This document shows, one piece after another, positions 1 through 64,000 of a stretch of DNA of 64,000 nt. The stretch spans positions 1,334,501 through 1,398,500 of the forward strand of contig NC_021184.1 of NCBI RefSeq assembly GCF_000233715.2, read 5' to 3'. The notes under the pieces were generated by a model. That model was not told where the DNA came from and ran no database searches. It saw only the letters and a program-made list of their open reading frames with translations. A program made the position numbers and the translations under genes. Each line of letters begins with the position of its first letter. Within the stretch, counting starts at the first letter, position 1. The stretch is from Desulfoscipio gibsoniae DSM 7213 (GTDB lineage Bacteria > Bacillota > Desulfotomaculia > Desulfotomaculales > Desulfallaceae).

Positions 1-486
1 GCCAGCTTGGCCCTGGATATTACAGGTGGAGAACTGTTGCCCGCTGGTCTTTTAATTCTTTGGCTGTCGGCCATTGCTTCAGCTTTTGTCGATAATATTC
101 CCTTTGTGGCCACTATGATTCCGCTGATTCATGATATGGGCCGCCTGGGTGGCATCGGCGATTTGAATTTCTTATGGTGGTCCCTGTCCTTAGGTGCCTG
201 CCTAGGGGGTAATGGAACCATTATCGGCGCATCGGCTAATGTGGTGGTCATAGGCATGGCGGAAAAAAGGGGAGCACCAATAAGTTTTATGACGTTTTTT
301 AAGGTGGCCTTTCCCCTGATGCTGTTGTCTATAGTCATTGCCATGCTGTATTTAATCGCCTGGTATATATTGCATACCACTATGGCTATGCTGGCTACCC
401 TGGCTGTTGGCATTATTCTGGCACTGGTGCTGGGCTGGCTGGGTAAAGATAGAGCTTCTGGCGGTGCGCAAAAATCTAACACCTAA
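1..486 (+). CDS. ArsB/NhaD-family ion transporter, C-terminal part (partial)
   Basis: The reading frame is open from base 1, so the gene starts outside the window; only about 160 C-terminal residues are present. It shows the tail of an ion-transporter-superfamily permease: hydrophobic helices, the segment SFVDNIPFVAT-like (here AFVDNIPFVATMIPL) and the glycine-rich LGACLGGNGT loop. It is closely similar along its whole visible length to the complete transporter encoded at 28461-29837 on the other strand, so the two are paralogs. Substrate (Na+/H+, arsenite or organic anion) cannot be read from the sequence. An insertion sequence begins 15 bases after the stop. Confidence 0.85.
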   Translation, partial: ASLALDITGGELLPAGLLILWLSAIASAFVDNIPFVATMIPLIHDMGRLGGIGDLNFLWWSLSLGACLGGNGTIIGASANVVVIGMAEKRGAPISFMTFFKVAFPLMLLSIVIAMLYLIAWYILHTTMAMLATLAVGIILALVLGWLGKDRASGGAQKSNT

Positions 487-500
487 TATAGAAATTAATG

Positions 501-2104
501 ACTCAACTTTCGCAGTTCAAAAATCAGTCTAACCCCTTACAAAATAAGAATTTAGGCCAACTTTTTAAGCAAAACAAACAGAAAACACGCCTTTTTTGGT
601 AAAATGTAGTCACCACAACAACACACCAAGAAAGGATGTTTTCTGTGGCTATAATTTTACCAAAAAATGATAACAATGAACAGGCTAAATCTTATTCTGA
701 TCGGTTTATAAAGCAGGCAAAAATAGGAACCTTTTTGCACCAGGCGAATATCCGAAAAGAATCCGGTCTATCGCCATTGTTCCTTTTCCAATTTATCTTT
801 TCCCTTGTATTTCAAGGGAAAAATCTTTATCGAACATTGGAGTCAGGTCGTATAGATAACGCTCCTTCCAAAGATGCGATATATCGTTTTCTAAACAGGC
901 CTACATTCAATTGGCGGAAATTTCTTGTTACAATCAGCTCATTTCTCATCAAAACAAGACTTTTACCCCTGACATCAGAGGGCCGGGCTCGTGTATTGAT
1001 TTTAGACGACTCTACTTATTCCAGAAACCGTAGTAAATCGGTTGAATTATTGTCCCGGGTTCACGATCATTCAACAAATCGGTATCTGAAAGGGTTTCGG
1101 ATGCTGACCTTGGGTTGGTCTGATGGTGGAACCTTTCTGCCCCTTGCGTTCTCTCTGCTTAGCTCTGATAAAGAGAAAAATCGTTACCAGGGGCTAAATC
1201 AAAGGATTGACAAACGGACAGTTGGATACCGCCGTCGCAAAGAAGCTATTCAAAAATCCACAGAAACTATGTTCTCGCTTCTCGACCAAGTGAACCCTTT
1301 TCAACTTTGTGCGAGTACCCTGCTTTTTGATAGCTGGTTTGCCTTTCCAGTCGTAATCAAGCGGGTGCTGACAGAATACCATTTTGCATGTTGTTTGTAT
1401 GCTCAAGAATATGCACCGCGTTTATTACACCTATAATGGAAGCGAATATACATTGGGTCAACTTTACAAAGTTCTTCGCAAAAAACGCGGGCGGGCCAAG
1501 ATTCTATCATCCGTCGTTGTCGGGCTTGGTAAGGCCCAAAACGGAAATGACGTTCTGGTAAAAATCATCTTCGTTCGAGACCGTAACCGCTCAAAAAAAT
1601 GGTTGGCAATCTTAACAACAAACCTTGAGCTATCTGATGAAGAAGTTATCCGTATTTATGGCAAACGCTGGGAAATCGAGTGTTTCTTCAAAGTCACAAA
1701 GTCCCATTTGCATTTGGCAAAGGAATTCCAGTGCCGTAGTTATGATGCGCTTACTGCTCATACCACCATTGTCTTTGTGCGATATATCATGCTGGCTTTA
1801 AGTGCCAGAGAGGAGAAAGACCCCAAGACCCTTGGCGAGCTCTTTTATCTGTGTTGCGATGAAATTGAGGATATTCGCTTTACCGAAGCTGTTCTTTTAA
1901 TCATAGATCTTTTCGCCTCATCATTTAGCAAGGAATTTCTTCTTTCTGAAGAACAAATTCAACATTTTTTGGATACGTTTTTCGAGCAATTACCTGCCTT
2001 TCTGAAAAGTTCGCTTCAGAAAAGAGCAGTTGCTTGATATTAATAATTCCAAAACGCTTGCATATTAAGAGCTTGAGCTTATTTTTAAGGTGCGAAAGTT
2101 GAGT
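501..2104 (+). mobile_element. IS4-like insertion sequence with perfect 14-bp inverted repeats and 5-bp target duplication
   Basis: A 1604-bp element. The left end (501-514, ACTCAACTTTCGCA) and the right end (2091-2104, TGCGAAAGTTGAGT) are perfect inverted repeats. TAATG lies directly outside both ends (496-500 and 2105-2109) and reads as the target-site duplication. Inside is one DDE transposase gene of the IS4 superfamily, broken by a frameshift. The 5-bp duplication is shorter than usual for classical IS4 subgroups, so the subgroup is left open. It landed just past the end of the upstream transporter gene. Confidence 0.9.
636..2037 (+). pseudogene. IS4-superfamily DDE transposase, frameshifted
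   Basis: Two overlapping reading frames (636-1436 and 1384-2037) together make one transposase of about 460 residues. The first half holds the first catalytic Asp (LILDDSTYSRN) and the second Asp (LLFDSWFAFP). The second half holds the Y-x2-R-x3-E-x6-K signature (YGKRWEIECFFKVTK) with the catalytic Glu. The reading frame must move by +1 between about 1384 and 1436; an extra base near 1386 would explain it. No obvious slippery heptamer is seen there, so a disabling mutation or sequencing error is more likely than programmed frameshifting. ATG at 636 follows an AAGAAAGG-like ribosome site. Confidence 0.85.
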
Positions 2105-2151
2105 TAATGATGTAAAATTTATTCTAAAATGCAGCTTGGTAAACTCTAGAA

Positions 2152-2198
2152 GAGGTATGTTACTTTTAGTAGACGAGGTATGTTTCTTTTAGTATAAT
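2152..2198 (+). promoter_or_regulatory. Promoter of the Mo/W cofactor operon with a 20-bp direct repeat
   Basis: A perfect -10 TATAAT sits at 2193-2198 with TAGACG (2170-2175) as -35, 17 bp apart. Two 20-bp direct repeats (GAGGTATGTTACTTTTAGTA type) lie at 2152-2171 and 2175-2194, 19 of 20 identical and offset by 23 bp, about two helical turns. They cover the -35 and the spacer, the position expected of a repressor operator. The binding protein is unknown; the ModE-like protein two genes downstream is an obvious candidate, by inference only. Confidence 0.65.
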
Positions 2199-2204
2199 GT
2201 AAAC

Positions 2205-2325
2205 AAGCAGGGTTTGTGGGGGATAGCTTTCCTGCACGGACACTGCTTGTTTTGTTAAGAAGCGCAGTAACTTCACCAGGCTGGTGCAGTGCGCTGTGTC
2301 CATTGTAATTCCCCGGCAAACGCAG
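2205..2325 (+). ncRNA. Structured 5' leader, candidate Moco/Tuco-type riboswitch
   Basis: The leader folds into nested helices visible by eye: an outer stem GTTTG (2212-2216) and GGGGGAT (2218-2224) with ATTCCCC (2308-2314) and CAAAC (2317-2321); then GGACA (2238-2242) with TGTCC (2297-2301); then AGCGCA (2261-2266) with TGCGCT (2290-2295); and an apical CACCA/TGGTG hairpin (2274-2286). Size, multi-helix shape and position before moaD/moaA-type genes fit the molybdenum cofactor riboswitch class, known upstream of such operons in Firmicutes. Identity to that consensus was not tested. Confidence 0.55.
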
Positions 2326-2348
2326 GTTTTTAAGGCGAGGTGTTTTTT

Positions 2349-2588
2349 TTGCAAGTGGAAGTACGGGTGTTCAGTGGTTTGGAAAAGTTCTTACCCAACA
2401 AGCGCTTTGGTGAGCCTATGCCGGTGAACTTGCCGGATGGGGCGACAGTTCGGATATTATTAAACAAAATGCACATACCTGAAGAACAGGTGTTCACCGT
2501 TTTGGTGGACGGCAGGCATCAAACACTGGATTATACCGTCAGAGACGGGGAAAGGGTGTCTTTATTTCCGCCGGTGGGAGGTGGTTGA
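2349..2588 (+). CDS. moaD: MoaD/ThiS-family sulfur carrier protein
   Basis: A 79-residue ubiquitin-fold sulfur carrier ending in Gly-Gly (PPVGGG), the tail that is adenylated and thiocarboxylated by a MoeB-type enzyme before sulfur is passed to the pterin dithiolene. A MoeB-like gene closes the same operon at 6425. The TTG at 2349 is chosen as start: it gives the usual MQVEVRVF beginning and is well spaced from the GCGAGGTG ribosome site, whereas the upstream GTG at 2340 overlaps that site. It could alternatively serve tungstopterin synthesis. No MoaE is present in the window. Confidence 0.85.
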   Translation: MQVEVRVFSGLEKFLPNKRFGEPMPVNLPDGATVRILLNKMHIPEEQVFTVLVDGRHQTLDYTVRDGERVSLFPPVGGG

Positions 2589-2589
2589 T

Positions 2590-2958
2590 TTGTCTGCCGG
2601 GCAGGATAACAGTAGTAAAAATAGCTCTTTAGTTTTGGGGTACAAAACATGGTTGGAAAAAGACGATGCCATTTTAGGGGAAGGTTTTTTTCAAATACTT
2701 GAATATATAAGGCAAACCGGGAGTATTGCCGGGGCCGCCTCCGCTATGGGCATGTCCTATCGCACGGCCTGGGGTAAAATTAAAAATGCGGAACGCAAGT
2801 GTAGCATTCCCCTGGTTATCACCAGGGTAGGTGGCGAAACAGGCGGTGGCGCCAAGCTGACCCCGGAAGCAGTTCGTTTGCTGCAAAGTTATTATCATTT
2901 TAAAGAAGAGGTGGACCGGGAGATTAACAAAATCTTTAAACGTTTCTTTAAAGTTTAA
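2590..2958 (+). CDS. ModE-like winged-helix regulator (N-terminal domain only)
   Basis: About 122 residues matching the N-terminal LysR-like DNA-binding domain of ModE: GFFQILEYIRQTGSIAGAASAMGMSYRTAW, then the wing with GGETGGGAKLT. The C-terminal TOBE/molybdate-binding domains of full ModE are missing, so molybdate or tungstate sensing must come from elsewhere or be absent. TTG at 2590 follows GGGAGGTGG; an in-frame GTG at 2581 would overlap moaD. It probably controls Mo/W genes, perhaps through the repeats at 2152-2194 (inference). Such one-domain ModE proteins are common beside molybdenum genes in clostridia. Confidence 0.85.
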   Translation: MSAGQDNSSKNSSLVLGYKTWLEKDDAILGEGFFQILEYIRQTGSIAGAASAMGMSYRTAWGKIKNAERKCSIPLVITRVGGETGGGAKLTPEAVRLLQSYYHFKEEVDREINKIFKRFFKV

Positions 2959-3056
2959 TTTTTTTATATGCGTTATGTTAATTCAAGCATATTGGAATTT
3001 GTTTGAATTCTTATAATGTATCTACCTTATAACGGGAGTTTTCCCCGCCCGTATAT

Positions 3057-3083
3057 CTGCCTGCATTTTCCCTGCGCAGGCAG
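3057..3083 (+). other. Hairpin in the spacer before the tupB-type gene
   Basis: In the 216-base spacer, CTGCCTGC (3057-3064) and GCAGGCAG (3076-3083) form a perfect 8-bp stem with an 11-nt loop, and ACGGG/CCCGT forms a smaller stem just before it. There is no following T run, so it is not a clear terminator. It may be a leader element of the permease gene. A TATAAT at 3012-3017 could mark a separate promoter, but no good -35 was found. Confidence 0.4.
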
Positions 3084-3174
3084 GTCATTGGTTTGTGTTA
3101 TTGTTTTCATATGCAGTAAACGGTGCAATAGATTTTTTTCAGGACAATCTTGCTGAAAGGAACGGTACTTCAGT

Positions 3175-3870
3175 GTGGAAATGGTTTGGGAAGGATTGGC
3201 AAGGGCTGTGCAAATGCTGCTATCCGGTGACCCGGCAGTGCTGCAGATTACTTGGTTTACATTACGGGTTTCCGGCACGGCCACATTAATCAGCTTGTTA
3301 ATTGGGGTGCCGCTGGGGCTTTTATTAGCTTTTAAGGTTTTTCCCGGACGCAGCGTGGCAGTGAGTCTGGTAAATATGGGCATGGGACTGCCCCCGGTGG
3401 TGGTGGGTCTGTGGGTCAGCCTGCTGCTCTGGCGTTCGGGCCCCCTGGGGTTCTTGGACCTTATCTACACTCCTACAGCCATTATAATTGCCCAGGCAGT
3501 TATTGCTTCGCCAATTGTAACGGGCTTTAGCATGGCGGCTATTGGGCAGCTAAACCCCAAAATCAGGCTGCAAATATTGGCCCTGGGGGCTTCTCGCTGG
3601 CAGCTTTACTGGCTGCTGATCAAGGAAGCCCGCCTGGGCTTAATGGCGGCGGTGATTGCCGGTTTTGGCGGGGTGGTCTCCGAGGTGGGCGCGGCCATGA
3701 TGGTGGGTGGCAATATTCTGGGGCAAACCCGTACATTGACCACTGCCACCGTAATGGAAGTTAATAAGGGTAATTTTGATATTGGCATTGCACTAAGTGT
3801 TATACTTTTGTTACTGGCCTATGTGGTTACATTTACTTTAACCATGCTGCAGCAAAGGGGCCGTTATTAG
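3175..3870 (+). CDS. tupB: TupB/ModB-type tungstate or molybdate ABC transporter permease
   Basis: 231 residues, six or so membrane helices, with the ABC permease EAA loop region (ALGASRWQLYWLLIKEARLG). The stretch MGLPPVVVGL and RSGPLG, together with VGGNILGQTR, resembles TupB tungstate permeases more than ModB, so tungstate is the favoured substrate (recalled family pattern, not tested). It would pair with TupA (binding protein) and TupC (ATPase), but neither is in this window, which is unusual because the three are normally adjacent. It lies 15 bases before moaA. ATG at 3175 is used. Confidence 0.8.
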   Translation: MEMVWEGLARAVQMLLSGDPAVLQITWFTLRVSGTATLISLLIGVPLGLLLAFKVFPGRSVAVSLVNMGMGLPPVVVGLWVSLLLWRSGPLGFLDLIYTPTAIIIAQAVIASPIVTGFSMAAIGQLNPKIRLQILALGASRWQLYWLLIKEARLGLMAAVIAGFGGVVSEVGAAMMVGGNILGQTRTLTTATVMEVNKGNFDIGIALSVILLLLAYVVTFTLTMLQQRGRY

Positions 3871-3885
3871 AAAGAAGGTGTAAAA

Positions 3886-4866
3886 ATGCAGGATAGATTC
3901 CAGCGGCAGATCAATTACTTGCGCATTTCGGTGACCGACCGGTGCAACCTGCGCTGCGTTTACTGTATGCCTGCTGAGGGGGTTCAATGCTTACCGCACA
4001 GTGAAATATTAACTTTGGAAGAAATCGTCGACGTTGTTAAGGCGGGAGTGAGGGTTGGTATTAGAAAAGTGCGCCTTACCGGAGGGGAGCCGCTGTTGCG
4101 CCGCGGTATTTTGGAACTAATAAAAAAGCTGAGTGATATCCCTGAAATAGACGATATTGCATTAACGACCAATGGAATTTTGCTGGGGGATATGGCGAAG
4201 GATTTAAAGGTGGCCGGGTTGAAACGGGTCAATATAAGCCTGGATACTTTACAACCTGCACGTTTTCACCGTATCACCCGGGGCGGGAACCTGAATTTGG
4301 TGCGCCGTGGTATTGATGCTGCTCTGGAAAACGGACTTGAGCCGGTTAAAATAAACACGGTAGCCATCCGGGGTTTTAATGATGATGAGCTGCTGGAACT
4401 GGCCAGGCTTAGCATGGAATTGCCGCTGCACGTCCGGTTTATTGAATTAATGCCCATTGGAACCTCGGATGACTGGTCCCGGGAAAGATTTATTTCCACC
4501 CAGGAAGTCAAGGAATTAATCGGTGGGGCGTTGGGCAATCTGGAAGACGAGAAGGTGATTGCCGGTAGCGGACCGGCCCGTTACAGTCGTTTGCCCGGCG
4601 CCCCGGGTACCATTGGCTTTATTTCGGCGGTGAGCAATCATTTTTGTGCCACTTGCAACCGGCTGCGCCTGACGGCCACCGGTCAGCTGCGGCCCTGTTT
4701 GTTCAGCGGCCGGGAAACCGACCTTAAGCAGGCACTGCGGGCCGATGCCGGGCCCGATGAACTGGCCCGCATTTTCCAAAAGGCTATTTTGGCCAAGCCC
4801 GACGGCCATAACATGGCGGTAGGCTGGCAGAAGGACGATCGCATCATGTCCCAAATCGGAGGTTGA
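3886..4866 (+). CDS. moaA: GTP 3',8-cyclase MoaA
   Basis: Radical SAM enzyme for the first step of molybdopterin synthesis (GTP to 3',8-cyclo-7,8-dihydro-GTP). The N-terminal cluster motif is CNLRCVYC (residues about 24-31), the SAM-binding GGEP lies near residue 66, and the second 4Fe-4S cluster ligands are in the C-terminal segment CATCNRLRL...RPCLF. 326 residues is the normal length. GAAAGAAGG precedes the ATG. The stop overlaps the ribosome site region of moaC, indicating one transcript. Confidence 0.97.
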
Positions 4867-4874
4867 TTGTATTA

Positions 4875-5384
4875 ATGAGTGATCATGGATATCAGGGTTT
4901 GAATCATTTCGATGCCGGCGGCGCGGCCCGGATGGTAGATATCAGCGGCAAGGATGATACCGTGCGGGTGGCGGTGGCCCGGGGCGAGGTACTTATGCAG
5001 CCCGGTACGCTGGAACTGATTGACCGGGGCGGAGTAGCCAAGGGTGATGTGCTGGGCGTGGCCAGGGTGGCCGGCATTATGGCGGCCAAAGAAACCGGAC
5101 GGCTTATTCCTATGGCCCATCCCATTACCTTGACCGGAGTTAATGTGGATTTTCGCCTGCAGCGGCCCGGCCGGGTGCAGATCCAGGCACGGGTTCGTAC
5201 AACAGGCAAAACCGGAGTGGAGATGGAGGCGCTTACGGCGGTTACCGTGGCCGGATTGACCATTTATGATATGTGCAAAGCCGTGGACCGGGAAATGGTG
5301 CTGGGGCAAGTCAGACTGGTACATAAAACCGGTGGTAAAAGCGGCACATTTGAGAGGGAAGGTGAACAGATATGGGATACGTAG
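4875..5384 (+). CDS. moaC: Cyclic pyranopterin monophosphate synthase MoaC
   Basis: 169 residues. MoaC converts the MoaA product to cyclic pyranopterin monophosphate. Family hallmarks are visible: [10 protein letters not shown] near the start, the [15 protein letters not shown] active-site stretch, [12 protein letters not shown] and YDMCKAVD. The ATG at 4875 is used: GGAGG at 4859-4863 lies about 12 bases upstream, while a TTG at 4863 would overlap the ribosome site. The 3' end overlaps the MOSC gene by 13 bases, suggesting translational coupling. Confidence 0.96.
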
Positions 5385-5809
5385 TAGCGGTTTGCACCAG
5401 CCCCAAAAAGGGCATGCGCAAAAAGAACGTCGGCACCGGCCGGCTGGTGGCTGAGCACGGGATTGAAGGGGACGCCCATGCCGGTCCGTGGCACCGCCAG
5501 GTTAGCTTATTAGCACTGGAAAGCGTGCAAAAAATGCGTGATGTCGGGCTGGATGTCAATCCCGGCGATTTTGCTGAGAATATTACCACAGTGGGCCTGG
5601 ATCTGGTTGCCCTACCCATTGGCACAAAAATAGTCATTGGTGGCGAAGCGCTGGGTGAAGTTACCCAGATCGGCAAGGAATGTCATACCCGCTGTGCCAT
5701 ATACCAGCAAGCCGGGGACTGTGTCATGCCCAAAGAGGGCATATTTATCAAAGTGCTAAACGGAGGTACTGTAAGGGTGGGCGATGAGGTGAGGGTCATT
5801 GGTGAATAA
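5372..5809 (+). CDS. MOSC domain protein
   Basis: 145 residues forming a stand-alone MOSC domain, the fold found at the C terminus of molybdenum cofactor sulfurases and in YiiM-type proteins. The conserved Cys region is present ([17 protein letters not shown]), including the invariant Cys expected to carry or bind sulfur. In anaerobes such small MOSC proteins are usually encoded between moaC and mobB/mogA and are presumed to act in late cofactor handling; the exact reaction is not established. Overlaps moaC and touches mobB. Confidence 0.9.
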
Positions 5810-6317
5810 CAGCACTTTGCCGGTAATCTCCATTGTGGGTTGGGCCAATACGGGCAAAACCACTTTTCTGGAAAATCTGGTGGCCGAACTGCGGAGCCGG
5901 GGAGTGCGGGTGGGTGTAATCAAGCACCACCGGGGACCCTTTGAGCTGGACAAGCCGGGCAAAGACACCTGGCGATTAGCCCGGGCCGGGGCTGTTTGTA
6001 CCGCCATTGCCGGTCCCGGCAAGGTCGGCCTGGTCATAGAAATGGAGGGCGACCCCGACCCCGGTGCCATTGCTGCGCTAATGTCTGGCGTTGACCTGGT
6101 TTTTACTGAAGGATACAAAAAGGGGCCGTATCCCCAGCTGGAGGTGCGCCGGGCCGGGTACGGTGAGGAACGGCCGGCGGCCCGGGCCGGGCAGTTGGTG
6201 GCGGTGGTGGGGGAACGTTCCCCCGGTATGGAAAATGTGCCGTGTTTTGATGTAGGGGATATTGATGCCGTGGCGAATTTTATAATAGAGAGGTTTTTAG
6301 ATAAGGTATTGGATTAA
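5802..6317 (+). CDS. mobB: Molybdopterin-guanine dinucleotide biosynthesis protein MobB
   Basis: 171 residues, P-loop NTPase of the MobB family with Walker A GWANTGKTT at about residue 13, VIKHHRGPF and the FTEGYKKG segment. MobB binds GTP and assists attachment of GMP to molybdopterin, giving the dinucleotide cofactor used by formate dehydrogenases and related enzymes. MobA is not in the window. GTG at 5802 is preferred over TTG at 5799 because GAGGTGAGGG lies at suitable spacing. It overlaps the MOSC stop region by a few bases. Confidence 0.93.
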   Translation: MNNSTLPVISIVGWANTGKTTFLENLVAELRSRGVRVGVIKHHRGPFELDKPGKDTWRLARAGAVCTAIAGPGKVGLVIEMEGDPDPGAIAALMSGVDLVFTEGYKKGPYPQLEVRRAGYGEERPAARAGQLVAVVGERSPGMENVPCFDVGDIDAVANFIIERFLDKVLD

Positions 6318-6424
6318 ATCATTGCATATGAAGACTTTGTTTGTACGATATTAATACATTGTATAATTCATGGGTATTATAATTTTTTATGAAGTATAAA
6401 TCTATGCGAGTTGGTGAGTTGCTT

Positions 6425-7174
6425 ATGAGTGAACTAACTGGCGAACAGCTGGCACGATACAAGAGAAATATTTTGCTGGACGGGGTGGGTACGGCTGGTC
6501 AGTTTAAGTTACTGCAGTCCAGGGTTTTAGTCGTTGGTGCCGGCGGTTTGGGTTCTCCGGCGGGGTATTACCTGGCAGCGGCGGGTATTGGGCATATTGG
6601 CCTGGTTGATGGCGACCGGGTGGATTTGTCCAACCTGCAAAGGCAGATTATCCACACCACAGCTGACCTGGGGCGGTCCAAAATCGACTCGGCCCGGGAA
6701 AAAATCACCGCTCTTAATCCGGATGTGCAGGTAAACGGTTACGGGGAGTGGTTGGACGAGCAAAATTTTAGAGAGTTGATTTCGCGTTATGACCTGGTGG
6801 TAGACGGTACTGATAATTTTGCGGCGCGTTTACTGATTAACAGGGCCTGTGTAGAAGAGCAAAAGCCCTATATTTTTGGCGGGGTGCTCGGTTATTCCGG
6901 CCAGGCCATGACTATACTGCCCGGTCAGGGGCCGTGCCTGGCTTGCATATTTAGGGATGTGCCCCCTGATGATGCTCCGTCAAGCGACAAGCTGGGTGTT
7001 TTGGGGGCGGTGCCCGGTATAATAGGCGCGGTGGAAGCAGCTGAGGCTGTCAAGGTGCTATTGGGTATTGGGGAACCGTTGCTGGGGCGTCTTTTTACCT
7101 TTGACGCCCTGTCCATGCAGTTTTATACTGTTGAAATCAGCCGTGACCCGGCTTGTCCCGTTTGCGGTACCTGA
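6425..7174 (+). CDS. moeB: MoeB/ThiF-family adenylyltransferase
   Basis: 249 residues of the E1-like family that adenylates the C-terminal glycine of MoaD/ThiS. Visible: the ATP-binding GAGGLGSPAGYYLAAAG loop, DLSNLQRQI, VDGTDNF, and the zinc ligands CLAC and CPVC at the end. The partner is very likely the MoaD at 2349. ATG at 6425 gives the normal MSELTGEQLARYKRN beginning; an upstream ATG at 6389 would add 12 atypical residues. A 107-base AT-rich spacer with TATAAT at 6362-6367 separates it from mobB, so it may also have its own promoter. HesA or ThiF are alternative names. Confidence 0.92.
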   Translation: MSELTGEQLARYKRNILLDGVGTAGQFKLLQSRVLVVGAGGLGSPAGYYLAAAGIGHIGLVDGDRVDLSNLQRQIIHTTADLGRSKIDSAREKITALNPDVQVNGYGEWLDEQNFRELISRYDLVVDGTDNFAARLLINRACVEEQKPYIFGGVLGYSGQAMTILPGQGPCLACIFRDVPPDDAPSSDKLGVLGAVPGIIGAVEAAEAVKVLLGIGEPLLGRLFTFDALSMQFYTVEISRDPACPVCGT

Positions 7175-7268
7175 TTAATAGCAGCGAGATAATTTGCGGT
7201 CACGTTTTGGTGATTTTGCTAAGTTCAAATGACTCATGTTTAAATTGTTTTCGGCGGTGTTTTATTTT

Positions 7269-8282
7269 ATGAAATACTTCATTGATTTTCTAACCGAACT
7301 AAAAAAAGGCACTATAGCCCCGGTTTATTTACTTTACGGCCCGGAAAGCTATTTGCGGGAGCAGGCTATTGAGCGTCTTAAAGAGTACGTTTTGCCTCCT
7401 GGCGGGGAGCAATTAAACTTTGAGGTGCTGGACGGTTCCGTAATGTCGGGGCAGGAAATCGCTACTGCCGCCGCCTCCACCTCATTTATACCGGGGCGAC
7501 GTCTGGTGCTTGTACGCAGTCCGCAAATATTCCAGGCTAATTCAGGAAAAAACGAACGAGAAATCAAGCATGTGTTGGATTATTTAGCAGCCCCCTGTCC
7601 GGGTACTTGCCTGGTATTTGAGACGGCCCAAAACGTGGATCGGCGTAAAAAAATATATAAAGAAATGGCCCGGGCGGGACGGGCTATCGAGTTCACCTTG
7701 TTAAAGCCGGCCGATCTTACCAAATGGTTGGCCAAGCGGGCTCGGGAAGAAGGCTGTGCCATTAACCGGGAGGCCGCGACGGAATTATTGGCCCGGTGCG
7801 GGCGTGATATGTATACCCTTTATCACGAAATGCAGAAACTGACGTGCTATAAGGGACCGGGTAAAACCATTGGTTTGGGGACAGTGCGGCAGTTGGTAGC
7901 CCCACGGGTGGAGGAAAGCATATTCGAAGTGGTTGATGCCATAGGGGAAAAGAATTGCGTGCGGGCACTGTCCGGGATCCGTAATTTACTGTTGCAAAAA
8001 CAGCAGCCCCAACAGATCATCGGTATGGTGGCCAGACAGTTTAGATTGATATTACAGGTGCAGGGATTGGCCGGGGCGGGCCAATCACGGGAGCAGATCA
8101 TAGCCGTCCTTAAATTGCACCCTTTTGTATATACAAAAATTTATGGGCAACGTAGAAATTTTTCGGTGGCGCAGCTGGTGATGGCCTTAAATAATCTTGC
8201 TGAGCTGGATCATTATATAAAAACCGGCCGGGCCGATTTTTACCCTGCTATGGAGACTTTTATCTTAAAAATATGTGCTTGA
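7269..8282 (+). CDS. holA: DNA polymerase III delta subunit
   Basis: 337 residues. HolA opens the beta clamp within the clamp loader. The sequence begins PVYLLYGPESYLREQAIERL, the degenerate P-loop region typical of delta, and ends with the helical region ELDHYIKTGRADFYPAMETFILKIC characteristic of bacterial HolA. ATG at 7269 (MKYFIDFLTEL) is preferred over 7236 because the upstream residues are atypical. In many Firmicutes holA lies next to rpsT, as here, convergent with it. Confidence 0.93.
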   Translation: MKYFIDFLTELKKGTIAPVYLLYGPESYLREQAIERLKEYVLPPGGEQLNFEVLDGSVMSGQEIATAAASTSFIPGRRLVLVRSPQIFQANSGKNEREIKHVLDYLAAPCPGTCLVFETAQNVDRRKKIYKEMARAGRAIEFTLLKPADLTKWLAKRAREEGCAINREAATELLARCGRDMYTLYHEMQKLTCYKGPGKTIGLGTVRQLVAPRVEESIFEVVDAIGEKNCVRALSGIRNLLLQKQQPQQIIGMVARQFRLILQVQGLAGAGQSREQIIAVLKLHPFVYTKIYGQRRNFSVAQLVMALNNLAELDHYIKTGRADFYPAMETFILKICA

Positions 8283-8292
8283 AAATAAATTA

Positions 8293-8328
8293 ACCACCCA
8301 TGTTTGCGTAACTGGGTGGTAGTTTTTT
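8293..8328 (+). terminator. Bidirectional rho-independent terminator between holA and rpsT
   Basis: ACCACCCA (8293-8300) pairs perfectly with TGGGTGGT (8313-8320), loop of 12 nt, followed on the + strand by AGTTTTTT. On the minus strand the hairpin is followed by a TTAATTTATTTT tract, so it can serve both convergent genes. Confidence 0.85.
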
Positions 8329-8596
8329 AACCGGCTATATTCTTATTAAAGAATTTGGTCAGGCGGGATTTTTGACGGGCCGCTGTATTTTTATGTAGTA
8401 CGCCCTTGGTAACCGCCTTATCTATGGTAACAAGTGCCCGACGTAATTTCACTTGAGCGTCTTCTTTGTTGTCAACGGTCATTGCTTCATGGAAGCGACG
8501 GACAGCTGTGCGAACTGTAGATTTAATGCGCCGGTTGCGCTCGGTGCGTTTTTTGATAATCAGCACCCGTTTGGCAGCAGATTTAATATTAGGCAT
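8327..8596 (-). CDS. rpsT: 30S ribosomal protein S20
   Basis: 89 residues, very basic, starting MPNIKSAAKRV, the standard S20 beginning. S20 binds 16S rRNA early in small-subunit assembly. The open frame continues 11 codons upstream, but the ATG at 8596 has GGGAGGTG at the right distance and gives the family length. It is convergent with holA. Confidence 0.97.
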   Translation of the reverse strand: MPNIKSAAKRVLIIKKRTERNRRIKSTVRTAVRRFHEAMTVDNKEDAQVKLRRALVTIDKAVTKGVLHKNTAARQKSRLTKFFNKNIAG

Positions 8597-8721
8597 TTTT
8601 TCACCTCCCAACAGCGTCAATTTTACCATGAGCTAAAAAAAAATGCAAGCTTCGCCTGGTATACAGGCGGTTTTTTTGGTTAATCATAAATATAGGATAA
8701 AGAAAAGGAGGTGAAGTCAAA

Positions 8722-9063
8722 ATGACACAATGGATTGGACTGGCTATTCGCTTTGTTGTTTCAGCACTTGTATTAATTGTTGTTAGCTGGCTGGCCCCCG
8801 GTTTTGTCGTACAAGGTGGTTTTACCGGCGCTTTAATAGCTGCGGCTGTAATTGCGGTGCTGGGTTATGTGGCCGAAGCTTTACTGGGTGATAAAATTTC
8901 ACCGCAAAACCGCGGCATTGTGGGCTTTATTACCGCTGCCGTGGTGATTTACCTGGCGCAATTTATCATACCCAATCTGCTTAACGTAAGTTTGGTAGGC
9001 GCACTAATTTCAGCCTTTGTAATCGGGCTTATTGACGCCGTGGTACCGACAGTGCTGCGCTAA
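8722..9063 (+). CDS. Phage holin family 4 (DUF360-type) small membrane protein
   Basis: 113 residues that are almost entirely hydrophobic, four predicted helices with glycine-rich turns (ALIAAAVIAVLGYVAEALLG). It matches the widespread holin-4/DUF360 family of chromosomal small membrane proteins, which are not necessarily phage-derived. AAAGGAGGTGAAG precedes the ATG. It stands alone, with a strong terminator downstream, between rpsT and spoIIP. Function is not established. Confidence 0.8.
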   Translation: MTQWIGLAIRFVVSALVLIVVSWLAPGFVVQGGFTGALIAAAVIAVLGYVAEALLGDKISPQNRGIVGFITAAVVIYLAQFIIPNLLNVSLVGALISAFVIGLIDAVVPTVLR

Positions 9064-9153
9064 CGAACCGGGATTTGGCACAATCACAGTGCAATTAAAT
9101 CCAGCCGTTATTGTAACCGGTACGGTTAACCACTGGCCCGTTATAAGGCACCC

Positions 9154-9190
9154 TTAACCCCCGTTGTAAATCGACGGGGGTTAAGTCTTT
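9154..9190 (+). terminator. Rho-independent terminator after the holin-like gene
   Basis: TTAACCCCCGT (9154-9164) and ACGGGGGTTAA (9174-9184) form a perfect 11-bp stem with a 9-nt loop, followed by GTCTTTT. Confidence 0.85.
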
Positions 9191-9192
9191 TC

Positions 9193-9323
9193 GGGGGGCG
9201 GTTCTTTTGCTTCCCGGGCATCCTTTTGCCGGGTTGCCTGCCTATGGTAATAATCCCATGCGCCCGGGCATAGTATAAGACAGGTCTAAGACAAAGGGAG
9301 CAAGGGGACGGTTCTCTTGCTTC
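9193..9323 (+). repeat. Two REP-like palindromic copies upstream of spoIIP
   Basis: Two copies of a motif around GGGGACGGTTCTCTTGCTTCC: a degenerate one at 9193-9214 and a full hairpin at 9296-9323 in which GGAGCAAG pairs with CTTGCTTCC around GGGGACGGTT. This is the kind of palindrome linked to REP-associated tyrosine transposases, though none is in the window. They fill the 325-base stretch between the holin-like gene and spoIIP; no promoter is clear there. Confidence 0.55.
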
Positions 9324-9388
9324 CGTGCCAGCCGATGTAAAGGGTGTTGTGGTTCAAAATTTTGTTCGAGAGGATAAGGAGGGGTTTG

Positions 9389-10462
9389 ATGTACCCCGCG
9401 TATCACCATCGCTATCGTTGGTACAGGCTGCGCACCAGGTTAAGGCCAGGTATATATATAATGGTGTCGCTGGTTCTGTTTATCATATTAATTAATTGTT
9501 TGGTTGTTTTATCTCCTGCCTTAACCAGGGCCGGGCACGAGTTATTAAATGTGCTGCTGGCGTGGAACGACCGCGATCCCCGTGGGATTATTCGAGTGGC
9601 CGTGCCGGTAATGGCCTGGTCGGGCAGCCAAGAAGATGTTCCCCAGGTGGCGGGGCCGGGTGCTTTGACGGCACCACTGGCGCGGGTGTTTCGTCCTGAC
9701 CCGCAGCGCCCGCTGCATATTTTAGCTTATCAAATGCCCCTTATGGCCGAGGTAACCCAACCCGAAGAGCCGACTGCTTTAGTAATGGCTCCTGAAGCGG
9801 AACCGTTACCCGATCAGGAAGCGGCGCTGGACTTGCCGCCTCTTTCGGAGGAAAGCCTGGTGGCTATTTATAACACCCATACCGGTGAAACCTATGCCCT
9901 AACCGACGGTATGGAGCGGCTTACCGGTAAGCGGGGCGGGGTGGTAAAGGTAGCTGAGGCACTGGAAGATGAGCTGGAAAAAAAATACGGGCTGCGGGTA
10001 GCCCGCTCCGATGTCATTAATGATACCAATTATAACAGTTCCTACACAACTTCCCAGCAAACTTTACAAAAACTGCTGGAGGATAACCCGGCGGTTCAAG
10101 TGGTGCTGGATATTCATCGTGATGCCGGCAAGCCCCGGGAAGACAGCCTGGTCACTGTGGACGGGCAGCAGGTGGCTCCGGTGTTGATTGTGGTTGGCTC
10201 TGATGCCCGGTCTCCTTTCCCCACCTGGCGGCAAAACTACAGCTTTGCCAAAGAGCTGTCAGCTGAGATTGATAAACAATATCCCGGGCTATGCCTTGGG
10301 GTACGTATTCTGGAAGGCCGCTATAACCAGTTTTTGCATCCCGGGGCTGTGCTGTTGGAAGTGGGCAGTGTAAGTAATTCCACTGAGGAAGCGGTTCTTG
10401 CGGCACGCATGTTGGCCGGTCCCGTGGCGGAGATGGTTAAACGCAACTTGGATGCTGAATGA
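9389..10462 (+). CDS. spoIIP: Stage II sporulation protein P
   Basis: 357 residues. SpoIIP is the amidase/endopeptidase that, with SpoIID and SpoIIM, thins septal peptidoglycan during engulfment; it acts outside the membrane. There is one N-terminal membrane helix (about residues 25-45), a low-complexity linker, then the amidase domain: YNTHTGETY with zinc-ligand His, VVLDIHRDAG, and the closing LLEVGSVSNSTEEA with catalytic Glu. ATG at 9389 has AAGGAGGGG five bases upstream; the frame opens earlier at GTG 9344 without a good site. The usual neighbour gpr is absent. Confidence 0.95.
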   Translation: MYPAYHHRYRWYRLRTRLRPGIYIMVSLVLFIILINCLVVLSPALTRAGHELLNVLLAWNDRDPRGIIRVAVPVMAWSGSQEDVPQVAGPGALTAPLARVFRPDPQRPLHILAYQMPLMAEVTQPEEPTALVMAPEAEPLPDQEAALDLPPLSEESLVAIYNTHTGETYALTDGMERLTGKRGGVVKVAEALEDELEKKYGLRVARSDVINDTNYNSSYTTSQQTLQKLLEDNPAVQVVLDIHRDAGKPREDSLVTVDGQQVAPVLIVVGSDARSPFPTWRQNYSFAKELSAEIDKQYPGLCLGVRILEGRYNQFLHPGAVLLEVGSVSNSTEEAVLAARMLAGPVAEMVKRNLDAE

Positions 10463-10521
10463 GCATATGAATTTCTGCATTTGGCAATAATAAGCATTAA
10501 AAACATTAAAGCGGTGATGTT

Positions 10522-10854
10522 ATGCGGACACCAAGTAAACCCATGCTGTTCAGCCTGGGCATATGTATTGGCCTAATTTTTTTTAGCATAAATATTGCTT
10601 TAATAAATTTTAATCGCTTGGTGGTACCTGAGCAACCGTTAGTACTGCTTAATTGGCACGCAGATGGAGAAAAACTGGAAATTTGTTTATTGGGGGAGAC
10701 CCTGCGTCTGCCTAATTTTGGCGGCACCTGGCCTGGCTTGATGCAAAATATGCATGAGCAGGTCGGTATATTGTACAGCATTGGCCGGGATGAATTTATG
10801 CGCCGGCTGGACCCGGTGCAGCAAAAAGTACGGGAGAGCATTGGCTGGCCATAA
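10522..10854 (+). CDS. Small single-pass membrane protein of unknown function
   Basis: 110 residues, not recognised. One N-terminal hydrophobic helix (about residues 8-28, SLGICIGLIFFSINIALI) is followed by a soluble part of about 80 residues that would face outward, ending RRLDPVQQKVRESIGWP. It lies 59 bases after spoIIP on the same strand and is followed by a terminator, so it may be a sporulation-linked gene cotranscribed with spoIIP (inference from position). Confidence 0.65.
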   Translation: MRTPSKPMLFSLGICIGLIFFSINIALINFNRLVVPEQPLVLLNWHADGEKLEICLLGETLRLPNFGGTWPGLMQNMHEQVGILYSIGRDEFMRRLDPVQQKVRESIGWP

Positions 10855-10889
10855 GTAGATCGAAAAAGGCTTATTCATGTCAATAACTA

Positions 10890-10926
10890 CGCCCTTTGCC
10901 TGTAAATTTAGGTAAAGGGCGTTTTT
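10890..10926 (+). terminator. Rho-independent terminator closing the spoIIP unit
   Basis: CGCCCTTTGCCT (10890-10901) pairs with AGGTAAAGGGCG (10910-10921), one G-T wobble, followed by TTTTTC. Confidence 0.9.
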
Positions 10927-11056
10927 CTGATTATTTAGATTCATAGGGCAGGAAACAGCTATTTGGACAGCTAAATATATATATTATTAATATCCTGACA
11001 ATTCGATGATTGTCATAATTAACACGGTTTAGACAACAGGAAAGGGGCAAAAATAA

Positions 11057-11857
11057 ATGCAACAAATAAAAAGTCCACTGGATGTTTACAAGCTGCTGCC
11101 TAAATCAAACTGCCGGCAATGCGGCATGCGAACTTGTCTGGCCTTTGCCGATGCGGTATTTAAGGGCATTAAAAGTATTGGCGAATGCCCTCAAATGGAA
11201 GGCAGTGACAACCTTGATATTGATAGTCAGGTGACTAGACCCCAGGGTATTATCCAGCAACAGGAACAAATGCTACAACAATTAAAAAAGGAAATGGCCA
11301 GCGTGGATCTTGCTGTCATAGCCCAAAGATTGGGTGGTTCTTATATAGACGGCAAGCTGACCATCAAAATCCTGGGCAAGGACTTTCATGTTGATGGTAG
11401 TGGTAACGTTACCTCGGCTATTCATGTTAACACTTGGGTGACAGTGCCGCTACTCAACTATATAATAAGGTATAAGGGGGAAAACCTTTCTGGTAACTGG
11501 GTTGCATTCAGGGAATTAAAAAACGGTAATATCAGACAGCCGCTTTTTGAGCAGCGCTGTGAAAAGCCTTTACAGCAGATGGCCGAGCGTGATATGGATC
11601 TTTTTGAAGATTTAATTTCTGTTTTTGGCAAGCCGGCCAAGGATATCTTTTCTTCAGATATGGCATACATCCTGTACCCCTTGCCCAAAGTGCCCATAAT
11701 GATCAGCTACTGGGGGCCGGAGGAGGAAGGAATGGAGGCCAGGGTAAATATATTCTTTGACCAGGCAGCTCAGGAGAATCTCGACATAGAATCCATTCAT
11801 ATGCTCTGTAGCGGCATTGTAACCATGTTTGAAAAAATCAATGCCAGACATGGTTAA
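11057..11857 (+). CDS. Fe-S domain plus DUF3786 protein
   Basis: 266 residues. The N terminus carries a four-cysteine motif, CRQCGMRTCLAF then GECP, like the 4Fe-4S domain found in the corrinoid Fe-S protein of acetyl-CoA synthesis and related anaerobe proteins. The rest (from about residue 75) matches the DUF3786 type: GGSYIDGKLTIKILGKDF, WVTVPLLNYI, LYPLPKVPIMISYWGPEEE. Family members occur in anaerobes and are suspected to bind cofactors or act with corrinoid enzymes; function is not established. Single-gene unit with AAAGGGG before the ATG. Confidence 0.8.
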   Translation: MQQIKSPLDVYKLLPKSNCRQCGMRTCLAFADAVFKGIKSIGECPQMEGSDNLDIDSQVTRPQGIIQQQEQMLQQLKKEMASVDLAVIAQRLGGSYIDGKLTIKILGKDFHVDGSGNVTSAIHVNTWVTVPLLNYIIRYKGENLSGNWVAFRELKNGNIRQPLFEQRCEKPLQQMAERDMDLFEDLISVFGKPAKDIFSSDMAYILYPLPKVPIMISYWGPEEEGMEARVNIFFDQAAQENLDIESIHMLCSGIVTMFEKINARHG

Positions 11858-11897
11858 GGTTATGATATTTCTAAAAACTAATGTGGGGGATGTTTAA

Positions 11898-12098
11898 ATG
11901 CTGGTAATTGATCGTTTTGAAGGGGAATATGCTTTGATCGAGTACAGAAGAAGGATATTTCATATCCCTAAAATGTTGGTGCCTAAGGGTGTTAAACCGG
12001 GCGACGTTATCAACATCCAGATCAAAGTGGATCAAGAAGCTACTGAGCGTAGGAAAAAATCTATTGACCAGCTGGCCAATGAGGTGTTTTCTGAATAG
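11898..12098 (+). CDS. DUF3006 domain protein
   Basis: 66 residues, starting MLVIDRFEGEYALIE, the signature of the small DUF3006 family, which folds as a compact beta barrel. These proteins are repeatedly encoded just upstream of a ComEC-like metallo-beta-lactamase hydrolase, as here (15 bases apart). Role unknown. GTGGGGGATG lies upstream of the ATG. Confidence 0.85.
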   Translation: MLVIDRFEGEYALIEYRRRIFHIPKMLVPKGVKPGDVINIQIKVDQEATERRKKSIDQLANEVFSE

Positions 12099-12112
12099 AA
12101 AGATGGTGAATT

Positions 12113-13306
12113 ATGCCGCGGTATAGCATCAGAATAAGTAAATTATGGCCTGTTATTCTCATTACAGTATTTCTCTTACTGGCTGCCGGATGTAATGATG
12201 GGTCTATAACTCCAGGGCCCACGGGCCAGGAGTCCGGGCAAAACGGGTATCACCAATCAGCCGTGGTGCAAAATCCGGGAGATGCATCACCCGGCCGGCT
12301 AAAGGTTCATTTTCTGGATGTTGGTCAGGCCGATAGTATTTTGGTGCAATTACCCAATGAACAGAACATGCTTATTGACGCCGGCGATAATAATGACGGT
12401 GATACAGTGGTTGATTACTTGGCCAAAGCCGGTATTAAAAGGATTGATTATCTTGTGGGCACACATCCCCACGCTGATCATATCGGCGGTATGGATACGG
12501 TAATCAAGCATTTTACCATTGGTGAGGTATTTATGCCCCGGGTAACCAGCACCACCCGAACATATGAAGATGTGCTTACGGCAATAAAGGAAAAAAAATT
12601 AAAAATTACCACCGCCAAAGCGGGCCTTAAAATAGTGGATGACGGTTCCCTCCAAGTGGTAATGCTCTCCCCTCATGGCACGGAATACGCAGATATGAAC
12701 AATTACTCCGCAGTAGTCAAGGTTACTTTGGGCGAGGTCAGTTTCCTTTGCATGGGCGATGCTGAGGAACAGGCAGAAATGGAAATATTGGCGAGCAGTC
12801 TGTCTCCCCAGGCTGACGTTTTAAAAGTTGGCCATCATGGCAGCCATTCTTCAACTTCAGAGGCTTTTTTGCAAGCGGTGCAGCCCCAATACGCGGTTAT
12901 ATGCGCCGGTGTCGGTAATGATTATGGCCACCCGCATAAAGAAACCCTGACCAGGCTGCAAGGGGTCCAAATATTTAGAACTGACCTTGATGGTACGGTT
13001 GTCTTTGCAACTGATGGCCAGGAGATTAATGTAACTACTGGCAAACGTAATATTGATTCATCCGTGTCGCCGGGGGAAGCAGGTCTGGACAACGGCCAAA
13101 AAGACGGTGGCGCAAACGGACAAAATAACGAGCAAGTTTACGTGGATGATAACGGCCGGGGCTTGATTAAAGGGAACATAAACTCCAGGGGAGAAAAAAT
13201 TTACCATATGCCGGGTGGGGCCAATTATGACAATACTAAACCTGAGCAGTGGTTTAAAACCGAAGCTGAAGCCGTGGCCGCCGGGTTTCGGCCGGTGAAG
13301 GGTTAG
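12113..13306 (+). CDS. ComEC/Rec2-like metallo-beta-lactamase hydrolase, lipoprotein
   Basis: 397 residues. A signal peptide with lipobox (LLLAAGCND) predicts lipid anchoring outside the membrane. The catalytic domain has FLDVGQADS, the metal motif THPHADHIGG, a later GDAEEQAE segment and GHHGSHSS, all typical of the hydrolase domain of ComEC, which can act as an extracellular nuclease. The last 45 residues (GNINSRGEKIYHMPGG, WFKTEAEAVAAGFRP) form a small domain also seen at the end of secreted thermonucleases. A DUF3006 gene is directly upstream. Nuclease activity is inferred. Confidence 0.88.
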   Translation: MPRYSIRISKLWPVILITVFLLLAAGCNDGSITPGPTGQESGQNGYHQSAVVQNPGDASPGRLKVHFLDVGQADSILVQLPNEQNMLIDAGDNNDGDTVVDYLAKAGIKRIDYLVGTHPHADHIGGMDTVIKHFTIGEVFMPRVTSTTRTYEDVLTAIKEKKLKITTAKAGLKIVDDGSLQVVMLSPHGTEYADMNNYSAVVKVTLGEVSFLCMGDAEEQAEMEILASSLSPQADVLKVGHHGSHSSTSEAFLQAVQPQYAVICAGVGNDYGHPHKETLTRLQGVQIFRTDLDGTVVFATDGQEINVTTGKRNIDSSVSPGEAGLDNGQKDGGANGQNNEQVYVDDNGRGLIKGNINSRGEKIYHMPGGANYDNTKPEQWFKTEAEAVAAGFRPVKG

Positions 13307-13417
13307 CTATCTTCTTTACTGCTTGACGTATAACCCTCTTATAATGTCAACCCGTGCTGCCGGGAAAATGACGGTGACCTGGCTTGAAGAGCATAAACTG
13401 TGCCTTTTTATAGGTTC

Positions 13418-13446
13418 TTTTCACCTTTACAAGCAAATGCTATAAT
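13418..13446 (+). promoter_or_regulatory. Likely sigma-A promoter of lepA
   Basis: TTTTCA (13418-13423) and TATAAT (13441-13446) are separated by 17 bp, 40 bases before the lepA start. Confidence 0.5.
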
Positions 13447-13485
13447 ATGATGAATTGACCTTATTTAAGGAGAGAGGAATTACCG

Positions 13486-15300
13486 TTGGAAAGAAGACAG
13501 GATCGTATTCGTAACTTTTGCATCATTGCTCATATTGATCATGGCAAATCCACCTTGGCGGACAGGTTGTTGGAATATACCGGCGCGCTGACCCAGCGGG
13601 AAATGTCCGAGCAGGTGTTGGATAACATGGAGTTGGAGAGGGAACGGGGCATCACCATTAAATTACAGGCGGTACGCATAAATTACCAGGCCAAAGATGG
13701 GCGGGAATATGCTCTAAACCTTATCGATACGCCGGGACACGTTGACTTTACCTACGAGGTGTCCCGAAGCCTGGCCTCTTGCGAGGGAGCCCTGCTGGTG
13801 GTGGATGCGGCTCAGGGCATTGAAGCTCAGACGCTGGCCAATGTCTATCTAGCTATTGACCATGACCTGGAAATAATCCCAGTGATTAATAAAATAGATT
13901 TACCGGCAGCCGATCCCGAGCGGGTGAGAAGTGAAATCGAGGAGGTCATTGGTTTAGATGCCTCTGACGCTGTACTGGCTTCGGCTAAAACGGGGCAAGG
14001 CGTAGAGGAAATTTTAGAAAAAATTGTTCAGAAAATTCCCCCGCCCCGGGGTGATGAAAATGCTCCGTTACAGGCGCTGATTTTTGACTCTCATTATGAC
14101 TCGTATAAAGGTGTGATTTGTTACTTCAGGGTAATGGAAGGCCGCATCAAAAAAGGCTTACCCATTAAAATGATGGCTACCGGCAAAGAATTTGAGGTCA
14201 ACGAGGTAGGGGTTTTCAGACCAGCCCCGGGCTTGGTTGACGAGCTGAGGGCTGGCGAGGTAGGTTTTTTGGCTGCCAGTATTAAAAACGCCCGGGATTC
14301 CCGGGTGGGGGATACCATTACGGATGCCCGCCGTCCCGCCGTCGCTCCTCTGCCGGGCTATCGCCAGATTAAGCCAATGGTCTATTGCGGGCTGTACCCC
14401 GTGGAATCCAACGATTACGGTGATTTGCGTGATGCTCTGGATAAGCTCAAGCTAAACGATGCATCACTGGTGTATGAAGCTGAAACCTCTGAAGCCTTGG
14501 GCTTTGGATTTCGCTGTGGTTTTTTAGGGCTTTTGCATATGGAAATCATCCAGGAGCGTCTTGAACGGGAGTATGGGCTGAGCTTAATTACCACTGCTCC
14601 AAGCGTAGTATACCGGGTTAATACCACCGCCGGGGAAACGCTGGAGATTGATAACCCCAGCTTGATGCCGCCCAGCGGCAAAATAGTATCGATGGAAGAG
14701 CCCTTTGTGGCTGCAACTATTATGGTGCCCCAGGATTTTGTGGGGGCGGTGATGGAGATCAGCCAGGAGCGCCGGGGCGTTTACAAAGATATGGTTTACA
14801 TGAGTCAGAGCCGGGTGATGGTTAAATATGACCTGCCTTTAAGCGAAATTATTTTTGACTTTTTTGATCAACTTAAGTCACGTACCAGGGGTTACGCCTC
14901 TTTAGACTACGACTTGGCGGGCTACCGGCAGTCCAAACTGGTTAAAATAGATATTCTGGTCAATGAGGAGCCCCTGGATGCCCTGAGCTTTATTGTGCAC
15001 CAGGACAAGGCATATCAGCGGGGCCGGGCACTGGTGGAAAAATTGCGGAGTCTGATTCCCCGCCACCTGTTTGAAGTGCCTATCCAGGCTGCCATAGGTA
15101 ACAAGGTGGTAGCCCGGGAAACGGTGCGGGCTCGCCGCAAGGACGTGCTGGCCAAGTGTTACGGGGGTGACATTACCCGCAAGCGTAAACTGCTGGAAAA
15201 ACAAAAAGAGGGCAAAAGGCGTATGAAGCAGGTGGGTAACGTTGAAATACCCCAGGAAGCGTTTATGGCCGTACTGAATATTGGAGAGGATAAAAAATAA
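13486..15300 (+). CDS. lepA: Elongation factor 4
   Basis: 604 residues, membrane/ribosome-associated translational GTPase. G1 AHIDHGKST (about residues 14-22), the switch region [10 protein letters not shown]3 DTPGHVDF, G4 NKIDLP, and the LepA-specific C terminus with [30 protein letters not shown]. LepA acts on stalled or mispositioned ribosomes. TTG start at 13486, with AAGGAGAGAGG upstream. lepA-hemW-hrcA order is conserved in Firmicutes. Confidence 0.98.
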
Positions 15301-15356
15301 GGGGAAATGATATAGATGAGCTGTTTTTTGATTAAAAAATTGATACGGGATGTGTA

Positions 15357-16538
15357 ATGGTAAAATTTAGCAACACTAAAATGTTTTTCAATGGTTTGCC
15401 CACTGCTCTGTATATTCACGTACCCTTTTGTGTGCGTAAGTGTCCTTATTGTGATTTTATTTCTTATCCATATAATGAATCAGACGCCCGACATTATATC
15501 AACGGATTACGCCGGGAAATGGAGTTGCGGGATGGTGGTCAATATGATAAACGGTGGCATTTGTCCACCGTTTTTATCGGTGGGGGTACACCAACATGTT
15601 TATCAAACGTAATGCTTCTGGAAATAATAGCTTTAATAAAAAATCATTTTAATCTATTACCTGGCGTGGAATTTACTGTAGAAGCCAACCCCGGTACGGT
15701 GGATACAGGTAAACTTAACGCTCTGCGCAGGGCCGGGGTCAACCGGCTAAGTTTAGGAGCCCAGGCTTGCACTGAAACCACGCTGAGCACCTTGGGTCGA
15801 ATACACACACACAGGCAAACAGTGGCTGCGGTGCGGCAGGCCAGGGAAGCGGGTTTTTCTAATATCAACCTGGATCTCATCTTTGAGGTGCCGGGCCAGA
15901 CGCTCACCGAGTGGCAGTGCTGTCTGGAGCAGGTGGTGGCTTTACAACCCGAGCACGTATCCGCCTATGGTCTACAGCTGGAGGAGGGTACACCTTTAAA
16001 AGAATCGGTTGATAGTGGTAAATTGGTGCCCTGTGCCGAAGATACCGGCTTAGCCATGTACCGGAAGGCCATTGAAATTCTAAAAGCGGTCGGGCTGGAG
16101 CAGTATGAAATTTCTAATTTTGCCCGGCCAGGGCGGCAGTGCCGCCACAATCTGATTTACTGGTATAACGAAGGTTACCTGGGATTGGGCCCGGCGGCTC
16201 ACTCCTACGTCGGGGGGAAACGTATGGCCAACGAGTCCGGTCTGGCGGAATACAATTCCAAGCTTAGGGACGGGAAAATTCCGGTAGCCTGGACGGAACA
16301 GATTACTCCGGAAATAGATATATTTGAAACTGTTTTTTTAGGGCTGCGCATGAACTGCGGGCTGGATTTAGATCGCTTTAAACGGCGGTTTGGTGCGGAA
16401 CTTGATCATTTTTATCCCGGCGTAATGAATGCATTAATAGATAAAAGGTTCCTGGAACAGCGGGGCAACCATTTGCGCTTAACCGCAGACGGTTTGGCGG
16501 TTGCCAATGCAGTGATGAGTGAATTTGCTCCCTCCTGA
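15357..16538 (+). CDS. hemW: Heme chaperone HemW (radical SAM)
   Basis: 393 residues. Radical SAM cluster CVRKCPYCDF near residue 25 with the Cys-x3-Cys-x2-Cys spacing followed by Asp-Phe that marks HemW rather than coproporphyrinogen dehydrogenase HemN; then GGGTPTCLS and the family pattern LGPAAHSYVGGKR. HemW delivers heme to membrane respiratory proteins. ATG at 15357 gives about 12 residues before the usual LPTALYIHVPFC start, so a later start is possible. Confidence 0.93.
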   Translation: MVKFSNTKMFFNGLPTALYIHVPFCVRKCPYCDFISYPYNESDARHYINGLRREMELRDGGQYDKRWHLSTVFIGGGTPTCLSNVMLLEIIALIKNHFNLLPGVEFTVEANPGTVDTGKLNALRRAGVNRLSLGAQACTETTLSTLGRIHTHRQTVAAVRQAREAGFSNINLDLIFEVPGQTLTEWQCCLEQVVALQPEHVSAYGLQLEEGTPLKESVDSGKLVPCAEDTGLAMYRKAIEILKAVGLEQYEISNFARPGRQCRHNLIYWYNEGYLGLGPAAHSYVGGKRMANESGLAEYNSKLRDGKIPVAWTEQITPEIDIFETVFLGLRMNCGLDLDRFKRRFGAELDHFYPGVMNALIDKRFLEQRGNHLRLTADGLAVANAVMSEFAPS

Positions 16539-16544
16539 ATATTC

Positions 16545-16573
16545 TTGACAAATGAAATCACTAGTGCTATGTT
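16545..16573 (+). promoter_or_regulatory. Sigma-A promoter of the hrcA-grpE-dnaK-dnaJ operon
   Basis: Consensus -35 TTGACA (16545-16550), 17-bp spacer, -10 TATGTT (16568-16573). The CIRCE operator starts 12 bases downstream, in the transcribed region. Confidence 0.8.
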
Positions 16574-16584
16574 TTTAATAGATG

Positions 16585-16611
16585 TTAGCACTCGATTTGA
16601 GAGAGTGCTAA
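16585..16611 (+). promoter_or_regulatory. CIRCE operator
   Basis: TTAGCACTC (16585-16593), 9-nt spacer, GAGTGCTAA (16603-16611): a perfect CIRCE inverted repeat, the binding site of HrcA. It is 16 bases before hrcA, so the operon is autoregulated and induced by heat or misfolded protein through GroEL titration. Confidence 0.98.
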
Positions 16612-16627
16612 CAAGGAGGTGTCACAA

Positions 16628-17674
16628 ATGACCCTTGATGCCAGGAAAAAAAATGTTCTCATGGCCATTGTGCAGGATTACATTGCCACTGCGGAACCGG
16701 TTGGTTCACGGACCATTGCCAGGAAATATAAGCTGGGGGTGAGTTCGGCAACTATCCGCAATGAAATGGCCGACCTGGAAGAGATGGGTTATATTGAACA
16801 GCCCCATACATCGGCAGGGCGGGTACCTTCTGACCAGGGATATAGGTATTATGTGGATTATTTGATGAAACGCGAGGAGTTTAATTCAGAAGAAGCCAAA
16901 CTAGTGCTGAATGGTTACCTGACCAAAAAACAGGAAGTAGGCGATGTGCTGAGAAGTACCGGGCAGCTATTGTCGCAAATTACCAATTATACCGGAGTGG
17001 TTATGACTACTCACTACGGCAAGGGCAGGTTTAAACATATTCAGCTGGTTCACATGGGTGGGAGGCAGTCTATGGTTGTGGTGGTAACCGATGCCGGGGC
17101 TGTACATCACCGGATTATTGATATTCCAGAGAATATTGGGCCCACCGACCTGGATACCATATCCTCTGTATTGAATCATAAACTACAGGGTAAAACAATT
17201 GAAAATATACGTCTAACATTGATTAAAGAAATTTATTTCGAGCTGGCAAGGCAAAAACATATTTTGAATATGGCGATGGATGTAATTCAGGAGGGGCTGT
17301 CCCTGGAAAAAGGGGAAAAAATATATCTGGGCAGCATTTTTAATATTTTAAACCAGCCCGAATTCAATAATATAGAGAAGGTAAAAATACTGCTCAGCTT
17401 GTTGGAAAATGAACATGAGCTGGCCAATGTGATGGTTGATGTTTTCCAGGAGGAGGGCGTTACGGTACGCATTGGCGAAGAGATGGTGGACGGCCGGATG
17501 AGGGATTACAGCCTGGTAATGGGTACGTATCACATGGAAGGTAAGCCGGTGGGTAGTATCGGCCTCTTGGGACCCACCAGGATGGATTATGCCCGGGCCT
17601 TTGCCGTGGTGGAATACATGACGGATAATCTTTCAATGGTTATGGAAAGGCTGATACGCTGGCGAGGTAAATAA
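16628..17674 (+). CDS. hrcA: Heat-inducible transcription repressor HrcA
   Basis: 348 residues. N-terminal winged helix (ARKKNVLMAIVQDYIATAEPVGSRTIARKY), the ELGYIEQPHTSAGR-like loop (EEMGYIEQPHTSAGRVPSDQGYRYYVD) and the GAF-like C-terminal domain ending LLGPTRMDYARA. HrcA binds CIRCE; the operator lies in its own leader. ATG at 16628 has AAGGAGGT seven bases upstream; the GTG at 16619 overlaps that site. Confidence 0.97.
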   Translation: MTLDARKKNVLMAIVQDYIATAEPVGSRTIARKYKLGVSSATIRNEMADLEEMGYIEQPHTSAGRVPSDQGYRYYVDYLMKREEFNSEEAKLVLNGYLTKKQEVGDVLRSTGQLLSQITNYTGVVMTTHYGKGRFKHIQLVHMGGRQSMVVVVTDAGAVHHRIIDIPENIGPTDLDTISSVLNHKLQGKTIENIRLTLIKEIYFELARQKHILNMAMDVIQEGLSLEKGEKIYLGSIFNILNQPEFNNIEKVKILLSLLENEHELANVMVDVFQEEGVTVRIGEEMVDGRMRDYSLVMGTYHMEGKPVGSIGLLGPTRMDYARAFAVVEYMTDNLSMVMERLIRWRGK

Positions 17675-17789
17675 GCGTAGCTTTCAGGATTCGATATGAT
17701 AAATTTAATGATAAATTTAATATTAAACCACACTATGAGCATAAAAAACATGGTTTAACTTTGTAAGTGGTGGCCAAGGAGTGATGGAC

Positions 17790-18482
17790 ATGGATAAACT
17801 GCATCGTACTGCGGCCGACAGTGAAGAGGGCCGGAACGTGGATGCCGCCAATGCGGTACCGGGCGAGCATTTGCCGAATGAGGATTTAAAGCGGGCAGAC
17901 CACCAGGCAGGTAACGATGTTGGGGGGGTAACCGGAACCAGGACTGCGCAGGAAGGCGGGGCAACGGGGCATTCACCGGGAGAACCGGTGGATGAGTTTG
18001 CCGATCAGCCAGTGGATTTGGAGCAGCTGCAAAGGGAGCTGGCCGATCAAAAGACAAAAGCAGAGGAATACTTAAATCGGCTGGTACGCCTGCAGGCTGA
18101 TTTTGATAACTACCGCAAGCGCACAGTTAAGGAAAAGGAAGAATTTTTTAAATATGCCGCGGCTTCTTTATGCGAGGCGTTGCTGCCCGTGCTGGATAAT
18201 TTCCAGCTGGCTCTGGCTGCCAAAGACCAGAACCCGGCCCAGGTGGCCGAGGGAGTAGACATGATTTTCCGGCAGTTGCAGGATGTATTGCAAAAAGAGG
18301 GGCTTACGCCGGTGGCAGCGGTGGGTGAACAATTTGATCCCACCCGGCATGAGGCTGTTATGCAGGAAGTAACGGATGAGTATGCTGAAAACACTGTAAC
18401 AGCCGAATTGCGCCGGGGATATTATCTAAAAGACAAATTACTTCGTCCGGCGATGGTTAAGGTGGCTAAACCTGAGGGTTAA
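17790..18482 (+). CDS. grpE: Nucleotide exchange factor GrpE
   Basis: 230 residues. An acidic, poorly ordered N-terminal part of about 75 residues precedes the coiled coil (LQRELADQKTKAEEYLNRLVRLQADFDNYRKR) and the beta-rich head ending LLRPAMVKV. GrpE releases ADP from DnaK. ATG at 17790 is spaced six bases from AAGGAGTG; ATG 17784 and GTG 17781 overlap it. The 115-base spacer after hrcA has a tandem AT-rich repeat (17698-17721) and a TTAAACCA/TGGTTTAA stem (17723-17758). Confidence 0.95.
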   Translation: MDKLHRTAADSEEGRNVDAANAVPGEHLPNEDLKRADHQAGNDVGGVTGTRTAQEGGATGHSPGEPVDEFADQPVDLEQLQRELADQKTKAEEYLNRLVRLQADFDNYRKRTVKEKEEFFKYAAASLCEALLPVLDNFQLALAAKDQNPAQVAEGVDMIFRQLQDVLQKEGLTPVAAVGEQFDPTRHEAVMQEVTDEYAENTVTAELRRGYYLKDKLLRPAMVKVAKPEG

Positions 18483-18512
18483 TTGATAGCAAAATATTAG
18501 GAGGCGATATAG

Positions 18513-20378
18513 ATGGCAAAAGTACTAGGTATTGACCTGGGTACCACCAACTCCTGTATGGCTGTTATGGAGGGTGGGGAAGCGGTGGTTATACCTAATG
18601 CTGAAGGCGGGCGAACTACCCCTTCGGTGGTGGGTTTTTCTAAAACAGGCGAGCGGCTGGTGGGCCAGGTGGCTAAAAACCAGGCGGTCAGCAACCCCGA
18701 TCGCACCATAAGCTCCATAAAAAGGCATATGGGCTCTAATTATAAAGTAAATATAGATGGTAAGGATTATACACCCCAAGAAATATCCGCCATGATACTG
18801 CAAAAACTAAAAGCAGACGCGGAAAGCTATCTGGGTGAAAAAGTTACCCAGGCTGTAATCACTGTACCGGCCTACTTTACCGATGCACAGCGCCAGGCCA
18901 CCAAAGATGCCGGTAAAATTGCCGGCCTTGAGGTATTGAGAATTATCAATGAGCCCACGGCGGCATCGCTGGCTTATGGTCTGGATAAAGGCGATGAGCA
19001 AACCATACTGGTTTTTGACCTGGGTGGTGGTACTTTTGACGTGTCTATTTTGGAGCTGGGAGACGGTGTGTTTGAAGTCAAGGCCACCAGCGGTAATAAC
19101 CGGCTGGGTGGCGATGATTTCGACCAGCGCGTCGTGGAATACCTGACCAGTGAATTTAAAAGGGAAACCGGTATTGATTTAAAAGGTGACCGGATGGCTA
19201 TGCAGCGCCTAAAAGATGCGGCAGAGAAGGCCAAGGTTGAACTGAGCGGTGTTATGTCCGCCAATATTAACCTGCCCTTTATCACAGCTGATGCCAGTGG
19301 CCCTAAGCACCTGGATATTAACCTTTCCCGGGCCAAGTTTAATGAGCTGACGGCGGATTTGGTGGAAAAAACTATGGGACCTACCAGACAGGCCATGGCT
19401 GATGCTGGTTTGCAGCCCCAGGATATTAATAAGGTGCTGCTGGTGGGCGGTTCCACCCGTATACCTGCGGTGCAGGAAGCCATTAAAAAATATCTACAAA
19501 AAGAACCTCACAAGGGTATCAACCCGGACGAGTGTGTGGCCATTGGAGCCGCTATCCAGGGCGGTGTGCTGGCCGGTGAAGTCAAGGATGTACTGCTGCT
19601 TGACGTTACCCCGCTTTCTCTAGGTATTGAAACCCTGGGCGGTGTATTTACCAGGCTGATCGAACGTAATACCACCATTCCCACCTCTAAGAGCCAGGTT
19701 TTCTCCACCGCTGCAGACGGGCAGACTACGGTTGAAATCCATGTGATGCAAGGCGAGCGTTCCATGGCGGCTGATAATAAAACCCTGGGTCGGTTCCAGC
19801 TGTCCGGTATACCGCCGGCACCCCGGGGTGTGCCGCAAATTGAGGTTAGTTTCGATATAGATGTAAATGGTATCGTCAATGTATCAGCCAAGGACAAAGG
19901 TACGGGCAAAAGCCAGAGTATTACCATTTCGGGTGGTTCGGGTCTTGGCGATGAGGAAATTGATAAGATGGTTAAAGACGCTGAGAAAAATGCTGCAGAG
20001 GACGAGCGGCGTAAAGAATTGGTGGAACTGCGGAACCAGGCCGACAGCCTGATTTACCAGGCGGAGAAAACTATCAAAGACCTCGGGGACAAAGCCGACA
20101 AAGATAAAGTGGAACAGGTTAACCAGGCTGCAGATAAGCTTAAGGAAGCCGTCAAAGGTGATGATATCGATAAAATTAAGTCAGCCACAGAAGAATTAAC
20201 CAAGCCTCTGTACGAGCTGTCCGCCGTGCTTTACCAACAGCAGCAGGCCGGGGCTGATCAGGCCGGCGGTGCCGGAGCGGGTTGTGGCGCCGGTGGTTGT
20301 GGCCAGGCGGCCGAGGGTGATAAAGAGAACGTGGTGGATGCCGAGTACGAGGTGGACGGGGATAAAAAGGATAAATAA
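18513..20378 (+). CDS. dnaK: Chaperone DnaK (Hsp70)
   Basis: 621 residues. ATPase domain from [17 protein letters not shown], with [10 protein letters not shown] and [11 protein letters not shown]; linker [19 protein letters not shown]; substrate-binding domain and helical lid. The C-terminal tail is glycine-rich with two cysteines ([11 protein letters not shown]) before the conserved acidic end. It refolds or holds proteins together with DnaJ and GrpE encoded either side. AGGAGGCGATATAG precedes the ATG. Confidence 0.99.
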
Positions 20379-20462
20379 AGTATTGTTCGGTGTTTGGTAA
20401 CAGGATTTTGGCATATAGCGTAGAATAGTTAAAGGTCGTATGATTTTAAAATAAGTACTGCG

Positions 20463-20488
20463 CGGGAGGGCTTCTCTAAGCCCTCCCG
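20463..20488 (+). other. Strong RNA hairpin between dnaK and dnaJ
   Basis: CGGGAGGGCTT (20463-20473) and AAGCCCTCCCG (20478-20488) form a perfect 11-bp stem with a 4-nt loop, 31 bases before the dnaJ start. There is no T run, so it is more likely to affect mRNA stability or the dnaK:dnaJ ratio than to terminate. Confidence 0.75.
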
Positions 20489-20519
20489 GTGGTGTTTGAA
20501 GTATGAGGTGGTGGATGCC

Positions 20520-21644
20520 GTGGCAAAGCGGGATTACTATGAGGTGCTGGGTGTTTCCCGGGACGCTTCACCGGATGAGATTAAAAAGGCTTTTCGCAAG
20601 TTGGCCCGCCAGTATCACCCCGACGCCAACAAGGGGGATCATAACGCTGCGGAAAAATTCAAAGAAGTCAATGAGGCCTATGAGGTGCTAAGCAATCCTG
20701 ATAAGCGGGAGGCTTACGACCGTTTCGGACATGCGGCCACAGACGGCCAGTTTAATGGTGGCTTTGGGGGTTTTGGCAGTGCTGATTTCGGTGGTATTGG
20801 TGATATATTTGATATGTTTTTCGGCGGTGGCGGGCGTCAGCGGCGGCACGGTCCCGAGCCGGGTGCCGATTTGCGCGTGGATATGGAGATAACCTTTGAG
20901 GAAGCCGCCTTCGGCTTAGAAAAGGATATTAAAATTCCCCGTACTGAGGATTGCAGTACCTGTGGTGGTAGCGGTGCGGCACCAGGCACCACAAAGAAAA
21001 ACTGTGACGTTTGTCACGGCACGGGACAGATTCAGTACGCCCAGAGCACCCCATTCGGGCGTATTGTGCAGTCCCGCACCTGTGACCGCTGTCGCGGTGC
21101 CGGCGTGATTATCGAAAAGCCCTGCCCCACCTGCCGGGGATCCGGTAAAGTGCGACGCAGCAGAACATTAAAGGTAAAGATCCCCGCCGGGGTGGATACA
21201 GGTTCCAGACTGCGCCTGGCCGGCGAGGGGGAAACGGGTATGCGAGGCGGACCACCGGGCGATTTGTTTGTTTATATCCATGTACAGCCTCACGCTATTT
21301 TTAAACGTGAAGGAAATAATGTCATTATTGATGCCGATATTAATTTTACCCAGGCTGCTTTAGGTGATGAAATCAATGTACCCACTTTAGAGGGTCAGGC
21401 CAAGCTGAAGGTGCCTGAGGGGACCCAGTCGGGCACGGTACTGCGCATGAAGAGCAAGGGTATTCCTGATGTACGGGGCTATGGTCGCGGGGACCAGCAT
21501 ATACGCATCAGAGTGGTTACCCCTACTAGGCTTACCGGCAAGCAAAAGGATCTGCTGCGGGAATTTGCCCGTATCGAGGGACAAAAGCCGCAAAGTGGGG
21601 AAAAGGGGTTTTTTGAAAAAATGCGGGACGCTTTTTCGGGTTAG
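20520..21644 (+). CDS. dnaJ: Chaperone DnaJ
   Basis: 374 residues, full type I DnaJ: J domain with YHPDANK (HPD near residue 33), a Gly/Phe-rich region ([18 protein letters not shown]), four CxxCxGxG zinc repeats ([32 protein letters not shown]) and the C-terminal substrate domains. It stimulates DnaK ATPase. GTG at 20520 ([12 protein letters not shown]) is chosen; the frame is open eight codons further, to 20496. Confidence 0.98.
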
Positions 21645-21806
21645 CAAGTGACAGGTGCAAACGCCTCACAGTTACGCTAGCAAGGTATAGCTGTATTATG
21701 ACCGCGAGCCCCAAACGACTGCTGCAGCAATGTTTAAATTGCTGAGAATGTCGAAAATTGTCCACAAGTTTAGGTTAATTTAAGTCTGACCCCGGGGGGT
21801 TTTGAT

Positions 21807-22736
21807 TTGAAATGGCTGGAGATTGCCGTTACTGCTCCTGCAGAGCTGGTGGAAGCAGTAGCGAATATTTTTAATGAAATTGGTTCTGGCGGGGTAGTCA
21901 TAGAAGACCCCGCCTTAATTATAGACCTTGTCACAAATGGTACTGCTGAAACAGTAGCCCCTGCTTTAAAGCTGCCCCAAAGCGGGCAGTCTGTAGTAAA
22001 GGGCTATTTTTGCTGCGATTGTGCCCTGGCGGACCGGTTGGAGCGTTTGTCTCACAGACTTACCGACTTGCCCGTGTTCTGGCAAACCAGGGAAGTCAGG
22101 GAACAGGATTGGGCAACTGCCTGGCAGAAGTATTATAAACCGGTGCGGGTGGGTAAAAATATTGTTATAAAGCCATCCTGGGAGGATTACACCGCCCGGG
22201 CGGGGGAAACAGTTATTGAACTGGATCCCGGTATGGCCTTTGGTTGCGGCACTCATGCCACCACTGCCATGTGCCTGACTTTACTTGAAGAATTAGCACC
22301 GGTCCATGCAGTGGTTTATGATGTGGGCACGGGGTCAGGCATACTGTCAGTGGCGGCTGCGCTGCTGGGTGCCCGGCAGGTGACCGCCGTGGATATTGAT
22401 GAACTGGCGGTACGGGCGGCCAGGGAAAATGCCGAGCGCAACGGTGTGGCGGATCGGGTTACGGCAGTGCAGGGCAACCTGTTGGATAACCTGGCGGGGG
22501 GTCAGGCCGACCTGGTGGTGGCTAATATTATTGCCGATGTAATTATCCGCTTGGCTCCGGATGCCGCGGCTGCGCTTAAGCCTGGCGGCAGGTTGGTGGC
22601 CTCGGGAATTATTAAAGACCGTGCCGAAGAAGTACGCCGGGCTTTGGACGACGCTGGCCTTGAACCCTTAAAAGAATTAACCAAGGGCGAGTGGGTGGCT
22701 ATGGTTTATCGCAGGGTGTCGGCTGTTAAACGTTAA
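21807..22736 (+). CDS. prmA: Ribosomal protein L11 methyltransferase
   Basis: 309 residues. PrmA trimethylates L11. The SAM-binding motif VYDVGTGSGILSVAAALLGA is near residue 172, followed by DIDELAVRAARENAERNGV and LVVANIIADVI; the N-terminal domain carries the WATAWQKYYKPVRVGKNIVIKPSWE stretch typical of the family. TTG start at 21807 with GGGGGGT upstream. It follows dnaJ, a common Firmicute arrangement. Confidence 0.96.
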   Translation: MKWLEIAVTAPAELVEAVANIFNEIGSGGVVIEDPALIIDLVTNGTAETVAPALKLPQSGQSVVKGYFCCDCALADRLERLSHRLTDLPVFWQTREVREQDWATAWQKYYKPVRVGKNIVIKPSWEDYTARAGETVIELDPGMAFGCGTHATTAMCLTLLEELAPVHAVVYDVGTGSGILSVAAALLGARQVTAVDIDELAVRAARENAERNGVADRVTAVQGNLLDNLAGGQADLVVANIIADVIIRLAPDAAAALKPGGRLVASGIIKDRAEEVRRALDDAGLEPLKELTKGEWVAMVYRRVSAVKR

Positions 22737-22765
22737 GTTGTCGGAAGGTTGAAGTCTAAGATTAG

Positions 22766-22810
22766 CCGGTGCCACCTTCGGGTACCGGGTGTTGAAAGTT
22801 GAAAGGCAAA
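22766..22810 (+). repeat. Palindromic dispersed repeat, copy 1 (prmA-rsmE spacer)
   Basis: CCGGTGCC (22766-22773) pairs with GGTACCGG (22781-22788) around ACCTTCG, followed by GTGTTGAAAGTTGAAAGG. The same hairpin plus CCGGGTGTTGAAAG tail occurs at 39802-39845 at the end of ybeY. A REP-type element. Confidence 0.65.
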
Positions 22811-22841
22811 ATAGGTCAGCCGTTTTAAGGTGTGATAAATA

Positions 22842-23585
22842 ATGCCCAGGTTTTTTGTAGCCCCGCAACAAGTGCAGGGTGACAGCGTTATCGTGACAGG
22901 CTCTGAAGTACACCATATTAAAAGGGTATTGCGACTGGGCCCGGGTGATGTAATTACATTACTGGATGGATGTGGCAATTTTTATGAAAGCCGTATCGAA
23001 GGCTTGACTGGGGAAACTGTTACCTGCCGGGTGCTCCGGCAGGGGGTGGCCGGGGGTGAACCTCCCTTGCGGGTGGTACTGGTGCAGGGATTGGCCAAGG
23101 GCGACCGAATGGACACTGTTATTCAAAAGGGTACTGAACTGGGTGCGGTGGCATTTTGGCCCGTGTTTTGCAAGCGTAGCGTGGTGCGCCTGGACGCATC
23201 CAAAAAGGCTTCTCGCCTGCGGCGCTGGCAGCGCATTGCGGCCGGGGCCGCCAAACAGTGCCGCCGGGCGCTGGTGCCTGAGGTGCTGGAACCGCTGGAA
23301 TGGTCTAAGGCCTTGGACCTTATGCCACCCGGTGCCCTGGTGCTGATTCCCTGGGAGGATGAGACTGTCTGTCCCCTCAAGGAGGTATTGCAGAGCAGGC
23401 CCAGGCCGGATGAGGTATATCTGCTGATTGGTCCTGAGGGCGGCCTGGAAAACTACGAAGTAGAAGAAGCCCGCCTGCGGGGTGGGATCCCCGTCACCCT
23501 GGGCCCGCGCATATTGCGTACTGAAACGGCCGGTCCCGCTGTAGTGGCCATGATACTATACCAGTGGGGCGATTTGGGGGGGTAA
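22842..23585 (+). CDS. rsmE: 16S rRNA (uracil1498-N3)-methyltransferase
   Basis: 247 residues, SPOUT-class enzyme. It starts MPRFFVAPQQ, with HHIKRVLRL, KGDRMDTVIQKGTELG in the middle and the knot motif LLIGPEGGLENYEVEEA...LGPRILRTETAG at the end, all RsmE hallmarks. It methylates U1498 of 16S rRNA. Directly precedes mtaB with an 8-base gap, so the two are cotranscribed. Confidence 0.95.
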   Translation: MPRFFVAPQQVQGDSVIVTGSEVHHIKRVLRLGPGDVITLLDGCGNFYESRIEGLTGETVTCRVLRQGVAGGEPPLRVVLVQGLAKGDRMDTVIQKGTELGAVAFWPVFCKRSVVRLDASKKASRLRRWQRIAAGAAKQCRRALVPEVLEPLEWSKALDLMPPGALVLIPWEDETVCPLKEVLQSRPRPDEVYLLIGPEGGLENYEVEEARLRGGIPVTLGPRILRTETAGPAVVAMILYQWGDLGG

Positions 23586-23593
23586 TATTTTAC

Positions 23594-24964
23594 ATGTCTG
23601 AAAAGAAGGTGGCTCTGACCACTTTGGGCTGCAAAGTCAATCAGTATGAATCAGCGGCTCTGGAGGAGCTGTTCCGGCGGCGCGGTTACCAGGTGGTCGA
23701 TTTTGATAGCCCTGCGGATGTGTACATAATTAATACCTGCACGGTGACTCACCTGGGTGACCGCAAATCCAGACAGCTAATCCGGCGGGCTGGTAGAACA
23801 AACCCGGAGGCCGTGGTAGCGGTGACGGGCTGCTATGCCCAAACGGCGCCCGATGAGGTGCTGAATGTAGAAGGCGTTGATTTGGTGGTGGGTGCCGGGC
23901 ACCGGGCTGAAATTGTGGACTTGGTGGAAAACGTATCTAAAGGGCGCAAAGTGAAGGCGGTTGAGGACATTGCCCGGTGTCATGACTTCGAGGAACTGCC
24001 GGGTGAGTCACACCAGGGCCGGGTACGGGCTTTTTTGAAGATCCAGGAGGGCTGTGAGAATTACTGTTCTTACTGTATCATTCCCTATGCGCGGGGTCCT
24101 TTGCGCAGTCGTTCGCCGGAGAATGTGCTGGCTGGTGTGCGTAACTTGGTGGAAAGCGGCTTTAAGGAAGTGGTGCTCACCGGCATCCACACCGGTGCTT
24201 ACGGCCGGGGAAACCAAGACGGTGTTGACCTGGTCGGGCTGCTGGCTTTGCTGGCCAATGTACCGGGCTTGGTCAGATTACGGCTCAGTTCTTTGGAACC
24301 CAATGATATTACTCCGGATTTGCTGGATTTAATGGCTGCCGGGCCGCCGTTTTGCCGCCACTTGCACATTCCACTGCAAAGTGGAGATGATTATATTTTA
24401 AAGCGAATGAGGCGGCGCTATGATACGAACTATTTTCGCAGACTACTGGCCAGTGTGAGAGACAAACTGCCCGAAGTTGGTATAACTACAGACATTATGG
24501 TAGGCTTTCCCGGCGAGGAAGATGAACATTTTCGCAATGGCTGTACCTTTGTAAAGGAAATGCAGTTTTCAGCACTGCATGTTTTTAAATATTCTCCCCG
24601 CCGGGGGACACCGGCTGCGGGTTTTCCCGATCAGGTAGATCCCCGGGTCAAGGAAGAACGCAGCCGGAAGTTGATTGCCGTTGGCCATTCACTGGCCCAA
24701 TCCTTTGCCGCCCGGTTCCTGGGTAGAACCGCATCTGTGCTGGTGGAGCAGCCCGTAGATATATCTGAGCACCTGTTCAGTCAGGTAGACCAGGACCTGT
24801 CCGGAGATGCAATGAATGCATCCGGGGAGTTATTTGAGGGCTTGACCGACAACTATGTGCGCGTGTACTTCCCGGCCCAGGACAGCTTGCGGGGACAACT
24901 GGCGGACGTAAAAGTAACCGAACTTGGTGGCACTGGATTAAAAGGAAGAATAATTTATAAATAA
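23594..24964 (+). CDS. mtaB: tRNA (t6A37) methylthiotransferase MtaB
   Basis: 456 residues. Three N-terminal cysteines bind the auxiliary cluster (TLGCKVNQYE, NTCTVT, TGCYAQ); the radical SAM motif is CENYCSYCIIPYARG; a TRAM domain follows. MtaB adds the methylthio group to t6A37 in tRNAs reading ANN codons. ATG at 23594 gives the usual MSEKKVALTTLGCKVN start after GGGGGGGT; the frame extends upstream into rsmE. Confidence 0.95.
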   Translation: MSEKKVALTTLGCKVNQYESAALEELFRRRGYQVVDFDSPADVYIINTCTVTHLGDRKSRQLIRRAGRTNPEAVVAVTGCYAQTAPDEVLNVEGVDLVVGAGHRAEIVDLVENVSKGRKVKAVEDIARCHDFEELPGESHQGRVRAFLKIQEGCENYCSYCIIPYARGPLRSRSPENVLAGVRNLVESGFKEVVLTGIHTGAYGRGNQDGVDLVGLLALLANVPGLVRLRLSSLEPNDITPDLLDLMAAGPPFCRHLHIPLQSGDDYILKRMRRRYDTNYFRRLLASVRDKLPEVGITTDIMVGFPGEEDEHFRNGCTFVKEMQFSALHVFKYSPRRGTPAAGFPDQVDPRVKEERSRKLIAVGHSLAQSFAARFLGRTASVLVEQPVDISEHLFSQVDQDLSGDAMNASGELFEGLTDNYVRVYFPAQDSLRGQLADVKVTELGGTGLKGRIIYK

Positions 24965-25051
24965 GCAGGATTTAGAGGGGCTGTGTTGAAATGTAATAGC
25001 AGCCTTTAAATCACCGTTATGCTTATGTTTTTAGGGAGGAGGTGGAAGAAG

Positions 25052-25396
25052 GTGCAGGATTGTATTTTCTGTAAAATAATAAAAAGGGAAATCCCGGCTG
25101 AGATTGTATATGAGGATGACCATATACTGGCGTTCAAGGACATTCAACCGGCCGCCCCTACCCACCTTTTATTTATACCTAAAAAGCATATTCCCACGTT
25201 TTTTGACTTGCAACCCGAGGACAGCCACATTCTGGGGGAGCTGCAAAGAGCTGCCGCTAAGGTAGCCAGGGACATGGGTTTGACGGAACGGGGATTCAGG
25301 CTTGTTTCCAATTGTATGAAGGATGCCGGTCAGTTGGTATGGCACATCCACTATCACTTTTTGGCCGGTAGAACGCTTCAATGGCCGCCTGGGTAA
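25052..25396 (+). CDS. HIT-family nucleotide-binding protein
   Basis: 114 residues, the usual length. It starts MQDCIFCKIIKREIPAEIVYEDD, typical of HinT-like proteins, and ends with the histidine triad WHIHYHFLAGR. The family hydrolyses nucleotide phosphoramidates and related adenylates. GTG at 25052 has GGGAGGAGGTGG seven bases upstream; the frame extends to 25019 without such a site. Confidence 0.93.
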   Translation: MQDCIFCKIIKREIPAEIVYEDDHILAFKDIQPAAPTHLLFIPKKHIPTFFDLQPEDSHILGELQRAAAKVARDMGLTERGFRLVSNCMKDAGQLVWHIHYHFLAGRTLQWPPG

Positions 25397-25516
25397 TTGA
25401 CTCTATGGAGGGCGTATTGTATAATATTATGGTGTGGTAATTTCTATTTGGAGGTTGTTTTTAAGCTTGATTTTAAAGCAAGTTTTACGGTTTAAGCGGA
25501 GGGGAGGGAAGAGTCA

Positions 25517-25708
25517 GTGGCAGAAGTTAGAGTAGGCAAGAATGAAACCCTGGACAGCGCCCTCCGGCGTTTTAAGCGCACCTGTCAAAAGGCAGGGGTT
25601 CTCGCTGAAGCCAGAAAACATGAACACTACGAAAAGCCCAGCGTGAAAAGAAAGAAAAAATCAGAAGCTGCTCGTAAGCGCAAGGCTAAATTTTCCAAGT
25701 CATTTTAA
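25517..25708 (+). CDS. rpsU: 30S ribosomal protein S21
   Basis: 63 residues, highly basic, with [21 protein letters not shown], the conserved S21 core, and a Lys/Arg-rich tail. S21 contacts the platform of the small subunit. GTG start after GGAGGGGAGGG. Confidence 0.97.
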
Positions 25709-25725
25709 TTAAATATTGTTTAATA

Positions 25726-25788
25726 AGAGACCTTGCGCGGTCTTAAACAACAAACGTATATGCCCGGTGCTAACAGCGCCGGGCATTT
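25726..25788 (+). terminator. Terminator region after rpsU
   Basis: Two hairpins: AAGACC-type GAGACC/GGTCTT (25728-25745) and the stronger TGCCCGGTGC (25761-25770) with GCGCCGGGCA (25776-25785), loop TAACA, followed by a short TTT. Termination at the second is probable despite the weak T tract. Confidence 0.65.
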
Positions 25789-25836
25789 AAAGTATTCATA
25801 TGTGGGTGTATATGATGCTTCCGCAGGTGTGTACCC

Positions 25837-25995
25837 ATGGTGGTGACTGACGGCATAGTGTGGTGGCTTTCGAAGTTGAAAACAGCTAACTTGCCAAAGC
25901 CCGATGATATTAATCTTGCCGGCAATACGGGTGTTTTTGCTGTAAAGGCATTACTTTTTAATATTAATTTGGGCAGTTCCGATGGCGGTAATTAA
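25837..25995 (+). CDS. Possible small protein, 52 residues
   Basis: An open frame from ATG 25837 to TAA 25995 lies in the 340-base space between rpsU and nfeD, with a weak CAGGTG upstream. It contains KPDDINLAGNTGVFAVKALL. I do not recognise it. Apart from this frame and the rpsU terminator nothing else was seen in the spacer. It may be non-coding. Confidence 0.25.
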   Translation: MVVTDGIVWWLSKLKTANLPKPDDINLAGNTGVFAVKALLFNINLGSSDGGN

Positions 25996-26048
25996 GAGAT
26001 GATCTTGAACTATGGTATGAATCTAATCGCATAACGGAGGTGATTTGG

Positions 26049-26546
26049 GTGTCACCAGAACTGATTCCGTGGCTGGCGACTTTGGCCTTTTTGCTGGGCA
26101 TATTGGCGCTAGTGCTGGAAGTATTTATTTTGGGTTTTGGAGTAGCTGGACTGGTGGGTATTATACTAATCGGCTGGGGTATAGTGTTATTAAGTATGGA
26201 TGTTACTCTTACTTTTAAGTCTCTTGTAATTGCTCTGGCGGTCAGTATAGTAATACTTATTGTGGGTATCAAGGTTATGTCCAGGTTTAACCTCTGGCAG
26301 CGGCTAACCTTGGGTAACAGGCAGCGTAACGACGAAGGGTACAGTGCATCAAAGAAGGAATTGGTGGATTATGCAGGCCAGGTAGGCATCACTTTGACCC
26401 CGCTGCGTCCGTCCGGGGCTGCTGAAGTGGGCGGTGAGCGCTTGGATGTGGTCAGTGAAGGGGGATTTATTCCGGCCGGGGCTAAAATCAAGGTGGTGCG
26501 TGTGGAAGGGATTCGTATCGTGGTAAGGACGTGGGATCAAACTTGA
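26049..26546 (+). CDS. NfeD family membrane protein
   Basis: 165 residues: two or three N-terminal membrane helices (LATLAFLLGILALVLEVFILG; GLVGIILIGWGIVLL) and a C-terminal OB-fold domain (GQVGITLTPLRPSGAAEVGGERLDVVSEGGFIPAGAKIKVV), the short NfeD form. These partner with flotillins or SPFH proteins; floA follows directly. GTG at 26049 is preferred over 26040 by spacing from GGAGGTGAT. Confidence 0.9.
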   Translation: MSPELIPWLATLAFLLGILALVLEVFILGFGVAGLVGIILIGWGIVLLSMDVTLTFKSLVIALAVSIVILIVGIKVMSRFNLWQRLTLGNRQRNDEGYSASKKELVDYAGQVGITLTPLRPSGAAEVGGERLDVVSEGGFIPAGAKIKVVRVEGIRIVVRTWDQT

Positions 26547-26705
26547 ACAAATATAATATCTGTGGTACGTCACTAACCATGGCGGGGGCAAATTTTTCAA
26601 TATGCTTTAGTTATGGAAAAAACTTAGTGGGGTAAAAATATACTATACTTTTATCCTTGAGCATAAGTAAAGGGTAGAAAATTATATTTATAGAGGGGGT
26701 ATTTA

Positions 26706-27710
26706 ATGTTTGCCGGTATTACTTTTTTAATTTTGTTGGTACTTATTATACTGGCCGTGGTGATATTGTTCAGCTTTATACCGGTGGGGCTATGGATCTC
26801 GGCCCTGGCCGCCGGTGTGCGGGTAGGTATTGTCACTCTTATCGGTATGCGTCTGCGCCGGGTTATTCCGTCTCGCATCGTAAACCCGCTGATTAAAGCT
26901 TACAAAGCCGGGCTGGATATATCTGTAGACCAGTTGGAAGCTCATTACCTGGCTGGCGGCAATGTGGACCGGGTGGTGGATGCGTTGATCGCTTCGGAGC
27001 GAGCCAATATCACTCTGCCCTTTGAGCGGGCGGCCGCCATAGATCTGGCGGGCCGTAATGTGCTGGAGGCCGTACAGATGAGTGTTAACCCCAAGGTTAT
27101 CCAAACTCCCTGGGTATCAGCGGTGGCTAAGGATGGTATTGAAGTTAAGGTGGTGGCCCGGGTGACGGTGCGGGCCAATATTGACCGGCTGGTAGGCGGT
27201 GCCGGTGAAGAAACCATACTGGCCCGGGTAGGTGAGGGGGTAGTATCCACCGTGGGCTCAATGGATAACCACAAAGAAGTGCTGGAAAACCCCGATTCCA
27301 TTTCCCGCACTGTTCTGGAAAAAGGGCTTGATGCGGGTACTGCATTTGAAATATTATCTATTGATATCGCCGATGTGGATGTGGGCCGGAACATTGGTGC
27401 CACACTGCAAATGGACCAGGCCGAGGCCGACAAAAATATTGCCCAGGCTAAAGCTGAGGAACGACGTGCCATGGCGGTGGCCCGGGAGCAGGAAATGAGG
27501 GCCGCTGTGGAGGAAATGCGGGCCAAAGTGGTGGAGGCCGAGGCCCAGGTGCCGCAGGCCTTGGCTGATGCATTGCGGGAGGGTAATCTAGGAGTTATGG
27601 ATTACTATAATATGCAGAATATATTGGCCGACACAGGTATGCGGCAGAATATATCCAAGATGGGTGAAGATAAGGAAGATAAGGAAGGAAGCAACTATCT
27701 TAAAAAGTAA
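26706..27710 (+). CDS. floA: Flotillin-like protein FloA
   Basis: 334 residues. An N-terminal membrane hairpin (about residues 3-30), the SPFH/PHB domain, and a C-terminal coiled region rich in Ala-Glu ([46 protein letters not shown]), as in bacterial FloA. It organises membrane microdomains and affects signalling, secretion and sporulation initiation in Bacillus. The nfeD gene upstream is its usual partner. AGAGGGGGTATTTA precedes the ATG. Confidence 0.95.
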
Positions 27711-27759
27711 CTTTGAAAACCTTGTCATAAACTTCATGGGTATTTGGGAGGTTTAACAT

Positions 27760-28401
27760 GTGTCGACAACCATTATTATTCTGATCATTGCATATGTAAT
27801 TATTAGCAAAATCATGGGCCGGGACGGCCGTAACCTGCCACAAAGGCCCACCGGCCGTCCCCCTGGAGATGTTGAACAGCCTCGCCCGGACTATGCATCT
27901 TCGCGTGATGAAGACGTGCTGCTGTCCGGCCCGTGGGAAACATCTCCGCGCAGTGAAGATGGGCCGTTGTCCGGCCCGTGGGATATATCCACTCGCGGCG
28001 AGGATGCCCCGTTGCCAGGCCCGTGGGAGCAGGAGTGTTCTACTGGTGCCGAAAATAAGCCGCAGTCACCGACGGAGCGTGAAAATGAGCCGCAATTTCC
28101 GCGACAACAGCGGGAACAAACTAATCCTGCGGGTGACCCTCCGTTAGTATTGGGTGAACAGGATAGGCCGCGACGGCTTTTAAATGTAGCGCCGCAAGGG
28201 GATGCTGATCACAGTGACCAACCGGTTGCCCCTTTGTCGCGGCCGATTCCGGCAACAGACCCAAGTCGGTGGAGATGTAATGCTGGAAACCCACTTGCTG
28301 CCGCATTAAGCAGCAAAAACGCCCTGGTGGGGAGCATGATCATTGGTGATGTATTAAACTCTCGTGGCGGCAGGATTAAAAAAAGGCCTGGCCAATTTTG
28401 A
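27760..28401 (+). CDS. Low-complexity membrane-anchored protein with GPW repeats
   Basis: 213 residues, not recognised. A hydrophobic N terminus (TTIIILIIAYVIISKIM) could anchor it. Residues about 45-90 hold three tandem 20-residue units of the type S-R-x-E-D-x-x-L-x-G-P-W. A long Pro/Glu/Gln-rich linker follows, and the end ALVGSMIIGDVLNSRGGRIKKR looks conserved and amphipathic. It follows floA by 49 bases and may be cotranscribed. GTG start at 27760, GGGAGGT upstream. A scaffold or floA accessory role is speculation. Confidence 0.7.
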   Translation: MSTTIIILIIAYVIISKIMGRDGRNLPQRPTGRPPGDVEQPRPDYASSRDEDVLLSGPWETSPRSEDGPLSGPWDISTRGEDAPLPGPWEQECSTGAENKPQSPTERENEPQFPRQQREQTNPAGDPPLVLGEQDRPRRLLNVAPQGDADHSDQPVAPLSRPIPATDPSRWRCNAGNPLAAALSSKNALVGSMIIGDVLNSRGGRIKKRPGQF

Positions 28402-28460
28402 TTGTGTTAACATTAATGTAATTAAATGCTCAAATATTACTGGGTTGTTAGATTTTGTAT

Positions 28461-29837
28461 TTATTTGCTATCCTTATTCAGGCGCTTGTTTAACTGTCCC
28501 AGGACCAACGATAAAAGTAACCCCGGCGCTAGTGTAGCCAGTATAACCATAATGGTGTTATACGTATACCAGGCTATCAAGTAAACCATGGCGATTAAAA
28601 TAGACATAAGCATTAAGGGAAAGCTTATCTTGAAAAACTGAAAGAAACCCACCAGAACATTGTTTCTTTCAGCCATGCCTACTGCTACCAGGTTGGCTGA
28701 GGCACCAACAATGGTGCCGTTGCCGCCCAGACAGGCCCCCAGAGAAAGGGACCACCATAAGAAATCGATGTTTTCTAAAGCACCCAGTCGCCCCATCTCT
28801 TTAATCAAAGGTATCATGGTAGCTACGAAAGGGATGTTGTCCACAAAGGAAGAAGCTACGGCCGACAGCCATAAAATGAACAGCCCTGCGGGGAGTATAG
28901 AACCTCGAGTGGTATCCAGGGCGAACATGGCGATAGATTCAATAACTCCGGTGGCTTCCAACGCGCCCACTACTACAAACAATCCGATAAAAAAGAATAT
29001 TACTGGCCATTCCACGCTATGTAAGGCACGTTCTGGATCGAACCGGGTAATTACCAGCAAAATTGAGGCCCCGGCTAATGCTATAACGGAACTTTCCAAA
29101 TGCACCAGTTGATGTAGAGTAAAGCCAACAATAGTCAGGGATAAAACAAATATACATTTTTTAAGTAAAACAACATCTTTAATCTCATTATTTTCGTTTA
29201 TTTCCATAATGGCCTGCTGCAGCTGTGTAGTTGTTTGCAGGCTGTTTTTATAAATGCGCAGCAGTATGTATAATGTCAGTGCATAAATAACTACCACCAC
29301 AGGGGCCAGGTTGATTAAAAAATCCATAAAGCCCAGGTGCGTAGCGCTGCCAATCATAATATTGGGGGGATCGCCGATAAGGGTAGCTGTCCCGCCGATA
29401 TTGGAAGCAAGTATTTCGGTTATTATGAATGGCAGAGGATTTACCTTAAGCTTGGTGGTAATTGCTAAAGTTACGGGCACAATAAGCAGCACAGTGGTTA
29501 CATTATCCAGCAGGGCTGAAAAAACTGCCGTCAACAATGCCAGCGATGCCAGTACCCTTAGCGGCTCACCCCGGGCCATTTTGCTGGTGCGAATGGCTAC
29601 ATATTCAAATAACCCGGTTTGCCGGGTAATACCCACGATGATCATCATGCCCACCAGTAGCCCGATGGTATTAAAATCTATATAATGAACGGCTTCATCC
29701 GGGGTTAATATCTTGGCCAGCATAATAATTGAAGCTCCTGCGAATGCAGCCACGGCACGGTGTATTTTCTCTGAAACGACCACGGCGTAGGTGATTAAAA
29801 AAATAACAATGGCCCAAAATGATGTGTTTTCTAACAT
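28461..29837 (-). CDS. ArsB/NhaD-family ion transporter
   Basis: 458 residues, about 11-12 membrane helices. Both halves carry the re-entrant motifs of the ion transporter superfamily: ALLDNVTTVLLIVPVTLAI with GGTATLIGDPPNIMIG in the first, SSFVDNIPFVATMIPL with LGGNGTIVGASANLVAVG in the second. Substrate may be Na+/H+, arsenite or a carboxylate; no arsenic or other diagnostic genes are adjacent. The truncated gene at 1-486 is a close paralog. Monocistronic; GGGGGGACC precedes the ATG. Confidence 0.9.
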   Translation of the reverse strand: MLENTSFWAIVIFLITYAVVVSEKIHRAVAAFAGASIIMLAKILTPDEAVHYIDFNTIGLLVGMMIIVGITRQTGLFEYVAIRTSKMARGEPLRVLASLALLTAVFSALLDNVTTVLLIVPVTLAITTKLKVNPLPFIITEILASNIGGTATLIGDPPNIMIGSATHLGFMDFLINLAPVVVVIYALTLYILLRIYKNSLQTTTQLQQAIMEINENNEIKDVVLLKKCIFVLSLTIVGFTLHQLVHLESSVIALAGASILLVITRFDPERALHSVEWPVIFFFIGLFVVVGALEATGVIESIAMFALDTTRGSILPAGLFILWLSAVASSFVDNIPFVATMIPLIKEMGRLGALENIDFLWWSLSLGACLGGNGTIVGASANLVAVGMAERNNVLVGFFQFFKISFPLMLMSILIAMVYLIAWYTYNTIMVILATLAPGLLLSLVLGQLNKRLNKDSK

Positions 29838-29908
29838 ATTGGTCCCCCCTTAACATTTTAAGGATGCCTTATTTTGATCAACTTTAACCATACGACCGCA
29901 AAATAAAA

Positions 29909-29950
29909 TTAGCCGGTATTCCCTATAATGTAATAGGGAATACCGGCTAA
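29909..29950 (-). terminator. Terminator of the CoA-transferase operon
   Basis: TTAGCCGGTATTCCCTAT (29909-29926) and ATAGGGAATACCGGCTAA (29933-29950) form an uninterrupted 18-bp stem with a 6-nt loop. On the minus strand a TTTTATTTTG tract follows. Confidence 0.85.
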
Positions 29951-30035
29951 TATATTTCTTGGTAACTTACCTGCCGCTTTGACTCATGGCCGGGTTAAAA
30001 ATAACATTTACAAATCTTGCACGGGCACGTTTGGT

Positions 30036-30848
30036 TTACTTTATTTTCTTCTTAATAAAATAACCCTCCGGGTCTATTTCTTCCCGCACCAGTCTAATTT
30101 CTTCCAGAGTCGGCGGCTCAAACTGGTATACATTATCATCCACCAGTAGCTCGAAGCCGGTGTTTTCCTGTACGCTTTGTACCGTCTCCCCGGGCATGGT
30201 GGCTAAAAGTTTCATGCGCCGTGTATTTTCATCAAACCCCAGCAGTGCACGGGTGGTAATGACCCGGTATGGTCCCTTGCCTACCAGTCCCGCTTTTTTA
30301 CGGGCACCGGGGCTGCCGTCTAAAAAACCCGGGCTGGTTAAATAGCTTAACTTTTCTTTAAAACGTCTCTTTTCATGGACCATGATAATGATGATACGTT
30401 CGCAGGATGCAGCCATATCACTGGCACCGCCGCTGCCAGGCAAGCGTACTTTCGGGCTTTGGTAGTCCCCAGGAAATTCACCGATCATAGTTGAGTTTAA
30501 ATTACCATAGATGTCTATTTCGGCACCACCGATAAAACCGTAGTCGCAAAAACCCCGCTGGGCCAGTTCAAAAGCGGAATTAAGCCCCTGTAGGTACATG
30601 GCTTTGCTGGTGGTGCGTGAATCACCCACAGAAAGCGGCAGCCCCCTGGTTAAGCGTGGCCCTACTGCCCCTGCTTCAAACACCGGTATAATTCCTGCGG
30701 CATGGGTTAGTTGGGCAAGAGTTATGGCGACCATAGGCAGTCCGGTACCTGCAAATACTACTTTGTTGTTTTCGAGTATTCGGGCCCCGGCTACCACGAT
30801 CATTTCCTGGGGGGAAAAATCATCGGCATAGTAGTCAAGGATTTCCAT
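30036..30848 (-). CDS. CoA-transferase, subunit B (GctB-like)
   Basis: 270 residues of the family I CoA-transferase beta subunit, glutaconate CoA-transferase-like branch. The segment PVFEAGAVGP holds the Glu expected to form the CoA thioester intermediate; LPGSGGASDMAASCERIIIIM and the FLDGSPGARKKAGL region fit the family. It transfers CoA between acyl-CoA and a free acid; substrate unknown. Starts one base after subunit A, with GGGGAGG before ATG. Confidence 0.88.
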   Translation of the reverse strand: MEILDYYADDFSPQEMIVVAGARILENNKVVFAGTGLPMVAITLAQLTHAAGIIPVFEAGAVGPRLTRGLPLSVGDSRTTSKAMYLQGLNSAFELAQRGFCDYGFIGGAEIDIYGNLNSTMIGEFPGDYQSPKVRLPGSGGASDMAASCERIIIIMVHEKRRFKEKLSYLTSPGFLDGSPGARKKAGLVGKGPYRVITTRALLGFDENTRRMKLLATMPGETVQSVQENTGFELLVDDNVYQFEPPTLEEIRLVREEIDPEGYFIKKKIK

Positions 30849-30849
30849 A

Positions 30850-31926
30850 TTATATGCCTCCCCGGGTGCCCAGTTTTTTCACTGACCTGGCTGACGTTTT
30901 ATAACTGTCACCGGTGTCCTGCCTTGATACACCGCGAATGAGACGAAAGTCCCTAATTTCAATTTGTTGAATATGCTGCAACTGGTTATACGGTATTTGG
31001 CTTAAAAACTCCGCTGTATTTTGGACGCCGTAAATATAATGATCGTAGTACATTTCCAGTGGTGCGCGGTCGCCTTTCCTAAAAGCCTCTCCGGCAGTCT
31101 GAAGCTCCTTGATGTGCTTATCATCAAAATAATAATGACTGTGGCAATTGCCGGGGTAGGCACCAAAGGGCACTTCCACCACCGCGTCCACAGAAAAGAA
31201 GGGTATATTTACCCGATTGGGGTCACTTACAATACTTTCATGCTCCACTATCCGCTCGCAAGTTAATATGGTATATCCCGCTGCCATAGCTATTTCCGGA
31301 CAAGTGAACAATGGCCCCTGGATTTTACAGTTACCGTAAATATCGGCTTCCTGTACGTGAACCAGTGCCACATGGGGGTGCGCGGCGGGCAGTAAAGCCA
31401 CCGGGTCGTCAGTAAAAGGACAATCCATTATTTGAGAACGATTTGCTTGCATAACATCGCTGCCCAGCGGACTGCGGCAGGGGATGAATGGAATACCCAT
31501 GGCGCCGGCCTTAAACCTGGCCGACATATTAAAATTGCTCCAATCTTCCAATTCAACTTTACCGCTTTCGGCTAAATAACGAAATAGGGGTGATATACCG
31601 AACGATTCATGTGCCCAATAAGCAAATTCCATTCGCTTGATTGAACACAGGGCTGGGTTCAGTGCCATAGCGCCGGCCAGGTATTCTAAAGCCAGTCCGG
31701 CGGATTGAAAAGAGAGGGTTAAATCCTTTTTTTTCTGTCTGATAATCTCATGAATTGCTGCCACAGGCTGGCGGCTGTTAACAAAACCGGCAATACCAAT
31801 GTTATAGCCGTCTTTAACAAAAGTGTTGATAGCCTCGGCCAGCCCCATACGCTTGTCCTTTTTGGACTTATCCTTATTGACAAGGATTTCCCTGGCTTCA
31901 TCCGGCGTAAATCCAGTCCAGTACAT
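30850..31926 (-). CDS. CoA-transferase, subunit A (GctA-like)
   Basis: 358 residues, alpha subunit of the same heteromeric CoA-transferase, with GYNIGIAGFVNSRQPVAAIHEIIRQ near the start, CRSPLGSDVM, HVQEADIYGNCKIQGP and the closing FAYPGN-like FGAYPGNCHSHYYFDD. The start at 31926 (MYWTGFTPDEA) is chosen because GGAGGAATTT sits directly before it; that same GGAGG is inside the reading frame from the ATG at 31938. No other acid-degradation genes are nearby to indicate the substrate. Confidence 0.87.
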   Translation of the reverse strand: MYWTGFTPDEAREILVNKDKSKKDKRMGLAEAINTFVKDGYNIGIAGFVNSRQPVAAIHEIIRQKKKDLTLSFQSAGLALEYLAGAMALNPALCSIKRMEFAYWAHESFGISPLFRYLAESGKVELEDWSNFNMSARFKAGAMGIPFIPCRSPLGSDVMQANRSQIMDCPFTDDPVALLPAAHPHVALVHVQEADIYGNCKIQGPLFTCPEIAMAAGYTILTCERIVEHESIVSDPNRVNIPFFSVDAVVEVPFGAYPGNCHSHYYFDDKHIKELQTAGEAFRKGDRAPLEMYYDHYIYGVQNTAEFLSQIPYNQLQHIQQIEIRDFRLIRGVSRQDTGDSYKTSARSVKKLGTRGGI

Positions 31927-32134
31927 AAATTCCTCCATTTTGTGTGTAATTTAATAGTTAGCAAAATAATTATAGCATATATTGTTTGATTAATTAGTCA
32001 GAAAATAATAAATAATACAAAATACATGACAAAATACATGACAATGTTTAGTATGAAAAAAAACCGGGCCAGGTAATAATCAACGGTTGGCAAGGACTAC
32101 ATAGCTAACCCATATATATAAAACGTTAAAATTA

Positions 32135-32758
32135 TTAAGCAATAGTAATAGCTTTATGCGGCTTGTTAAGCCAGTTATTGATTTCGAACATATTGGAGAT
32201 ATCCCCTAATAGCAGTTTTTCTTTAATACCGTAATACTCAAGGCAGGTGCCACAGGAAAGTACGGCGGTGCCATGTGTGTGTAATTTTTCCAGCTGTTCC
32301 TGCACTGGAGTACCTGCACAGGTTAAAAATACACCGGTATTCAAAAACAATAGCGCCGCAGGCGGGGGATCCATGGCCACCAGGGTGGTGAACAGGCTTT
32401 TCATCAGTACCTGTCCCAGATCCGGCGAACCTTGGCCCAGTGCATTGGTTGTAATGAAATAAACCGGCCCGACGGTGGGCGTAACGGCAGCAGGGGTGGG
32501 GGCTGCGCTTTCGTTAGTTTGATTTGCTGTAGCCTGGGCGCCAATGCGGGTTATAGTCAAATGATAAAAGCCCTCTTTGGGCTGTTCGTTTACCTGGTAG
32601 CCCGCATTTTTGGCGAACAACACTACGTTTTGACGGGCAACATCGTTATCCACAATGGTGGTAACGGTGTCGACACCTGCTTCTTCAAGAGCTTTTTTGG
32701 TGTTGATTACCGGGTGTGGGCAGGCCAATCCCCGGCAGTCCACTAATTTATGATTCAT
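32135..32758 (-). CDS. yedF: Selenium metabolism sulfurtransferase-like protein YedF
   Basis: 207 residues in two parts: an N-terminal TusA-like domain with DCRGLACPHPV (Cys-Pro motif, residues about 8-18) and a C-terminal DsrE-like domain with LNTGVFLTCAGTPVQEQL and LSCGTCLEYYG. This combination marks YedF of selenium-using organisms, encoded next to selD as here. It is thought to handle selenium or sulfur before selenophosphate synthesis; the exact step is not established. GAGGATTAATAA precedes the ATG. Confidence 0.93.
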   Translation of the reverse strand: MNHKLVDCRGLACPHPVINTKKALEEAGVDTVTTIVDNDVARQNVVLFAKNAGYQVNEQPKEGFYHLTITRIGAQATANQTNESAAPTPAAVTPTVGPVYFITTNALGQGSPDLGQVLMKSLFTTLVAMDPPPAALLFLNTGVFLTCAGTPVQEQLEKLHTHGTAVLSCGTCLEYYGIKEKLLLGDISNMFEINNWLNKPHKAITIA

Positions 32759-32809
32759 TTATTAATCCTCCTCGTGTTGTCTAACAAAGTTATTATCGGG
32801 GTGTCGCCC

Positions 32810-33850
32810 CTAAATAACACTGATCAGCTTATCTTGAATCGGCAGCACCTGGCCTATTACTGCCGATGGTGTGCCTTGGCCCGCCAGTTCCGCCACCAAC
32901 CGGTCTGCCAGGGACCCTGGCACCGCTATAAGCAGTCCACCTGAAGTCTGTGGGTCGAACAGTATCATTTGTTCTTCAGGTCTAAGGGAATTGTCCAGGG
33001 TTACCTTGCCAATTAGGTATTCTTTATTATCATAAGCGCCCCCCGGTATAATACCCATGCGGGCCATCTCTATTGTTTCGGGCAGCAATGGTACCGCAGA
33101 AAAACAAATCTCCAGGCTGACTTGACTGGCCGCAGCCATTTCGGCGGCATGACCAAGCAGGCCAAAACCGGTGATATCGGTACATGCGCTGGCATTGTAC
33201 CGTTGCATGCTTGCAGATGCTTCTTTATTTAGCGCGGACATGCACTGCGCTGCTTGTTTGGCGGCTTCAGGAGACAGCAAGTCAGCCTTGATGGCAGTAT
33301 TAATAATACCGGTGCCCAGTGGTTTGGTTAATACCAACCGGTCGCCGGGCCGGGCGGTGGCGTTGGAGATAATACCCCCGGGTGGTGCCAGGCCGGCAAC
33401 TGCCAGCCCATATTTAGGCTCATCATCTCGTACCGTGTGACCCCCGGCAATAATACCGCCTGCTTCCACCACTTTATCAGCCCCACCCTTTAGAATATCC
33501 TCCAGGACGGCAATAGGCAGGCAATCGGGAAAACAGACTATATTCAGGGCCAAAAGCGGTTGGCCACCCATGGCATAAATATCGCTTAAAGCGTTGGCCG
33601 CGGCAATTTGCCCGAATAAATATGGATCATCTACCATGGGAGTGAAAAAATCAACAGTTTGTATTAACGCCTGATGTTCATTCAGTCGGTATACGGCGGC
33701 ATCATCCGAGGTATTCAGCCCCACCAGAAGGTTCGGGTCTTGGGATACGGGTAATTGTCGCAGAACCTGCGACAGGGTATGCGGCCCTATCTTGGCTGCT
33801 CACCCGGGTGTTTTGGCCAGGCTGGTTAGCCTTACTGTTTTATTAGTCAT
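32810..33850 (-). CDS. selD: Selenophosphate synthetase SelD, selenocysteine-containing
   Basis: 346 residues with UGA at codon 17 (33802-33800) read as selenocysteine. From ATG 33850 the frame gives MTNKTVRLTSLAKTPG-U-AAKIGP, matching the catalytic G(C/U)xxK site of SelD; a stop-limited reading would lose this and begin only at 33724. Downstream, TVDFFTPMVDDPYLFGQIAAANALSDIYAMGG, AGGHTVRDDEPKYGLAV and FDPQTSGGLLIAV are typical. SelD makes selenophosphate from selenide and ATP for Sec-tRNA. GGAGGCCGACCTAATA lies before ATG. yedF follows 51 bases downstream. Confidence 0.95.
33756..33774 (-). promoter_or_regulatory. Candidate bacterial SECIS hairpin in selD
   Basis: In the selD mRNA, TGTCGCAG and CTGCGACA form a perfect 8-bp stem around GTT; the stem begins 25 nt and the loop 33 nt after the UGA. 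G and U in the apical loop and this distance fit bacterial SECIS elements, which bind SelB. Confidence 0.8.
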
Positions 33851-34007
33851 TATTAGGTCGGCCTCCTTATCTATAGCATGTCACTTAATGTCTATTAAAA
33901 TTTAAACAAGTTGTTATAACGTGTCAGTCGAATATTCTGTTTATGTTTACTAATTCCTTTATGAAAATAATAAAAAAATTTTATAGATAGATCGCAATCT
34001 AATAAAA

Positions 34008-34029
34008 ATGCTTATTTTTTTAATAAGCA
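34008..34029 (-). terminator. Intrinsic-terminator-like hairpin upstream of selD
   Basis: On the minus strand TGCTTATT / AATAAGCA (8 bp, A-rich loop) is followed by TTTTTATT. It lies about 160 bases before selD, in the 276-base space between the divergent selD and selenoprotein genes. It could attenuate selD if the promoter is further up, or insulate the two units. No convincing -35/-10 pair was identified. Confidence 0.5.
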
Positions 34030-34126
34030 CAGCTATAAAAAGACCGGCAAAGGTATACATTAAAGGTATGGTTATGATAAAATTTGTGGGTAAATTAGTT
34101 TAACCATATATAAGGAGGAAATAACA

Positions 34127-34468
34127 TTGCAGCCATTTGAAGTAATCATTTTTGGCCTTAATGCCCCGGTACCCCATGTAGGCTGAGGCCCCAGTCCCTC
34201 CGCAGGTTGCGGATCAGAAAAAACCATGAAACAAGATGCCGAGGAATTGGGTGCTACCTTGAAAGGAAGCTTTGGTGATGAGGTTGATGTAAAGTTTGTA
34301 GATGTTTCCACCGAGGCACTTAAGGAGTACCCCAACATTGAATCCATTTTGCCCCGGGTTCGGTTACCGCTGACGGTAATCAATGGCGAGCCCCGCTTCC
34401 ACGGTGGCATTTCTGCCGAAGTTATTTCGGATGCCTTGCAGAACATAAAAAAAGAACAAAGCAATTAA
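34127..34468 (+). CDS. Thioredoxin-like selenoprotein with in-frame UGA
   Basis: 113 residues if UGA at codon 20 (34184-34186) is read as selenocysteine. TTG at 34127 has AAGGAGGAA six bases upstream. The start reads MQPFEVIIFGLNAPVPHVG-U-GPSPSAGCGS; after the UGA the frame continues to 34468 with a beta-alpha pattern and LPLTVINGEPRFHGGIS, which looks like the cis-Pro region of a thioredoxin fold. Layout recalls YuzD/DUF1462-like proteins and may belong to the SaoT-type (seleno)proteins, both unverified. Sec20 and Cys28 form a likely redox pair. Divergent from selD. A stop-based reading would wrongly begin at ATG 34226. Confidence 0.85.
34199..34213 (+). promoter_or_regulatory. Candidate SECIS hairpin of the thioredoxin-like selenoprotein gene
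   Basis: TCCGCA (34199-34204) and TGCGGA (34208-34213) form a perfect stem around GGT; the loop starts 18 nt after the UGA. The GC-AGGT-TGC apex resembles the selD hairpin and known SelB sites. Confidence 0.75.
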
Positions 34469-34523
34469 TTTAACGGGCTGCGCAAGTTCGCTGGCATATT
34501 TAACCAGACAGACGTTATTTTTC

Positions 34524-34564
34524 CCCTCCCCGCCGCATAAATTAGTGGCGAGGAGGGATTTTTT
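34524..34564 (+). terminator. Terminator whose 3' arm contains the yqfC ribosome binding site
   Basis: CCCTCC-C-CGCC (34524-34534) pairs with GGCG-A-GGAGGG (34547-34557), one mismatch, loop of 12 nt, followed by ATTTTTT and immediately by the yqfC ATG. It ends the selenoprotein unit, yet the only good yqfC Shine-Dalgarno (GAGGAGGG) is its 3' arm. Confidence 0.8.
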
Positions 34565-34849
34565 ATGGCCTGGAGAGATCTAAAAAATAAGGTTAAACGT
34601 CAATTTTCAGATGTCCTGGATTTACCAGGGGATATTATGCTGGATTTGCCCAAAATAGTGCTGGTCGGCAACCTGCAGGTGTTTATTGAGAACCATCGCG
34701 GTATTCAAGAATATAACCCCCGTTTGGTGCGGGTGGTAGTAAATGACAAAGTGATTGAAGTAACCGGTGAAAATTTGACACTGCGTAATATTATGCCTGA
34801 TGAAATCTGCGTGGAAGGACAAATAACCGGTCTTATTTTTCTAAGTTAG
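34565..34849 (+). CDS. yqfC: Sporulation protein YqfC
   Basis: 94 residues with LDLPGDIMLDLPKIVLVGNLQVFIENHRGI and YNPRLVRVVV, the YabP/YqfC family pattern. In Bacillus the yqfC-yqfD pair is transcribed in the mother cell under sigma-E and is required for normal spore formation; the biochemical role is unknown. A GGCATATT at 34492-34499 resembles a sigma-E -35 but no matching -10 was found. Confidence 0.93.
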   Translation: MAWRDLKNKVKRQFSDVLDLPGDIMLDLPKIVLVGNLQVFIENHRGIQEYNPRLVRVVVNDKVIEVTGENLTLRNIMPDEICVEGQITGLIFLS

Positions 34850-34860
34850 GGGGGCGAAAA

Positions 34861-36174
34861 ATGTTTTTAAAGATATTAAACTACCTGGATGGTTATGTAA
34901 CCATTACGCTTCCCGAGGAATGTCTGGAGAAGTTTGTTAACATGGCTACCACCCGGGGTATTTACCTATGGGGCATAACTAATGCGGCTGGAAACCAGGT
35001 AGCTTTAAATGCTCGTTTAAGAGATGTACAACCCCTACGCCATGTGGCCCGTATGACCCGCTGCCGTTTCCATATTATAAACCGCTCCGGTTTGCCCTTT
35101 TTTATTGGCAAACTGCGGCGGCGCCGGGCATTACTGGGCGGGGCATTGTGTTTTGTTATTGCGCTGTACGCGCTGTCATCTTTTATATGGTTCATTGATA
35201 TAACAGGTAATCAATCGGTTACTGAAGATAAAATTGCCCGGGTTGCCCGGGAAGCCGGCCTATATCGCGGAGCTCCCAAGCGGTCTTTAGATACGGCGGA
35301 GCTGGAAAAAACTATTATGCAGCAGGTAAACGACCTGGCCTGGGTTGGCGTGTCTGTTGATGGGACAAGGGTATTGATCAAGGTCGTTGAAAAAGTGTTG
35401 CCGCCTGACAATGGGGAGCATCCCGTGGATATCGTGGCACTAAAGGACGGACTGATCAAGGAAATACTGGTATTGTCGGGGCACCCGCTGGTCCGGGAAG
35501 GGGATACCGTTACCAGCGGTCAAGTGCTAATATCGGCGTTAATACCGCCCCCTGAAATTGAGGAAGAGTCTAAACCTAATGCTGCTGAAGGAGAAGCGGA
35601 AAAAGAGCAGCAGCTGACATTACAATATGTGCATGCACGTGGGATTGTCCGGGCTCGCATATGGTATGATGTATATAATGAAATAAAACTTGAAGAGCAG
35701 GTAACCAAACCCACCGGAAGTGAGATTACCAAACTTTGCATGAAAATTGGGGGTAAGGAAATAATTTTAATGGGCCCCCATCAAGTGCCCTATGTACATT
35801 ATACCGAGCACAGGGATGTGAAAAGGTTACCGGAATGGAGGAATATTAAAGTACCCGTCGAAGTTATAACGGTTAAATATACCGAACAGGGTACTTATAC
35901 TAATAAATTAAGCAGGTCCGAGGCCCGTCGTCTGGCCGAAACCCAGGCGTTGGATGAATTGCGCTCACAAATGCCGAGCGGGGCAAAAATATTAAATACA
36001 CAGGTGCGGGAAGTAAAAACCGCAGGTGAAGAGGATATTGTCCGGGTTCGGGTACAGGTAGAAACACTTGAGGAAATAGGCATGGAAAAACCTCATCAAC
36101 AAGACGGAGGAGGTTCTGGTATAGTTGACCCAAAACACGGAAACCAGGCTGATGGAAACCAGAATAATCATTGA
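34861..36174 (+). CDS. yqfD: Sporulation protein YqfD
   Basis: 437 residues, longer than usual by an Asp/Gly/Asn-rich tail. The N-terminal domain (LNYLDGYVTITLPEECLEKFVNMATTRGIYLW type) precedes a single membrane helix at about residues 88-108, and the outer part has the GLIKEILVLSGHPLVREGDTVTSGQVLI segment. Mother-cell sporulation protein, partner of YqfC, needed for forespore development in Bacillus. GGGGGGCG before ATG; its 3' end overlaps phoH. Confidence 0.93.
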   Translation: MFLKILNYLDGYVTITLPEECLEKFVNMATTRGIYLWGITNAAGNQVALNARLRDVQPLRHVARMTRCRFHIINRSGLPFFIGKLRRRRALLGGALCFVIALYALSSFIWFIDITGNQSVTEDKIARVAREAGLYRGAPKRSLDTAELEKTIMQQVNDLAWVGVSVDGTRVLIKVVEKVLPPDNGEHPVDIVALKDGLIKEILVLSGHPLVREGDTVTSGQVLISALIPPPEIEEESKPNAAEGEAEKEQQLTLQYVHARGIVRARIWYDVYNEIKLEEQVTKPTGSEITKLCMKIGGKEIILMGPHQVPYVHYTEHRDVKRLPEWRNIKVPVEVITVKYTEQGTYTNKLSRSEARRLAETQALDELRSQMPSGAKILNTQVREVKTAGEEDIVRVRVQVETLEEIGMEKPHQQDGGGSGIVDPKHGNQADGNQNNH

Positions 36175-37120
36175 CGATATTGGTGCCGCTGCGGAGATAT
36201 TTGGTAAGCATGATGAAAATTTGTCATTGTTAGAAAGCTCATTGGGTGTGAAAATGGTGGCCCGGGGTGAAGAGTTGGTCATTATGGGGCAGCGGGAGCA
36301 GGTTGAAAAAACACGGGAAATAATTGAGCAGCTGCAGTCATATTACCAGGCCGGCAACCGGCTCACAAGGCATGAGATTAATTATGCCATCAAGTCGTTA
36401 AATTCCGGTAAGGCCGGGGCACTGGCGGGCCTGGCCCGTGATGTGGTGCTGGTTACGGCCCGGGGCAAAAAAATCAAGCCCAAAACAGTGGGACAGCAGC
36501 GGTATATAGAAAAATTACTCAAACATGATGTGGTATTTGCCCTGGGTCCCGCCGGCACGGGAAAAACATATTTGGCGGTGGTAATGGCCGTCAGAGCGCA
36601 GCGTAACCGGACCGTAAACAGAATAGTCTTGACCAGGCCGGCAGTGGAGGCAGGTGAAAAACTGGGCTTTTTGCCCGGCGATCTGCAGGAAAAAGTAGAT
36701 CCTTATCTACGGCCGCTGTATGACAGTCTTTATGATGTGCTGGGTATTGAAAATACACAAAAGTACCTGGAGCGACAGGTGATTGAGATTGCTCCCCTGG
36801 CTTACATGCGGGGCAGAACACTGGATGATTCCTTTGTCATTTTGGATGAGGCGCAAAATACTACTCCTGAACAAATGAAGATGTTTCTCACTCGCTTGGG
36901 GTTTGGCTCCCGGGCCGTGATCACCGGTGATGAAACCCAGGTGGATTTGCCCAGGGGACAGCAATCGGGTTTGGTGCACGCCCGCCGGGTGTTGGACGGT
37001 ATTGAAGGGATCGCTTTTCATCACTTCACCGGTGAGGATATTGTCAGACATCCTTTGGTGCAACAAATTGTCCGGGCTTACGAGGAAAAAGGGGCTTTGG
37101 CGGAAAAGACTGAGGTGTGA
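36152..37120 (+). CDS. phoH: PhoH-like ATPase (PhoH/YbeZ)
   Basis: 322 residues. Walker A GPAGTGKTYLAV near residue 134, Walker B FVILDEAQNTTPEQMKMFLTRLG, ending FTGEDIVRHPLVQQIVRAYE. PhoH/YbeZ is an RNA-linked ATPase that partners with the YbeY endonuclease encoded two genes later. ATG at 36152 gives the normal METRIIIDD start and overlaps yqfD by 23 bases; a TTG at 36125 with GGAGGAGG upstream is the alternative. Confidence 0.93.
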   Translation: METRIIIDDIGAAAEIFGKHDENLSLLESSLGVKMVARGEELVIMGQREQVEKTREIIEQLQSYYQAGNRLTRHEINYAIKSLNSGKAGALAGLARDVVLVTARGKKIKPKTVGQQRYIEKLLKHDVVFALGPAGTGKTYLAVVMAVRAQRNRTVNRIVLTRPAVEAGEKLGFLPGDLQEKVDPYLRPLYDSLYDVLGIENTQKYLERQVIEIAPLAYMRGRTLDDSFVILDEAQNTTPEQMKMFLTRLGFGSRAVITGDETQVDLPRGQQSGLVHARRVLDGIEGIAFHHFTGEDIVRHPLVQQIVRAYEEKGALAEKTEV

Positions 37121-37125
37121 TTTAT

Positions 37126-39309
37126 ATGCTTCCTCTGAGAACGGTAAAAGGAAAACTTACGGATAGTTTCAACCGGCTGGCCGGCAAGCGTAAAGTGCGC
37201 AGGGGGTTGGCCGCCGGTTTATTTTTTGTACTGCTCACTTTGCTTATGTCTGTGGATTTTATGCCCCAGAAGGTAAATCTTGTGGTTGGACAGGTTTCTC
37301 CTACTAATGTTTTTGCCCCGCGCAACGTCATTTTTCAGGATAAGGTAAAGACCGAGGAGGCCCGCAATCTGGCGGCCAATCAGGTGGCACAGCAGTATAT
37401 CACCGACCCGCGGGTGAGCGTTGATGTACAGCAGAATATATCCACAATGATAAATACCATAAGTGAAATTCAGGGAAATCCGGAGCTGGATAAAAGCCAA
37501 AAAATAGCACAGCTCAAAGAAGAGATGCCCTTTGATCTGCCCAGTGATGTGCTGAAAACACTGGCCGAACCTGATCCGGGCAGCCTGGAACGGGTGAGAA
37601 ACAACCTGACCTCGATGATAGCCCGGGCTATGGAAGCCAGGGAGGGCGTAACCCAGGAAAATATTAAAAACGTGGAAAGTTCGCTGGTGAACGAGATTAA
37701 CAATCAGCAGCTGAATAACTCTTATACAGCGCTGGCGACGGAAATGGTGCTTTATTATTTGCGCCCCAATAAGTTCTTCGATGTTGAGAAAACCCAGAGC
37801 TTGCAGCAGGCGGCCAGGGAAGCTGTATCCCCGGTGATGGTAACAATTAAAGAAAGGGAAAAAATTATTGGCGTTGGGGAGATAGTCACCGAGGAACACA
37901 TTGCCAAACTGGAGGCTCTTGGCCTTTCCCGCCCCATACTGCCGGTTTCCTCCATCCTGGGTTCAGCTTTACTGGTAGCCTTGTTGATGACGGTGGTGCT
38001 TTTTTACCTCTACCAGCAAAACAGGGAAATATATAACCATGCCGGTCATTTATACCTAATGGGTATCATAGTGATGGGTGTGTTAGGTGTTTCCAAGGCT
38101 GTAATTGCTATTAATATTACCCAGTGGCCGGAATTTGGAGCTCTTTTAGCTTATGTCGCTCCCATAGGAGCGGCGGGTATGCTGATTGCCATATTATTAG
38201 ATTCACGACTGGCCGTGCTGGTGGTGGCTATTCTTAGTTTTCTTCTGGGTCTGATGACCGGTGGTCAGATAAGGTTTGCCGCAGTGGGACTTATCGGCGG
38301 CTTTACAGGCGTTTACGGGGTGAGCAAACTCAGCCAGCGGGGTGATATGGCACGGGCCGGTTTTTATACGGGAGCGGCTAATGTAGCAGCTATCTTTGCC
38401 ATGGGCTTGATCGGGGATACGCCCATTGGCTTGCTGATTACTTCAAGCCTGCTATTGGGTACCGTAAATGGCCTGCTATCTTCTATTTTGACCAACGGAG
38501 CTATACCCTATTTGGAAAGTGCTTTTGGCATTACCTCTTCTGTGCGCCTGCTGGAGCTGTCCAATCCGGGTAATCCGCTTTTGCGACGCTTGCAAATCGA
38601 AGCGCCGGGCACCTATCACCATAGTTTGCTGGTGGGAAACCTCGCTGAGGCTGCGGCAGATGCAGTGGGGGGGGATACCCTGTTGGTGCGGGTTGCCGCA
38701 TACTATCATGATATTGGTAAAATGAAGCGGCCCTTTTTCTTTATTGAAAACCAAATGGGGGGGGACAACCCCCATGATAAAATAGCGCCTACCCTGAGCA
38801 CCCTGATTTTGACTTCCCATGTCAAGGACGGCGTGGAACTGGCACGCGAGCATAAATTACCCAAGGGAATTATTGATATAATCGAGCAGCATCATGGCCA
38901 TGGCATGTGTAGTTTCTTTTATCAGAAGGCTATGGAGAATAATAAAAACGAAGGCGTTACTGAAGATGATTTCAGGTACGAAGGCCCCAAGCCACAGACC
39001 AAGGAGGCAGCTATTGTTATGCTGGCCGATGCAGTGGAGGCAGCGACCCGAGCCATGCAAAACCGTACCCCCGGACGGGTGGAGGGTATGGTACATAAAA
39101 TTATTAAGGATAAGCTTATGGATGGGCAGTTGGCTGAATGCGACCTCACTTTGAAGGATCTGAACATTATTGCCGGCGCATTTATTCGGGTGTTATCCGG
39201 GATATTCCACAATAGGATAGAGTATCCGGATATGACCAAAGAAATGGAAAGGAGAAAAAATAAACGTGCCGGTACTCGAAGGCTGCCTGCAGGAAAGGGC
39301 GCCAATTAA
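37126..39309 (+). CDS. pgpH: 7TM-HD family cyclic-di-AMP phosphodiesterase PgpH
   Basis: 727 residues: one N-terminal helix, an extracytoplasmic 7TMR-HDED domain (to about residue 270), seven helices, then a cytoplasmic HD domain with the metal motif YYHDIGKMKRP and later HKLPKGIIDIIEQHHG. It degrades c-di-AMP in related Firmicutes. ATG at 37126 follows GAGGTGAT. The last residues (KNKRAGTRRLPAGKGAN) are encoded by a copy of the ybeY start region, see 39247-39349. Confidence 0.93.
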   Translation: MLPLRTVKGKLTDSFNRLAGKRKVRRGLAAGLFFVLLTLLMSVDFMPQKVNLVVGQVSPTNVFAPRNVIFQDKVKTEEARNLAANQVAQQYITDPRVSVDVQQNISTMINTISEIQGNPELDKSQKIAQLKEEMPFDLPSDVLKTLAEPDPGSLERVRNNLTSMIARAMEAREGVTQENIKNVESSLVNEINNQQLNNSYTALATEMVLYYLRPNKFFDVEKTQSLQQAAREAVSPVMVTIKEREKIIGVGEIVTEEHIAKLEALGLSRPILPVSSILGSALLVALLMTVVLFYLYQQNREIYNHAGHLYLMGIIVMGVLGVSKAVIAINITQWPEFGALLAYVAPIGAAGMLIAILLDSRLAVLVVAILSFLLGLMTGGQIRFAAVGLIGGFTGVYGVSKLSQRGDMARAGFYTGAANVAAIFAMGLIGDTPIGLLITSSLLLGTVNGLLSSILTNGAIPYLESAFGITSSVRLLELSNPGNPLLRRLQIEAPGTYHHSLLVGNLAEAAADAVGGDTLLVRVAAYYHDIGKMKRPFFFIENQMGGDNPHDKIAPTLSTLILTSHVKDGVELAREHKLPKGIIDIIEQHHGHGMCSFFYQKAMENNKNEGVTEDDFRYEGPKPQTKEAAIVMLADAVEAATRAMQNRTPGRVEGMVHKIIKDKLMDGQLAECDLTLKDLNIIAGAFIRVLSGIFHNRIEYPDMTKEMERRKNKRAGTRRLPAGKGAN

Positions 39310-39349
39310 TAACGATGTAGAAAGGGGAAAGAATAAACGTGCCGGTACT
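39247..39349 (+). repeat. Local duplication of the ybeY translation start
   Basis: A 30-base segment with GAAAGG-GAAA-AATAAACGTGCCGGTACT occurs at 39247-39276 (inside the pgpH end) and at 39320-39349 (ribosome site and start of ybeY), 28 of 30 identical, 73 bases apart. The first copy in the ybeY frame would encode MPVLEGCLQE against the real MPVLISNLQE. Confidence 0.8.
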
Positions 39350-39833
39350 TATAAGTAATCTACAGGAAAAGGTACCAGTCGATCACGACTTGGAACACCA
39401 GCTTACCCGGGTGGTGGCGCAGGCACTGGCTGATCACGATATACCCGAGAATGCCGAGGTAAGTGTGGTATTAGTGGACGATGAATATATAACCTTTTTG
39501 AATGGGCAGTATCGCGGTATTGATGGTCCCACGGACGTGCTCAGCTTTGCCATGCTGGAAGGCCCCGCCATGCCCGGGGATGAAGACGAGCCTATGTTGG
39601 GCGATGTGGTAATTTCTTTGGAAACCGCCCGGCGACAGGCAGTTGAATACGACCACAGCTTTACCAGGGAAGTGGCTTACTTAACCGTGCACGGGGTCCT
39701 GCACCTACTGGGCTACGATCACGAAACCCCGCCCGACAAACAAAAAATGCGCACCCAGGAAGAAACCATCCTAACCCGAGCAGGCCTCCCCGCCCCCTCT
39801 ACCGGCACCACACCTTCCGGTGCCGGGTGTTGA
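39339..39833 (+). CDS. ybeY: rRNA maturation endoribonuclease YbeY
   Basis: 164 residues. The zinc site TVHGVLHLLGYDHETP (three His) is at about residues 116-131, and FLNGQYRGIDGPTDVLSFAM is the conserved substrate-side segment. YbeY processes 16S rRNA and supports ribosome quality control. GTG start at 39339 after AAAGGGGAAAG. The last 11 residues (STGTTPSGAGC) come from a palindromic repeat, so the natural end may have been replaced. Confidence 0.95.
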   Translation: MPVLISNLQEKVPVDHDLEHQLTRVVAQALADHDIPENAEVSVVLVDDEYITFLNGQYRGIDGPTDVLSFAMLEGPAMPGDEDEPMLGDVVISLETARRQAVEYDHSFTREVAYLTVHGVLHLLGYDHETPPDKQKMRTQEETILTRAGLPAPSTGTTPSGAGC

Positions 39834-39898
39834 AAGGTTGAAAGTTGATCCACTGCTAATTACTGCTTTCGCCCTTCAGTCACCTTTCAGCACCGGGT
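39802..39898 (+). repeat. Palindromic dispersed repeat, copy 2, with inverted end
   Basis: CCGGCACC (39802-39809) and GGTGCCGG (39819-39826) pair around ACACCTTCC; the following GTGTTGAAAGGTTGAAAG matches copy 1 at 22786-22808. A diverged inverted copy (CACCTTTCAGCACCGGGT) lies at 39881-39898, so the whole resembles a small REP-pair element. It overlaps the ybeY stop and fills much of the 213-base spacer before dgkA. Confidence 0.6.
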
Positions 39899-40046
39899 TT
39901 TAGTTCGCCTATTGGGATATGATCAGGCAGGTCAAGAAAGGTTAACACCGGCGTGGGTAATTGGGAAAGTTGATGCCTTGGGCGGATATGCTCCGGACTT
40001 AAAACTTAATTGTCAGGTGTGGGTGATATGGAAGAGGTGATGGCGG

Positions 40047-40406
40047 TTGCTTCGCCTGATACGTAGCTTTCGGTGGGCCATACATGGTATAGGTTATGCT
40101 TGTAGGACCCAGCTGAACATGAAAATTCACCTGCTGGCGGCAGCATTGGTAATGGCTGTTGGACTGTTATTACAAATGCCGCCAATAGAGTTAGCCGTGC
40201 TGTCTATAACGATATTTATGGTGCTGGCTGCGGAAATGTTTAATACCGCCCTTGAGGCGGCGGTGGATCTGGTTACTCCTGAATTTAATTTACTGGCCAA
40301 AATTGCCAAGGATGTGGCTGCCGGTGCAGTGCTGCTTACCGCTTTAAATGCGCTGTTAGTGGCTTATTTATTGATCTGGCCCCGTTTGTGGGACTTAATG
40401 AGGTGA
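40047..40406 (+). CDS. dgkA: Diacylglycerol/undecaprenol kinase
   Basis: 119 residues, three membrane helices, with the catalytic signature AAEMFNTALEAAVDLV. In Gram-positive bacteria this family mainly phosphorylates undecaprenol, recycling lipid carrier. TTG at 40047 follows GAGGTGATGG. It sits in the usual ybeY-dgkA-cdd-era order. Confidence 0.93.
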   Translation: MLRLIRSFRWAIHGIGYACRTQLNMKIHLLAAALVMAVGLLLQMPPIELAVLSITIFMVLAAEMFNTALEAAVDLVTPEFNLLAKIAKDVAAGAVLLTALNALLVAYLLIWPRLWDLMR

Positions 40407-40410
40407 TTGA

Positions 40411-40803
40411 ATGAAGCCGGAACAACTGATTACCATGGCCCTTAAGGCCCGGCTAAACGCCTATGTTCCTTATTCAAACTTTGCGGTGGGCGCAGCCTTG
40501 CTTACCACCGGCGGCAATGTATATACCGGTTGCAATGTGGAAAACTCATCCTATGGACTTACAGTTTGCGCTGAACGGATAGCGTTGTTTACCGCTGTGG
40601 CCAGTGGTGAGCGCAAATTCACTGCGCTGGCAGTGGTGGCTGGTACCGAAGAATATTGCAGTCCTTGCGGGGCCTGCCGCCAGGTACTGGCTGAATTCGG
40701 CGGTGAAACCAAAGTTTACTTGGCTAACCGGCATGGTGCCTATCGAGAAACGACCGTTGCCGAACTGCTGCCGGTGGCTTTTTCTCTGAAAGACATTACT
40801 TAA
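40411..40803 (+). CDS. cdd: Cytidine deaminase
   Basis: 130 residues. Zinc and catalytic residues are in TVCAERIALFTAV (Cys, Glu) and SPCGACRQVLAEF (two Cys). It deaminates cytidine and deoxycytidine in pyrimidine salvage. The start lies 5 bases after dgkA, so the two are coupled. Confidence 0.96.
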   Translation: MKPEQLITMALKARLNAYVPYSNFAVGAALLTTGGNVYTGCNVENSSYGLTVCAERIALFTAVASGERKFTALAVVAGTEEYCSPCGACRQVLAEFGGETKVYLANRHGAYRETTVAELLPVAFSLKDIT

Positions 40804-40906
40804 TTTTTTAGGTGGAGTGTATGCAAATCACTGTGGCTATATAGGTAAACTCTTTACAGCCTTTTATATGCATGTAACGCAGGGGAGGTTGCTGCACCAT
40901 TTTTTA

Positions 40907-41827
40907 ATGAAAGGAACGGTAAAAATTAAATTGCATGATCCAGGTTTTAAATCAGGTTTTGTAACCATTGTAGGTCGAACCAATGTAGGTAAATCTACCC
41001 TGCTGAACAATATGCTGGGCCAAAAATTAACCATCATGTCCGATAAACCGCAAACAACCCGCCATAAAATACAATGCGTGCTTACCGGCGCGGATTACCA
41101 AGCCGTTTTTATCGATACTCCGGGCATTCACAAGCCAAAGCATAAACTGGGTGAACATATGGTGGGGACGGCCTTGAATGCACTGCGGGAAGTAGATGTG
41201 GTGCTGCTGTTGGTAGAAGCGGCCATGCCCGGTCCGGGCGACCACTACATGCTGGAACAGTTAAAGAAAGTAACCGGCCCGGTGCTGCTGGCCATCAACA
41301 AAATTGATCTAATTAAGCCCGACGAATTGATGCCTATTATTGCAGCTTTCCAGAAAACCGGCAATTTTGCTGATATTGTGCCTGTTTCAGCACTAACCGG
41401 GGAAAATGTGCAGCATCTCCGGCAAGTAATTATCAATTATTTGCCCGAAGGACCCCAATATTATCCCGACGACATGGTGGTGGATCGCCCGGAGCGGTTT
41501 ATCATGGCCGAGCTGATCAGAGAAAAGGTGCTGCATCTAACCAGCCAGGAGGTGCCTCACTCCGTGGCCGTGGTAGTTGATGAGGTGGAACAAAGATCCC
41601 AAGAACTGGTGGCGGTGCGGGCGGTTATTTATACCGAGCGGGAAAGCCAAAAGGGCATATTAATCGGTAAGGGCGGTCGCATGCTTAAAGAAGTGGGTAA
41701 ACAGGCCCGCCAGGAGTTGGAAGCTTTACTGGGCTCAAGGATTTTCCTGGAGCTATGGGTCAAGGTAAAAAAAGATTGGCGAAATAGAGATATAGATATG
41801 AGGAATTTCGGGTTGCTGGAGGAATAA
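40907..41827 (+). CDS. era: GTPase Era
   Basis: 306 residues. G1 GRTNVGKST, G3 DTPGIHKPKHKLGE, G4 NKID, and a C-terminal KH domain with GKGGRMLKEVGKQARQELE. Era binds the 3' end of 16S rRNA during 30S maturation. The start is uncertain: ATG 40907 gives a family-like length, TTG 40931 is possible, and the frame is open back to 40817. No ideal ribosome site precedes any of them. Confidence 0.95.
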   Translation: MKGTVKIKLHDPGFKSGFVTIVGRTNVGKSTLLNNMLGQKLTIMSDKPQTTRHKIQCVLTGADYQAVFIDTPGIHKPKHKLGEHMVGTALNALREVDVVLLLVEAAMPGPGDHYMLEQLKKVTGPVLLAINKIDLIKPDELMPIIAAFQKTGNFADIVPVSALTGENVQHLRQVIINYLPEGPQYYPDDMVVDRPERFIMAELIREKVLHLTSQEVPHSVAVVVDEVEQRSQELVAVRAVIYTERESQKGILIGKGGRMLKEVGKQARQELEALLGSRIFLELWVKVKKDWRNRDIDMRNFGLLEE

Positions 41828-41832
41828 ATTCT

Positions 41833-41861
41833 TTGACAATTATACATGCAAGTAATAATAT
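41833..41861 (+). promoter_or_regulatory. Promoter of the M-box/corA unit
   Basis: TTGACA (41833-41838), 17-bp spacer and TAATAT (41856-41861), 28 bases before the M-box. Confidence 0.65.
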
Positions 41862-41888
41862 ATATTTGGGGTAATAATTAAATAATGT

Positions 41889-42045
41889 TCTTCGTTAGGT
41901 GAGGCTACTATACAGACACAGGCCACTGCCCGGAAATGTCGAGAGACAGTAACGGGTCAGCAGGTATTACCGAATTAAGGTTTTATCTAATGTGGCTGAG
42001 AATACCTCTCTAGCTGTATAGAGCCAAAACTGCACGAATGAAGAA
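41889..42045 (+). ncRNA. M-box (ykoK) magnesium riboswitch
   Basis: The sequence carries the recognisable M-box blocks in order: TTCGTTAGGTGAGGCTACTATA, GGCCACTGCCCGGAAATGTCGA, GGGTCAGCAGG, AATGTGGCTGAGAATACC and AGCTGTATAGAGCCAAAACT-CACGA (quoted in short pieces). This class senses Mg2+ and switches off transporter genes when Mg2+ is plentiful. It is upstream of corA, as expected. Confidence 0.95.
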
Positions 42046-42064
42046 GGCGAATTAATGTTTATTG

Positions 42065-42093
42065 GTCTTCATTTGTTATTTTGAAGGCCTTTT
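42065..42093 (+). terminator. Expression-platform terminator of the M-box
   Basis: GGTCTTCA (42065-42072) pairs with TGAAGGCC (42082-42089), one wobble, followed by TTTTATATT. It lies 20 bases after the aptamer. Confidence 0.75.
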
Positions 42094-42121
42094 ATATTGC
42101 TTTTGATAGGGGGTGACCTGC

Positions 42122-42250
42122 ATGGAAGAATCTCCTCACCGACGAAGTTTGGCTGTTTATGGTGGTTTAAAATTGCATAACTTCCGTGGAGGTGACCCGC
42201 ATGATCAAAACTTATTTCTACGATGCCACCCGGAAACTGTTAGTCCATGA
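42122..42250 (+). CDS. Small upstream ORF overlapping the corA start
   Basis: 42 residues (MEESPHRRSLAVYGGLK...) starting at ATG 42122 with GGGGGTGACC upstream and ending in TGA 42250, 50 bases inside corA in another frame. It lies after the M-box terminator, so it is only transcribed when the switch is on. Its site GGTGACCTGCATG is nearly repeated at the corA start (GGTGACCCGCATG). It may be a leader peptide coupling translation to corA, as reported for corA in enterics, or a relic of a duplicated start. Coding status unproven. Confidence 0.4.
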   Translation: MEESPHRRSLAVYGGLKLHNFRGGDPHDQNLFLRCHPETVSP

Positions 42251-43175
42251 CGTAGATTTAACTCAGAAGGATTTAATTCAACATGAGGATGATTTACTTT
42301 GGGTGGATTTGTATGATTTTGAAAATGGGCACGAGTTGAATTACCTGGCCGGTATCTTTGACTTTCACTACCTGGCGGTGGAGGACTGTTTGCAACAGAG
42401 TCCCCGGGCTAAGGTGGACGCTTATGATAAATATTATTTTTTTATGCTGCATGCTCTGCGCTATAAGGAAGACAGCGACGAAGAAATTATGCTGGAGCAG
42501 CTAAATGTTTTTTTAAGCTCCAATTATGTGGTAACCGTACACCGTAGAACACTTCCGACTTTGGGCCGTATGGCCAGGGAATGCCTGTCCAATAGGACCA
42601 AGTATATGGAGGAAGGTTCCGACATGTTTTTATACCACATACTGGACGGTATTACCGATGAATATTTCCCAATCCTTGACCGTATCGATCAGCGGGTTGA
42701 CGAGCTGGAGGATCAGCTGTACGAGCAGGCCAGCAAGGAGATTACCGAGGAATTCCTGGCCCTGAAAAGGACTATTTTATCCATGCGCAGGGCCATTTTA
42801 CCGCAAAAGAGAATGTTTTCCGGGTTAAATGGCCAGTTTGTGTTCCAAATTTCCAAGGAAAGCGAACCCTACTATCTTGATTTGGTTGACCATATTGAGC
42901 GAATTATCGACTCCATTGACGGTTTTAGAGATTTGCTGGACGGTGCCTTGGAGACATATTACTCCATCATCAGCGCCCGGACCAATGAATCCATTCGTGT
43001 ACTGGCCGTTATATCATTTATTTTCATGCCCCTGACCTTTGTGACCGGCTTTTTCGGTATGAACGTGCCGTTACCCGAGCAGCACAGCCCCTGGTCCACC
43101 GTCGCTATTGCCGCGGGACTGATGGGTGTAACAGCATGGATGTTTCTGGTGTTTAAAATGAAAAAGTGGATATAA
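42201..43175 (+). CDS. corA: CorA-type magnesium transporter
   Basis: 324 residues. Long N-terminal cytoplasmic domain, a helical stalk, and two C-terminal membrane helices with the loop signature FFGMNVP at about residue 288. A pentameric Mg2+ (or Co2+/Ni2+) channel. The M-box riboswitch in its leader supports Mg2+ as the real substrate. ATG at 42201 follows GGAGGTGACC; GTG 42186 overlaps that site. Confidence 0.95.
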   Translation: MIKTYFYDATRKLLVHDVDLTQKDLIQHEDDLLWVDLYDFENGHELNYLAGIFDFHYLAVEDCLQQSPRAKVDAYDKYYFFMLHALRYKEDSDEEIMLEQLNVFLSSNYVVTVHRRTLPTLGRMARECLSNRTKYMEEGSDMFLYHILDGITDEYFPILDRIDQRVDELEDQLYEQASKEITEEFLALKRTILSMRRAILPQKRMFSGLNGQFVFQISKESEPYYLDLVDHIERIIDSIDGFRDLLDGALETYYSIISARTNESIRVLAVISFIFMPLTFVTGFFGMNVPLPEQHSPWSTVAIAAGLMGVTAWMFLVFKMKKWI

Positions 43176-43184
43176 AGATAAAAA

Positions 43185-43252
43185 GACGGACCTGTTTGAA
43201 TACCTTCTTGTCCCAATAGCTGCGCGGTATTCAATGAAGGCCGTTCTTTTTT
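43185..43252 (+). terminator. Rho-independent terminator after corA
   Basis: A long imperfect stem, ACGG...TTGAATACC with GGTATTCAA...GGCCGT (about 43185-43245), followed by TCTTTTTT. Confidence 0.75.
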
Positions 43253-43329
43253 GGGCAACCCCGTTATCAGTCACATTGGCAGCCACGGCTTTGTATCTTT
43301 AGCTTCCCGTCCGGTAAGGTGCTCCAGTT

Positions 43330-43382
43330 TCACAATTTCCCATATTTCTTTGATAATTGTTCCGCATTCTACTTGTACATTT
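43330..43382 (+). promoter_or_regulatory. Shared box and promoter of the two-component operon (copy A)
   Basis: TTCCCATATTTCTTTGATAAT begins at 43337 and is preceded by TTTCACAA; 36 bases from the first C of CCC (43339) is the G of TTGTACATT (43375), a probable -10 region. The same box and spacing occur at 45599 and 46456. The 383-base space between corA and the regulator otherwise holds only the corA terminator. Confidence 0.7.
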
Positions 43383-43558
43383 TAATTGAGATAAGGATAG
43401 AAATGAAAGCAACTTTGTAACATTGTTGTTGCGCTGTCGGCAAGCAGAAAATATACTCTCAAAAACCAGACTTTCTTGCGGGGTCTGGCTTTTTCTAATG
43501 TATTCATAAGACTATTATTATGCTGATTAGTTTTTCGGCCATGTTAGGGGGGTAACAA

Positions 43559-44227
43559 TTGTATAGTGTTTTTCTGGTGGAAGATGAGGTAAATTTGTGC
43601 CAAATATTGACTACATATTTAACCAAGGAAGGCTGGACGGTGCGGTCCTTTACCGATGGGCAATCTGCACTACAAGCCATTGAAGAGCAGCCGCATCTTT
43701 GGATTTTAGATATTATGCTTCCCGATATAGACGGCTACCAGTTGCTGCGCAGTATCAAAGAGGCGTCCCCGGAAGTTCCGGTTATCTTTATATCTGCTCG
43801 TGATGCTGATTTGGATCGTATTATAGGCCTGGAGATGGGCGGTGATGACTACCTGGCCAAGCCGTTTTTGCCCCGGGAATTGGTACTCCGCGCACACCGT
43901 CTTTTGGAGCGCGTTTATAAATCCAGGGAATCCAAAAGGTCGGCCATTGATTTGCAGCCCTATACTTTGGATGAAGAAAGGCGAATAGCCCTGCAAGGAT
44001 GTTATAACATCGAATTGACGTCAAAGGAATACGATATGGTTTTATTTTTTGCCAAACACAGGGGCCAAGCTTTATCCAGGGATCAAATTATCAACCATGT
44101 GTGGGGAGAGGACTATGTAGGCACCGACCGCTCCGTGGATGATTTGGTGCGGCGTTTGCGCAGGAAAATGCCGGAACTGCGCATTGAAACAATATATGGC
44201 TTTGGTTACAGGATGACGGTTAAATGA
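43559..44227 (+). CDS. OmpR-family response regulator
   Basis: 222 residues. Receiver domain: acidic pocket VEDEVN, phosphorylated Asp in LWILDIMLPDIDGYQ (about residue 53), Lys in GGDDYLAKPFLPRELVLRA. C-terminal winged helix with LTSKEYDMVLFF and VDDLVRRLRRKMPELRIETIYGFGYRM. TTG start after GGGGGGTAAC. Its stop overlaps the kinase start by four bases. Likely regulates its own operon, the secreted repeat protein and the MacA/MacB genes through the shared boxes (inference). Confidence 0.95.
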   Translation: MYSVFLVEDEVNLCQILTTYLTKEGWTVRSFTDGQSALQAIEEQPHLWILDIMLPDIDGYQLLRSIKEASPEVPVIFISARDADLDRIIGLEMGGDDYLAKPFLPRELVLRAHRLLERVYKSRESKRSAIDLQPYTLDEERRIALQGCYNIELTSKEYDMVLFFAKHRGQALSRDQIINHVWGEDYVGTDRSVDDLVRRLRRKMPELRIETIYGFGYRMTVK

Positions 44228-45561
44228 AAAAAGTATCTCTTACAGTTAAAATTTGGCTTGCCCTTTCTCTGGTCAGTCTAATGTTGTACCTAATTACCTT
44301 ACTTGTTATGCCTTCACTTATTAGAAGTTTTTTTACGGATGCCTTGATGGAACCACATAAGCCACCACCACCGGAACAAAATATTATTAAAGATAAATTA
44401 CCTTCTTATTTTAGTTTTCGAGGTATAAATATTCGTAGCTTAATTATTCTGGATGATGGAACTACGATACCGGTACAGGCTAAACAAGTAGTTACTGCAT
44501 CTCTTATCCATGAAATCAGGCAAAATGCCGAGTCCCAACAGAAGTCCAGGCAGATGTATGAGTATGTTGATAATCAGGGAAGTGTTCGCTATGTAGTACA
44601 AAAAAATATGATTTACGGGCATGATTTATATCAAATTTCATTCTTTAAAAAGTCGGAAGAAGACATTTTTATAAAAAATTTATTACTTAATTTCATGGTA
44701 TTTGCCGGTATTACCTTGATTATCAGCTGGTTTTGTTCACTTTTTATTGCCCGTTATTTGACCCGGCCTTTAATTCAAATGAAGCAGCATGTAAAGCGCA
44801 TAGCCAATCGTAACTGGCATGAACCCCTGGATGTGAAACAAGAGGATGAAATCGGCCAACTGGCCGGTTCTATAGAAACCATGCGCCAGCAGCTTGTCCG
44901 GCAGGATGAAGCGCAGCAATCCATATTGCAAAATATCTCTCACGAGTTAAAAACACCGGTTATGGTGATCCGCAGCTATGCCCAGGCCATACAGGACGGG
45001 GTTTATCCCAAAGGCGATCTGGCCGGTAGTATTCAGGTAATTGACGAGGAAGGCGTGCGCCTGGAAAAGTTGATTAAGCAATTGCTTTATTTAACCCGCC
45101 TTGATTATCTGGTTACCCGGGAACAGGCTTACCAGCAAATACAATTAGATAAGCTGGTTGAAAAAACATTGCAGCTGTTTTACCTGCAACGTCCTGAAAT
45201 AATCCGTCAATTAGACCTACAGCCGGTAATTATTGCAGGAAGTGAGGAAACTTTAAGGGTCATGATAGAAAACCTGCTGGAAAATCACCTTCGTTACGCT
45301 GACTCACGTATTGAAATTACTCTGGGCTTAAATATTGAACAAACTGAAATATGGCTTTGCTTTTGGAATGACGGCTCACGAATTGAGCCCCATATTTATG
45401 ATCAGCTGTTCCAGCCATTCCACAAAGGCCGGGAGGGTAAATTCGGTCTGGGATTGACTATTGTGCAGCGCATCGTAAGAATGTACAAGTGGCAAATTGA
45501 TTTATCCAATGAAAGAGACGGTGTATCTTCAAAGGTGAAAATACCGTTAAGTCACTCTTAA
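44224..45561 (+). CDS. Membrane sensor histidine kinase
   Basis: 445 residues. Two membrane helices (about residues 8-30 and 155-180) enclose an extracytoplasmic domain of about 125 residues; then HAMP, HisKA with NISHELKTPVMVIRSYAQAI (phosphorylated His) and an HATPase domain with IENLLENHLRYA and KFGLGLTIVQRIVRMY. Cognate kinase of the preceding regulator. The signal is unknown; an envelope or drug cue is suggested by the efflux genes downstream. Confidence 0.94.
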   Translation: MKKVSLTVKIWLALSLVSLMLYLITLLVMPSLIRSFFTDALMEPHKPPPPEQNIIKDKLPSYFSFRGINIRSLIILDDGTTIPVQAKQVVTASLIHEIRQNAESQQKSRQMYEYVDNQGSVRYVVQKNMIYGHDLYQISFFKKSEEDIFIKNLLLNFMVFAGITLIISWFCSLFIARYLTRPLIQMKQHVKRIANRNWHEPLDVKQEDEIGQLAGSIETMRQQLVRQDEAQQSILQNISHELKTPVMVIRSYAQAIQDGVYPKGDLAGSIQVIDEEGVRLEKLIKQLLYLTRLDYLVTREQAYQQIQLDKLVEKTLQLFYLQRPEIIRQLDLQPVIIAGSEETLRVMIENLLENHLRYADSRIEITLGLNIEQTEIWLCFWNDGSRIEPHIYDQLFQPFHKGREGKFGLGLTIVQRIVRMYKWQIDLSNERDGVSSKVKIPLSHS

Positions 45562-45594
45562 TCCGGTGCCAAGCAATACCTCTGACAAATTTTA

Positions 45595-45645
45595 TTTTTT
45601 CCCATATTTCTTTGATAATTGTCCCACATTTGCTTTGTATATTGT
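45595..45645 (+). promoter_or_regulatory. Shared box and promoter of the secreted repeat protein (copy B)
   Basis: TTCCCATATTTCTTTGATAAT from 45599, identical to copy A over at least 24 bases; the G of TTTGTATATT (45637) is again 36 bases after the first C (45601). TATATT fits a -10. Confidence 0.7.
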
Positions 45646-45692
45646 AAGTGTGGTTGGCCACTTAAAATATATTGTTGGGAGGAATTAATTAA

Positions 45693-46394
45693 ATGAGCAA
45701 TTGGAAGACGAAAGTTTTATCTATTGTATTAGGATTCTCAGTGTTGGTACCTACTGCATCTTTTGCGGCTGATACCGTTACAGCCCCGGTGGATTTGCCT
45801 TCTAATGCAAAATTCAACTACCATCAACGATTTGACGGCGAGCAAGGCCTGTCAGCTCAGGACAATATTTTGGGTCTGGTCAGCAAATATGCGCCGGACA
45901 ATATGGAAGAGTGGCAAAGCGTTATTGCTGAACGCGAGCAATTAATGAGTGAATTAAAAGAACAGGCACCCGAGCAGCGGCCTATATTATCCGATGAGAT
46001 GAAAGAAAAGTTACAAGCTGTCCGGGAAGCAGTTAAAAACGGCACCATGACTCAAGAGCAGGCAGCCGAGGAGCTTAAGGAACTTGGTTTGGAAAAAGCA
46101 GGTGAAATTAAGCAGCGGCCTGAATTATCCGATGAGGTAAAAGAAGAGTTAGAAGCTGTCCGGGAAGCAGTTAAAAACGGTACCATGACCCGGGAACAAG
46201 CCAGTGAGGAATTTGAAAAACTTGGCCTCCAGGGAAAACGGGATTTACCCAATCAAAATAATATTATGGTTCAACTGGATAGCGCTGTAGAATCAGGTGA
46301 TGAGTCCACCATTAAAGACCTTTTAGCACAGCTACTGGAACAAATGAAAGAGAAAAACCAACAACTCTCTACCAAATTGTCGGAAATAAATTAA
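45693..46394 (+). CDS. Secreted helical protein with tandem 39-residue repeats
   Basis: 233 residues. Signal peptide with cleavage after ASFA (about residue 25). Residues 96-134 and 142-180 are near-identical repeats: LSDE(M/V)KE then AVREAVKNGTMT(Q/R)EQA(A/S)EE and LGL, an acidic helix-turn-helix unit. The C terminus is another charged helix. Not recognised as a known family. It lies between the two-component genes and the efflux genes, with its own copy of the regulon box and its own terminator, so it may be a stress chaperone, a sensor ligand or a binding protein outside the membrane (speculative). GGGAGGAATTAATTAA precedes the ATG. Confidence 0.85.
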   Translation: MSNWKTKVLSIVLGFSVLVPTASFAADTVTAPVDLPSNAKFNYHQRFDGEQGLSAQDNILGLVSKYAPDNMEEWQSVIAEREQLMSELKEQAPEQRPILSDEMKEKLQAVREAVKNGTMTQEQAAEELKELGLEKAGEIKQRPELSDEVKEELEAVREAVKNGTMTREQASEEFEKLGLQGKRDLPNQNNIMVQLDSAVESGDESTIKDLLAQLLEQMKEKNQQLSTKLSEIN

Positions 46395-46406
46395 GGCCTT
46401 TAAGAC

Positions 46407-46434
46407 GGACTCTCTTAGGAGGGTCCTTTTTTTT
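46407..46434 (+). terminator. Rho-independent terminator after the repeat protein
   Basis: GGACTCTC (46407-46414) and GAGGGTCC (46419-46426), one wobble, loop TTAG, followed by eight T. Confidence 0.92.
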
Positions 46435-46446
46435 GGCATAGTTTTA

Positions 46447-46500
46447 TTTCACAATTTCCCATAATTTTTTTATATTTTTTTGATTTTTTGTTTGTATGCT
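46447..46500 (+). promoter_or_regulatory. Shared box and promoter of the MacA/MacB operon (copy C)
   Basis: TTTCACAATTTCCCATA, as in copy A, then an AT-rich stretch; the G of TTTGTATGCT (46494) is 36 bases after the first C (46458). More diverged than copies A and B. Confidence 0.6.
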
Positions 46501-46566
46501 TGGACTAGGTTATGGAAAGGGGATTGTTTTGTTAGAAGGGAATTTAAGATCCGGGGGAGGAACGTC

Positions 46567-48057
46567 ATGCCAAACGTATCAGATTTTATTTCCAAACAAT
46601 TAAATAAGAAGAAAGTTGTAATTGGCGTATCATCAATTGTTATAATTGCACTGGTCGGCTTTTATTATCTGGGAGGAGCTAAAAAGGCGGAGGGTAACTA
46701 CATTGCCGAAACCGTGCAAAGAGGTACTATCTCCAGCACAATCTCGGCCAATGGCATAGTCGAGCCGGTAAATACTGTATCTTTAAGTTTTAAAAACTCG
46801 GAAGTGATTAATAAGATACATGTGAAACTGGGCGATCACGTGACCACCGGGCAGCTGTTGGCTGAACAAGATACAGCAAACTTGCAGGCACAGGTAACCC
46901 AGGCTTCGGCAAGTTTGAAATCAGCCGTTGCCAACCTGGCTATACAAAAAAACAGCGCCCGGCCGGAGGAAATAGCCCAGGCGGAAGCTGATGTCAGCGC
47001 GGCACAGGCGAGTTATGAACTTGCCAAATCAAATTGGGAACGCAATCAACAACTCCTTCAGCAAGAATATATATCCCAGGCCGAATTTGACCAAATAAGT
47101 TACGAATATGTAAACGCCGAAGCTAAATTAAAGCAAGCCGAGGAATCTTTGAAATTGCTTAAGGCGGGTAATCGTCCGGAAGAAATTGCAGCGGCCACCG
47201 CACAGGTGGAAAGCAACAGCGCGCAGTTGCAAATGGCTGAAAAAGAACTGGCTGAATCAAAAATATATAGCCCCATAGACGGTATTATAAGTGCTATAAA
47301 CGGAGCGGAAGGACAGCGGGCGACGGCTAACAATAATAATACCAGCGGGGGCGGTTTTATAGATATAATATCGGAAGCCTTACAGGTTAAAGCTCAGGTT
47401 AATGAGTCCGATATCGGCAAGCTGAAAGTTGGCCAACAGGCGGAATTTACGGTTAATTCCTTTCCGGAAAAAACCTTTACCGGCAGGGTGAGTAGTATTT
47501 CCCCCCAGGCGTATACGGAATCAAACGTTCAGCTTTATGATGCTATTATTCAAATAGATAAAAATCAAACGGGGTTAATGGCCGGCATGCCCGCAAACGT
47601 GAACATTATATTTGAAAGACAGGAAAATGCCCTCACTATACCTAAAGGCGCCGTTACTTATGCGGCCAACTTTCAAAATAAAATGAGGCAAAGCGGCGAT
47701 CCGAATGCTAAATCTATTGAAGGCAGTGCTAATAGCGGTCGTACGAACAGTACAAGGTCAGGCGGTGATACACATCCCAACATTGATGACACCGGTGGTG
47801 ATACGGTTAAGGGGGATACACTAAAACAGCGGGATGTTGTCATCGTACTGAATGAAGCTGAAAAACCCGTGCTCCGGCAGGTGGTGTTGGGTTTATCGGA
47901 CCTGAGCAGATATGAAGTTGTTGAAGGCCTTAGCATGGGTGAAAAGGTAGTTGTTGGAGCTCTTGGTCAGAATACCGGGGGTGTAAGCAGTCAGGGTAGT
48001 AACCCGCTTATGCCAGGAGGTGGTGGCATGGTGCGTGTCGGAGGAGCGGGGCGTTAA
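46567..48057 (+). CDS. MacA-like periplasmic/extracytoplasmic adaptor (HlyD family)
   Basis: 496 residues. One N-terminal membrane helix (VVIGVSSIVIIALVGFYYLGG), then biotinyl-lipoyl and barrel parts around a long coiled coil (about residues 115-230, Ala/Glu/Gln-rich), and a loop insert rich in Ser/Asp/Thr near residues 375-415. In a Gram-positive cell it would link the ABC transporter to the wall or ligand rather than to an outer membrane channel. ATG 46567 follows GGGGGAGGAACG. Confidence 0.92.
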   Translation: MPNVSDFISKQLNKKKVVIGVSSIVIIALVGFYYLGGAKKAEGNYIAETVQRGTISSTISANGIVEPVNTVSLSFKNSEVINKIHVKLGDHVTTGQLLAEQDTANLQAQVTQASASLKSAVANLAIQKNSARPEEIAQAEADVSAAQASYELAKSNWERNQQLLQQEYISQAEFDQISYEYVNAEAKLKQAEESLKLLKAGNRPEEIAAATAQVESNSAQLQMAEKELAESKIYSPIDGIISAINGAEGQRATANNNNTSGGGFIDIISEALQVKAQVNESDIGKLKVGQQAEFTVNSFPEKTFTGRVSSISPQAYTESNVQLYDAIIQIDKNQTGLMAGMPANVNIIFERQENALTIPKGAVTYAANFQNKMRQSGDPNAKSIEGSANSGRTNSTRSGGDTHPNIDDTGGDTVKGDTLKQRDVVIVLNEAEKPVLRQVVLGLSDLSRYEVVEGLSMGEKVVVGALGQNTGGVSSQGSNPLMPGGGGMVRVGGAGR

Positions 48058-48151
48058 CGAAATGTTAGCAGGATCGGCTTATGTATGTGCTATGGTCGAA
48101 CATTATGTCTAAGTGTACAGGCGTTACTATGAAATCGGATGGTGATGGAAC

Positions 48152-48907
48152 GTGTCCGGTAAAACAGCTATCATAATGGAAAACATTAAAAAAGTATATA
48201 ACATGGGAGAAACGGAGCTTCATGCATTAAAAGGGATTAGTTTAACTATTCAAAATGGAGAAATGGTTGCTATCATGGGTTCTTCCGGTTCGGGTAAGAG
48301 TACTCTACTAAATATTATGGGCTGTTTAGACAGGCCCACCGGAGGAACATATTACCTTGACGATGAAAATGTTTCCAAGTTAGATAAAAATCAGCTGGCT
48401 GCTATACGCAATAAGAGGATTGGTTTTGTATTTCAGGGTTTTAACTTATTGGGAAATGTATCTGTACTGGCCAATATTCAATTGCCGATGATCTATGCCG
48501 GAGCAGCCAAGAAAGAAATGGTGGACAGAGCTAAAGATGCCCTGGCCTGGGTTGGGTTGTCAAATTATATAAACCACAATCCCGGTCAAATGTCGGGTGG
48601 CCAGCAGCAAAGAGTGGCTATTGCCCGGGCACTGGTAAACAACCCTTCTTTAATACTTGCGGACGAACCCACAGGTGCTCTTGATTCAAAAACAAGCATA
48701 GAGATTATTTCTATGATTCAGAGGCTCAATATAGAAAAAGGCATTACTGTGGTGATGGTTACCCATGAAAAAGATATTGCCCTTTATTGCCGCCGCTTAA
48801 TCAACGTCAAAGACGGTCAACTTATAGGCGATACCCCGGTATTAAATCAAAGAAATGCTGCTGAAGATCTGTCGGCTTTTGCGGAGGAAAGGGGTGTTTT
48901 AAATTAA
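48152..48907 (+). CDS. MacB/LolD-type ABC transporter ATPase
   Basis: 251 residues. Walker A GSSGSGKST, Q-loop FVFQGFNLLG, signature MSGGQQQRVAIARAL, Walker B LILADEPTGALD, H-loop VTHEKDI. Partner of the permease encoded next; the two are fused in Gram-negative MacB. GTG start at 48152; a 94-base gap separates it from the adaptor gene. Confidence 0.95.
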   Translation: MSGKTAIIMENIKKVYNMGETELHALKGISLTIQNGEMVAIMGSSGSGKSTLLNIMGCLDRPTGGTYYLDDENVSKLDKNQLAAIRNKRIGFVFQGFNLLGNVSVLANIQLPMIYAGAAKKEMVDRAKDALAWVGLSNYINHNPGQMSGGQQQRVAIARALVNNPSLILADEPTGALDSKTSIEIISMIQRLNIEKGITVVMVTHEKDIALYCRRLINVKDGQLIGDTPVLNQRNAAEDLSAFAEERGVLN

Positions 48908-48923
48908 CTTTATAAGCAATTTC

Positions 48924-50117
48924 GTGGTAGCAATAAACGGCCTAAAGACAAATAAATTAAGGTCAGCCCTGACCATGCTCGGTATTATTATCGGTGTTTC
49001 CGCCGTTATTATTATGATTTCTGTAGGACAGGGCGCCAGCAATAAGATTTCCAGTCAGATTGCCAGCATGGGTTCAAATTTGTTGATGGTTTCTCCCAGC
49101 TTTGGACAAGGGCCTGTACGAGGGGCCGGGGGTAGTGTCAACACTCTGACATTGGATGATGCTGAAGCCATTGCTGAATTAAATATGGTTACCTATGTGG
49201 CCCCGGAATTAAGTACCAACGCAACTATAGAATACACCAGTCAAACCTGGACGGCTCAGGCTGTCGGCACGACCCCGGAAATGCAAATGATTAAAGATTG
49301 GCCGGCCAGTGCGGGGTCTTTTTTTACTAAAGACGATGTGCACGGGGCCGCTATGGTAGCGGTTTTAGGTAAAACGGTGGCCGATAATCTTTTCCCGTCC
49401 GGCGTCAACCCGGTGGGGTCAACCATAAGAATTAATAAACTTCCCTTTACCGTAGTGGGAGTTCTTACTGCCAAAGGGGCTGCAATGATGGGCCAGGATC
49501 AGGATGACTTAATATACATACCGGTCAGCGCGGCTCAAAGAAGGTTAATGGGTGTGAATTATATCCGCTTGATCAATGTGCAGACCCAGTCGTCTGAAAG
49601 TATGAATTATGTCCAGGGCAGCATAGAAGCATTGTTGAGGGAAAGGCATCGCCTGGTTGGTGCTGAGGATGACTTCCAGGTGCGAAATTTAACTTCTGTT
49701 CTAGAAACCGCAGAGAGCACCACTGCCGTTATGACACTGCTTCTGGCCAGTGTGGCGGCCGTTTCCTTATTGGTGGGAGGCATAGGGACTATGAATATCA
49801 TGTTGGTTTCTGTTACGGAAAGAACCAGAGAGATTGGCCTGCGTATGGCAGTGGGGGCTACCGATAGCAATATACGCAATCAATTCTTGATGGAAGCCCT
49901 GGTGCTTTGCCTGCTGGGTGGGCTGGCGGGGATTGTCGCCGGCATTGCCGGGTCACATATCATATCCAAAATATTTGGATGGCCCACATCGGTTACGGTA
50001 TATTCTGTACTGTTATCCGTAGGTTTTTCGGCAGTCATCGGCGTTTTTTTCGGTTATTATCCGGCCAACAAAGCTGCGAAAATGGATCCCATGGAAGCAC
50101 TGCGCTTTGAAAAATAA
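48924..50117 (+). CDS. MacB/FtsX-type ABC transporter permease
   Basis: 397 residues: helix near residues 18-36 (LTMLGIIIGVSAVIIMISVG), a large outer MacB core domain, and three C-terminal helices including LLLASVAAVSLLVGGIGTMNIMLVSVTERTREIGLRMAVGA. Mechanotransmission-type transporter for lipoproteins, peptides or antibiotics. The GTG at 48924 lacks a good ribosome site; an in-frame ATT at 48903 would give MNFISNFVVAINGL, the usual beginning of these permeases, after AAAGGGG, so the real start may be that rare codon. Confidence 0.92.
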   Translation: MVAINGLKTNKLRSALTMLGIIIGVSAVIIMISVGQGASNKISSQIASMGSNLLMVSPSFGQGPVRGAGGSVNTLTLDDAEAIAELNMVTYVAPELSTNATIEYTSQTWTAQAVGTTPEMQMIKDWPASAGSFFTKDDVHGAAMVAVLGKTVADNLFPSGVNPVGSTIRINKLPFTVVGVLTAKGAAMMGQDQDDLIYIPVSAAQRRLMGVNYIRLINVQTQSSESMNYVQGSIEALLRERHRLVGAEDDFQVRNLTSVLETAESTTAVMTLLLASVAAVSLLVGGIGTMNIMLVSVTERTREIGLRMAVGATDSNIRNQFLMEALVLCLLGGLAGIVAGIAGSHIISKIFGWPTSVTVYSVLLSVGFSAVIGVFFGYYPANKAAKMDPMEALRFEK

Positions 50118-50122
50118 GTATT

Positions 50123-50300
50123 TTAAGATGTTGGAGGGTACGGGGGCATGACGACCGCCCCTGCCCTGGCCAGCTTGAGCATGTTTTCCAGATGTATTTC
50201 ATGCAGGGGGGTTTCCCTGGGCAGTAGTATCAGGCGGCGCTTTTCCTTCAAAGTGACGTCGGCGGCGCGGCTGACCAGGTTATCGGCGTAGCCGTTGTTA
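50123..50300 (-). pseudogene. ubiX: Remnant of ubiX (flavin prenyltransferase)
   Basis: On the minus strand, about 55 codons read [17 protein letters not shown] then [31 protein letters not shown] before a stop at 50125-50123. This is the internal signature region of UbiX/Pad1. The N-terminal FMN-binding part and the C-terminal end are missing, so only a fragment is left. The rest of the 386-base space up to recO (50311-50503) shows no feature. Confidence 0.75.
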
Positions 50301-50503
50301 GTGTTGCATGTTATAATTTTACGTGAAACCTAACAGTATAGCAATGTGTATTTGTCGCCCGTTGTCCCGATTGATACTGGATTCTATTGTTGTCCTGGTT
50401 CGGGTAATTGTTGTTAGAAGGTGGAACAAATGTTTATAGCAACCATATGCAAGTAGATTTTTTAGTTAACGCACACTTCTATCTACTGGCTGGGAGGGTT
50501 TGC

Positions 50504-51265
50504 ATGAAACTTTACAAAGTTCTCGCGGTGGTGCTAAATTCACGGGAAATGCGTGACGCTCACCGCATTTTAACTATTTTCTCCAAGGAACAGGGCAAAA
50601 TTAAGGTGGTGGCCCACGGGGTGACCAAACCCACCAGTCGTAAGCGGGGGGCGGTACAGTCCTTTTCAGTGACTGATTTTTTATTGCGCCGGGGGCGGGA
50701 ATTGGACAGCATCAGCCAGTGCGAAAGCCGGGAATTTTTCCCAGGGCTATGGGAGGACCTGGATAAGATGCTGTATGCCGGACATATTGCTGAATTGGTG
50801 GATGCGTTGACGGTGGACGGGGATCCCCATGAGGCTGTCTTTATACATATTACTAAAGCCTTGCGGGAGCTGGATAAAACATCTGACCCGGAATTAGTGG
50901 TGCGGTGGTTTGAATTGCGTCTGATGGCACTGCTGGGCTATTTACCGGGACTTAACGGTTGTGTCAACTGTGGCGGCGAATTGAATGGCTCCACGGCCAG
51001 ATTCAGTACTCAGGCAGGTGGCCTGGTGTGTTCCCGCTGTGCTGCCGGCGCGGGGGGGATATCCTGTAATAAGGGAACAGTAGCTGTAATGAACACGCTA
51101 TTGAACTGGGACATAGATAAAATCAATAGAGTGCGCGTAGCGCAGCCATCCCGGGCTCAAATGAAATCCATCATGCGCGAATATCTACAGTGGCACATGG
51201 AAAAGCGCTCCCGATCACTGCAGTTTATGGATAAACTCAATAGTTTCAATCCCGTGTATAAATAA
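50504..51265 (+). CDS. recO: DNA repair protein RecO
   Basis: 253 residues. N-terminal OB fold (YKVLAVVLNSREMRDAHRILTIFSKEQGKIKVVAHGVTKP) and a helical C-terminal domain with a zinc site of four Cys (CVNCGG ... CSRCAAG). RecO loads RecA with RecR/RecF in gap repair. ATG at 50504 follows GGGAGGGTTTGC; the frame runs upstream to 50408 with atypical sequence. Confidence 0.95.
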   Translation: MKLYKVLAVVLNSREMRDAHRILTIFSKEQGKIKVVAHGVTKPTSRKRGAVQSFSVTDFLLRRGRELDSISQCESREFFPGLWEDLDKMLYAGHIAELVDALTVDGDPHEAVFIHITKALRELDKTSDPELVVRWFELRLMALLGYLPGLNGCVNCGGELNGSTARFSTQAGGLVCSRCAAGAGGISCNKGTVAVMNTLLNWDIDKINRVRVAQPSRAQMKSIMREYLQWHMEKRSRSLQFMDKLNSFNPVYK

Positions 51266-51492
51266 GCTACCTAAAAGGTTAAATTAATCTAAACACTTAT
51301 TTGAATGCGTATAATTTCTTGAATGCTGTAGCACGGTGTGTATTAAGGAGTTAGATTCGTGCCGTCAAGTGGCAACAAGTTATTTGGCTTTAACAAAAAC
51401 AATTAGCTATAGTAGTCTACAATCCCCAAAACTAGTTAAACTTTACTAATCGCTAATGTTCAATAATCATATTTTAAAGGGGGAAACCGTTC

Positions 51493-51975
51493 ATGCTCAG
51501 CGATTTGGAAAAAATTGATTTAATTAGATCCAGGATAGGGGTCACCTATCGGGAAGCCAAAAAAGCCCTTGACGAGGCCGGCGGTGACGTGGTTGAGGCT
51601 TTAATCAAATTGGAGGAGTTGGACCAGTCATCAGCTGGGGCAGTGGACCAAGACGAGTTTACCGAAAAAGTTCAGGGCCGTGCCCAGGATATCATGGAGC
51701 ACGTAAAGGGAATGCTGCAGCGGGGGCAGGATACCAGAATCAAGGTTAAACAGGGTGACCGCACTGTATTTGAAATGCCCGCTACTATGGGTGCAGTGGG
51801 CGTGTTGGCGGCGCTGGCCAGCAGCGAACTGGCTATATTGGGGGCTCTGGGCACGGCTACCGCTATGGCTAAAAAATATACCCTGGAAATAGAGCACCGG
51901 CCCAAGAAAGAAGCGGTTCAGCCCGAAAAGCCCGCCTCCGATGATACTTTTACCTTTAACAACCCTCAGGTGTAA
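51493..51975 (+). CDS. DUF4342 protein with UBA-like N terminus
   Basis: 160 residues. The N-terminal 45 residues (LEKIDLIRSRIGVTYREAKKALDEAGGDVVEALIKLEE) look like the UBA/TS-N three-helix fold, and the middle matches DUF4342 (GMLQRGQDTRIKVKQGDRTVFEMPATMGAVGVLAALASSELAILGAL), including a hydrophobic helix near residues 97-120. Found in many clostridia next to recO or glyQ; function unknown. AAAGGGGGAAACC precedes the ATG. Confidence 0.82.
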   Translation: MLSDLEKIDLIRSRIGVTYREAKKALDEAGGDVVEALIKLEELDQSSAGAVDQDEFTEKVQGRAQDIMEHVKGMLQRGQDTRIKVKQGDRTVFEMPATMGAVGVLAALASSELAILGALGTATAMAKKYTLEIEHRPKKEAVQPEKPASDDTFTFNNPQV

Positions 51976-52018
51976 TAAACAAATTCTTGATTCAGGTGGG
52001 GTTTTAACCTCATAAATT

Positions 52019-52047
52019 GGGGACATTCCTCGAAGAGGTGTGTCCCC
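52019..52047 (+). repeat. REP-like hairpin
   Basis: GGGGACA (52019-52025) and TGTCCCC (52041-52047) enclose CCTC/GAGG (52028-52031 / 52035-52038): a symmetric nested hairpin related in style to the GGGGACGG element before spoIIP. Confidence 0.6.
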
Positions 52048-52086
52048 TATCTGCTAAATCTTAGAAGTTGTTATCCAGGAGCTTAG

Positions 52087-52129
52087 CGCCGCTTATCTCC
52101 CGCTTAAAGAAGCGGGAGTATTAGCGGCG
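52087..52129 (+). repeat. Nested hairpin element, copy 1 (IS200/IS605-end-like)
   Basis: Outer stem CGCCGCT (52087-52093) with AGCGGCG (52123-52129), inner stem CTCCCGCTT (52097-52105) with AAGCGGGAG (52110-52118). The same two-storey design with covarying bases occurs at 59794-59837. Such subterminal hairpins are typical of IS200/IS605 ends and derived miniature elements; no transposase is nearby. Confidence 0.6.
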
Positions 52130-52155
52130 GTTAGCTATCGGATAAACTTATACAA

Positions 52156-52184
52156 TTGACTTTAATGACTAAATTTGATAAATT
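52156..52184 (+). promoter_or_regulatory. Promoter of the glyQ-glyS T-box transcript
   Basis: TTGACT (52156-52161), 17-bp spacer, TAAATT (52179-52184), about 22 bases before the T-box leader. Confidence 0.55.
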
Positions 52185-52205
52185 TATTTTGAAAATGAAA
52201 TAACT

Positions 52206-52451
52206 TTGGCGATGAGGGAAAGATTAGCCACGATGATGTCATTCAGAGAGCCGGTGTTTGGTGCAAACCGGTGGCGCGTTTTGGTGAAAGGGGTTCCTGA
52301 GCTGCAGGAGGAAAGCCGGTCTCAAAACCGGTGAGTAAAACCTGCCCACAAAGAGTGGGCCGCCGAATGCCGGCGGTCAATCAGGGTGGAACCGCGGGAA
52401 AATGCCTCCCGTCCCTGCTTTATGCTGGGTCGGGGGGTTTTCATATTTTTT
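52206..52451 (+). ncRNA. T-box riboswitch, glycine
   Basis: The T-box proper AGGGTGGAACCGCG is at 52383-52396, followed by a terminator stem (CCTCCCGTCCCTGC with GCTGGGTCGGGGGG) and TTTT. Stem I starts near GATGAGGGAAAG and has the AGAGAGCCGG element. The specifier region GTGAAAGGGG (52284-52293) reads GGG in the usual position, a Gly codon. Uncharged tRNA-Gly binding should permit read-through into glyQ. Confidence 0.93.
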
Positions 52452-52494
52452 ATATATACATGCAGATTTATTTTAATGGGAGGTTGGTTACATT

Positions 52495-53373
52495 TTGAAT
52501 TTTCAGGAGTTAATTTTGGCCTTAAATAGGTTCTGGGCCAAGCAAAAATGCATTATTCAGCAGCCCTATGATGTGGAAAAGGGTGCCGGTACCATGAACC
52601 CTGCCACATTTTTGCGTGCCCTGGGGCCTGAACCTTGGCGGGTGGCCTATGTGGAACCCTCCCGGCGGCCTACGGACGGCCGGTATGGGGAAAACCCGAA
52701 TCGGTTACAGCACTATTACCAGTATCAGGTGATCCTAAAACCATCACCGGATAATGTGGTGGATATTTACCTGGACAGTTTGCAAGCTATTGGTATTGAC
52801 CCGCATAAACACGACATTCGGTTTGTGGAAGATAACTGGGAATCGCCCACTCTAGGGGCCTGGGGTCTGGGCTGGGAAGTCTGGTTGGACGGTATGGAAA
52901 TCACCCAGTTTACTTATTTTCAGCAGTGCGGCGGTATCGACTGCCGGCCGGTGAGTGCGGAGATTACATACGGTTTGGAGCGCCTGGCCATGTATATACA
53001 GGAAAAGGACAGCGTATATGATATTCAGTGGGTGGACGGCGTAAGCTATGGTGACGTGCACCATCGCGGTGAAGTGGAATACTCACATTATAACTTTGAG
53101 GAAGCGGACACCGCCATGCTTTTTAAACTATTTGACATATACGAGCGCGAGTCAGAGCGGGTTGCGGCTAAAGGACTGGTGCTGCCAGCCTATGATTATG
53201 TATTGAAGTGTTCACACACCTTTAATTTGCTGGATGCCCGGGGGGCCATTAGTGTTACCGAGCGAACCGGCTTTATCCACCGGGTACGCAACCTGGCCCG
53301 GGCCTGTGCGCAAAAATACGTGGAACAGCGGGAAACAATGGGATATCCCCTGTTGAGGAAGGAGGGTGCCTGA
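52495..53373 (+). CDS. glyQ: Glycine-tRNA ligase alpha subunit
   Basis: 292 residues. Begins [41 protein letters not shown], the standard bacterial GlyQ start, with [10 protein letters not shown] and [12 protein letters not shown]. It forms the alpha2beta2 glycyl-tRNA synthetase with GlyS. TTG start after GGGAGGTTGG, controlled by the glycine T-box. Confidence 0.98.
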
Positions 53374-53374
53374 T

Positions 53375-55468
53375 ATGAACAGGGACTTTGTACTGGAAAT
53401 TGGTGTAGAGGAATTGCCGGCCCGTTTTTTGGACCCGGCGCTTACCCAGCTGCAAAAGCTCACCGGGCAAGCTTTACAGGATAACCGTCTTAACTGTGGG
53501 GAAATTGTAACCAGTGGCACCCCTCGTCGAATTACGGTTTTCGTTCGGGATGTGGCGGAAAACCAGCAATCTTTGTTGCAAGAGGTTAAGGGCCCGGCGG
53601 TGAAGGTGGCCTTCAATGCCGCGGGCGAACCCACCCGGGCCGCCCAGGGCTTTGCCAAAAGCAACCGCGTTAAGGTGGAGGAACTGGTGCGCAAATCGGT
53701 GGGTCCGGTGGAATATGTTTTTGCCGTCAAGCAAGAGGCAGGCCGACCCGCCGCTGATGTACTGAAGGAATTGGCTCCGGTGCTTATCGGGGGGCTACAT
53801 TTCCCCAAACCCATGCGCTGGGGTGACCTGGACATGCGATTTGCCCGTCCCATCCGCTGGCTGCTTTGTCTTTTCGGCGGAGATGTGGTGCCCTTTACTA
53901 TGGCCGGTTTGCAGGCCGATCGTTATATATACGGCCATCGCTTTTTGAGCAGCGGCAAAATGTCTGTCACTGATGCCGGCGCTTACTTTGAAGTGATGCG
54001 TGGAGCTCATGTAATTGTTAATGTGACCGAGCGCCGGGAAATTATTCGCCGGCAGGTCAATGAAGCTGCGGCCCGTGAGGGCGGGCAGGCGGAAATTGAT
54101 GCTGATCTGTTAGATGAAGTTACTAATATAGTGGAATATCCCACGGCCCTGTGCGGTAGTTTTGATAAAGATTATTTGCAAATGCCTGAGGAGGTAATAA
54201 TTACTCCCATGCGGGAGCACCAGCGCTACTTCCCGGTGCGTGGTGCGGACGGGCGCTTGCTGCCCCGGTTTATTGCCGTGGGCAACAGCGGCAATGATCC
54301 CGAAAGTATCAACATCATCCGGGCCGGTAACGAAAAAGTGCTGCGTGCCCGTCTTTCCGATGCCGCCTTTTTCTGGCAAGAAGATCTCAAGACCAATTTG
54401 GCGGACCGTGTGGAGGGACTGCAAAAAGTAGTGTTTCAGGAAAGTCTGGGCACAATATATGAAAAAGTGTTGAGAATTACCGCTCTGGCCGACTTACTGG
54501 CCGCTCGAATGGGTGCGGGACTGCAGGAGCAGGGGGATACCACCCGGGCAGCCTTCCTGGCTAAAGCAGATTTATTAACCAATATGGTTTACGAGTTCCC
54601 CGAACTGCAGGGAATTATGGGCCGGGAATACGCCTTGCGCCAGGGTGAACCGCCGACGGTGGCCCAGGCGGTATATGAACATTACTTGCCCCGCTTTTCA
54701 GGCGATGAATTGCCCGCAACTCTGCCAGGTCGGGCACTGAGTATTGCCGATAAAGCGGACACAATAGTAGGCTGCTTCGGTGTGGGCATTATGCCTACGG
54801 GTTCACAGGATCCCTATGCCCTGAGGCGCCAAGCTCTAGGCATATGCAATATTATTTTAGACGGCGAACTGGTGCTGTCAATTAAGGAAATTGTTGAGCA
54901 GGCCTATAGAGGGTATGCCGGCCGGGTGCAGATGAAACTATCGCTGGAGCAGGTTACCGGTGAGCTGGAGGAATTCTTCCAGCAGCGCCTGCGCGGTTTA
55001 TTTATCGACCGGGGGCTGTCCTATGACACGGTGGAAGCCGTTTTAGCTGCCGGTATAGATGATCTGGCCGGGACCTGGCAGCGGGGCCAGGCACTGGAAA
55101 AATTCCGTTCCGACCCGGCCTTTGACGCTTTGCTAACTGCCTATACCAGGGCGCACAACCTGGCTAAAAAGGCGGCCCATGACAAGGTTGATGCGGCACT
55201 TTTTGATTCTGCGGCCGAGCAAGAGCTCTACCAGGCATTTCAGTCGGTATCCGAATCCGCCTGGGCCCAAATTAACAGCCGGGATTATGGCGCTGCGTTG
55301 TCTTTAATTGCTAAACTGCAAAAACCGGTGGATCGTTTCTTTAATGATGTGATGGTGATGGTGGATAATGATCTGGTCAGAGAAAACCGCCTGGCCCTAT
55401 TGAAAAAAATTGCCACATTTATTGGCAGTATGGCAGACTTGAGTAAAATGGTAATACCAAATAGATAA
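53375..55468 (+). CDS. glyS: Glycine-tRNA ligase beta subunit
   Basis: 697 residues. Begins MNRDFVLEIGVEELPARFLDPALTQL; contains the HD-like and tRNA-binding parts, for example GRALSIADKADTIVGCFGVGIMPTGSQDPYALRRQALG. ATG at 53375 is one base after the glyQ stop, with GGAGGG nine bases upstream. Confidence 0.98.
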   Translation: MNRDFVLEIGVEELPARFLDPALTQLQKLTGQALQDNRLNCGEIVTSGTPRRITVFVRDVAENQQSLLQEVKGPAVKVAFNAAGEPTRAAQGFAKSNRVKVEELVRKSVGPVEYVFAVKQEAGRPAADVLKELAPVLIGGLHFPKPMRWGDLDMRFARPIRWLLCLFGGDVVPFTMAGLQADRYIYGHRFLSSGKMSVTDAGAYFEVMRGAHVIVNVTERREIIRRQVNEAAAREGGQAEIDADLLDEVTNIVEYPTALCGSFDKDYLQMPEEVIITPMREHQRYFPVRGADGRLLPRFIAVGNSGNDPESINIIRAGNEKVLRARLSDAAFFWQEDLKTNLADRVEGLQKVVFQESLGTIYEKVLRITALADLLAARMGAGLQEQGDTTRAAFLAKADLLTNMVYEFPELQGIMGREYALRQGEPPTVAQAVYEHYLPRFSGDELPATLPGRALSIADKADTIVGCFGVGIMPTGSQDPYALRRQALGICNIILDGELVLSIKEIVEQAYRGYAGRVQMKLSLEQVTGELEEFFQQRLRGLFIDRGLSYDTVEAVLAAGIDDLAGTWQRGQALEKFRSDPAFDALLTAYTRAHNLAKKAAHDKVDAALFDSAAEQELYQAFQSVSESAWAQINSRDYGAALSLIAKLQKPVDRFFNDVMVMVDNDLVRENRLALLKKIATFIGSMADLSKMVIPNR

Positions 55469-55609
55469 AACAGGTGTAAATATGATGTAAATTTAAATTA
55501 AAAATATTTTAAATAGCAAGAGGAAATTTTAAGTGCGCATATAATATATATTATTTATAGGGAGCCAGGGTTAATAGTATGGCATATTTGCTCTGCAAGG
55601 GGCGATGAT

Positions 55610-56251
55610 ATGGAACTTAGCAAAAGGCAGGAGACTATTCTCGAGATAGTTAAAAAAGAAGGTCCCATTACCGGTGAACAAATTGCCGAGCGGCTGGGCC
55701 TCACCAGGGCCACACTGCGCCCGGATATGGCCATTTTAACCATGTCCGGCTTGCTGGAGGCCCGTCCCAGGGTAGGCTATTTTTACAGCGGCAAAAAACC
55801 CGGGCGGGAGATGGCCGAAAAGCTGCATCAAACATTGATCAGCGATATCAAGTCGGTACCCGTGGTGGTTCCTGAACAGTGTACGGTATACGATGCCGTA
55901 GTTACCATGTTCATTGAAGATGTGGGCACCATGTTTGTTGTTCGGGAGGGGGGCCTGCTGGAAGGCGTAATTTCCCGCAAGGATTTACTCAAGACCACCC
56001 TGGGCGGGCAGGATATTCACAATTTGCCCGTGGGGGTAATCATGACCAGAATGCCCAATGTTGTTTATGTGGAATCAGACGCATCGGTCTGGGAAGCTGC
56101 TCGCAGGTTAATAGCCCATGAGGTGGATGCCTTGCCGGTGGTGCGACAGGTTAAAGGAAATGACGGCCGGATAGATCTGGAAGTTGTTGGCCGATTCAGT
56201 AAAACCAATGTCACCAGACTGTTTGTTGAACTGGGTGAAGGTGGTTACTAA
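55610..56251 (+). CDS. ccpN: CcpN-type repressor (HTH plus two CBS domains)
   Basis: 213 residues. N-terminal helix-turn-helix (RQETILEIVKKEGPITGEQIAERLGLTRATLRPDMAIL) and two CBS domains that bind adenine nucleotides. In Bacillus, CcpN represses gluconeogenic genes and is encoded with the PPDK regulatory protein gene, the same order as here. GGGGCGATGAT precedes ATG. A sensor of carbon or energy state is likely. Confidence 0.92.
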   Translation: MELSKRQETILEIVKKEGPITGEQIAERLGLTRATLRPDMAILTMSGLLEARPRVGYFYSGKKPGREMAEKLHQTLISDIKSVPVVVPEQCTVYDAVVTMFIEDVGTMFVVREGGLLEGVISRKDLLKTTLGGQDIHNLPVGVIMTRMPNVVYVESDASVWEAARRLIAHEVDALPVVRQVKGNDGRIDLEVVGRFSKTNVTRLFVELGEGGY

Positions 56252-56273
56252 GGAGGCGGTATCCATATCCGCG

Positions 56274-57101
56274 GTGAATAAGCAACCAAGACCGGTAATC
56301 TATATTATATCGGATTCCATTGGTGAAACGGCCGAGTTGGTGGCTAGGGCGGCGGCCAGCCAGTTTAACGGCCGAGAGGTGGAGATTCGCCGGGTACCCT
56401 ATGTTAACGAAGCATCGGAAATTCCGGAAATTGTGGAGGAAGCCGGTCAGTTTAATAGTTTGATTGCCTATACGCTGGTGCTGCCGGAGCTCAGGGAGAC
56501 TCTGGTGGCAGAAGCAAAGAAACACCAAGTTTTGACGGTGGATATCATGAGTCCCATGCTGGATGCCTTAACCAAGCTGGAAGGCTCCCAGCCCAAGTTG
56601 GAACCGGGGCTGGTGCGCAAAATGGACCGTGAATACTTTCGCAAAGTGGAGGCCATTGAGTTTGCCGTTAAATACGACGATGGCAAAGACCCCCGCGGTA
56701 TTCTGCGCGCGGATCTGGTGGTTATCGGGGTGAGCCGTGCTTCCAAAACGCCTTTATGTATGTACCTGGCCCATAGACGTATCAAAGCAGCCAATGTGCC
56801 GCTGGTACCGGAAGTAGCCCCGCCCGAGGAAATTTTCAGTTTGGCCCGGCACAAGGTGATTGGCCTGAAAATCAGCCCCAACCAGCTTAATGAGATCAGG
56901 CGGGAGCGGTTAAAATCTCTGGGCCTTACTTCCAATGCTGATTATGCCAGCATGGAGCGCATCCTAAAAGAATTGGAATACGCAGAAAAGACAATGAAAA
57001 AAATTGGTTGCCCAATAATTGATGTAACCAATAAAGCTATTGAAGAAACCGCCAGCCGGGTGCTGGAAATATACTACAGGGGGGAAAGGCATGGTAGTTA
57101 G
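56274..57101 (+). CDS. Pyruvate, phosphate dikinase regulatory protein (PDRP)
   Basis: 275 residues, DUF299 family kinase/pyrophosphorylase. PVIYIISDSIGETAELVARAA at the start and the P-loop-like GVSRASKTPLCMYLAHR near residue 150. It inactivates PPDK by ADP-dependent phosphorylation of the Thr next to the catalytic His, and reactivates it by phosphorolysis. GTG 56274 (MNKQPRPVIYII) gives the family length but is far from AAGGAGG at 56250; GTG 56241 is an alternative. Overlaps ppdK by 11 bases. Confidence 0.92.
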   Translation: MNKQPRPVIYIISDSIGETAELVARAAASQFNGREVEIRRVPYVNEASEIPEIVEEAGQFNSLIAYTLVLPELRETLVAEAKKHQVLTVDIMSPMLDALTKLEGSQPKLEPGLVRKMDREYFRKVEAIEFAVKYDDGKDPRGILRADLVVIGVSRASKTPLCMYLAHRRIKAANVPLVPEVAPPEEIFSLARHKVIGLKISPNQLNEIRRERLKSLGLTSNADYASMERILKELEYAEKTMKKIGCPIIDVTNKAIEETASRVLEIYYRGERHGS

Positions 57102-59748
57102 TAAGTGGGTTTATACTTTTGAAGAAGGCCGGGCGGATATGAAGGATCTGCTGGGCGGCAAAGGTGCCAATTTAGCTGAAATGACCAATATTGGGTTACC
57201 GGTTCCTCCTGGAATCGTCATTACCACCGATGCTTGTAACCAGTTTTATGTGGAGAACAGGCAGTTTCCACCCGGCATGGAAGAGCAGGTGCGCGATAAA
57301 ATAAAAACGTTGGAGGAGAAAACCGGCAAAAGTTTTGGTGACCCCGACAATCCCCTGCTGGTCAGCGTGCGCTCCGGTGCGCCCATTTCCATGCCCGGCA
57401 TGATGGACACTGTATTAAATCTTGGCTTAAATGACGAAACAGTCAAGGGGCTGGCTCGGGCCGCCGGGGATGAACGGTTTGCTATGGACTGCTACCGCCG
57501 CTTTTTAAATATGTTTGGCGATGTAGTGCTGGGCATTGAACATGAAAAATTTGAGCGCATCCTGGAAACTCAAAAAGACATGGCCAATGTTCAATTCGAT
57601 AACCAGTTAACCGCCGAGCAATGGCAGGTCGTCGTAGAAGAATATAAAAAGCTTATTGAAAGGGAAACCGGCAGTCCTTTTCCCCAGGAGCCCATGGACC
57701 AGTTGTTTAAATCCATCTATGCGGTGTTTAATTCCTGGAATAATGACCGGGCCATTGTTTATCGTAAGGTAAATAAAATACCGGACAGCCTGGGTACTGC
57801 AGTGAACGTGCAGGTGATGGTGTTTGGCAACTTGGGCAATGACTGCGGCACTGGCGTAGCCTTTACCCGCGACCCGTCCACCGGCGTAAACGAGCTGTAT
57901 GGTGAATATCTCATTAATGCCCAGGGTGAGGACGTAGTGGCCGGCATTCGTACCCCGCAGCCCATTGCTACCTTAAAGGATGAAATGCCCGGTGTATACA
58001 AGCAATTTGCGGAAACATGCACACTGTTGGAAAAACACTACCGCAACATGCAGGATATCGAATTCACTATTGAACGGGGTAAATTGTGGATGTTGCAGAC
58101 CCGTAACGGCAAACGTACCGCCCAGGCAGCCATTAAAGTTGCAGTGGATATGGTAAACGAGGGTCTGATTACCAAGGAAGAGGCCATCATGCGGGTGGAA
58201 CCTGCCCATCTGGACCACCTACTGCACCGGCGCATTGACCCCAATGCTAGTTTACAAGTAATTGCCAAAGGTCTCCCCGCATCTCCCGGCGCCGCCGGCG
58301 GCCAGGTGGTGTTTGATGCCGATGAGGCTGAGAAACTGGGCCTTGAAGGGCAAAAGGTAATTTTAGTGCGTACAGAAACCACACCGGACGATATTCACGG
58401 TATTGTGCAGGCCCAGGGTATCCTAACTTCCCGGGGCGGCATGACCAGCCACGCCGCAGTGGTGGCCCGGGGTATGGGTAAGCCATGTGTCTGCGGCTGT
58501 GAGGCCATGCGCATTGATTATACAAATGAAGAGTTTTTAGTTAGCGGATTGACTGTTAAAAAAGGCGATATTGTTTCTATAGATGGTGCCACTGGCCAGG
58601 TTATGCTGGGTGAGGTGCCCATGATAGATCCTGAGCTCAGCGACGAATTCCAGCAGCTGCTCACCTGGGCTGATGAAATCAGGGCTCTGGGCGTGCGGGC
58701 TAATGCCGATACGCCCGGAGATGCTGCCAAAGCCAGGGAATTTGGTGCCGAGGGCATTGGTCTGACCCGTACCGAACACATGTTTATGGCACAGGACCGC
58801 CTGCCCATAGTGCAGCAGATGATCCTGGCCGACACAGACGAAGAAAGGGATAAAGCCCTTGCCAAATTGCTGCCGGTGCAGGAGGAGGATTTCTACGGTA
58901 TCTTGAAGGCTATGGAAAGTTTACCGGTGACTATACGGTTACTGGACCCGCCTTTACACGAGTTCTTGCCCAACGCCGAGGAGTTGATGGTCGAAATTAC
59001 GACCCTGCGGCTGACCGGAGGCGATGCCGGTGAAATCAAGCAAAAGGAAGAGTTGCTTAAAAAAGTACGGGCGTTGTCCGAATTTAACCCCATGCTTGGA
59101 CACCGGGGCTGCCGTTTAGGTATCACTTTCCCGGCGGTTTATGCCATGCAAGCCCGGGCCATCTTCCAGGCAGTGGTACGGCTGGTACAGGAGGGGTATA
59201 AAGTAATCCCTGAAGTTGAAATACCGCTGGTCATCGATGTAAACGAGCTGTCCTTCCTGCGTAATACTGTGGAGCAGGTGGCGGCCGATGTCATGAAGGA
59301 AACGGGCGTGGAGTTTGAATACACTGTGGGTACCATGATTGAAGTACCCCGGGCCGCTCTGCTGGCCGATGAAGTGGCCGGCGCTGCTGATTTCTTCTCC
59401 TTTGGCACCAATGATCTGACCCAGACTACTTTGGGCTTCTCCCGGGATGATGCAGAGGGCAAGTTTATGCAGGATTATATCGAGAAAAAAATATTGAAGG
59501 AAAACCCCTTTGTGGTATTGGATCGTAACGGCGTGGGCAAATTAATGCAAACTGCGGTGCAGTTGGGCCGTAGCGTAAAACCAGATTTGTTGATCGGTAT
59601 CTGCGGTGAACACGGCGGAGAGCCTTCATCCGTTGAATTCTGTCACCTGATTGGCTTAAATTACGTGAGCTGCTCGCCTTTCAGGGTGCCCATCGCCCGC
59701 TTGGCGGCGGCCCAGGCTGCTGTAATCAATAAAGACCAATCGAAGTAA
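57091..59748 (+). CDS. ppdK: Pyruvate, phosphate dikinase
   Basis: 885 residues. N-terminal ATP-grasp (KWVYTFEEGRADMKDLLGGKGANLAEM; SVRSGAPISMPGMMDT), central phosphohistidine domain GGMTSHAAVVARGMG with His454 and the regulatory Thr452, and the C-terminal TIM barrel with GICGEHGGEP. Interconverts pyruvate, ATP and Pi with PEP, AMP and PPi; in anaerobes it can run either way. ATG at 57091 after GGGGGGAAAGG. Regulated by the adjacent PDRP and probably by CcpN. Confidence 0.98.
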   Translation: MVVSKWVYTFEEGRADMKDLLGGKGANLAEMTNIGLPVPPGIVITTDACNQFYVENRQFPPGMEEQVRDKIKTLEEKTGKSFGDPDNPLLVSVRSGAPISMPGMMDTVLNLGLNDETVKGLARAAGDERFAMDCYRRFLNMFGDVVLGIEHEKFERILETQKDMANVQFDNQLTAEQWQVVVEEYKKLIERETGSPFPQEPMDQLFKSIYAVFNSWNNDRAIVYRKVNKIPDSLGTAVNVQVMVFGNLGNDCGTGVAFTRDPSTGVNELYGEYLINAQGEDVVAGIRTPQPIATLKDEMPGVYKQFAETCTLLEKHYRNMQDIEFTIERGKLWMLQTRNGKRTAQAAIKVAVDMVNEGLITKEEAIMRVEPAHLDHLLHRRIDPNASLQVIAKGLPASPGAAGGQVVFDADEAEKLGLEGQKVILVRTETTPDDIHGIVQAQGILTSRGGMTSHAAVVARGMGKPCVCGCEAMRIDYTNEEFLVSGLTVKKGDIVSIDGATGQVMLGEVPMIDPELSDEFQQLLTWADEIRALGVRANADTPGDAAKAREFGAEGIGLTRTEHMFMAQDRLPIVQQMILADTDEERDKALAKLLPVQEEDFYGILKAMESLPVTIRLLDPPLHEFLPNAEELMVEITTLRLTGGDAGEIKQKEELLKKVRALSEFNPMLGHRGCRLGITFPAVYAMQARAIFQAVVRLVQEGYKVIPEVEIPLVIDVNELSFLRNTVEQVAADVMKETGVEFEYTVGTMIEVPRAALLADEVAGAADFFSFGTNDLTQTTLGFSRDDAEGKFMQDYIEKKILKENPFVVLDRNGVGKLMQTAVQLGRSVKPDLLIGICGEHGGEPSSVEFCHLIGLNYVSCSPFRVPIARLAAAQAAVINKDQSK

Positions 59749-59793
59749 GCTTGAAATAGTTAATGACATATGGTACTATTTAACCTGACTAAC

Positions 59794-59837
59794 TTGGCGT
59801 AAGTCTCCCACTTCTATAAGTGGGAGTACAACGCCAA
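59794..59837 (+). repeat. Nested hairpin element, copy 2 (IS200/IS605-end-like)
   Basis: Outer stem TTGGCGT (59794-59800) with ACGCCAA (59831-59837), inner stem CTCCCACTT (59805-59813) with AAGTGGGAG (59818-59826), same geometry as 52087-52129 but with different paired bases. Confidence 0.6.
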
Positions 59838-59865
59838 CTAAGTCATGCATTTTGCAGTTCTAAAA

Positions 59866-59893
59866 TTCAGGGGGAGTTGAATCTCCCCCTGAA
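59866..59893 (+). terminator. Hairpin, probable ppdK terminator
   Basis: TTCAGGGGGAG (59866-59876) and CTCCCCCTGAA (59883-59893), perfect 11-bp stem, loop of 6 nt. The following TTAAG is a poor T tract, so termination efficiency is uncertain. Confidence 0.55.
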
Positions 59894-59932
59894 TTAAGAA
59901 CTTGCTTCAATAGGAAATTTTATATTTTAAGT

Positions 59933-60053
59933 TTTATAGGGTTCCGCAGTTTTGAAAAGAACTGGTCTGGACCGAGATAAAACGCACAGTTTATCTGTGT
60001 ACACGGAAGGATAAAAGCCTGGGAGATATTATGTATATCTTCCGGGTTTTTTT
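59933..60053 (+). ncRNA. Guanidine-I (ykkC) riboswitch with terminator
   Basis: Recognisable ykkC blocks: ATAGGGTTCCGCAG, CTGGTCTGGACCGAGA, ACACGGAAGGATAAAAGCC and GGGAGA. An expression-platform terminator follows: CCTGGGAGATAT (60018-60029) with ATATCTTCCGGG (60035-60046, two wobbles) and seven T. The aptamer's 3' strand is part of the terminator, so guanidine should switch transcription on. The guanidinium exporter downstream confirms the class. Confidence 0.95.
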
Positions 60054-60092
60054 ATTCTTGATGATTATGCGATGAAAGTGAGGAAATAACTA

Positions 60093-60579
60093 ATGTTTAG
60101 AGAAATGAGAAGAGGTAAGCAATTATTATCAATGGAAGACACCGTAGCTGTAATGGACAGATGCACAAATGGTGTTTCTGGCGTGCTTGGGTGATGAAGA
60201 TTATCCTTACGCAGTTCCACTTAGCTATGTCTATTGCAATGACAAAATCTATTTTCATTCAGCAAAAGCTGGACATAAAATCGATGCTATTAAGAAGAAC
60301 CCAAAGGTATCTTTTTCAGTAATAGATGAAGATACGATAGTAAGTGAAAAATATACTACTTATTTCCGTAGCGTTATTACTTTTGGTAAAGCAAGAATTG
60401 TAGAAGGTGATGAATGGCTGGAAGCTTTTGAGGCTTTAGTTGAAAAGTATTCAGGAGACCAACCTGAAGAAGCCAAACGCAAGGAAATAACCGGATGTTC
60501 GCAAGCTTATATTATTGCAATTGACGTCGAGCATATAACTGGCAAGGAAGCCATTGAATACGTCAACGTAAAAAGATAA
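60093..60579 (+). pseudogene. Pyridoxamine 5'-phosphate oxidase-like (PPOX) flavoprotein, frameshifted
   Basis: From ATG 60093 the frame gives MFREMRRGKQLLSMEDTVAVM...CTNGV and stops at TGA 60192; the continuation DEDYPYAVPLSYVY...HSAKAGHKIDAIKKNPKVSFSV is in the +1 frame to 60579. Removing one T from TTT at 60175-60177 restores a 161-residue protein of the split-barrel flavin-binding family (nitroimidazole-resistance-like). It is the first gene after the guanidine riboswitch, 23 bases before the exporter gene. A real mutation or a sequencing error are both possible. The TGA is not a Sec codon because the frames differ. Confidence 0.85.
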
Positions 60580-60602
60580 TTACCAGAGCCTTTATTTATA
60601 AA

Positions 60603-60935
60603 GTGGTGAAGAATATGAAATGGTTATTGTTAGTCATAGCAGGACTTCTTGAAATGTGCTGGGCTGTAGGATTAAAATATTCGCAAGGTTTCACAAAACT
60701 TATGCCGAGTGTCTTTACTATAGTGGGGATGATAGCGAGTTTTTATTTTTTATCGTTGGCATTAAAAAGTCTTCCATTAGGAACAGCTTACGCAATCTGG
60801 ACAGGAATCGGCACAGTTGGGACTGTGATATTAGGAATAATTCTGTTCAAAGAACCTGTTGACATGACAAGGCTTATCTTTATTGGATTTATAGTTATAG
60901 GAATTATAGGCTTGAAACTTGTATCTGCTCATTGA
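60603..60935 (+). CDS. gdx: Guanidinium exporter (SMR family, Gdx/SugE)
   Basis: 110 residues, four helices. The essential Glu is in GLLEMCWAVGLKYSQGF (helix 1) and the Gdx-type motif LPLGTAYAIWTGIGTVGTVILGI is in helices 2-3. It is an antiparallel homodimer exporting guanidinium against H+. Position behind a guanidine-I riboswitch agrees. GTG start with GGTGAAG region; ATG six codons in (60615) is an alternative. Confidence 0.95.
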   Translation: MVKNMKWLLLVIAGLLEMCWAVGLKYSQGFTKLMPSVFTIVGMIASFYFLSLALKSLPLGTAYAIWTGIGTVGTVILGIILFKEPVDMTRLIFIGFIVIGIIGLKLVSAH

Positions 60936-61196
60936 TAATGATATTCATAAAGTGTTCCATAATGTGAAAAAACGGTATATAGTAATGGAAGAGCGTACAG
61001 CCTCAAGGGTGATAATGGAATAACTTTTATAAACATTACAGAAGGAATATTCTTCTCCGATGACTTGGTTAAAAAAGAGGAAGCTAAATAAATTCAAATA
61101 CAACAAGGGTCAATCAAATAATAAAGTAAATACAAAATGGGTATTGTCTTTTAATAACTTTAAGAGGCATTACCCTTTTTCCCTTATTATGAAAAA

Positions 61197-61260
61197 ATGT
61201 AAAGCAACCTTGACAAGAGGCGGCGAAACATCTATAATGGATGTAAAGGTAACTTGTCAT
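61197..61260 (+). promoter_or_regulatory. Consensus promoter and putative operator of the XRE gene
   Basis: TTGACA (61210-61215), 17-bp spacer, TATAAT (61233-61238): a full-consensus promoter. Imperfect 20-bp direct repeats (ATGTAAAG...CTTG.CA) at 61197-61216 and 61241-61260 bracket it, 44 bases apart, and are good candidates for autoregulation by the XRE protein. The rest of the 340-base space shows nothing else apart from the direct repeat at 60950. Confidence 0.75.
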
Positions 61261-61276
61261 GAAATGAGGTGGTTAA

Positions 61277-61492
61277 GTGGAAAATAAAGTTGAAGAGCTT
61301 AGAAAGCGTATAGGACTTAATCAAGAGGATTTGGCGAAGGCTCTTAAAGTTTCAAGACAAACAATTAGCTCAATAGAAACAGGGAAGTATAACCCCTCAT
61401 TGGAATTAGCCTTCGCAATTTCAGACTACTTTAAAAAATCAATTGAGGAAATTTTTGTTTATGAAGGGAGAGGGGAAAATGAAAAAAAGTAA
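61277..61492 (+). CDS. Small XRE-family transcriptional regulator
   Basis: 71 residues, a single Cro/CI helix-turn-helix: LRKRIGLNQEDLAKALKVSRQTISSIETGKYNPSLELAFAISDYFKKSIEEIF, the YozG/YgzD-like subtype common in Firmicutes. GTG start at 61277 after GAGGTGG. Overlaps the next gene by 14 bases, so the two form a coupled pair. Likely repressor of its own promoter. Confidence 0.92.
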   Translation: MENKVEELRKRIGLNQEDLAKALKVSRQTISSIETGKYNPSLELAFAISDYFKKSIEEIFVYEGRGENEKK

Positions 61493-61922
61493 TTTGTATG
61501 TAGGGCTGATATACCTATTTATAGGAATTGTTTGCCTGGTTATTGCGTTGAATTTCGAGTCTAGACTAGAAAGCCTATTATTTGGGTTTACAGGGGCAGG
61601 AATTTGCAGTGGAGCAGTTATCTTATGGAAATATTATTATTGGACAAGAGCGGAAAACAAAGACAGATATCAAGAAAAAATTGAAAATGAGAACATTGAA
61701 TTACATGATGAAAGGAAAACCATATTGAGGGATAAATCTGGAAGATATGCGTATATTATTGGGTTGATAGTAATATCTATGTCTATTGTAATCTTTTCTA
61801 TAATGGGCAGTCTTGATATAATAAAAAATTCCAAGTTTATTACGTTATATTTAGCTGGATTTCTGGTATTCCAATACGTTATAGGAATTTTAATGTATAA
61901 CCATTTGAATAAGAAATACTGA
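61479..61922 (+). CDS. Four-helix membrane protein paired with XRE regulator
   Basis: 147 residues: helices at about 8-25, 34-50, 90-110 and 120-140, with a charged loop (RAENKDRYQEKIENENIELHDERKTILRDKSG) between helices 2 and 3, similar to DUF2178-type proteins often encoded after small XRE regulators. Function unknown; it may sense or counter a membrane stress. ATG 61479 after GAGAGGGGAA; codon use is AT-rich like its neighbours but unlike the rest of the window. Confidence 0.78.
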   Translation: MKKSNLYVGLIYLFIGIVCLVIALNFESRLESLLFGFTGAGICSGAVILWKYYYWTRAENKDRYQEKIENENIELHDERKTILRDKSGRYAYIIGLIVISMSIVIFSIMGSLDIIKNSKFITLYLAGFLVFQYVIGILMYNHLNKKY

Positions 61923-62125
61923 ATAAATGAAAAATAAGTGAACCTATAGAAACGTACAACATGTATGTATTGCGCATCAACAAATAACTTGTTTTGTATA
62001 AATGTTATAAGAAGTGTTCCATAATAGTAAAAAACAGCGATTGGTCTATTTTGATAGCGACGGCACAGGCCAAAGTTCAGAACGGCTAATTTTAGCGGCT
62101 TTAGCTTGCCTGTTTATCTTACTTT

Positions 62126-62152
62126 AAAGAGGGTCAGATGACCCTCTTTTAT
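62126..62152 (+). terminator. Rho-independent terminator
   Basis: AAAGAGGGTC (62126-62135) and GACCCTCTTT (62140-62149), loop AGAT, then TATTT. It lies about 200 bases after the membrane protein gene. Confidence 0.8.
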
Positions 62153-62196
62153 TTAGCGTCATTATTATGTTAAATATTTATTAACTAAAAAGGAAA

Positions 62197-62280
62197 TTGG
62201 TAAAAAGTATAGAAGTACAATTAATCTCAGATGAACAAGAAAAAAAGCTTCTAATTTATAAAAAGTACTGGCTGCTGTAA
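62197..62280 (+). CDS. Possible 27-residue ORF
   Basis: TTG 62197 with AAAAAGGA upstream opens MVKSIEVQLISDEQEKKLL...YWLL. It looks like the first residues of a longer protein and may be a gene fragment. Together with the terminator at 62126 it is all that was seen in the 396-base stretch before thpR. Confidence 0.2.
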   Translation: MVKSIEVQLISDEQEKKLLIYKKYWLL

Positions 62281-62318
62281 GTTTAATTGTACAGGCTGTT
62301 TACAGTAAACAAGCTGCT

Positions 62319-62912
62319 ATGTTGGACAGGCAGGTGATGCGGGTGCTGCAGTCACGTCTTTTTTGGGCCATAAATTTACCGGTGGATTTAAAAAGGAAGT
62401 TAGGAAATTTGCAATCCTGTTTGAAAACCGCCCCTGTTAATATTAAATGGGTTGAGCAGCACAACCTCCATTTGACTGTCAAATTCTTAGGTGATGTAGA
62501 CGACAGCCGGGTTAGCGAAATTACCAGAGCTGTTAATGAAGCAGCCGGCGGTTTAGGTAGTTTTAAACTGGAATTGAGCGGGATAGGTTTTTTTCCGGGG
62601 CCGCGCCGCCCCAGGGTTATCTGGGTGGGGGTGCAGGGAGAAGTGCATAAGCTTCGCCTGCTGCACCGGCGGGTGGAAGAGTGTATGGCCGGACTGGGTT
62701 GGGATTCAAACAGTCAAGGCTTTGCACCACATTTGACCCTGGGCCGGTTGCGCACACCCCAGGGCGGTGAAATGTTGGCAGGTAAGGCAGACAAGCTTGC
62801 CAGCCAGCTGGGCGTTATTGGCAGTCTAACAGTATCCGGTATAGATTTGATGAAGAGCAGGCTTACCCGCAATGGACCGGTGTACCAGGTGCTGGTTTCG
62901 GTAAAAATATAA
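62319..62912 (+). CDS. thpR: RNA 2',3'-cyclic phosphodiesterase
   Basis: About 197 residues, 2H phosphoesterase. The two catalytic motifs are HLTV (NLHLTVKFLGD, about residue 50) and HLTL (FAPHLTLGRL, about residue 143). It opens 2',3'-cyclic phosphates to 2'-phosphates; physiological role in bacteria unclear. ATG 62337 (MRVLQSRLFWAINL) is an equally good or better start than 62319; neither has a strong ribosome site. Confidence 0.92.
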   Translation: MLDRQVMRVLQSRLFWAINLPVDLKRKLGNLQSCLKTAPVNIKWVEQHNLHLTVKFLGDVDDSRVSEITRAVNEAAGGLGSFKLELSGIGFFPGPRRPRVIWVGVQGEVHKLRLLHRRVEECMAGLGWDSNSQGFAPHLTLGRLRTPQGGEMLAGKADKLASQLGVIGSLTVSGIDLMKSRLTRNGPVYQVLVSVKI

Positions 62913-63136
62913 ACCTGATCAGGTCGTCTGTATAAAACCTTTAATATAACCGGTAACGCTTGCCGGCGTGCTATCGATTAAACCAGGTGTCTTTTGGCAT
63001 AAATCTTAGCTATTTGCATAAGTTTTATAAATTATTAGCAAAAAACCTTCTCATTTTGGCTATTACACTAGGTAGGGTGTATGTAAATACGTGTTTTTAC
63101 ACCAGATTAGCTCATTTATGGAAAGAGGGGATTCCT

Positions 63137-63751
63137 ATGCTTATTATTGCTATAAATGGCAGCCCTAATGCAGAAGGCAATACTGCCCTGATGCTGCGGA
63201 CCGCTTTAGATGAAATAACGACTGCGGGTGGTGAGGGGCATTTTATGCAAGTTTCTGATTTACTGGCCAAGGCTAAAGTGCCTTATTGCGTGGTTTGTTC
63301 TAATCCCTGTGAGGGCAGATGTTTCCGCGGCACAGCGCTGGAGGCTGCTTACGATTTGTTACGGCGCTGCGACGGCATAATAATGGGCAGCCCGGTATAT
63401 TTCTGCACTGTTTCGGCCCAAATTAAAGCCTTTTGGGATAAAGCCCGTTACCTGCGCAAGGATAAAGCACTGCTTAATGTGGTGGGAGGTGCATTGTCGG
63501 TGGGCGCGGGCCGTTTTGGCGGTCAGGAATCTACTCTGCGGGCCTTGCAGGACATGATGCTTTGTCAAGGTATGACCGTGGTGGGGGATGGCTTTAATGA
63601 TAATGATTCCGGGCATCTGGGTGCTTGCGCCCAGCGAATGGCCAAGGATGACCAGGATGGGCTGAAGCGCACCCGAATTTTGGCGCGGCGGGTGCTGGAG
63701 GTGGCACAGGCTACTGCCAGCCTGCGTGTCCACCGGACCCAGGGGAAGTAA
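63137..63751 (+). CDS. NAD(P)H-dependent FMN reductase / flavodoxin-fold iron-sulfur flavoprotein type
   Basis: 204 residues. INGSPNAEGNTALMLRTALDE is the FMN phosphate loop, and GIIMGSPVYFCTVSAQIKAFWDKARYLR the second flavin segment. Two Cys pairs in between (YCVVCSNPCEGRC) could hold a 4Fe-4S cluster, as in archaeal-type iron-sulfur flavoproteins. It may shuttle electrons or reduce quinones or metals. ATG 63137 after AGAGGGG; the frame extends upstream to 62960 without coding character. Confidence 0.88.
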   Translation: MLIIAINGSPNAEGNTALMLRTALDEITTAGGEGHFMQVSDLLAKAKVPYCVVCSNPCEGRCFRGTALEAAYDLLRRCDGIIMGSPVYFCTVSAQIKAFWDKARYLRKDKALLNVVGGALSVGAGRFGGQESTLRALQDMMLCQGMTVVGDGFNDNDSGHLGACAQRMAKDDQDGLKRTRILARRVLEVAQATASLRVHRTQGK

Positions 63752-63767
63752 AAGTATTGTTCTCCTG

Positions 63768-63809
63768 CCCCCGCTGGTCGTTTCGACAGGCTGCCGGGGG
63801 TATATTATT
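63768..63809 (+). terminator. Possible terminator after the flavoprotein gene
   Basis: CCCCCG (63768-63773) and CGGGGG (63795-63800) with an inner TCG/CGA pairing, followed by TATATTATTT. Weak T tract. Confidence 0.5.
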
Positions 63810-63946
63810 TACCTAACCGGAGTGTTCGGGCTGCTTCCAACTGGTTTAGTAGACGCAAAGCAAACTACTTAGACTTTTAAGTTAAGTTGGAGTAAATTAA
63901 AAGGCGATAAAATCCAAAAAATAACAGTTCGAGGGGTTGGGAGCGG

Positions 63947-64000
63947 GTGGAAATTCGTCAGCACACCGAGGCCATGGAAGATAACTATTTATCTCCATTT
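63947..64000 (+). CDS. dGTPase-like protein, N-terminal fragment (partial)
   Basis: The last 18 codons of the window read MEIRQHTEAMEDNYLSPF from GTG 63947, resembling the RE.TE..E..YLSPYA start of deoxyguanosinetriphosphate triphosphohydrolases, which in clostridia lie upstream of dnaG-rpoD. GGGAG at 63939-63943 is the ribosome site. Too short to be certain. Confidence 0.6.
   Translation, partial: MEIRQHTEAMEDNYLSPF

Follow-up and report, generated by a model that had tools for sequence, protein, structure and literature searches.

A predicted thioredoxin-like selenoprotein divergent from selD, with relatives in arsenic-resistance gene clusters

The window analyzed here, a 64,000-nucleotide stretch of the Desulfoscipio gibsoniae DSM 7213 genome, carries a reading frame that is interrupted by one UGA and lies divergently from selD. 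The features of the locus are listed below, where A1 denotes the family profile and A2 and A3 denote family alignments of 24 and 41 rows, respectively.

34127–34468, plus strand: predicted selenoprotein gene, TTG start, UGA read as Sec20, 113 residues plus stop
34112–34120, plus strand: ribosome-binding site AAGGAGGAA, preceding the TTG start
34184–34186, plus strand: in-frame UGA (codon 20), read as Sec20; a U/C alignment column in homologues
34199–34213, plus strand: bSECIS-like hairpin UCCGCA-GGU-UGCGGA, loop 34205–34207; supported at the level of the family but weakly for this sequence by itself
34208–34210, plus strand: Cys28 codon, likely Sec20 partner, within the hairpin stem; invariant in A2 and at least 90% in A3
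34367–34369, plus strand: Pro81 codon, where the thioredoxin fold has its cis-Pro (presumably cis); invariant in A1, A2 and A3
34565–34849, plus strand: yqfC, next gene downstream of the new gene; TIGR02856, 91.9 bits, cut-off 77.8
32810–33850, minus strand: selD, read through its own UGA at 33802–33800 (Sec17); TIGR00476, 401.6 bits
33757–33773, minus strand: SECIS-like hairpin of selD, GUCGCAGGUUCUGCGAC; z −3.13, 0 of 200 shuffles as good
32135–32758, minus strand: yedF, downstream of selD, encoding a selenium metabolism protein; TIGR03527, 189.9 bits, cut-off 110

The frame runs from the TTG at 34127–34129 to the TAA at 34466–34468 and encodes 113 residues, with the UGA as its sole internal stop, exactly at the coordinates given by the initial annotation of this DNA. 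That annotation had also expected conventional gene calling to keep just an 80-residue tail, and the default open reading frame (ORF) list indeed holds only this tail, starting at ATG 34226. An AAGGAGG lies at an equal distance from the start in the close orthologues L002 and L003. Both selD and yedF are on the opposite strand to the new gene, in agreement with the divergent arrangement described at the outset. The default call also starts selD late, at GTG 33724, as readthrough of the UGA at codon 17 is needed to reach its true beginning. The yqfC gene is regarded as a flanking gene and is not thought to be functionally linked to the selenoprotein gene. Promoter-like sites at the locus numbered 2 versus 2.7 in shuffles, and terminator-like sites 2 versus 1.0. 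Rfam gave no match over gathering scores in 12 kb; relaxing the limit to E 5 over the 1.1-kb core produced a single weak microRNA match far under its cut-off. Further along the minus strand, 28461–29837 encodes a membrane transporter that matched the MamN and ArsB models under their cut-offs; by eye, L064 has a similar transporter gene downstream of its yedF, and an arsenite link through this selD-locus transporter is possible but weak. Two adjacent genes occupy 30036–31938 on the same strand; the longer matched a CoA-transferase subunit A model under cut-off, and the shorter matched no NCBIfam model at E 1e-10.

With the readthrough protein as query, 31 of 60 genomes, the organism's own included, gave matches, and the best match held exactly one UGA in 28 of these 31. 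At E 0.001, a profile search matched 41 of the order's 113 genomes and, in a phylum sample of 398 genomes, 72; both counts include the own genome and weak matches, and among the weakest, which are short or partial, there may be other thioredoxin-like proteins. Scanning a named species collection yielded 38 loci, including Desulfoscipio, Desulfallas, Desulfotruncus, Sporotomaculum, Pelotomaculum, Syntrophaceticus and Desulforadius, and one scan of viral contigs gave five pattern stretches and no relative. From 145 profile hits in the collected loci, hits shorter than 95 residues and exact repeats were removed (the dropped partial hits include those of L030, L044 on the plus strand, L084 on the minus strand and L144 on the plus strand), leaving 96 distinct members with the window's own gene among them. 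A UGA was present in 67 of the 96 members, and 29 carried only Cys in the active-site loop. In the column of the window's U, 49 members had U and 47 had C, and 18 of the latter carried a UGA at a nearby loop position instead. Sec and Cys members were mixed on the tree, for example L121 (Sec) with L122 (Cys), or L084 (Sec) with L145 and L085 (Cys); the tree was built from 114 columns, and many of its forks are unresolved. Its family labels and the relatives named above put the window in or close to Desulfallaceae. The sequences compared throughout are related, so the p-values given are optimistic. In L048, two family genes stand in tandem on the minus strand (4142–4492 and 4579–4926), one with UGA and the other with Cys.

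Judged by its conservation, the coding region spans the UGA at 34184, because homologues align across it, Sec and Cys members are mixed, and pN/pS is alike on both sides (0.28 upstream and 0.26 downstream of the UGA for a set of 14 members, namely the 13 selD-linked ones and the L006/L068 member). Residues upstream of the UGA are also retained: F9 is invariant in A1, and F9 and G10 are in A3. An alternative is that the UGA is a true stop and that the gene consists only of the 80-residue ORF from ATG 34226. This ORF is open and is the default call, and the hairpin excess described below is weak in the window's own clade; however, conserved residues preceding the UGA, a pN/pS of 0.28 there, Cys homologues that run straight through the position, and hairpin selection across the family that is confined to UGA members make a true stop extremely improbable. 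Translation through the UGA into a selenoprotein is therefore considered very likely. The hidden thioredoxin-like selenoprotein with U at position 20, which the initial annotation had proposed, thus gained the homologues across the UGA, some with Cys, that it had called for, and Cys28, its suggested resolving residue, proved to be conserved.

The loop of the window hairpin starts 18 nt after the UGA. The bSECIS rules, as given in the available text of PMC13188914, comprise a loop of 3–9, a stem of 4–16, a G in the first two loop positions, a spacing of 16–37 and a minimum free energy of at most −7.5. The window hairpin passed the geometric rules, and its energy straddled the energy rule, at −7.2 when only the bare stem was counted and −8.0 over the scored 27-nt segment. 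On its own, it was no better than shuffles (z −0.33, 61 of 200 as good) and showed no excess over synonymous recoding (p 0.127), in which each gene was recoded with synonymous codons at local usage. Since the window hairpin alone was not above chance, the chance test rests on the family. The mean z against recoding was −1.49 for the UGA members (n=67) versus −0.05 for the Cys members (n=29), a difference with p 2e-7, or p 6e-5 when 70% identity clusters (34 versus 21) were compared. When the bSECIS rule was applied with a bare-stem energy of −7.5 or lower, 24 of 67 UGA members passed, where 3.9 were expected, compared with 1 of 29 Cys members, where 1.4 were expected. The hairpin is under selection in the UGA members of the family and not in the Cys members. 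In the window's group of 14 members, the mean z was only −0.75, with p at or below 0.05 in 2 of them, because the conserved SAGCGS residues already favor the stem; in the 53 UGA members outside this group, the mean z was −1.68, with p at or below 0.05 in 21. Stem sequences vary between subgroups, and the hairpin pair tables, in which the centre was chosen by pairing, are illustrative only. The bSECIS-like element pointed out by the initial annotation thus has the right geometry and family-level support, while being nonsignificant for the window by itself, and it would direct selenocysteine insertion at the UGA.

The selD hairpin and that of the new gene have a GCAGGU apex in common. The UGA of selD was found by pattern in 10 of 13 loci examined, and the apex followed it in each. 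The genome of D. gibsoniae carries selB at 2156121 (390.6 bits) and tRNA-Sec at 2125971 (67.9 bits), two more tRNA hits being barely above the 47-bit cut-off. SelB exceeded its cut-off in 109 of the 113 genomes of the order. Outside the order, where 47 genomes were chosen from 67 with a family match, selB was present in 46, comprising 27 of 27 genomes with a UGA member and 19 of 20 without. SelB co-occurrence does not discriminate UGA from Cys genomes.

Thirteen members are divergent from selD. This group was first labelled by its neighbour, and an independent statement comes from the identity ranking: of the 13 members nearest the window (at least 62% identity, itself included), 12 are divergent from selD, and the contig of the remaining one (L006/L068) is too short to show selD. 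The next nearest, L014/L074 at 61% identity, is not beside selD. One weakly supported group of the tree took in 11 of these 13 together with L068 and the long-branch pair L049/L050, near which no selD was found, and the selD-linked L073 and L018 formed a separate pair. A SelD-query hit in L145 proved to be a thiamine-phosphate kinase (308.3 bits) and was excluded from the 13. In another clade, the Cys member L154 (2836–3970) has yedF 122 bases downstream (211.5 bits, cut-off 110), which is a second hint of a link to selenium metabolism. The adjacency to selD, together with yedF in this second clade, points to a possible role in selenium metabolism. Conceivably, proteins of the selD-linked clade carry selenium in reduced form to SelD, whose in vivo selenium donor is incompletely resolved according to the available text of PMC13188914. 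The 13 divergent members, the 12 among the nearest 13, and the yedF neighbour of L154 would all fit such a carrier; nevertheless, neither L014 nor the majority of the other clades is linked to selD, and divergent neighbours may differ in function, so we consider a carrier role of this kind unlikely.

An AlphaFold model built with 41 sequences (pLDDT 82, pTM 0.72) showed a strand, a long helix, a strand, helices, two strands and a helix, which we read as a thioredoxin fold; residues 18–28, including U20 and C28, had pLDDT under 50. VIA-align placed 1xg8 first (Z 10.8, rmsd 3.1, 99 aligned), followed by thioredoxins, and its Z was within 1 of that of a malarial thioredoxin, so the two are tied. 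The ArsD structures 3mwh and 3kgk followed at Z 8.2. Foldseek listed 1xg8 second and found no match at E 0.001 or better. That the product is a one-domain thioredoxin-like protein with distant ArsD and YuzD resemblance is thus predicted with high confidence.

Within HMMER's filters, the window protein matched no Pfam or NCBIfam model at E up to 10. Scanning 29 members gave sub-threshold matches to VcpD, DUF1462 and general thioredoxin families, and neither these nor ten distant members exceeded a curated cut-off where bits were shown. YuzD/DUF1462 (PF07315; 1xg8, SA0798/SA0789 of S. aureus) has a thioredoxin-like fold in common with the window protein, and the superposition on 1xg8 shows likeness of fold only. 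It matched the family profile A1 by sequence at E 3.2e-4, which weakened to 0.089 with A3; PF07315 matched 6 of the 29 members at E up to 10 and left the window protein unmatched. The divergent UGA members L049 (3735–4070) and L050 (3411–3746), with a shortened loop (WEGUR) and a long branch, reached 24.5 and 24.9 bits versus the DUF1462 cut-off of 25; L050 is one of the two most divergent members in the scanned set, and the pair may be Sec-containing YuzD relatives. PF07315 exceeded its cut-off in 0 of 21 genomes, and the two YuzD/DUF1462 papers that turned up, judged by title, do not concern selenoproteins. Of the two family names floated in the initial annotation, YuzD-like survives as a distant relation, given the score of L050 and the 1xg8 superposition, but does not apply to the window protein itself. 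The other, SaoT-like, was abandoned: SaoT (NF040730) is likewise a small thioredoxin-like (seleno)protein, but its model did not match the window protein and matched 1 of 29 members at E 0.16. VcpD (NF047871), an ArsD-related vicinal cysteine protein, matched 9 of 29 members weakly, at best with E 7.9e-5 and 22.5 bits versus a cut-off of 90, over the N-terminal half; the window protein was unmatched, and NF047871 exceeded its cut-off in 0 of 113 genomes.

The classical thioredoxin/glutaredoxin motif CxxC or UxxC is absent from the window protein, in which U20 and C28 are the only thiol/selenol residues of the loop region, spaced as U-x7-C. Hypothetical protein DG (NF049953), whose motif is given as GUxG in the available text of PMC13188914, was rejected as a candidate; its model has 172 positions, and its two weak hits in the own genome lie elsewhere. 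Among the 119 prokaryotic selenoprotein families tabulated in 2026 in PMC13188914, none has this motif and domain. The family of thioredoxin-like (seleno)proteins is apparently unnamed, which does not prove it new to RefSeq. Because no scanned member reached a curated model cut-off where bits were shown, L050 coming within 0.1 bit of DUF1462, and the family is absent from the 119-family table, its genes are likely cut to their tails by default annotation.

Outside the window's clade, many relatives lie in arsenic-resistance (ars) surroundings. To tally neighbours, 15 query proteins were each run singly in phmmer at E 1e-8. A core ars-type gene was found within 5 kb of 22 of the 96 members, and 16 of the 22 had an ACR3-like gene; without the weakest cases, L137 and L153, 20 of 96 remained. 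Another 13 members were near an ArsR-like regulator or a metal-efflux-type permease, and 47 had no tallied neighbour, with flanks that are uneven and in some cases under 500 bases. ACR3 was over cut-off in 69 of the 113 genomes of the order, so by our estimate chance would place about one member in a hundred within 5 kb of it. The clearest arrangements are those of L097, which reads ArsA, member, ACR3, and of L121 and L122, which both read ArsD, ArsA, ArsA, member, with Sec in L121 and Cys in L122. Curated cut-offs were exceeded by ACR3 in L075, L097, L116, L127 and L129, by ArsA in L097, by ArsD in L121, by arsenite methyltransferase in L083 and L085, and by ArsR/SmtB regulators in L083 and L093. 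Several assignments are weaker or overlap: the L033 and L078 members have one ACR3 gene in common; the ACR3-like gene of L037 was under cut-off (104.9 versus 282.8 bits); that of L137 was not confirmed by the model; the ArsC-like gene of L122 was under cut-offs, and L153 was counted solely through a weak ArsC-like hit. L083, L085 and L141 were counted solely through arsenite methyltransferase, the last from the neighbour search alone. Neighbouring permeases matched the SaoE and SO_0444 models below cut-off. In the own genome, ACR3 lies at 4224332, far from the window gene, which is the sole family match there, and the window's clade is outside ars clusters. Binding of a metalloid by the ars-linked members is a tentative proposal, with slightly less than an even chance in our judgment. 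The Sec and Cys twins at one operon place in L121 and L122 would allow selenium's contribution to metalloid handling to be compared directly.

ArsD (PF06953, NF033727) shares with the family a thioredoxin-like fold and thiol ligands in the loop that precedes helix 1, and with part of it the ars-operon setting, but it has Cys where family members have Sec, and the window member has two ligands only. According to the available text of PMC12607644, Cys12, Cys13 and Cys18 of ArsD participate in As(III) transfer. In profile comparisons, C-x4-U-G-P of subgroup A5 (L134–L138) aligned on C-x4-C-G-P of ArsD with probability 93, and A5 aligned with the main family at 99.7; the main family profile did not align with ArsD at the active site (probability 8). 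The window protein could in principle be a drifted form of the ordinary arsenite chaperone ArsD, as the fold class of 3mwh and 3kgk and the ars setting of its relatives might suggest. However, it has no Pfam or NCBIfam hit, the best of ten distant members reached only 18.1 of 27 bits for PF06953 and 18.4 of 90 for NF033727, the Cys12-Cys13-Cys18 triad is missing from it, and a true ArsD stands alongside the family member in one operon in L121 and L122. A drifted ArsD is thus quite improbable. Beyond the hidden selenoprotein itself, which it recognized, the initial annotation had missed this large family, its ars setting and the ArsD-like motif of the subgroup.

The number of thiol/selenol residues in the loop region averaged 2.08 in selD-linked versus 3.73 in ars-linked members (p 2e-6, for related sequences). 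Exactly two were present in 12 of the 13 selD-linked members, and some ars-linked members have vicinal C-U or U-U, the latter in three collected members from two genomes. What is new here is a selD-divergent clade with two ligands versus ars-linked members with about four, some of them predicted to be vicinal double Sec.

As the best explanation of the whole, and on balance a probable one, we propose a Sec-containing thioredoxin-fold protein that handles a soft electrophile, in which we infer the Sec, the ligand chemistry and the substrate. In the model, Sec20 and Cys28 lie in a mobile loop leading from strand 1 to helix 1, near the cis-Pro81 corner, the position of the active site in thioredoxins and of the arsenite ligands in ArsD. 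The family's selenolates and thiolates would most likely bind and pass on, or reduce, the soft electrophile. For the four-ligand members of ars clusters, the target may be As(III) or a similar metalloid; the two-ligand clade adjoining selD, which includes the window, may serve a step of redox chemistry or chalcogen handling that is linked with selenium metabolism. A purely thiol-disulfide oxidoreductase, in which a Sec20-Cys28 selenenylsulfide passes electrons and the ars setting indicates nothing beyond reducing partners for arsenate reductase or efflux systems, is a serious but less probable contender. The thioredoxin fold with its invariant Pro81, the two ligands in nearly all selD-linked members, and the matches to thioredoxins by both sequence and fold are consistent with it, whereas the U-x7-C spacing differs from CxxC, the ars-linked members have about four ligands, with vicinal CU or UU in some, and subgroup A5 has an ArsD-like motif. 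A bolder version of the soft-electrophile proposal is that of a phylum-wide ArsD-like carrier with selenolate, up to two adjacent Sec, as metalloid ligand, one clade of which was recruited beside selD as a selenium carrier for selenophosphate synthesis by the cell itself; we consider this rather unlikely.

Two adjacent UGA codons (SUUGP) are found in L081 (5399–5740, minus strand; the same gene as that at L141 7409–7750), L142 (3947–4288) and L143 (2564–2905), and these members are predicted to carry a vicinal double selenocysteine. Near them lie genes for PadR-like regulators or efflux-type permeases, or one resembling arsenite methyltransferase, and a fourth two-UGA match occurs outside the collected set, in G098 C120.
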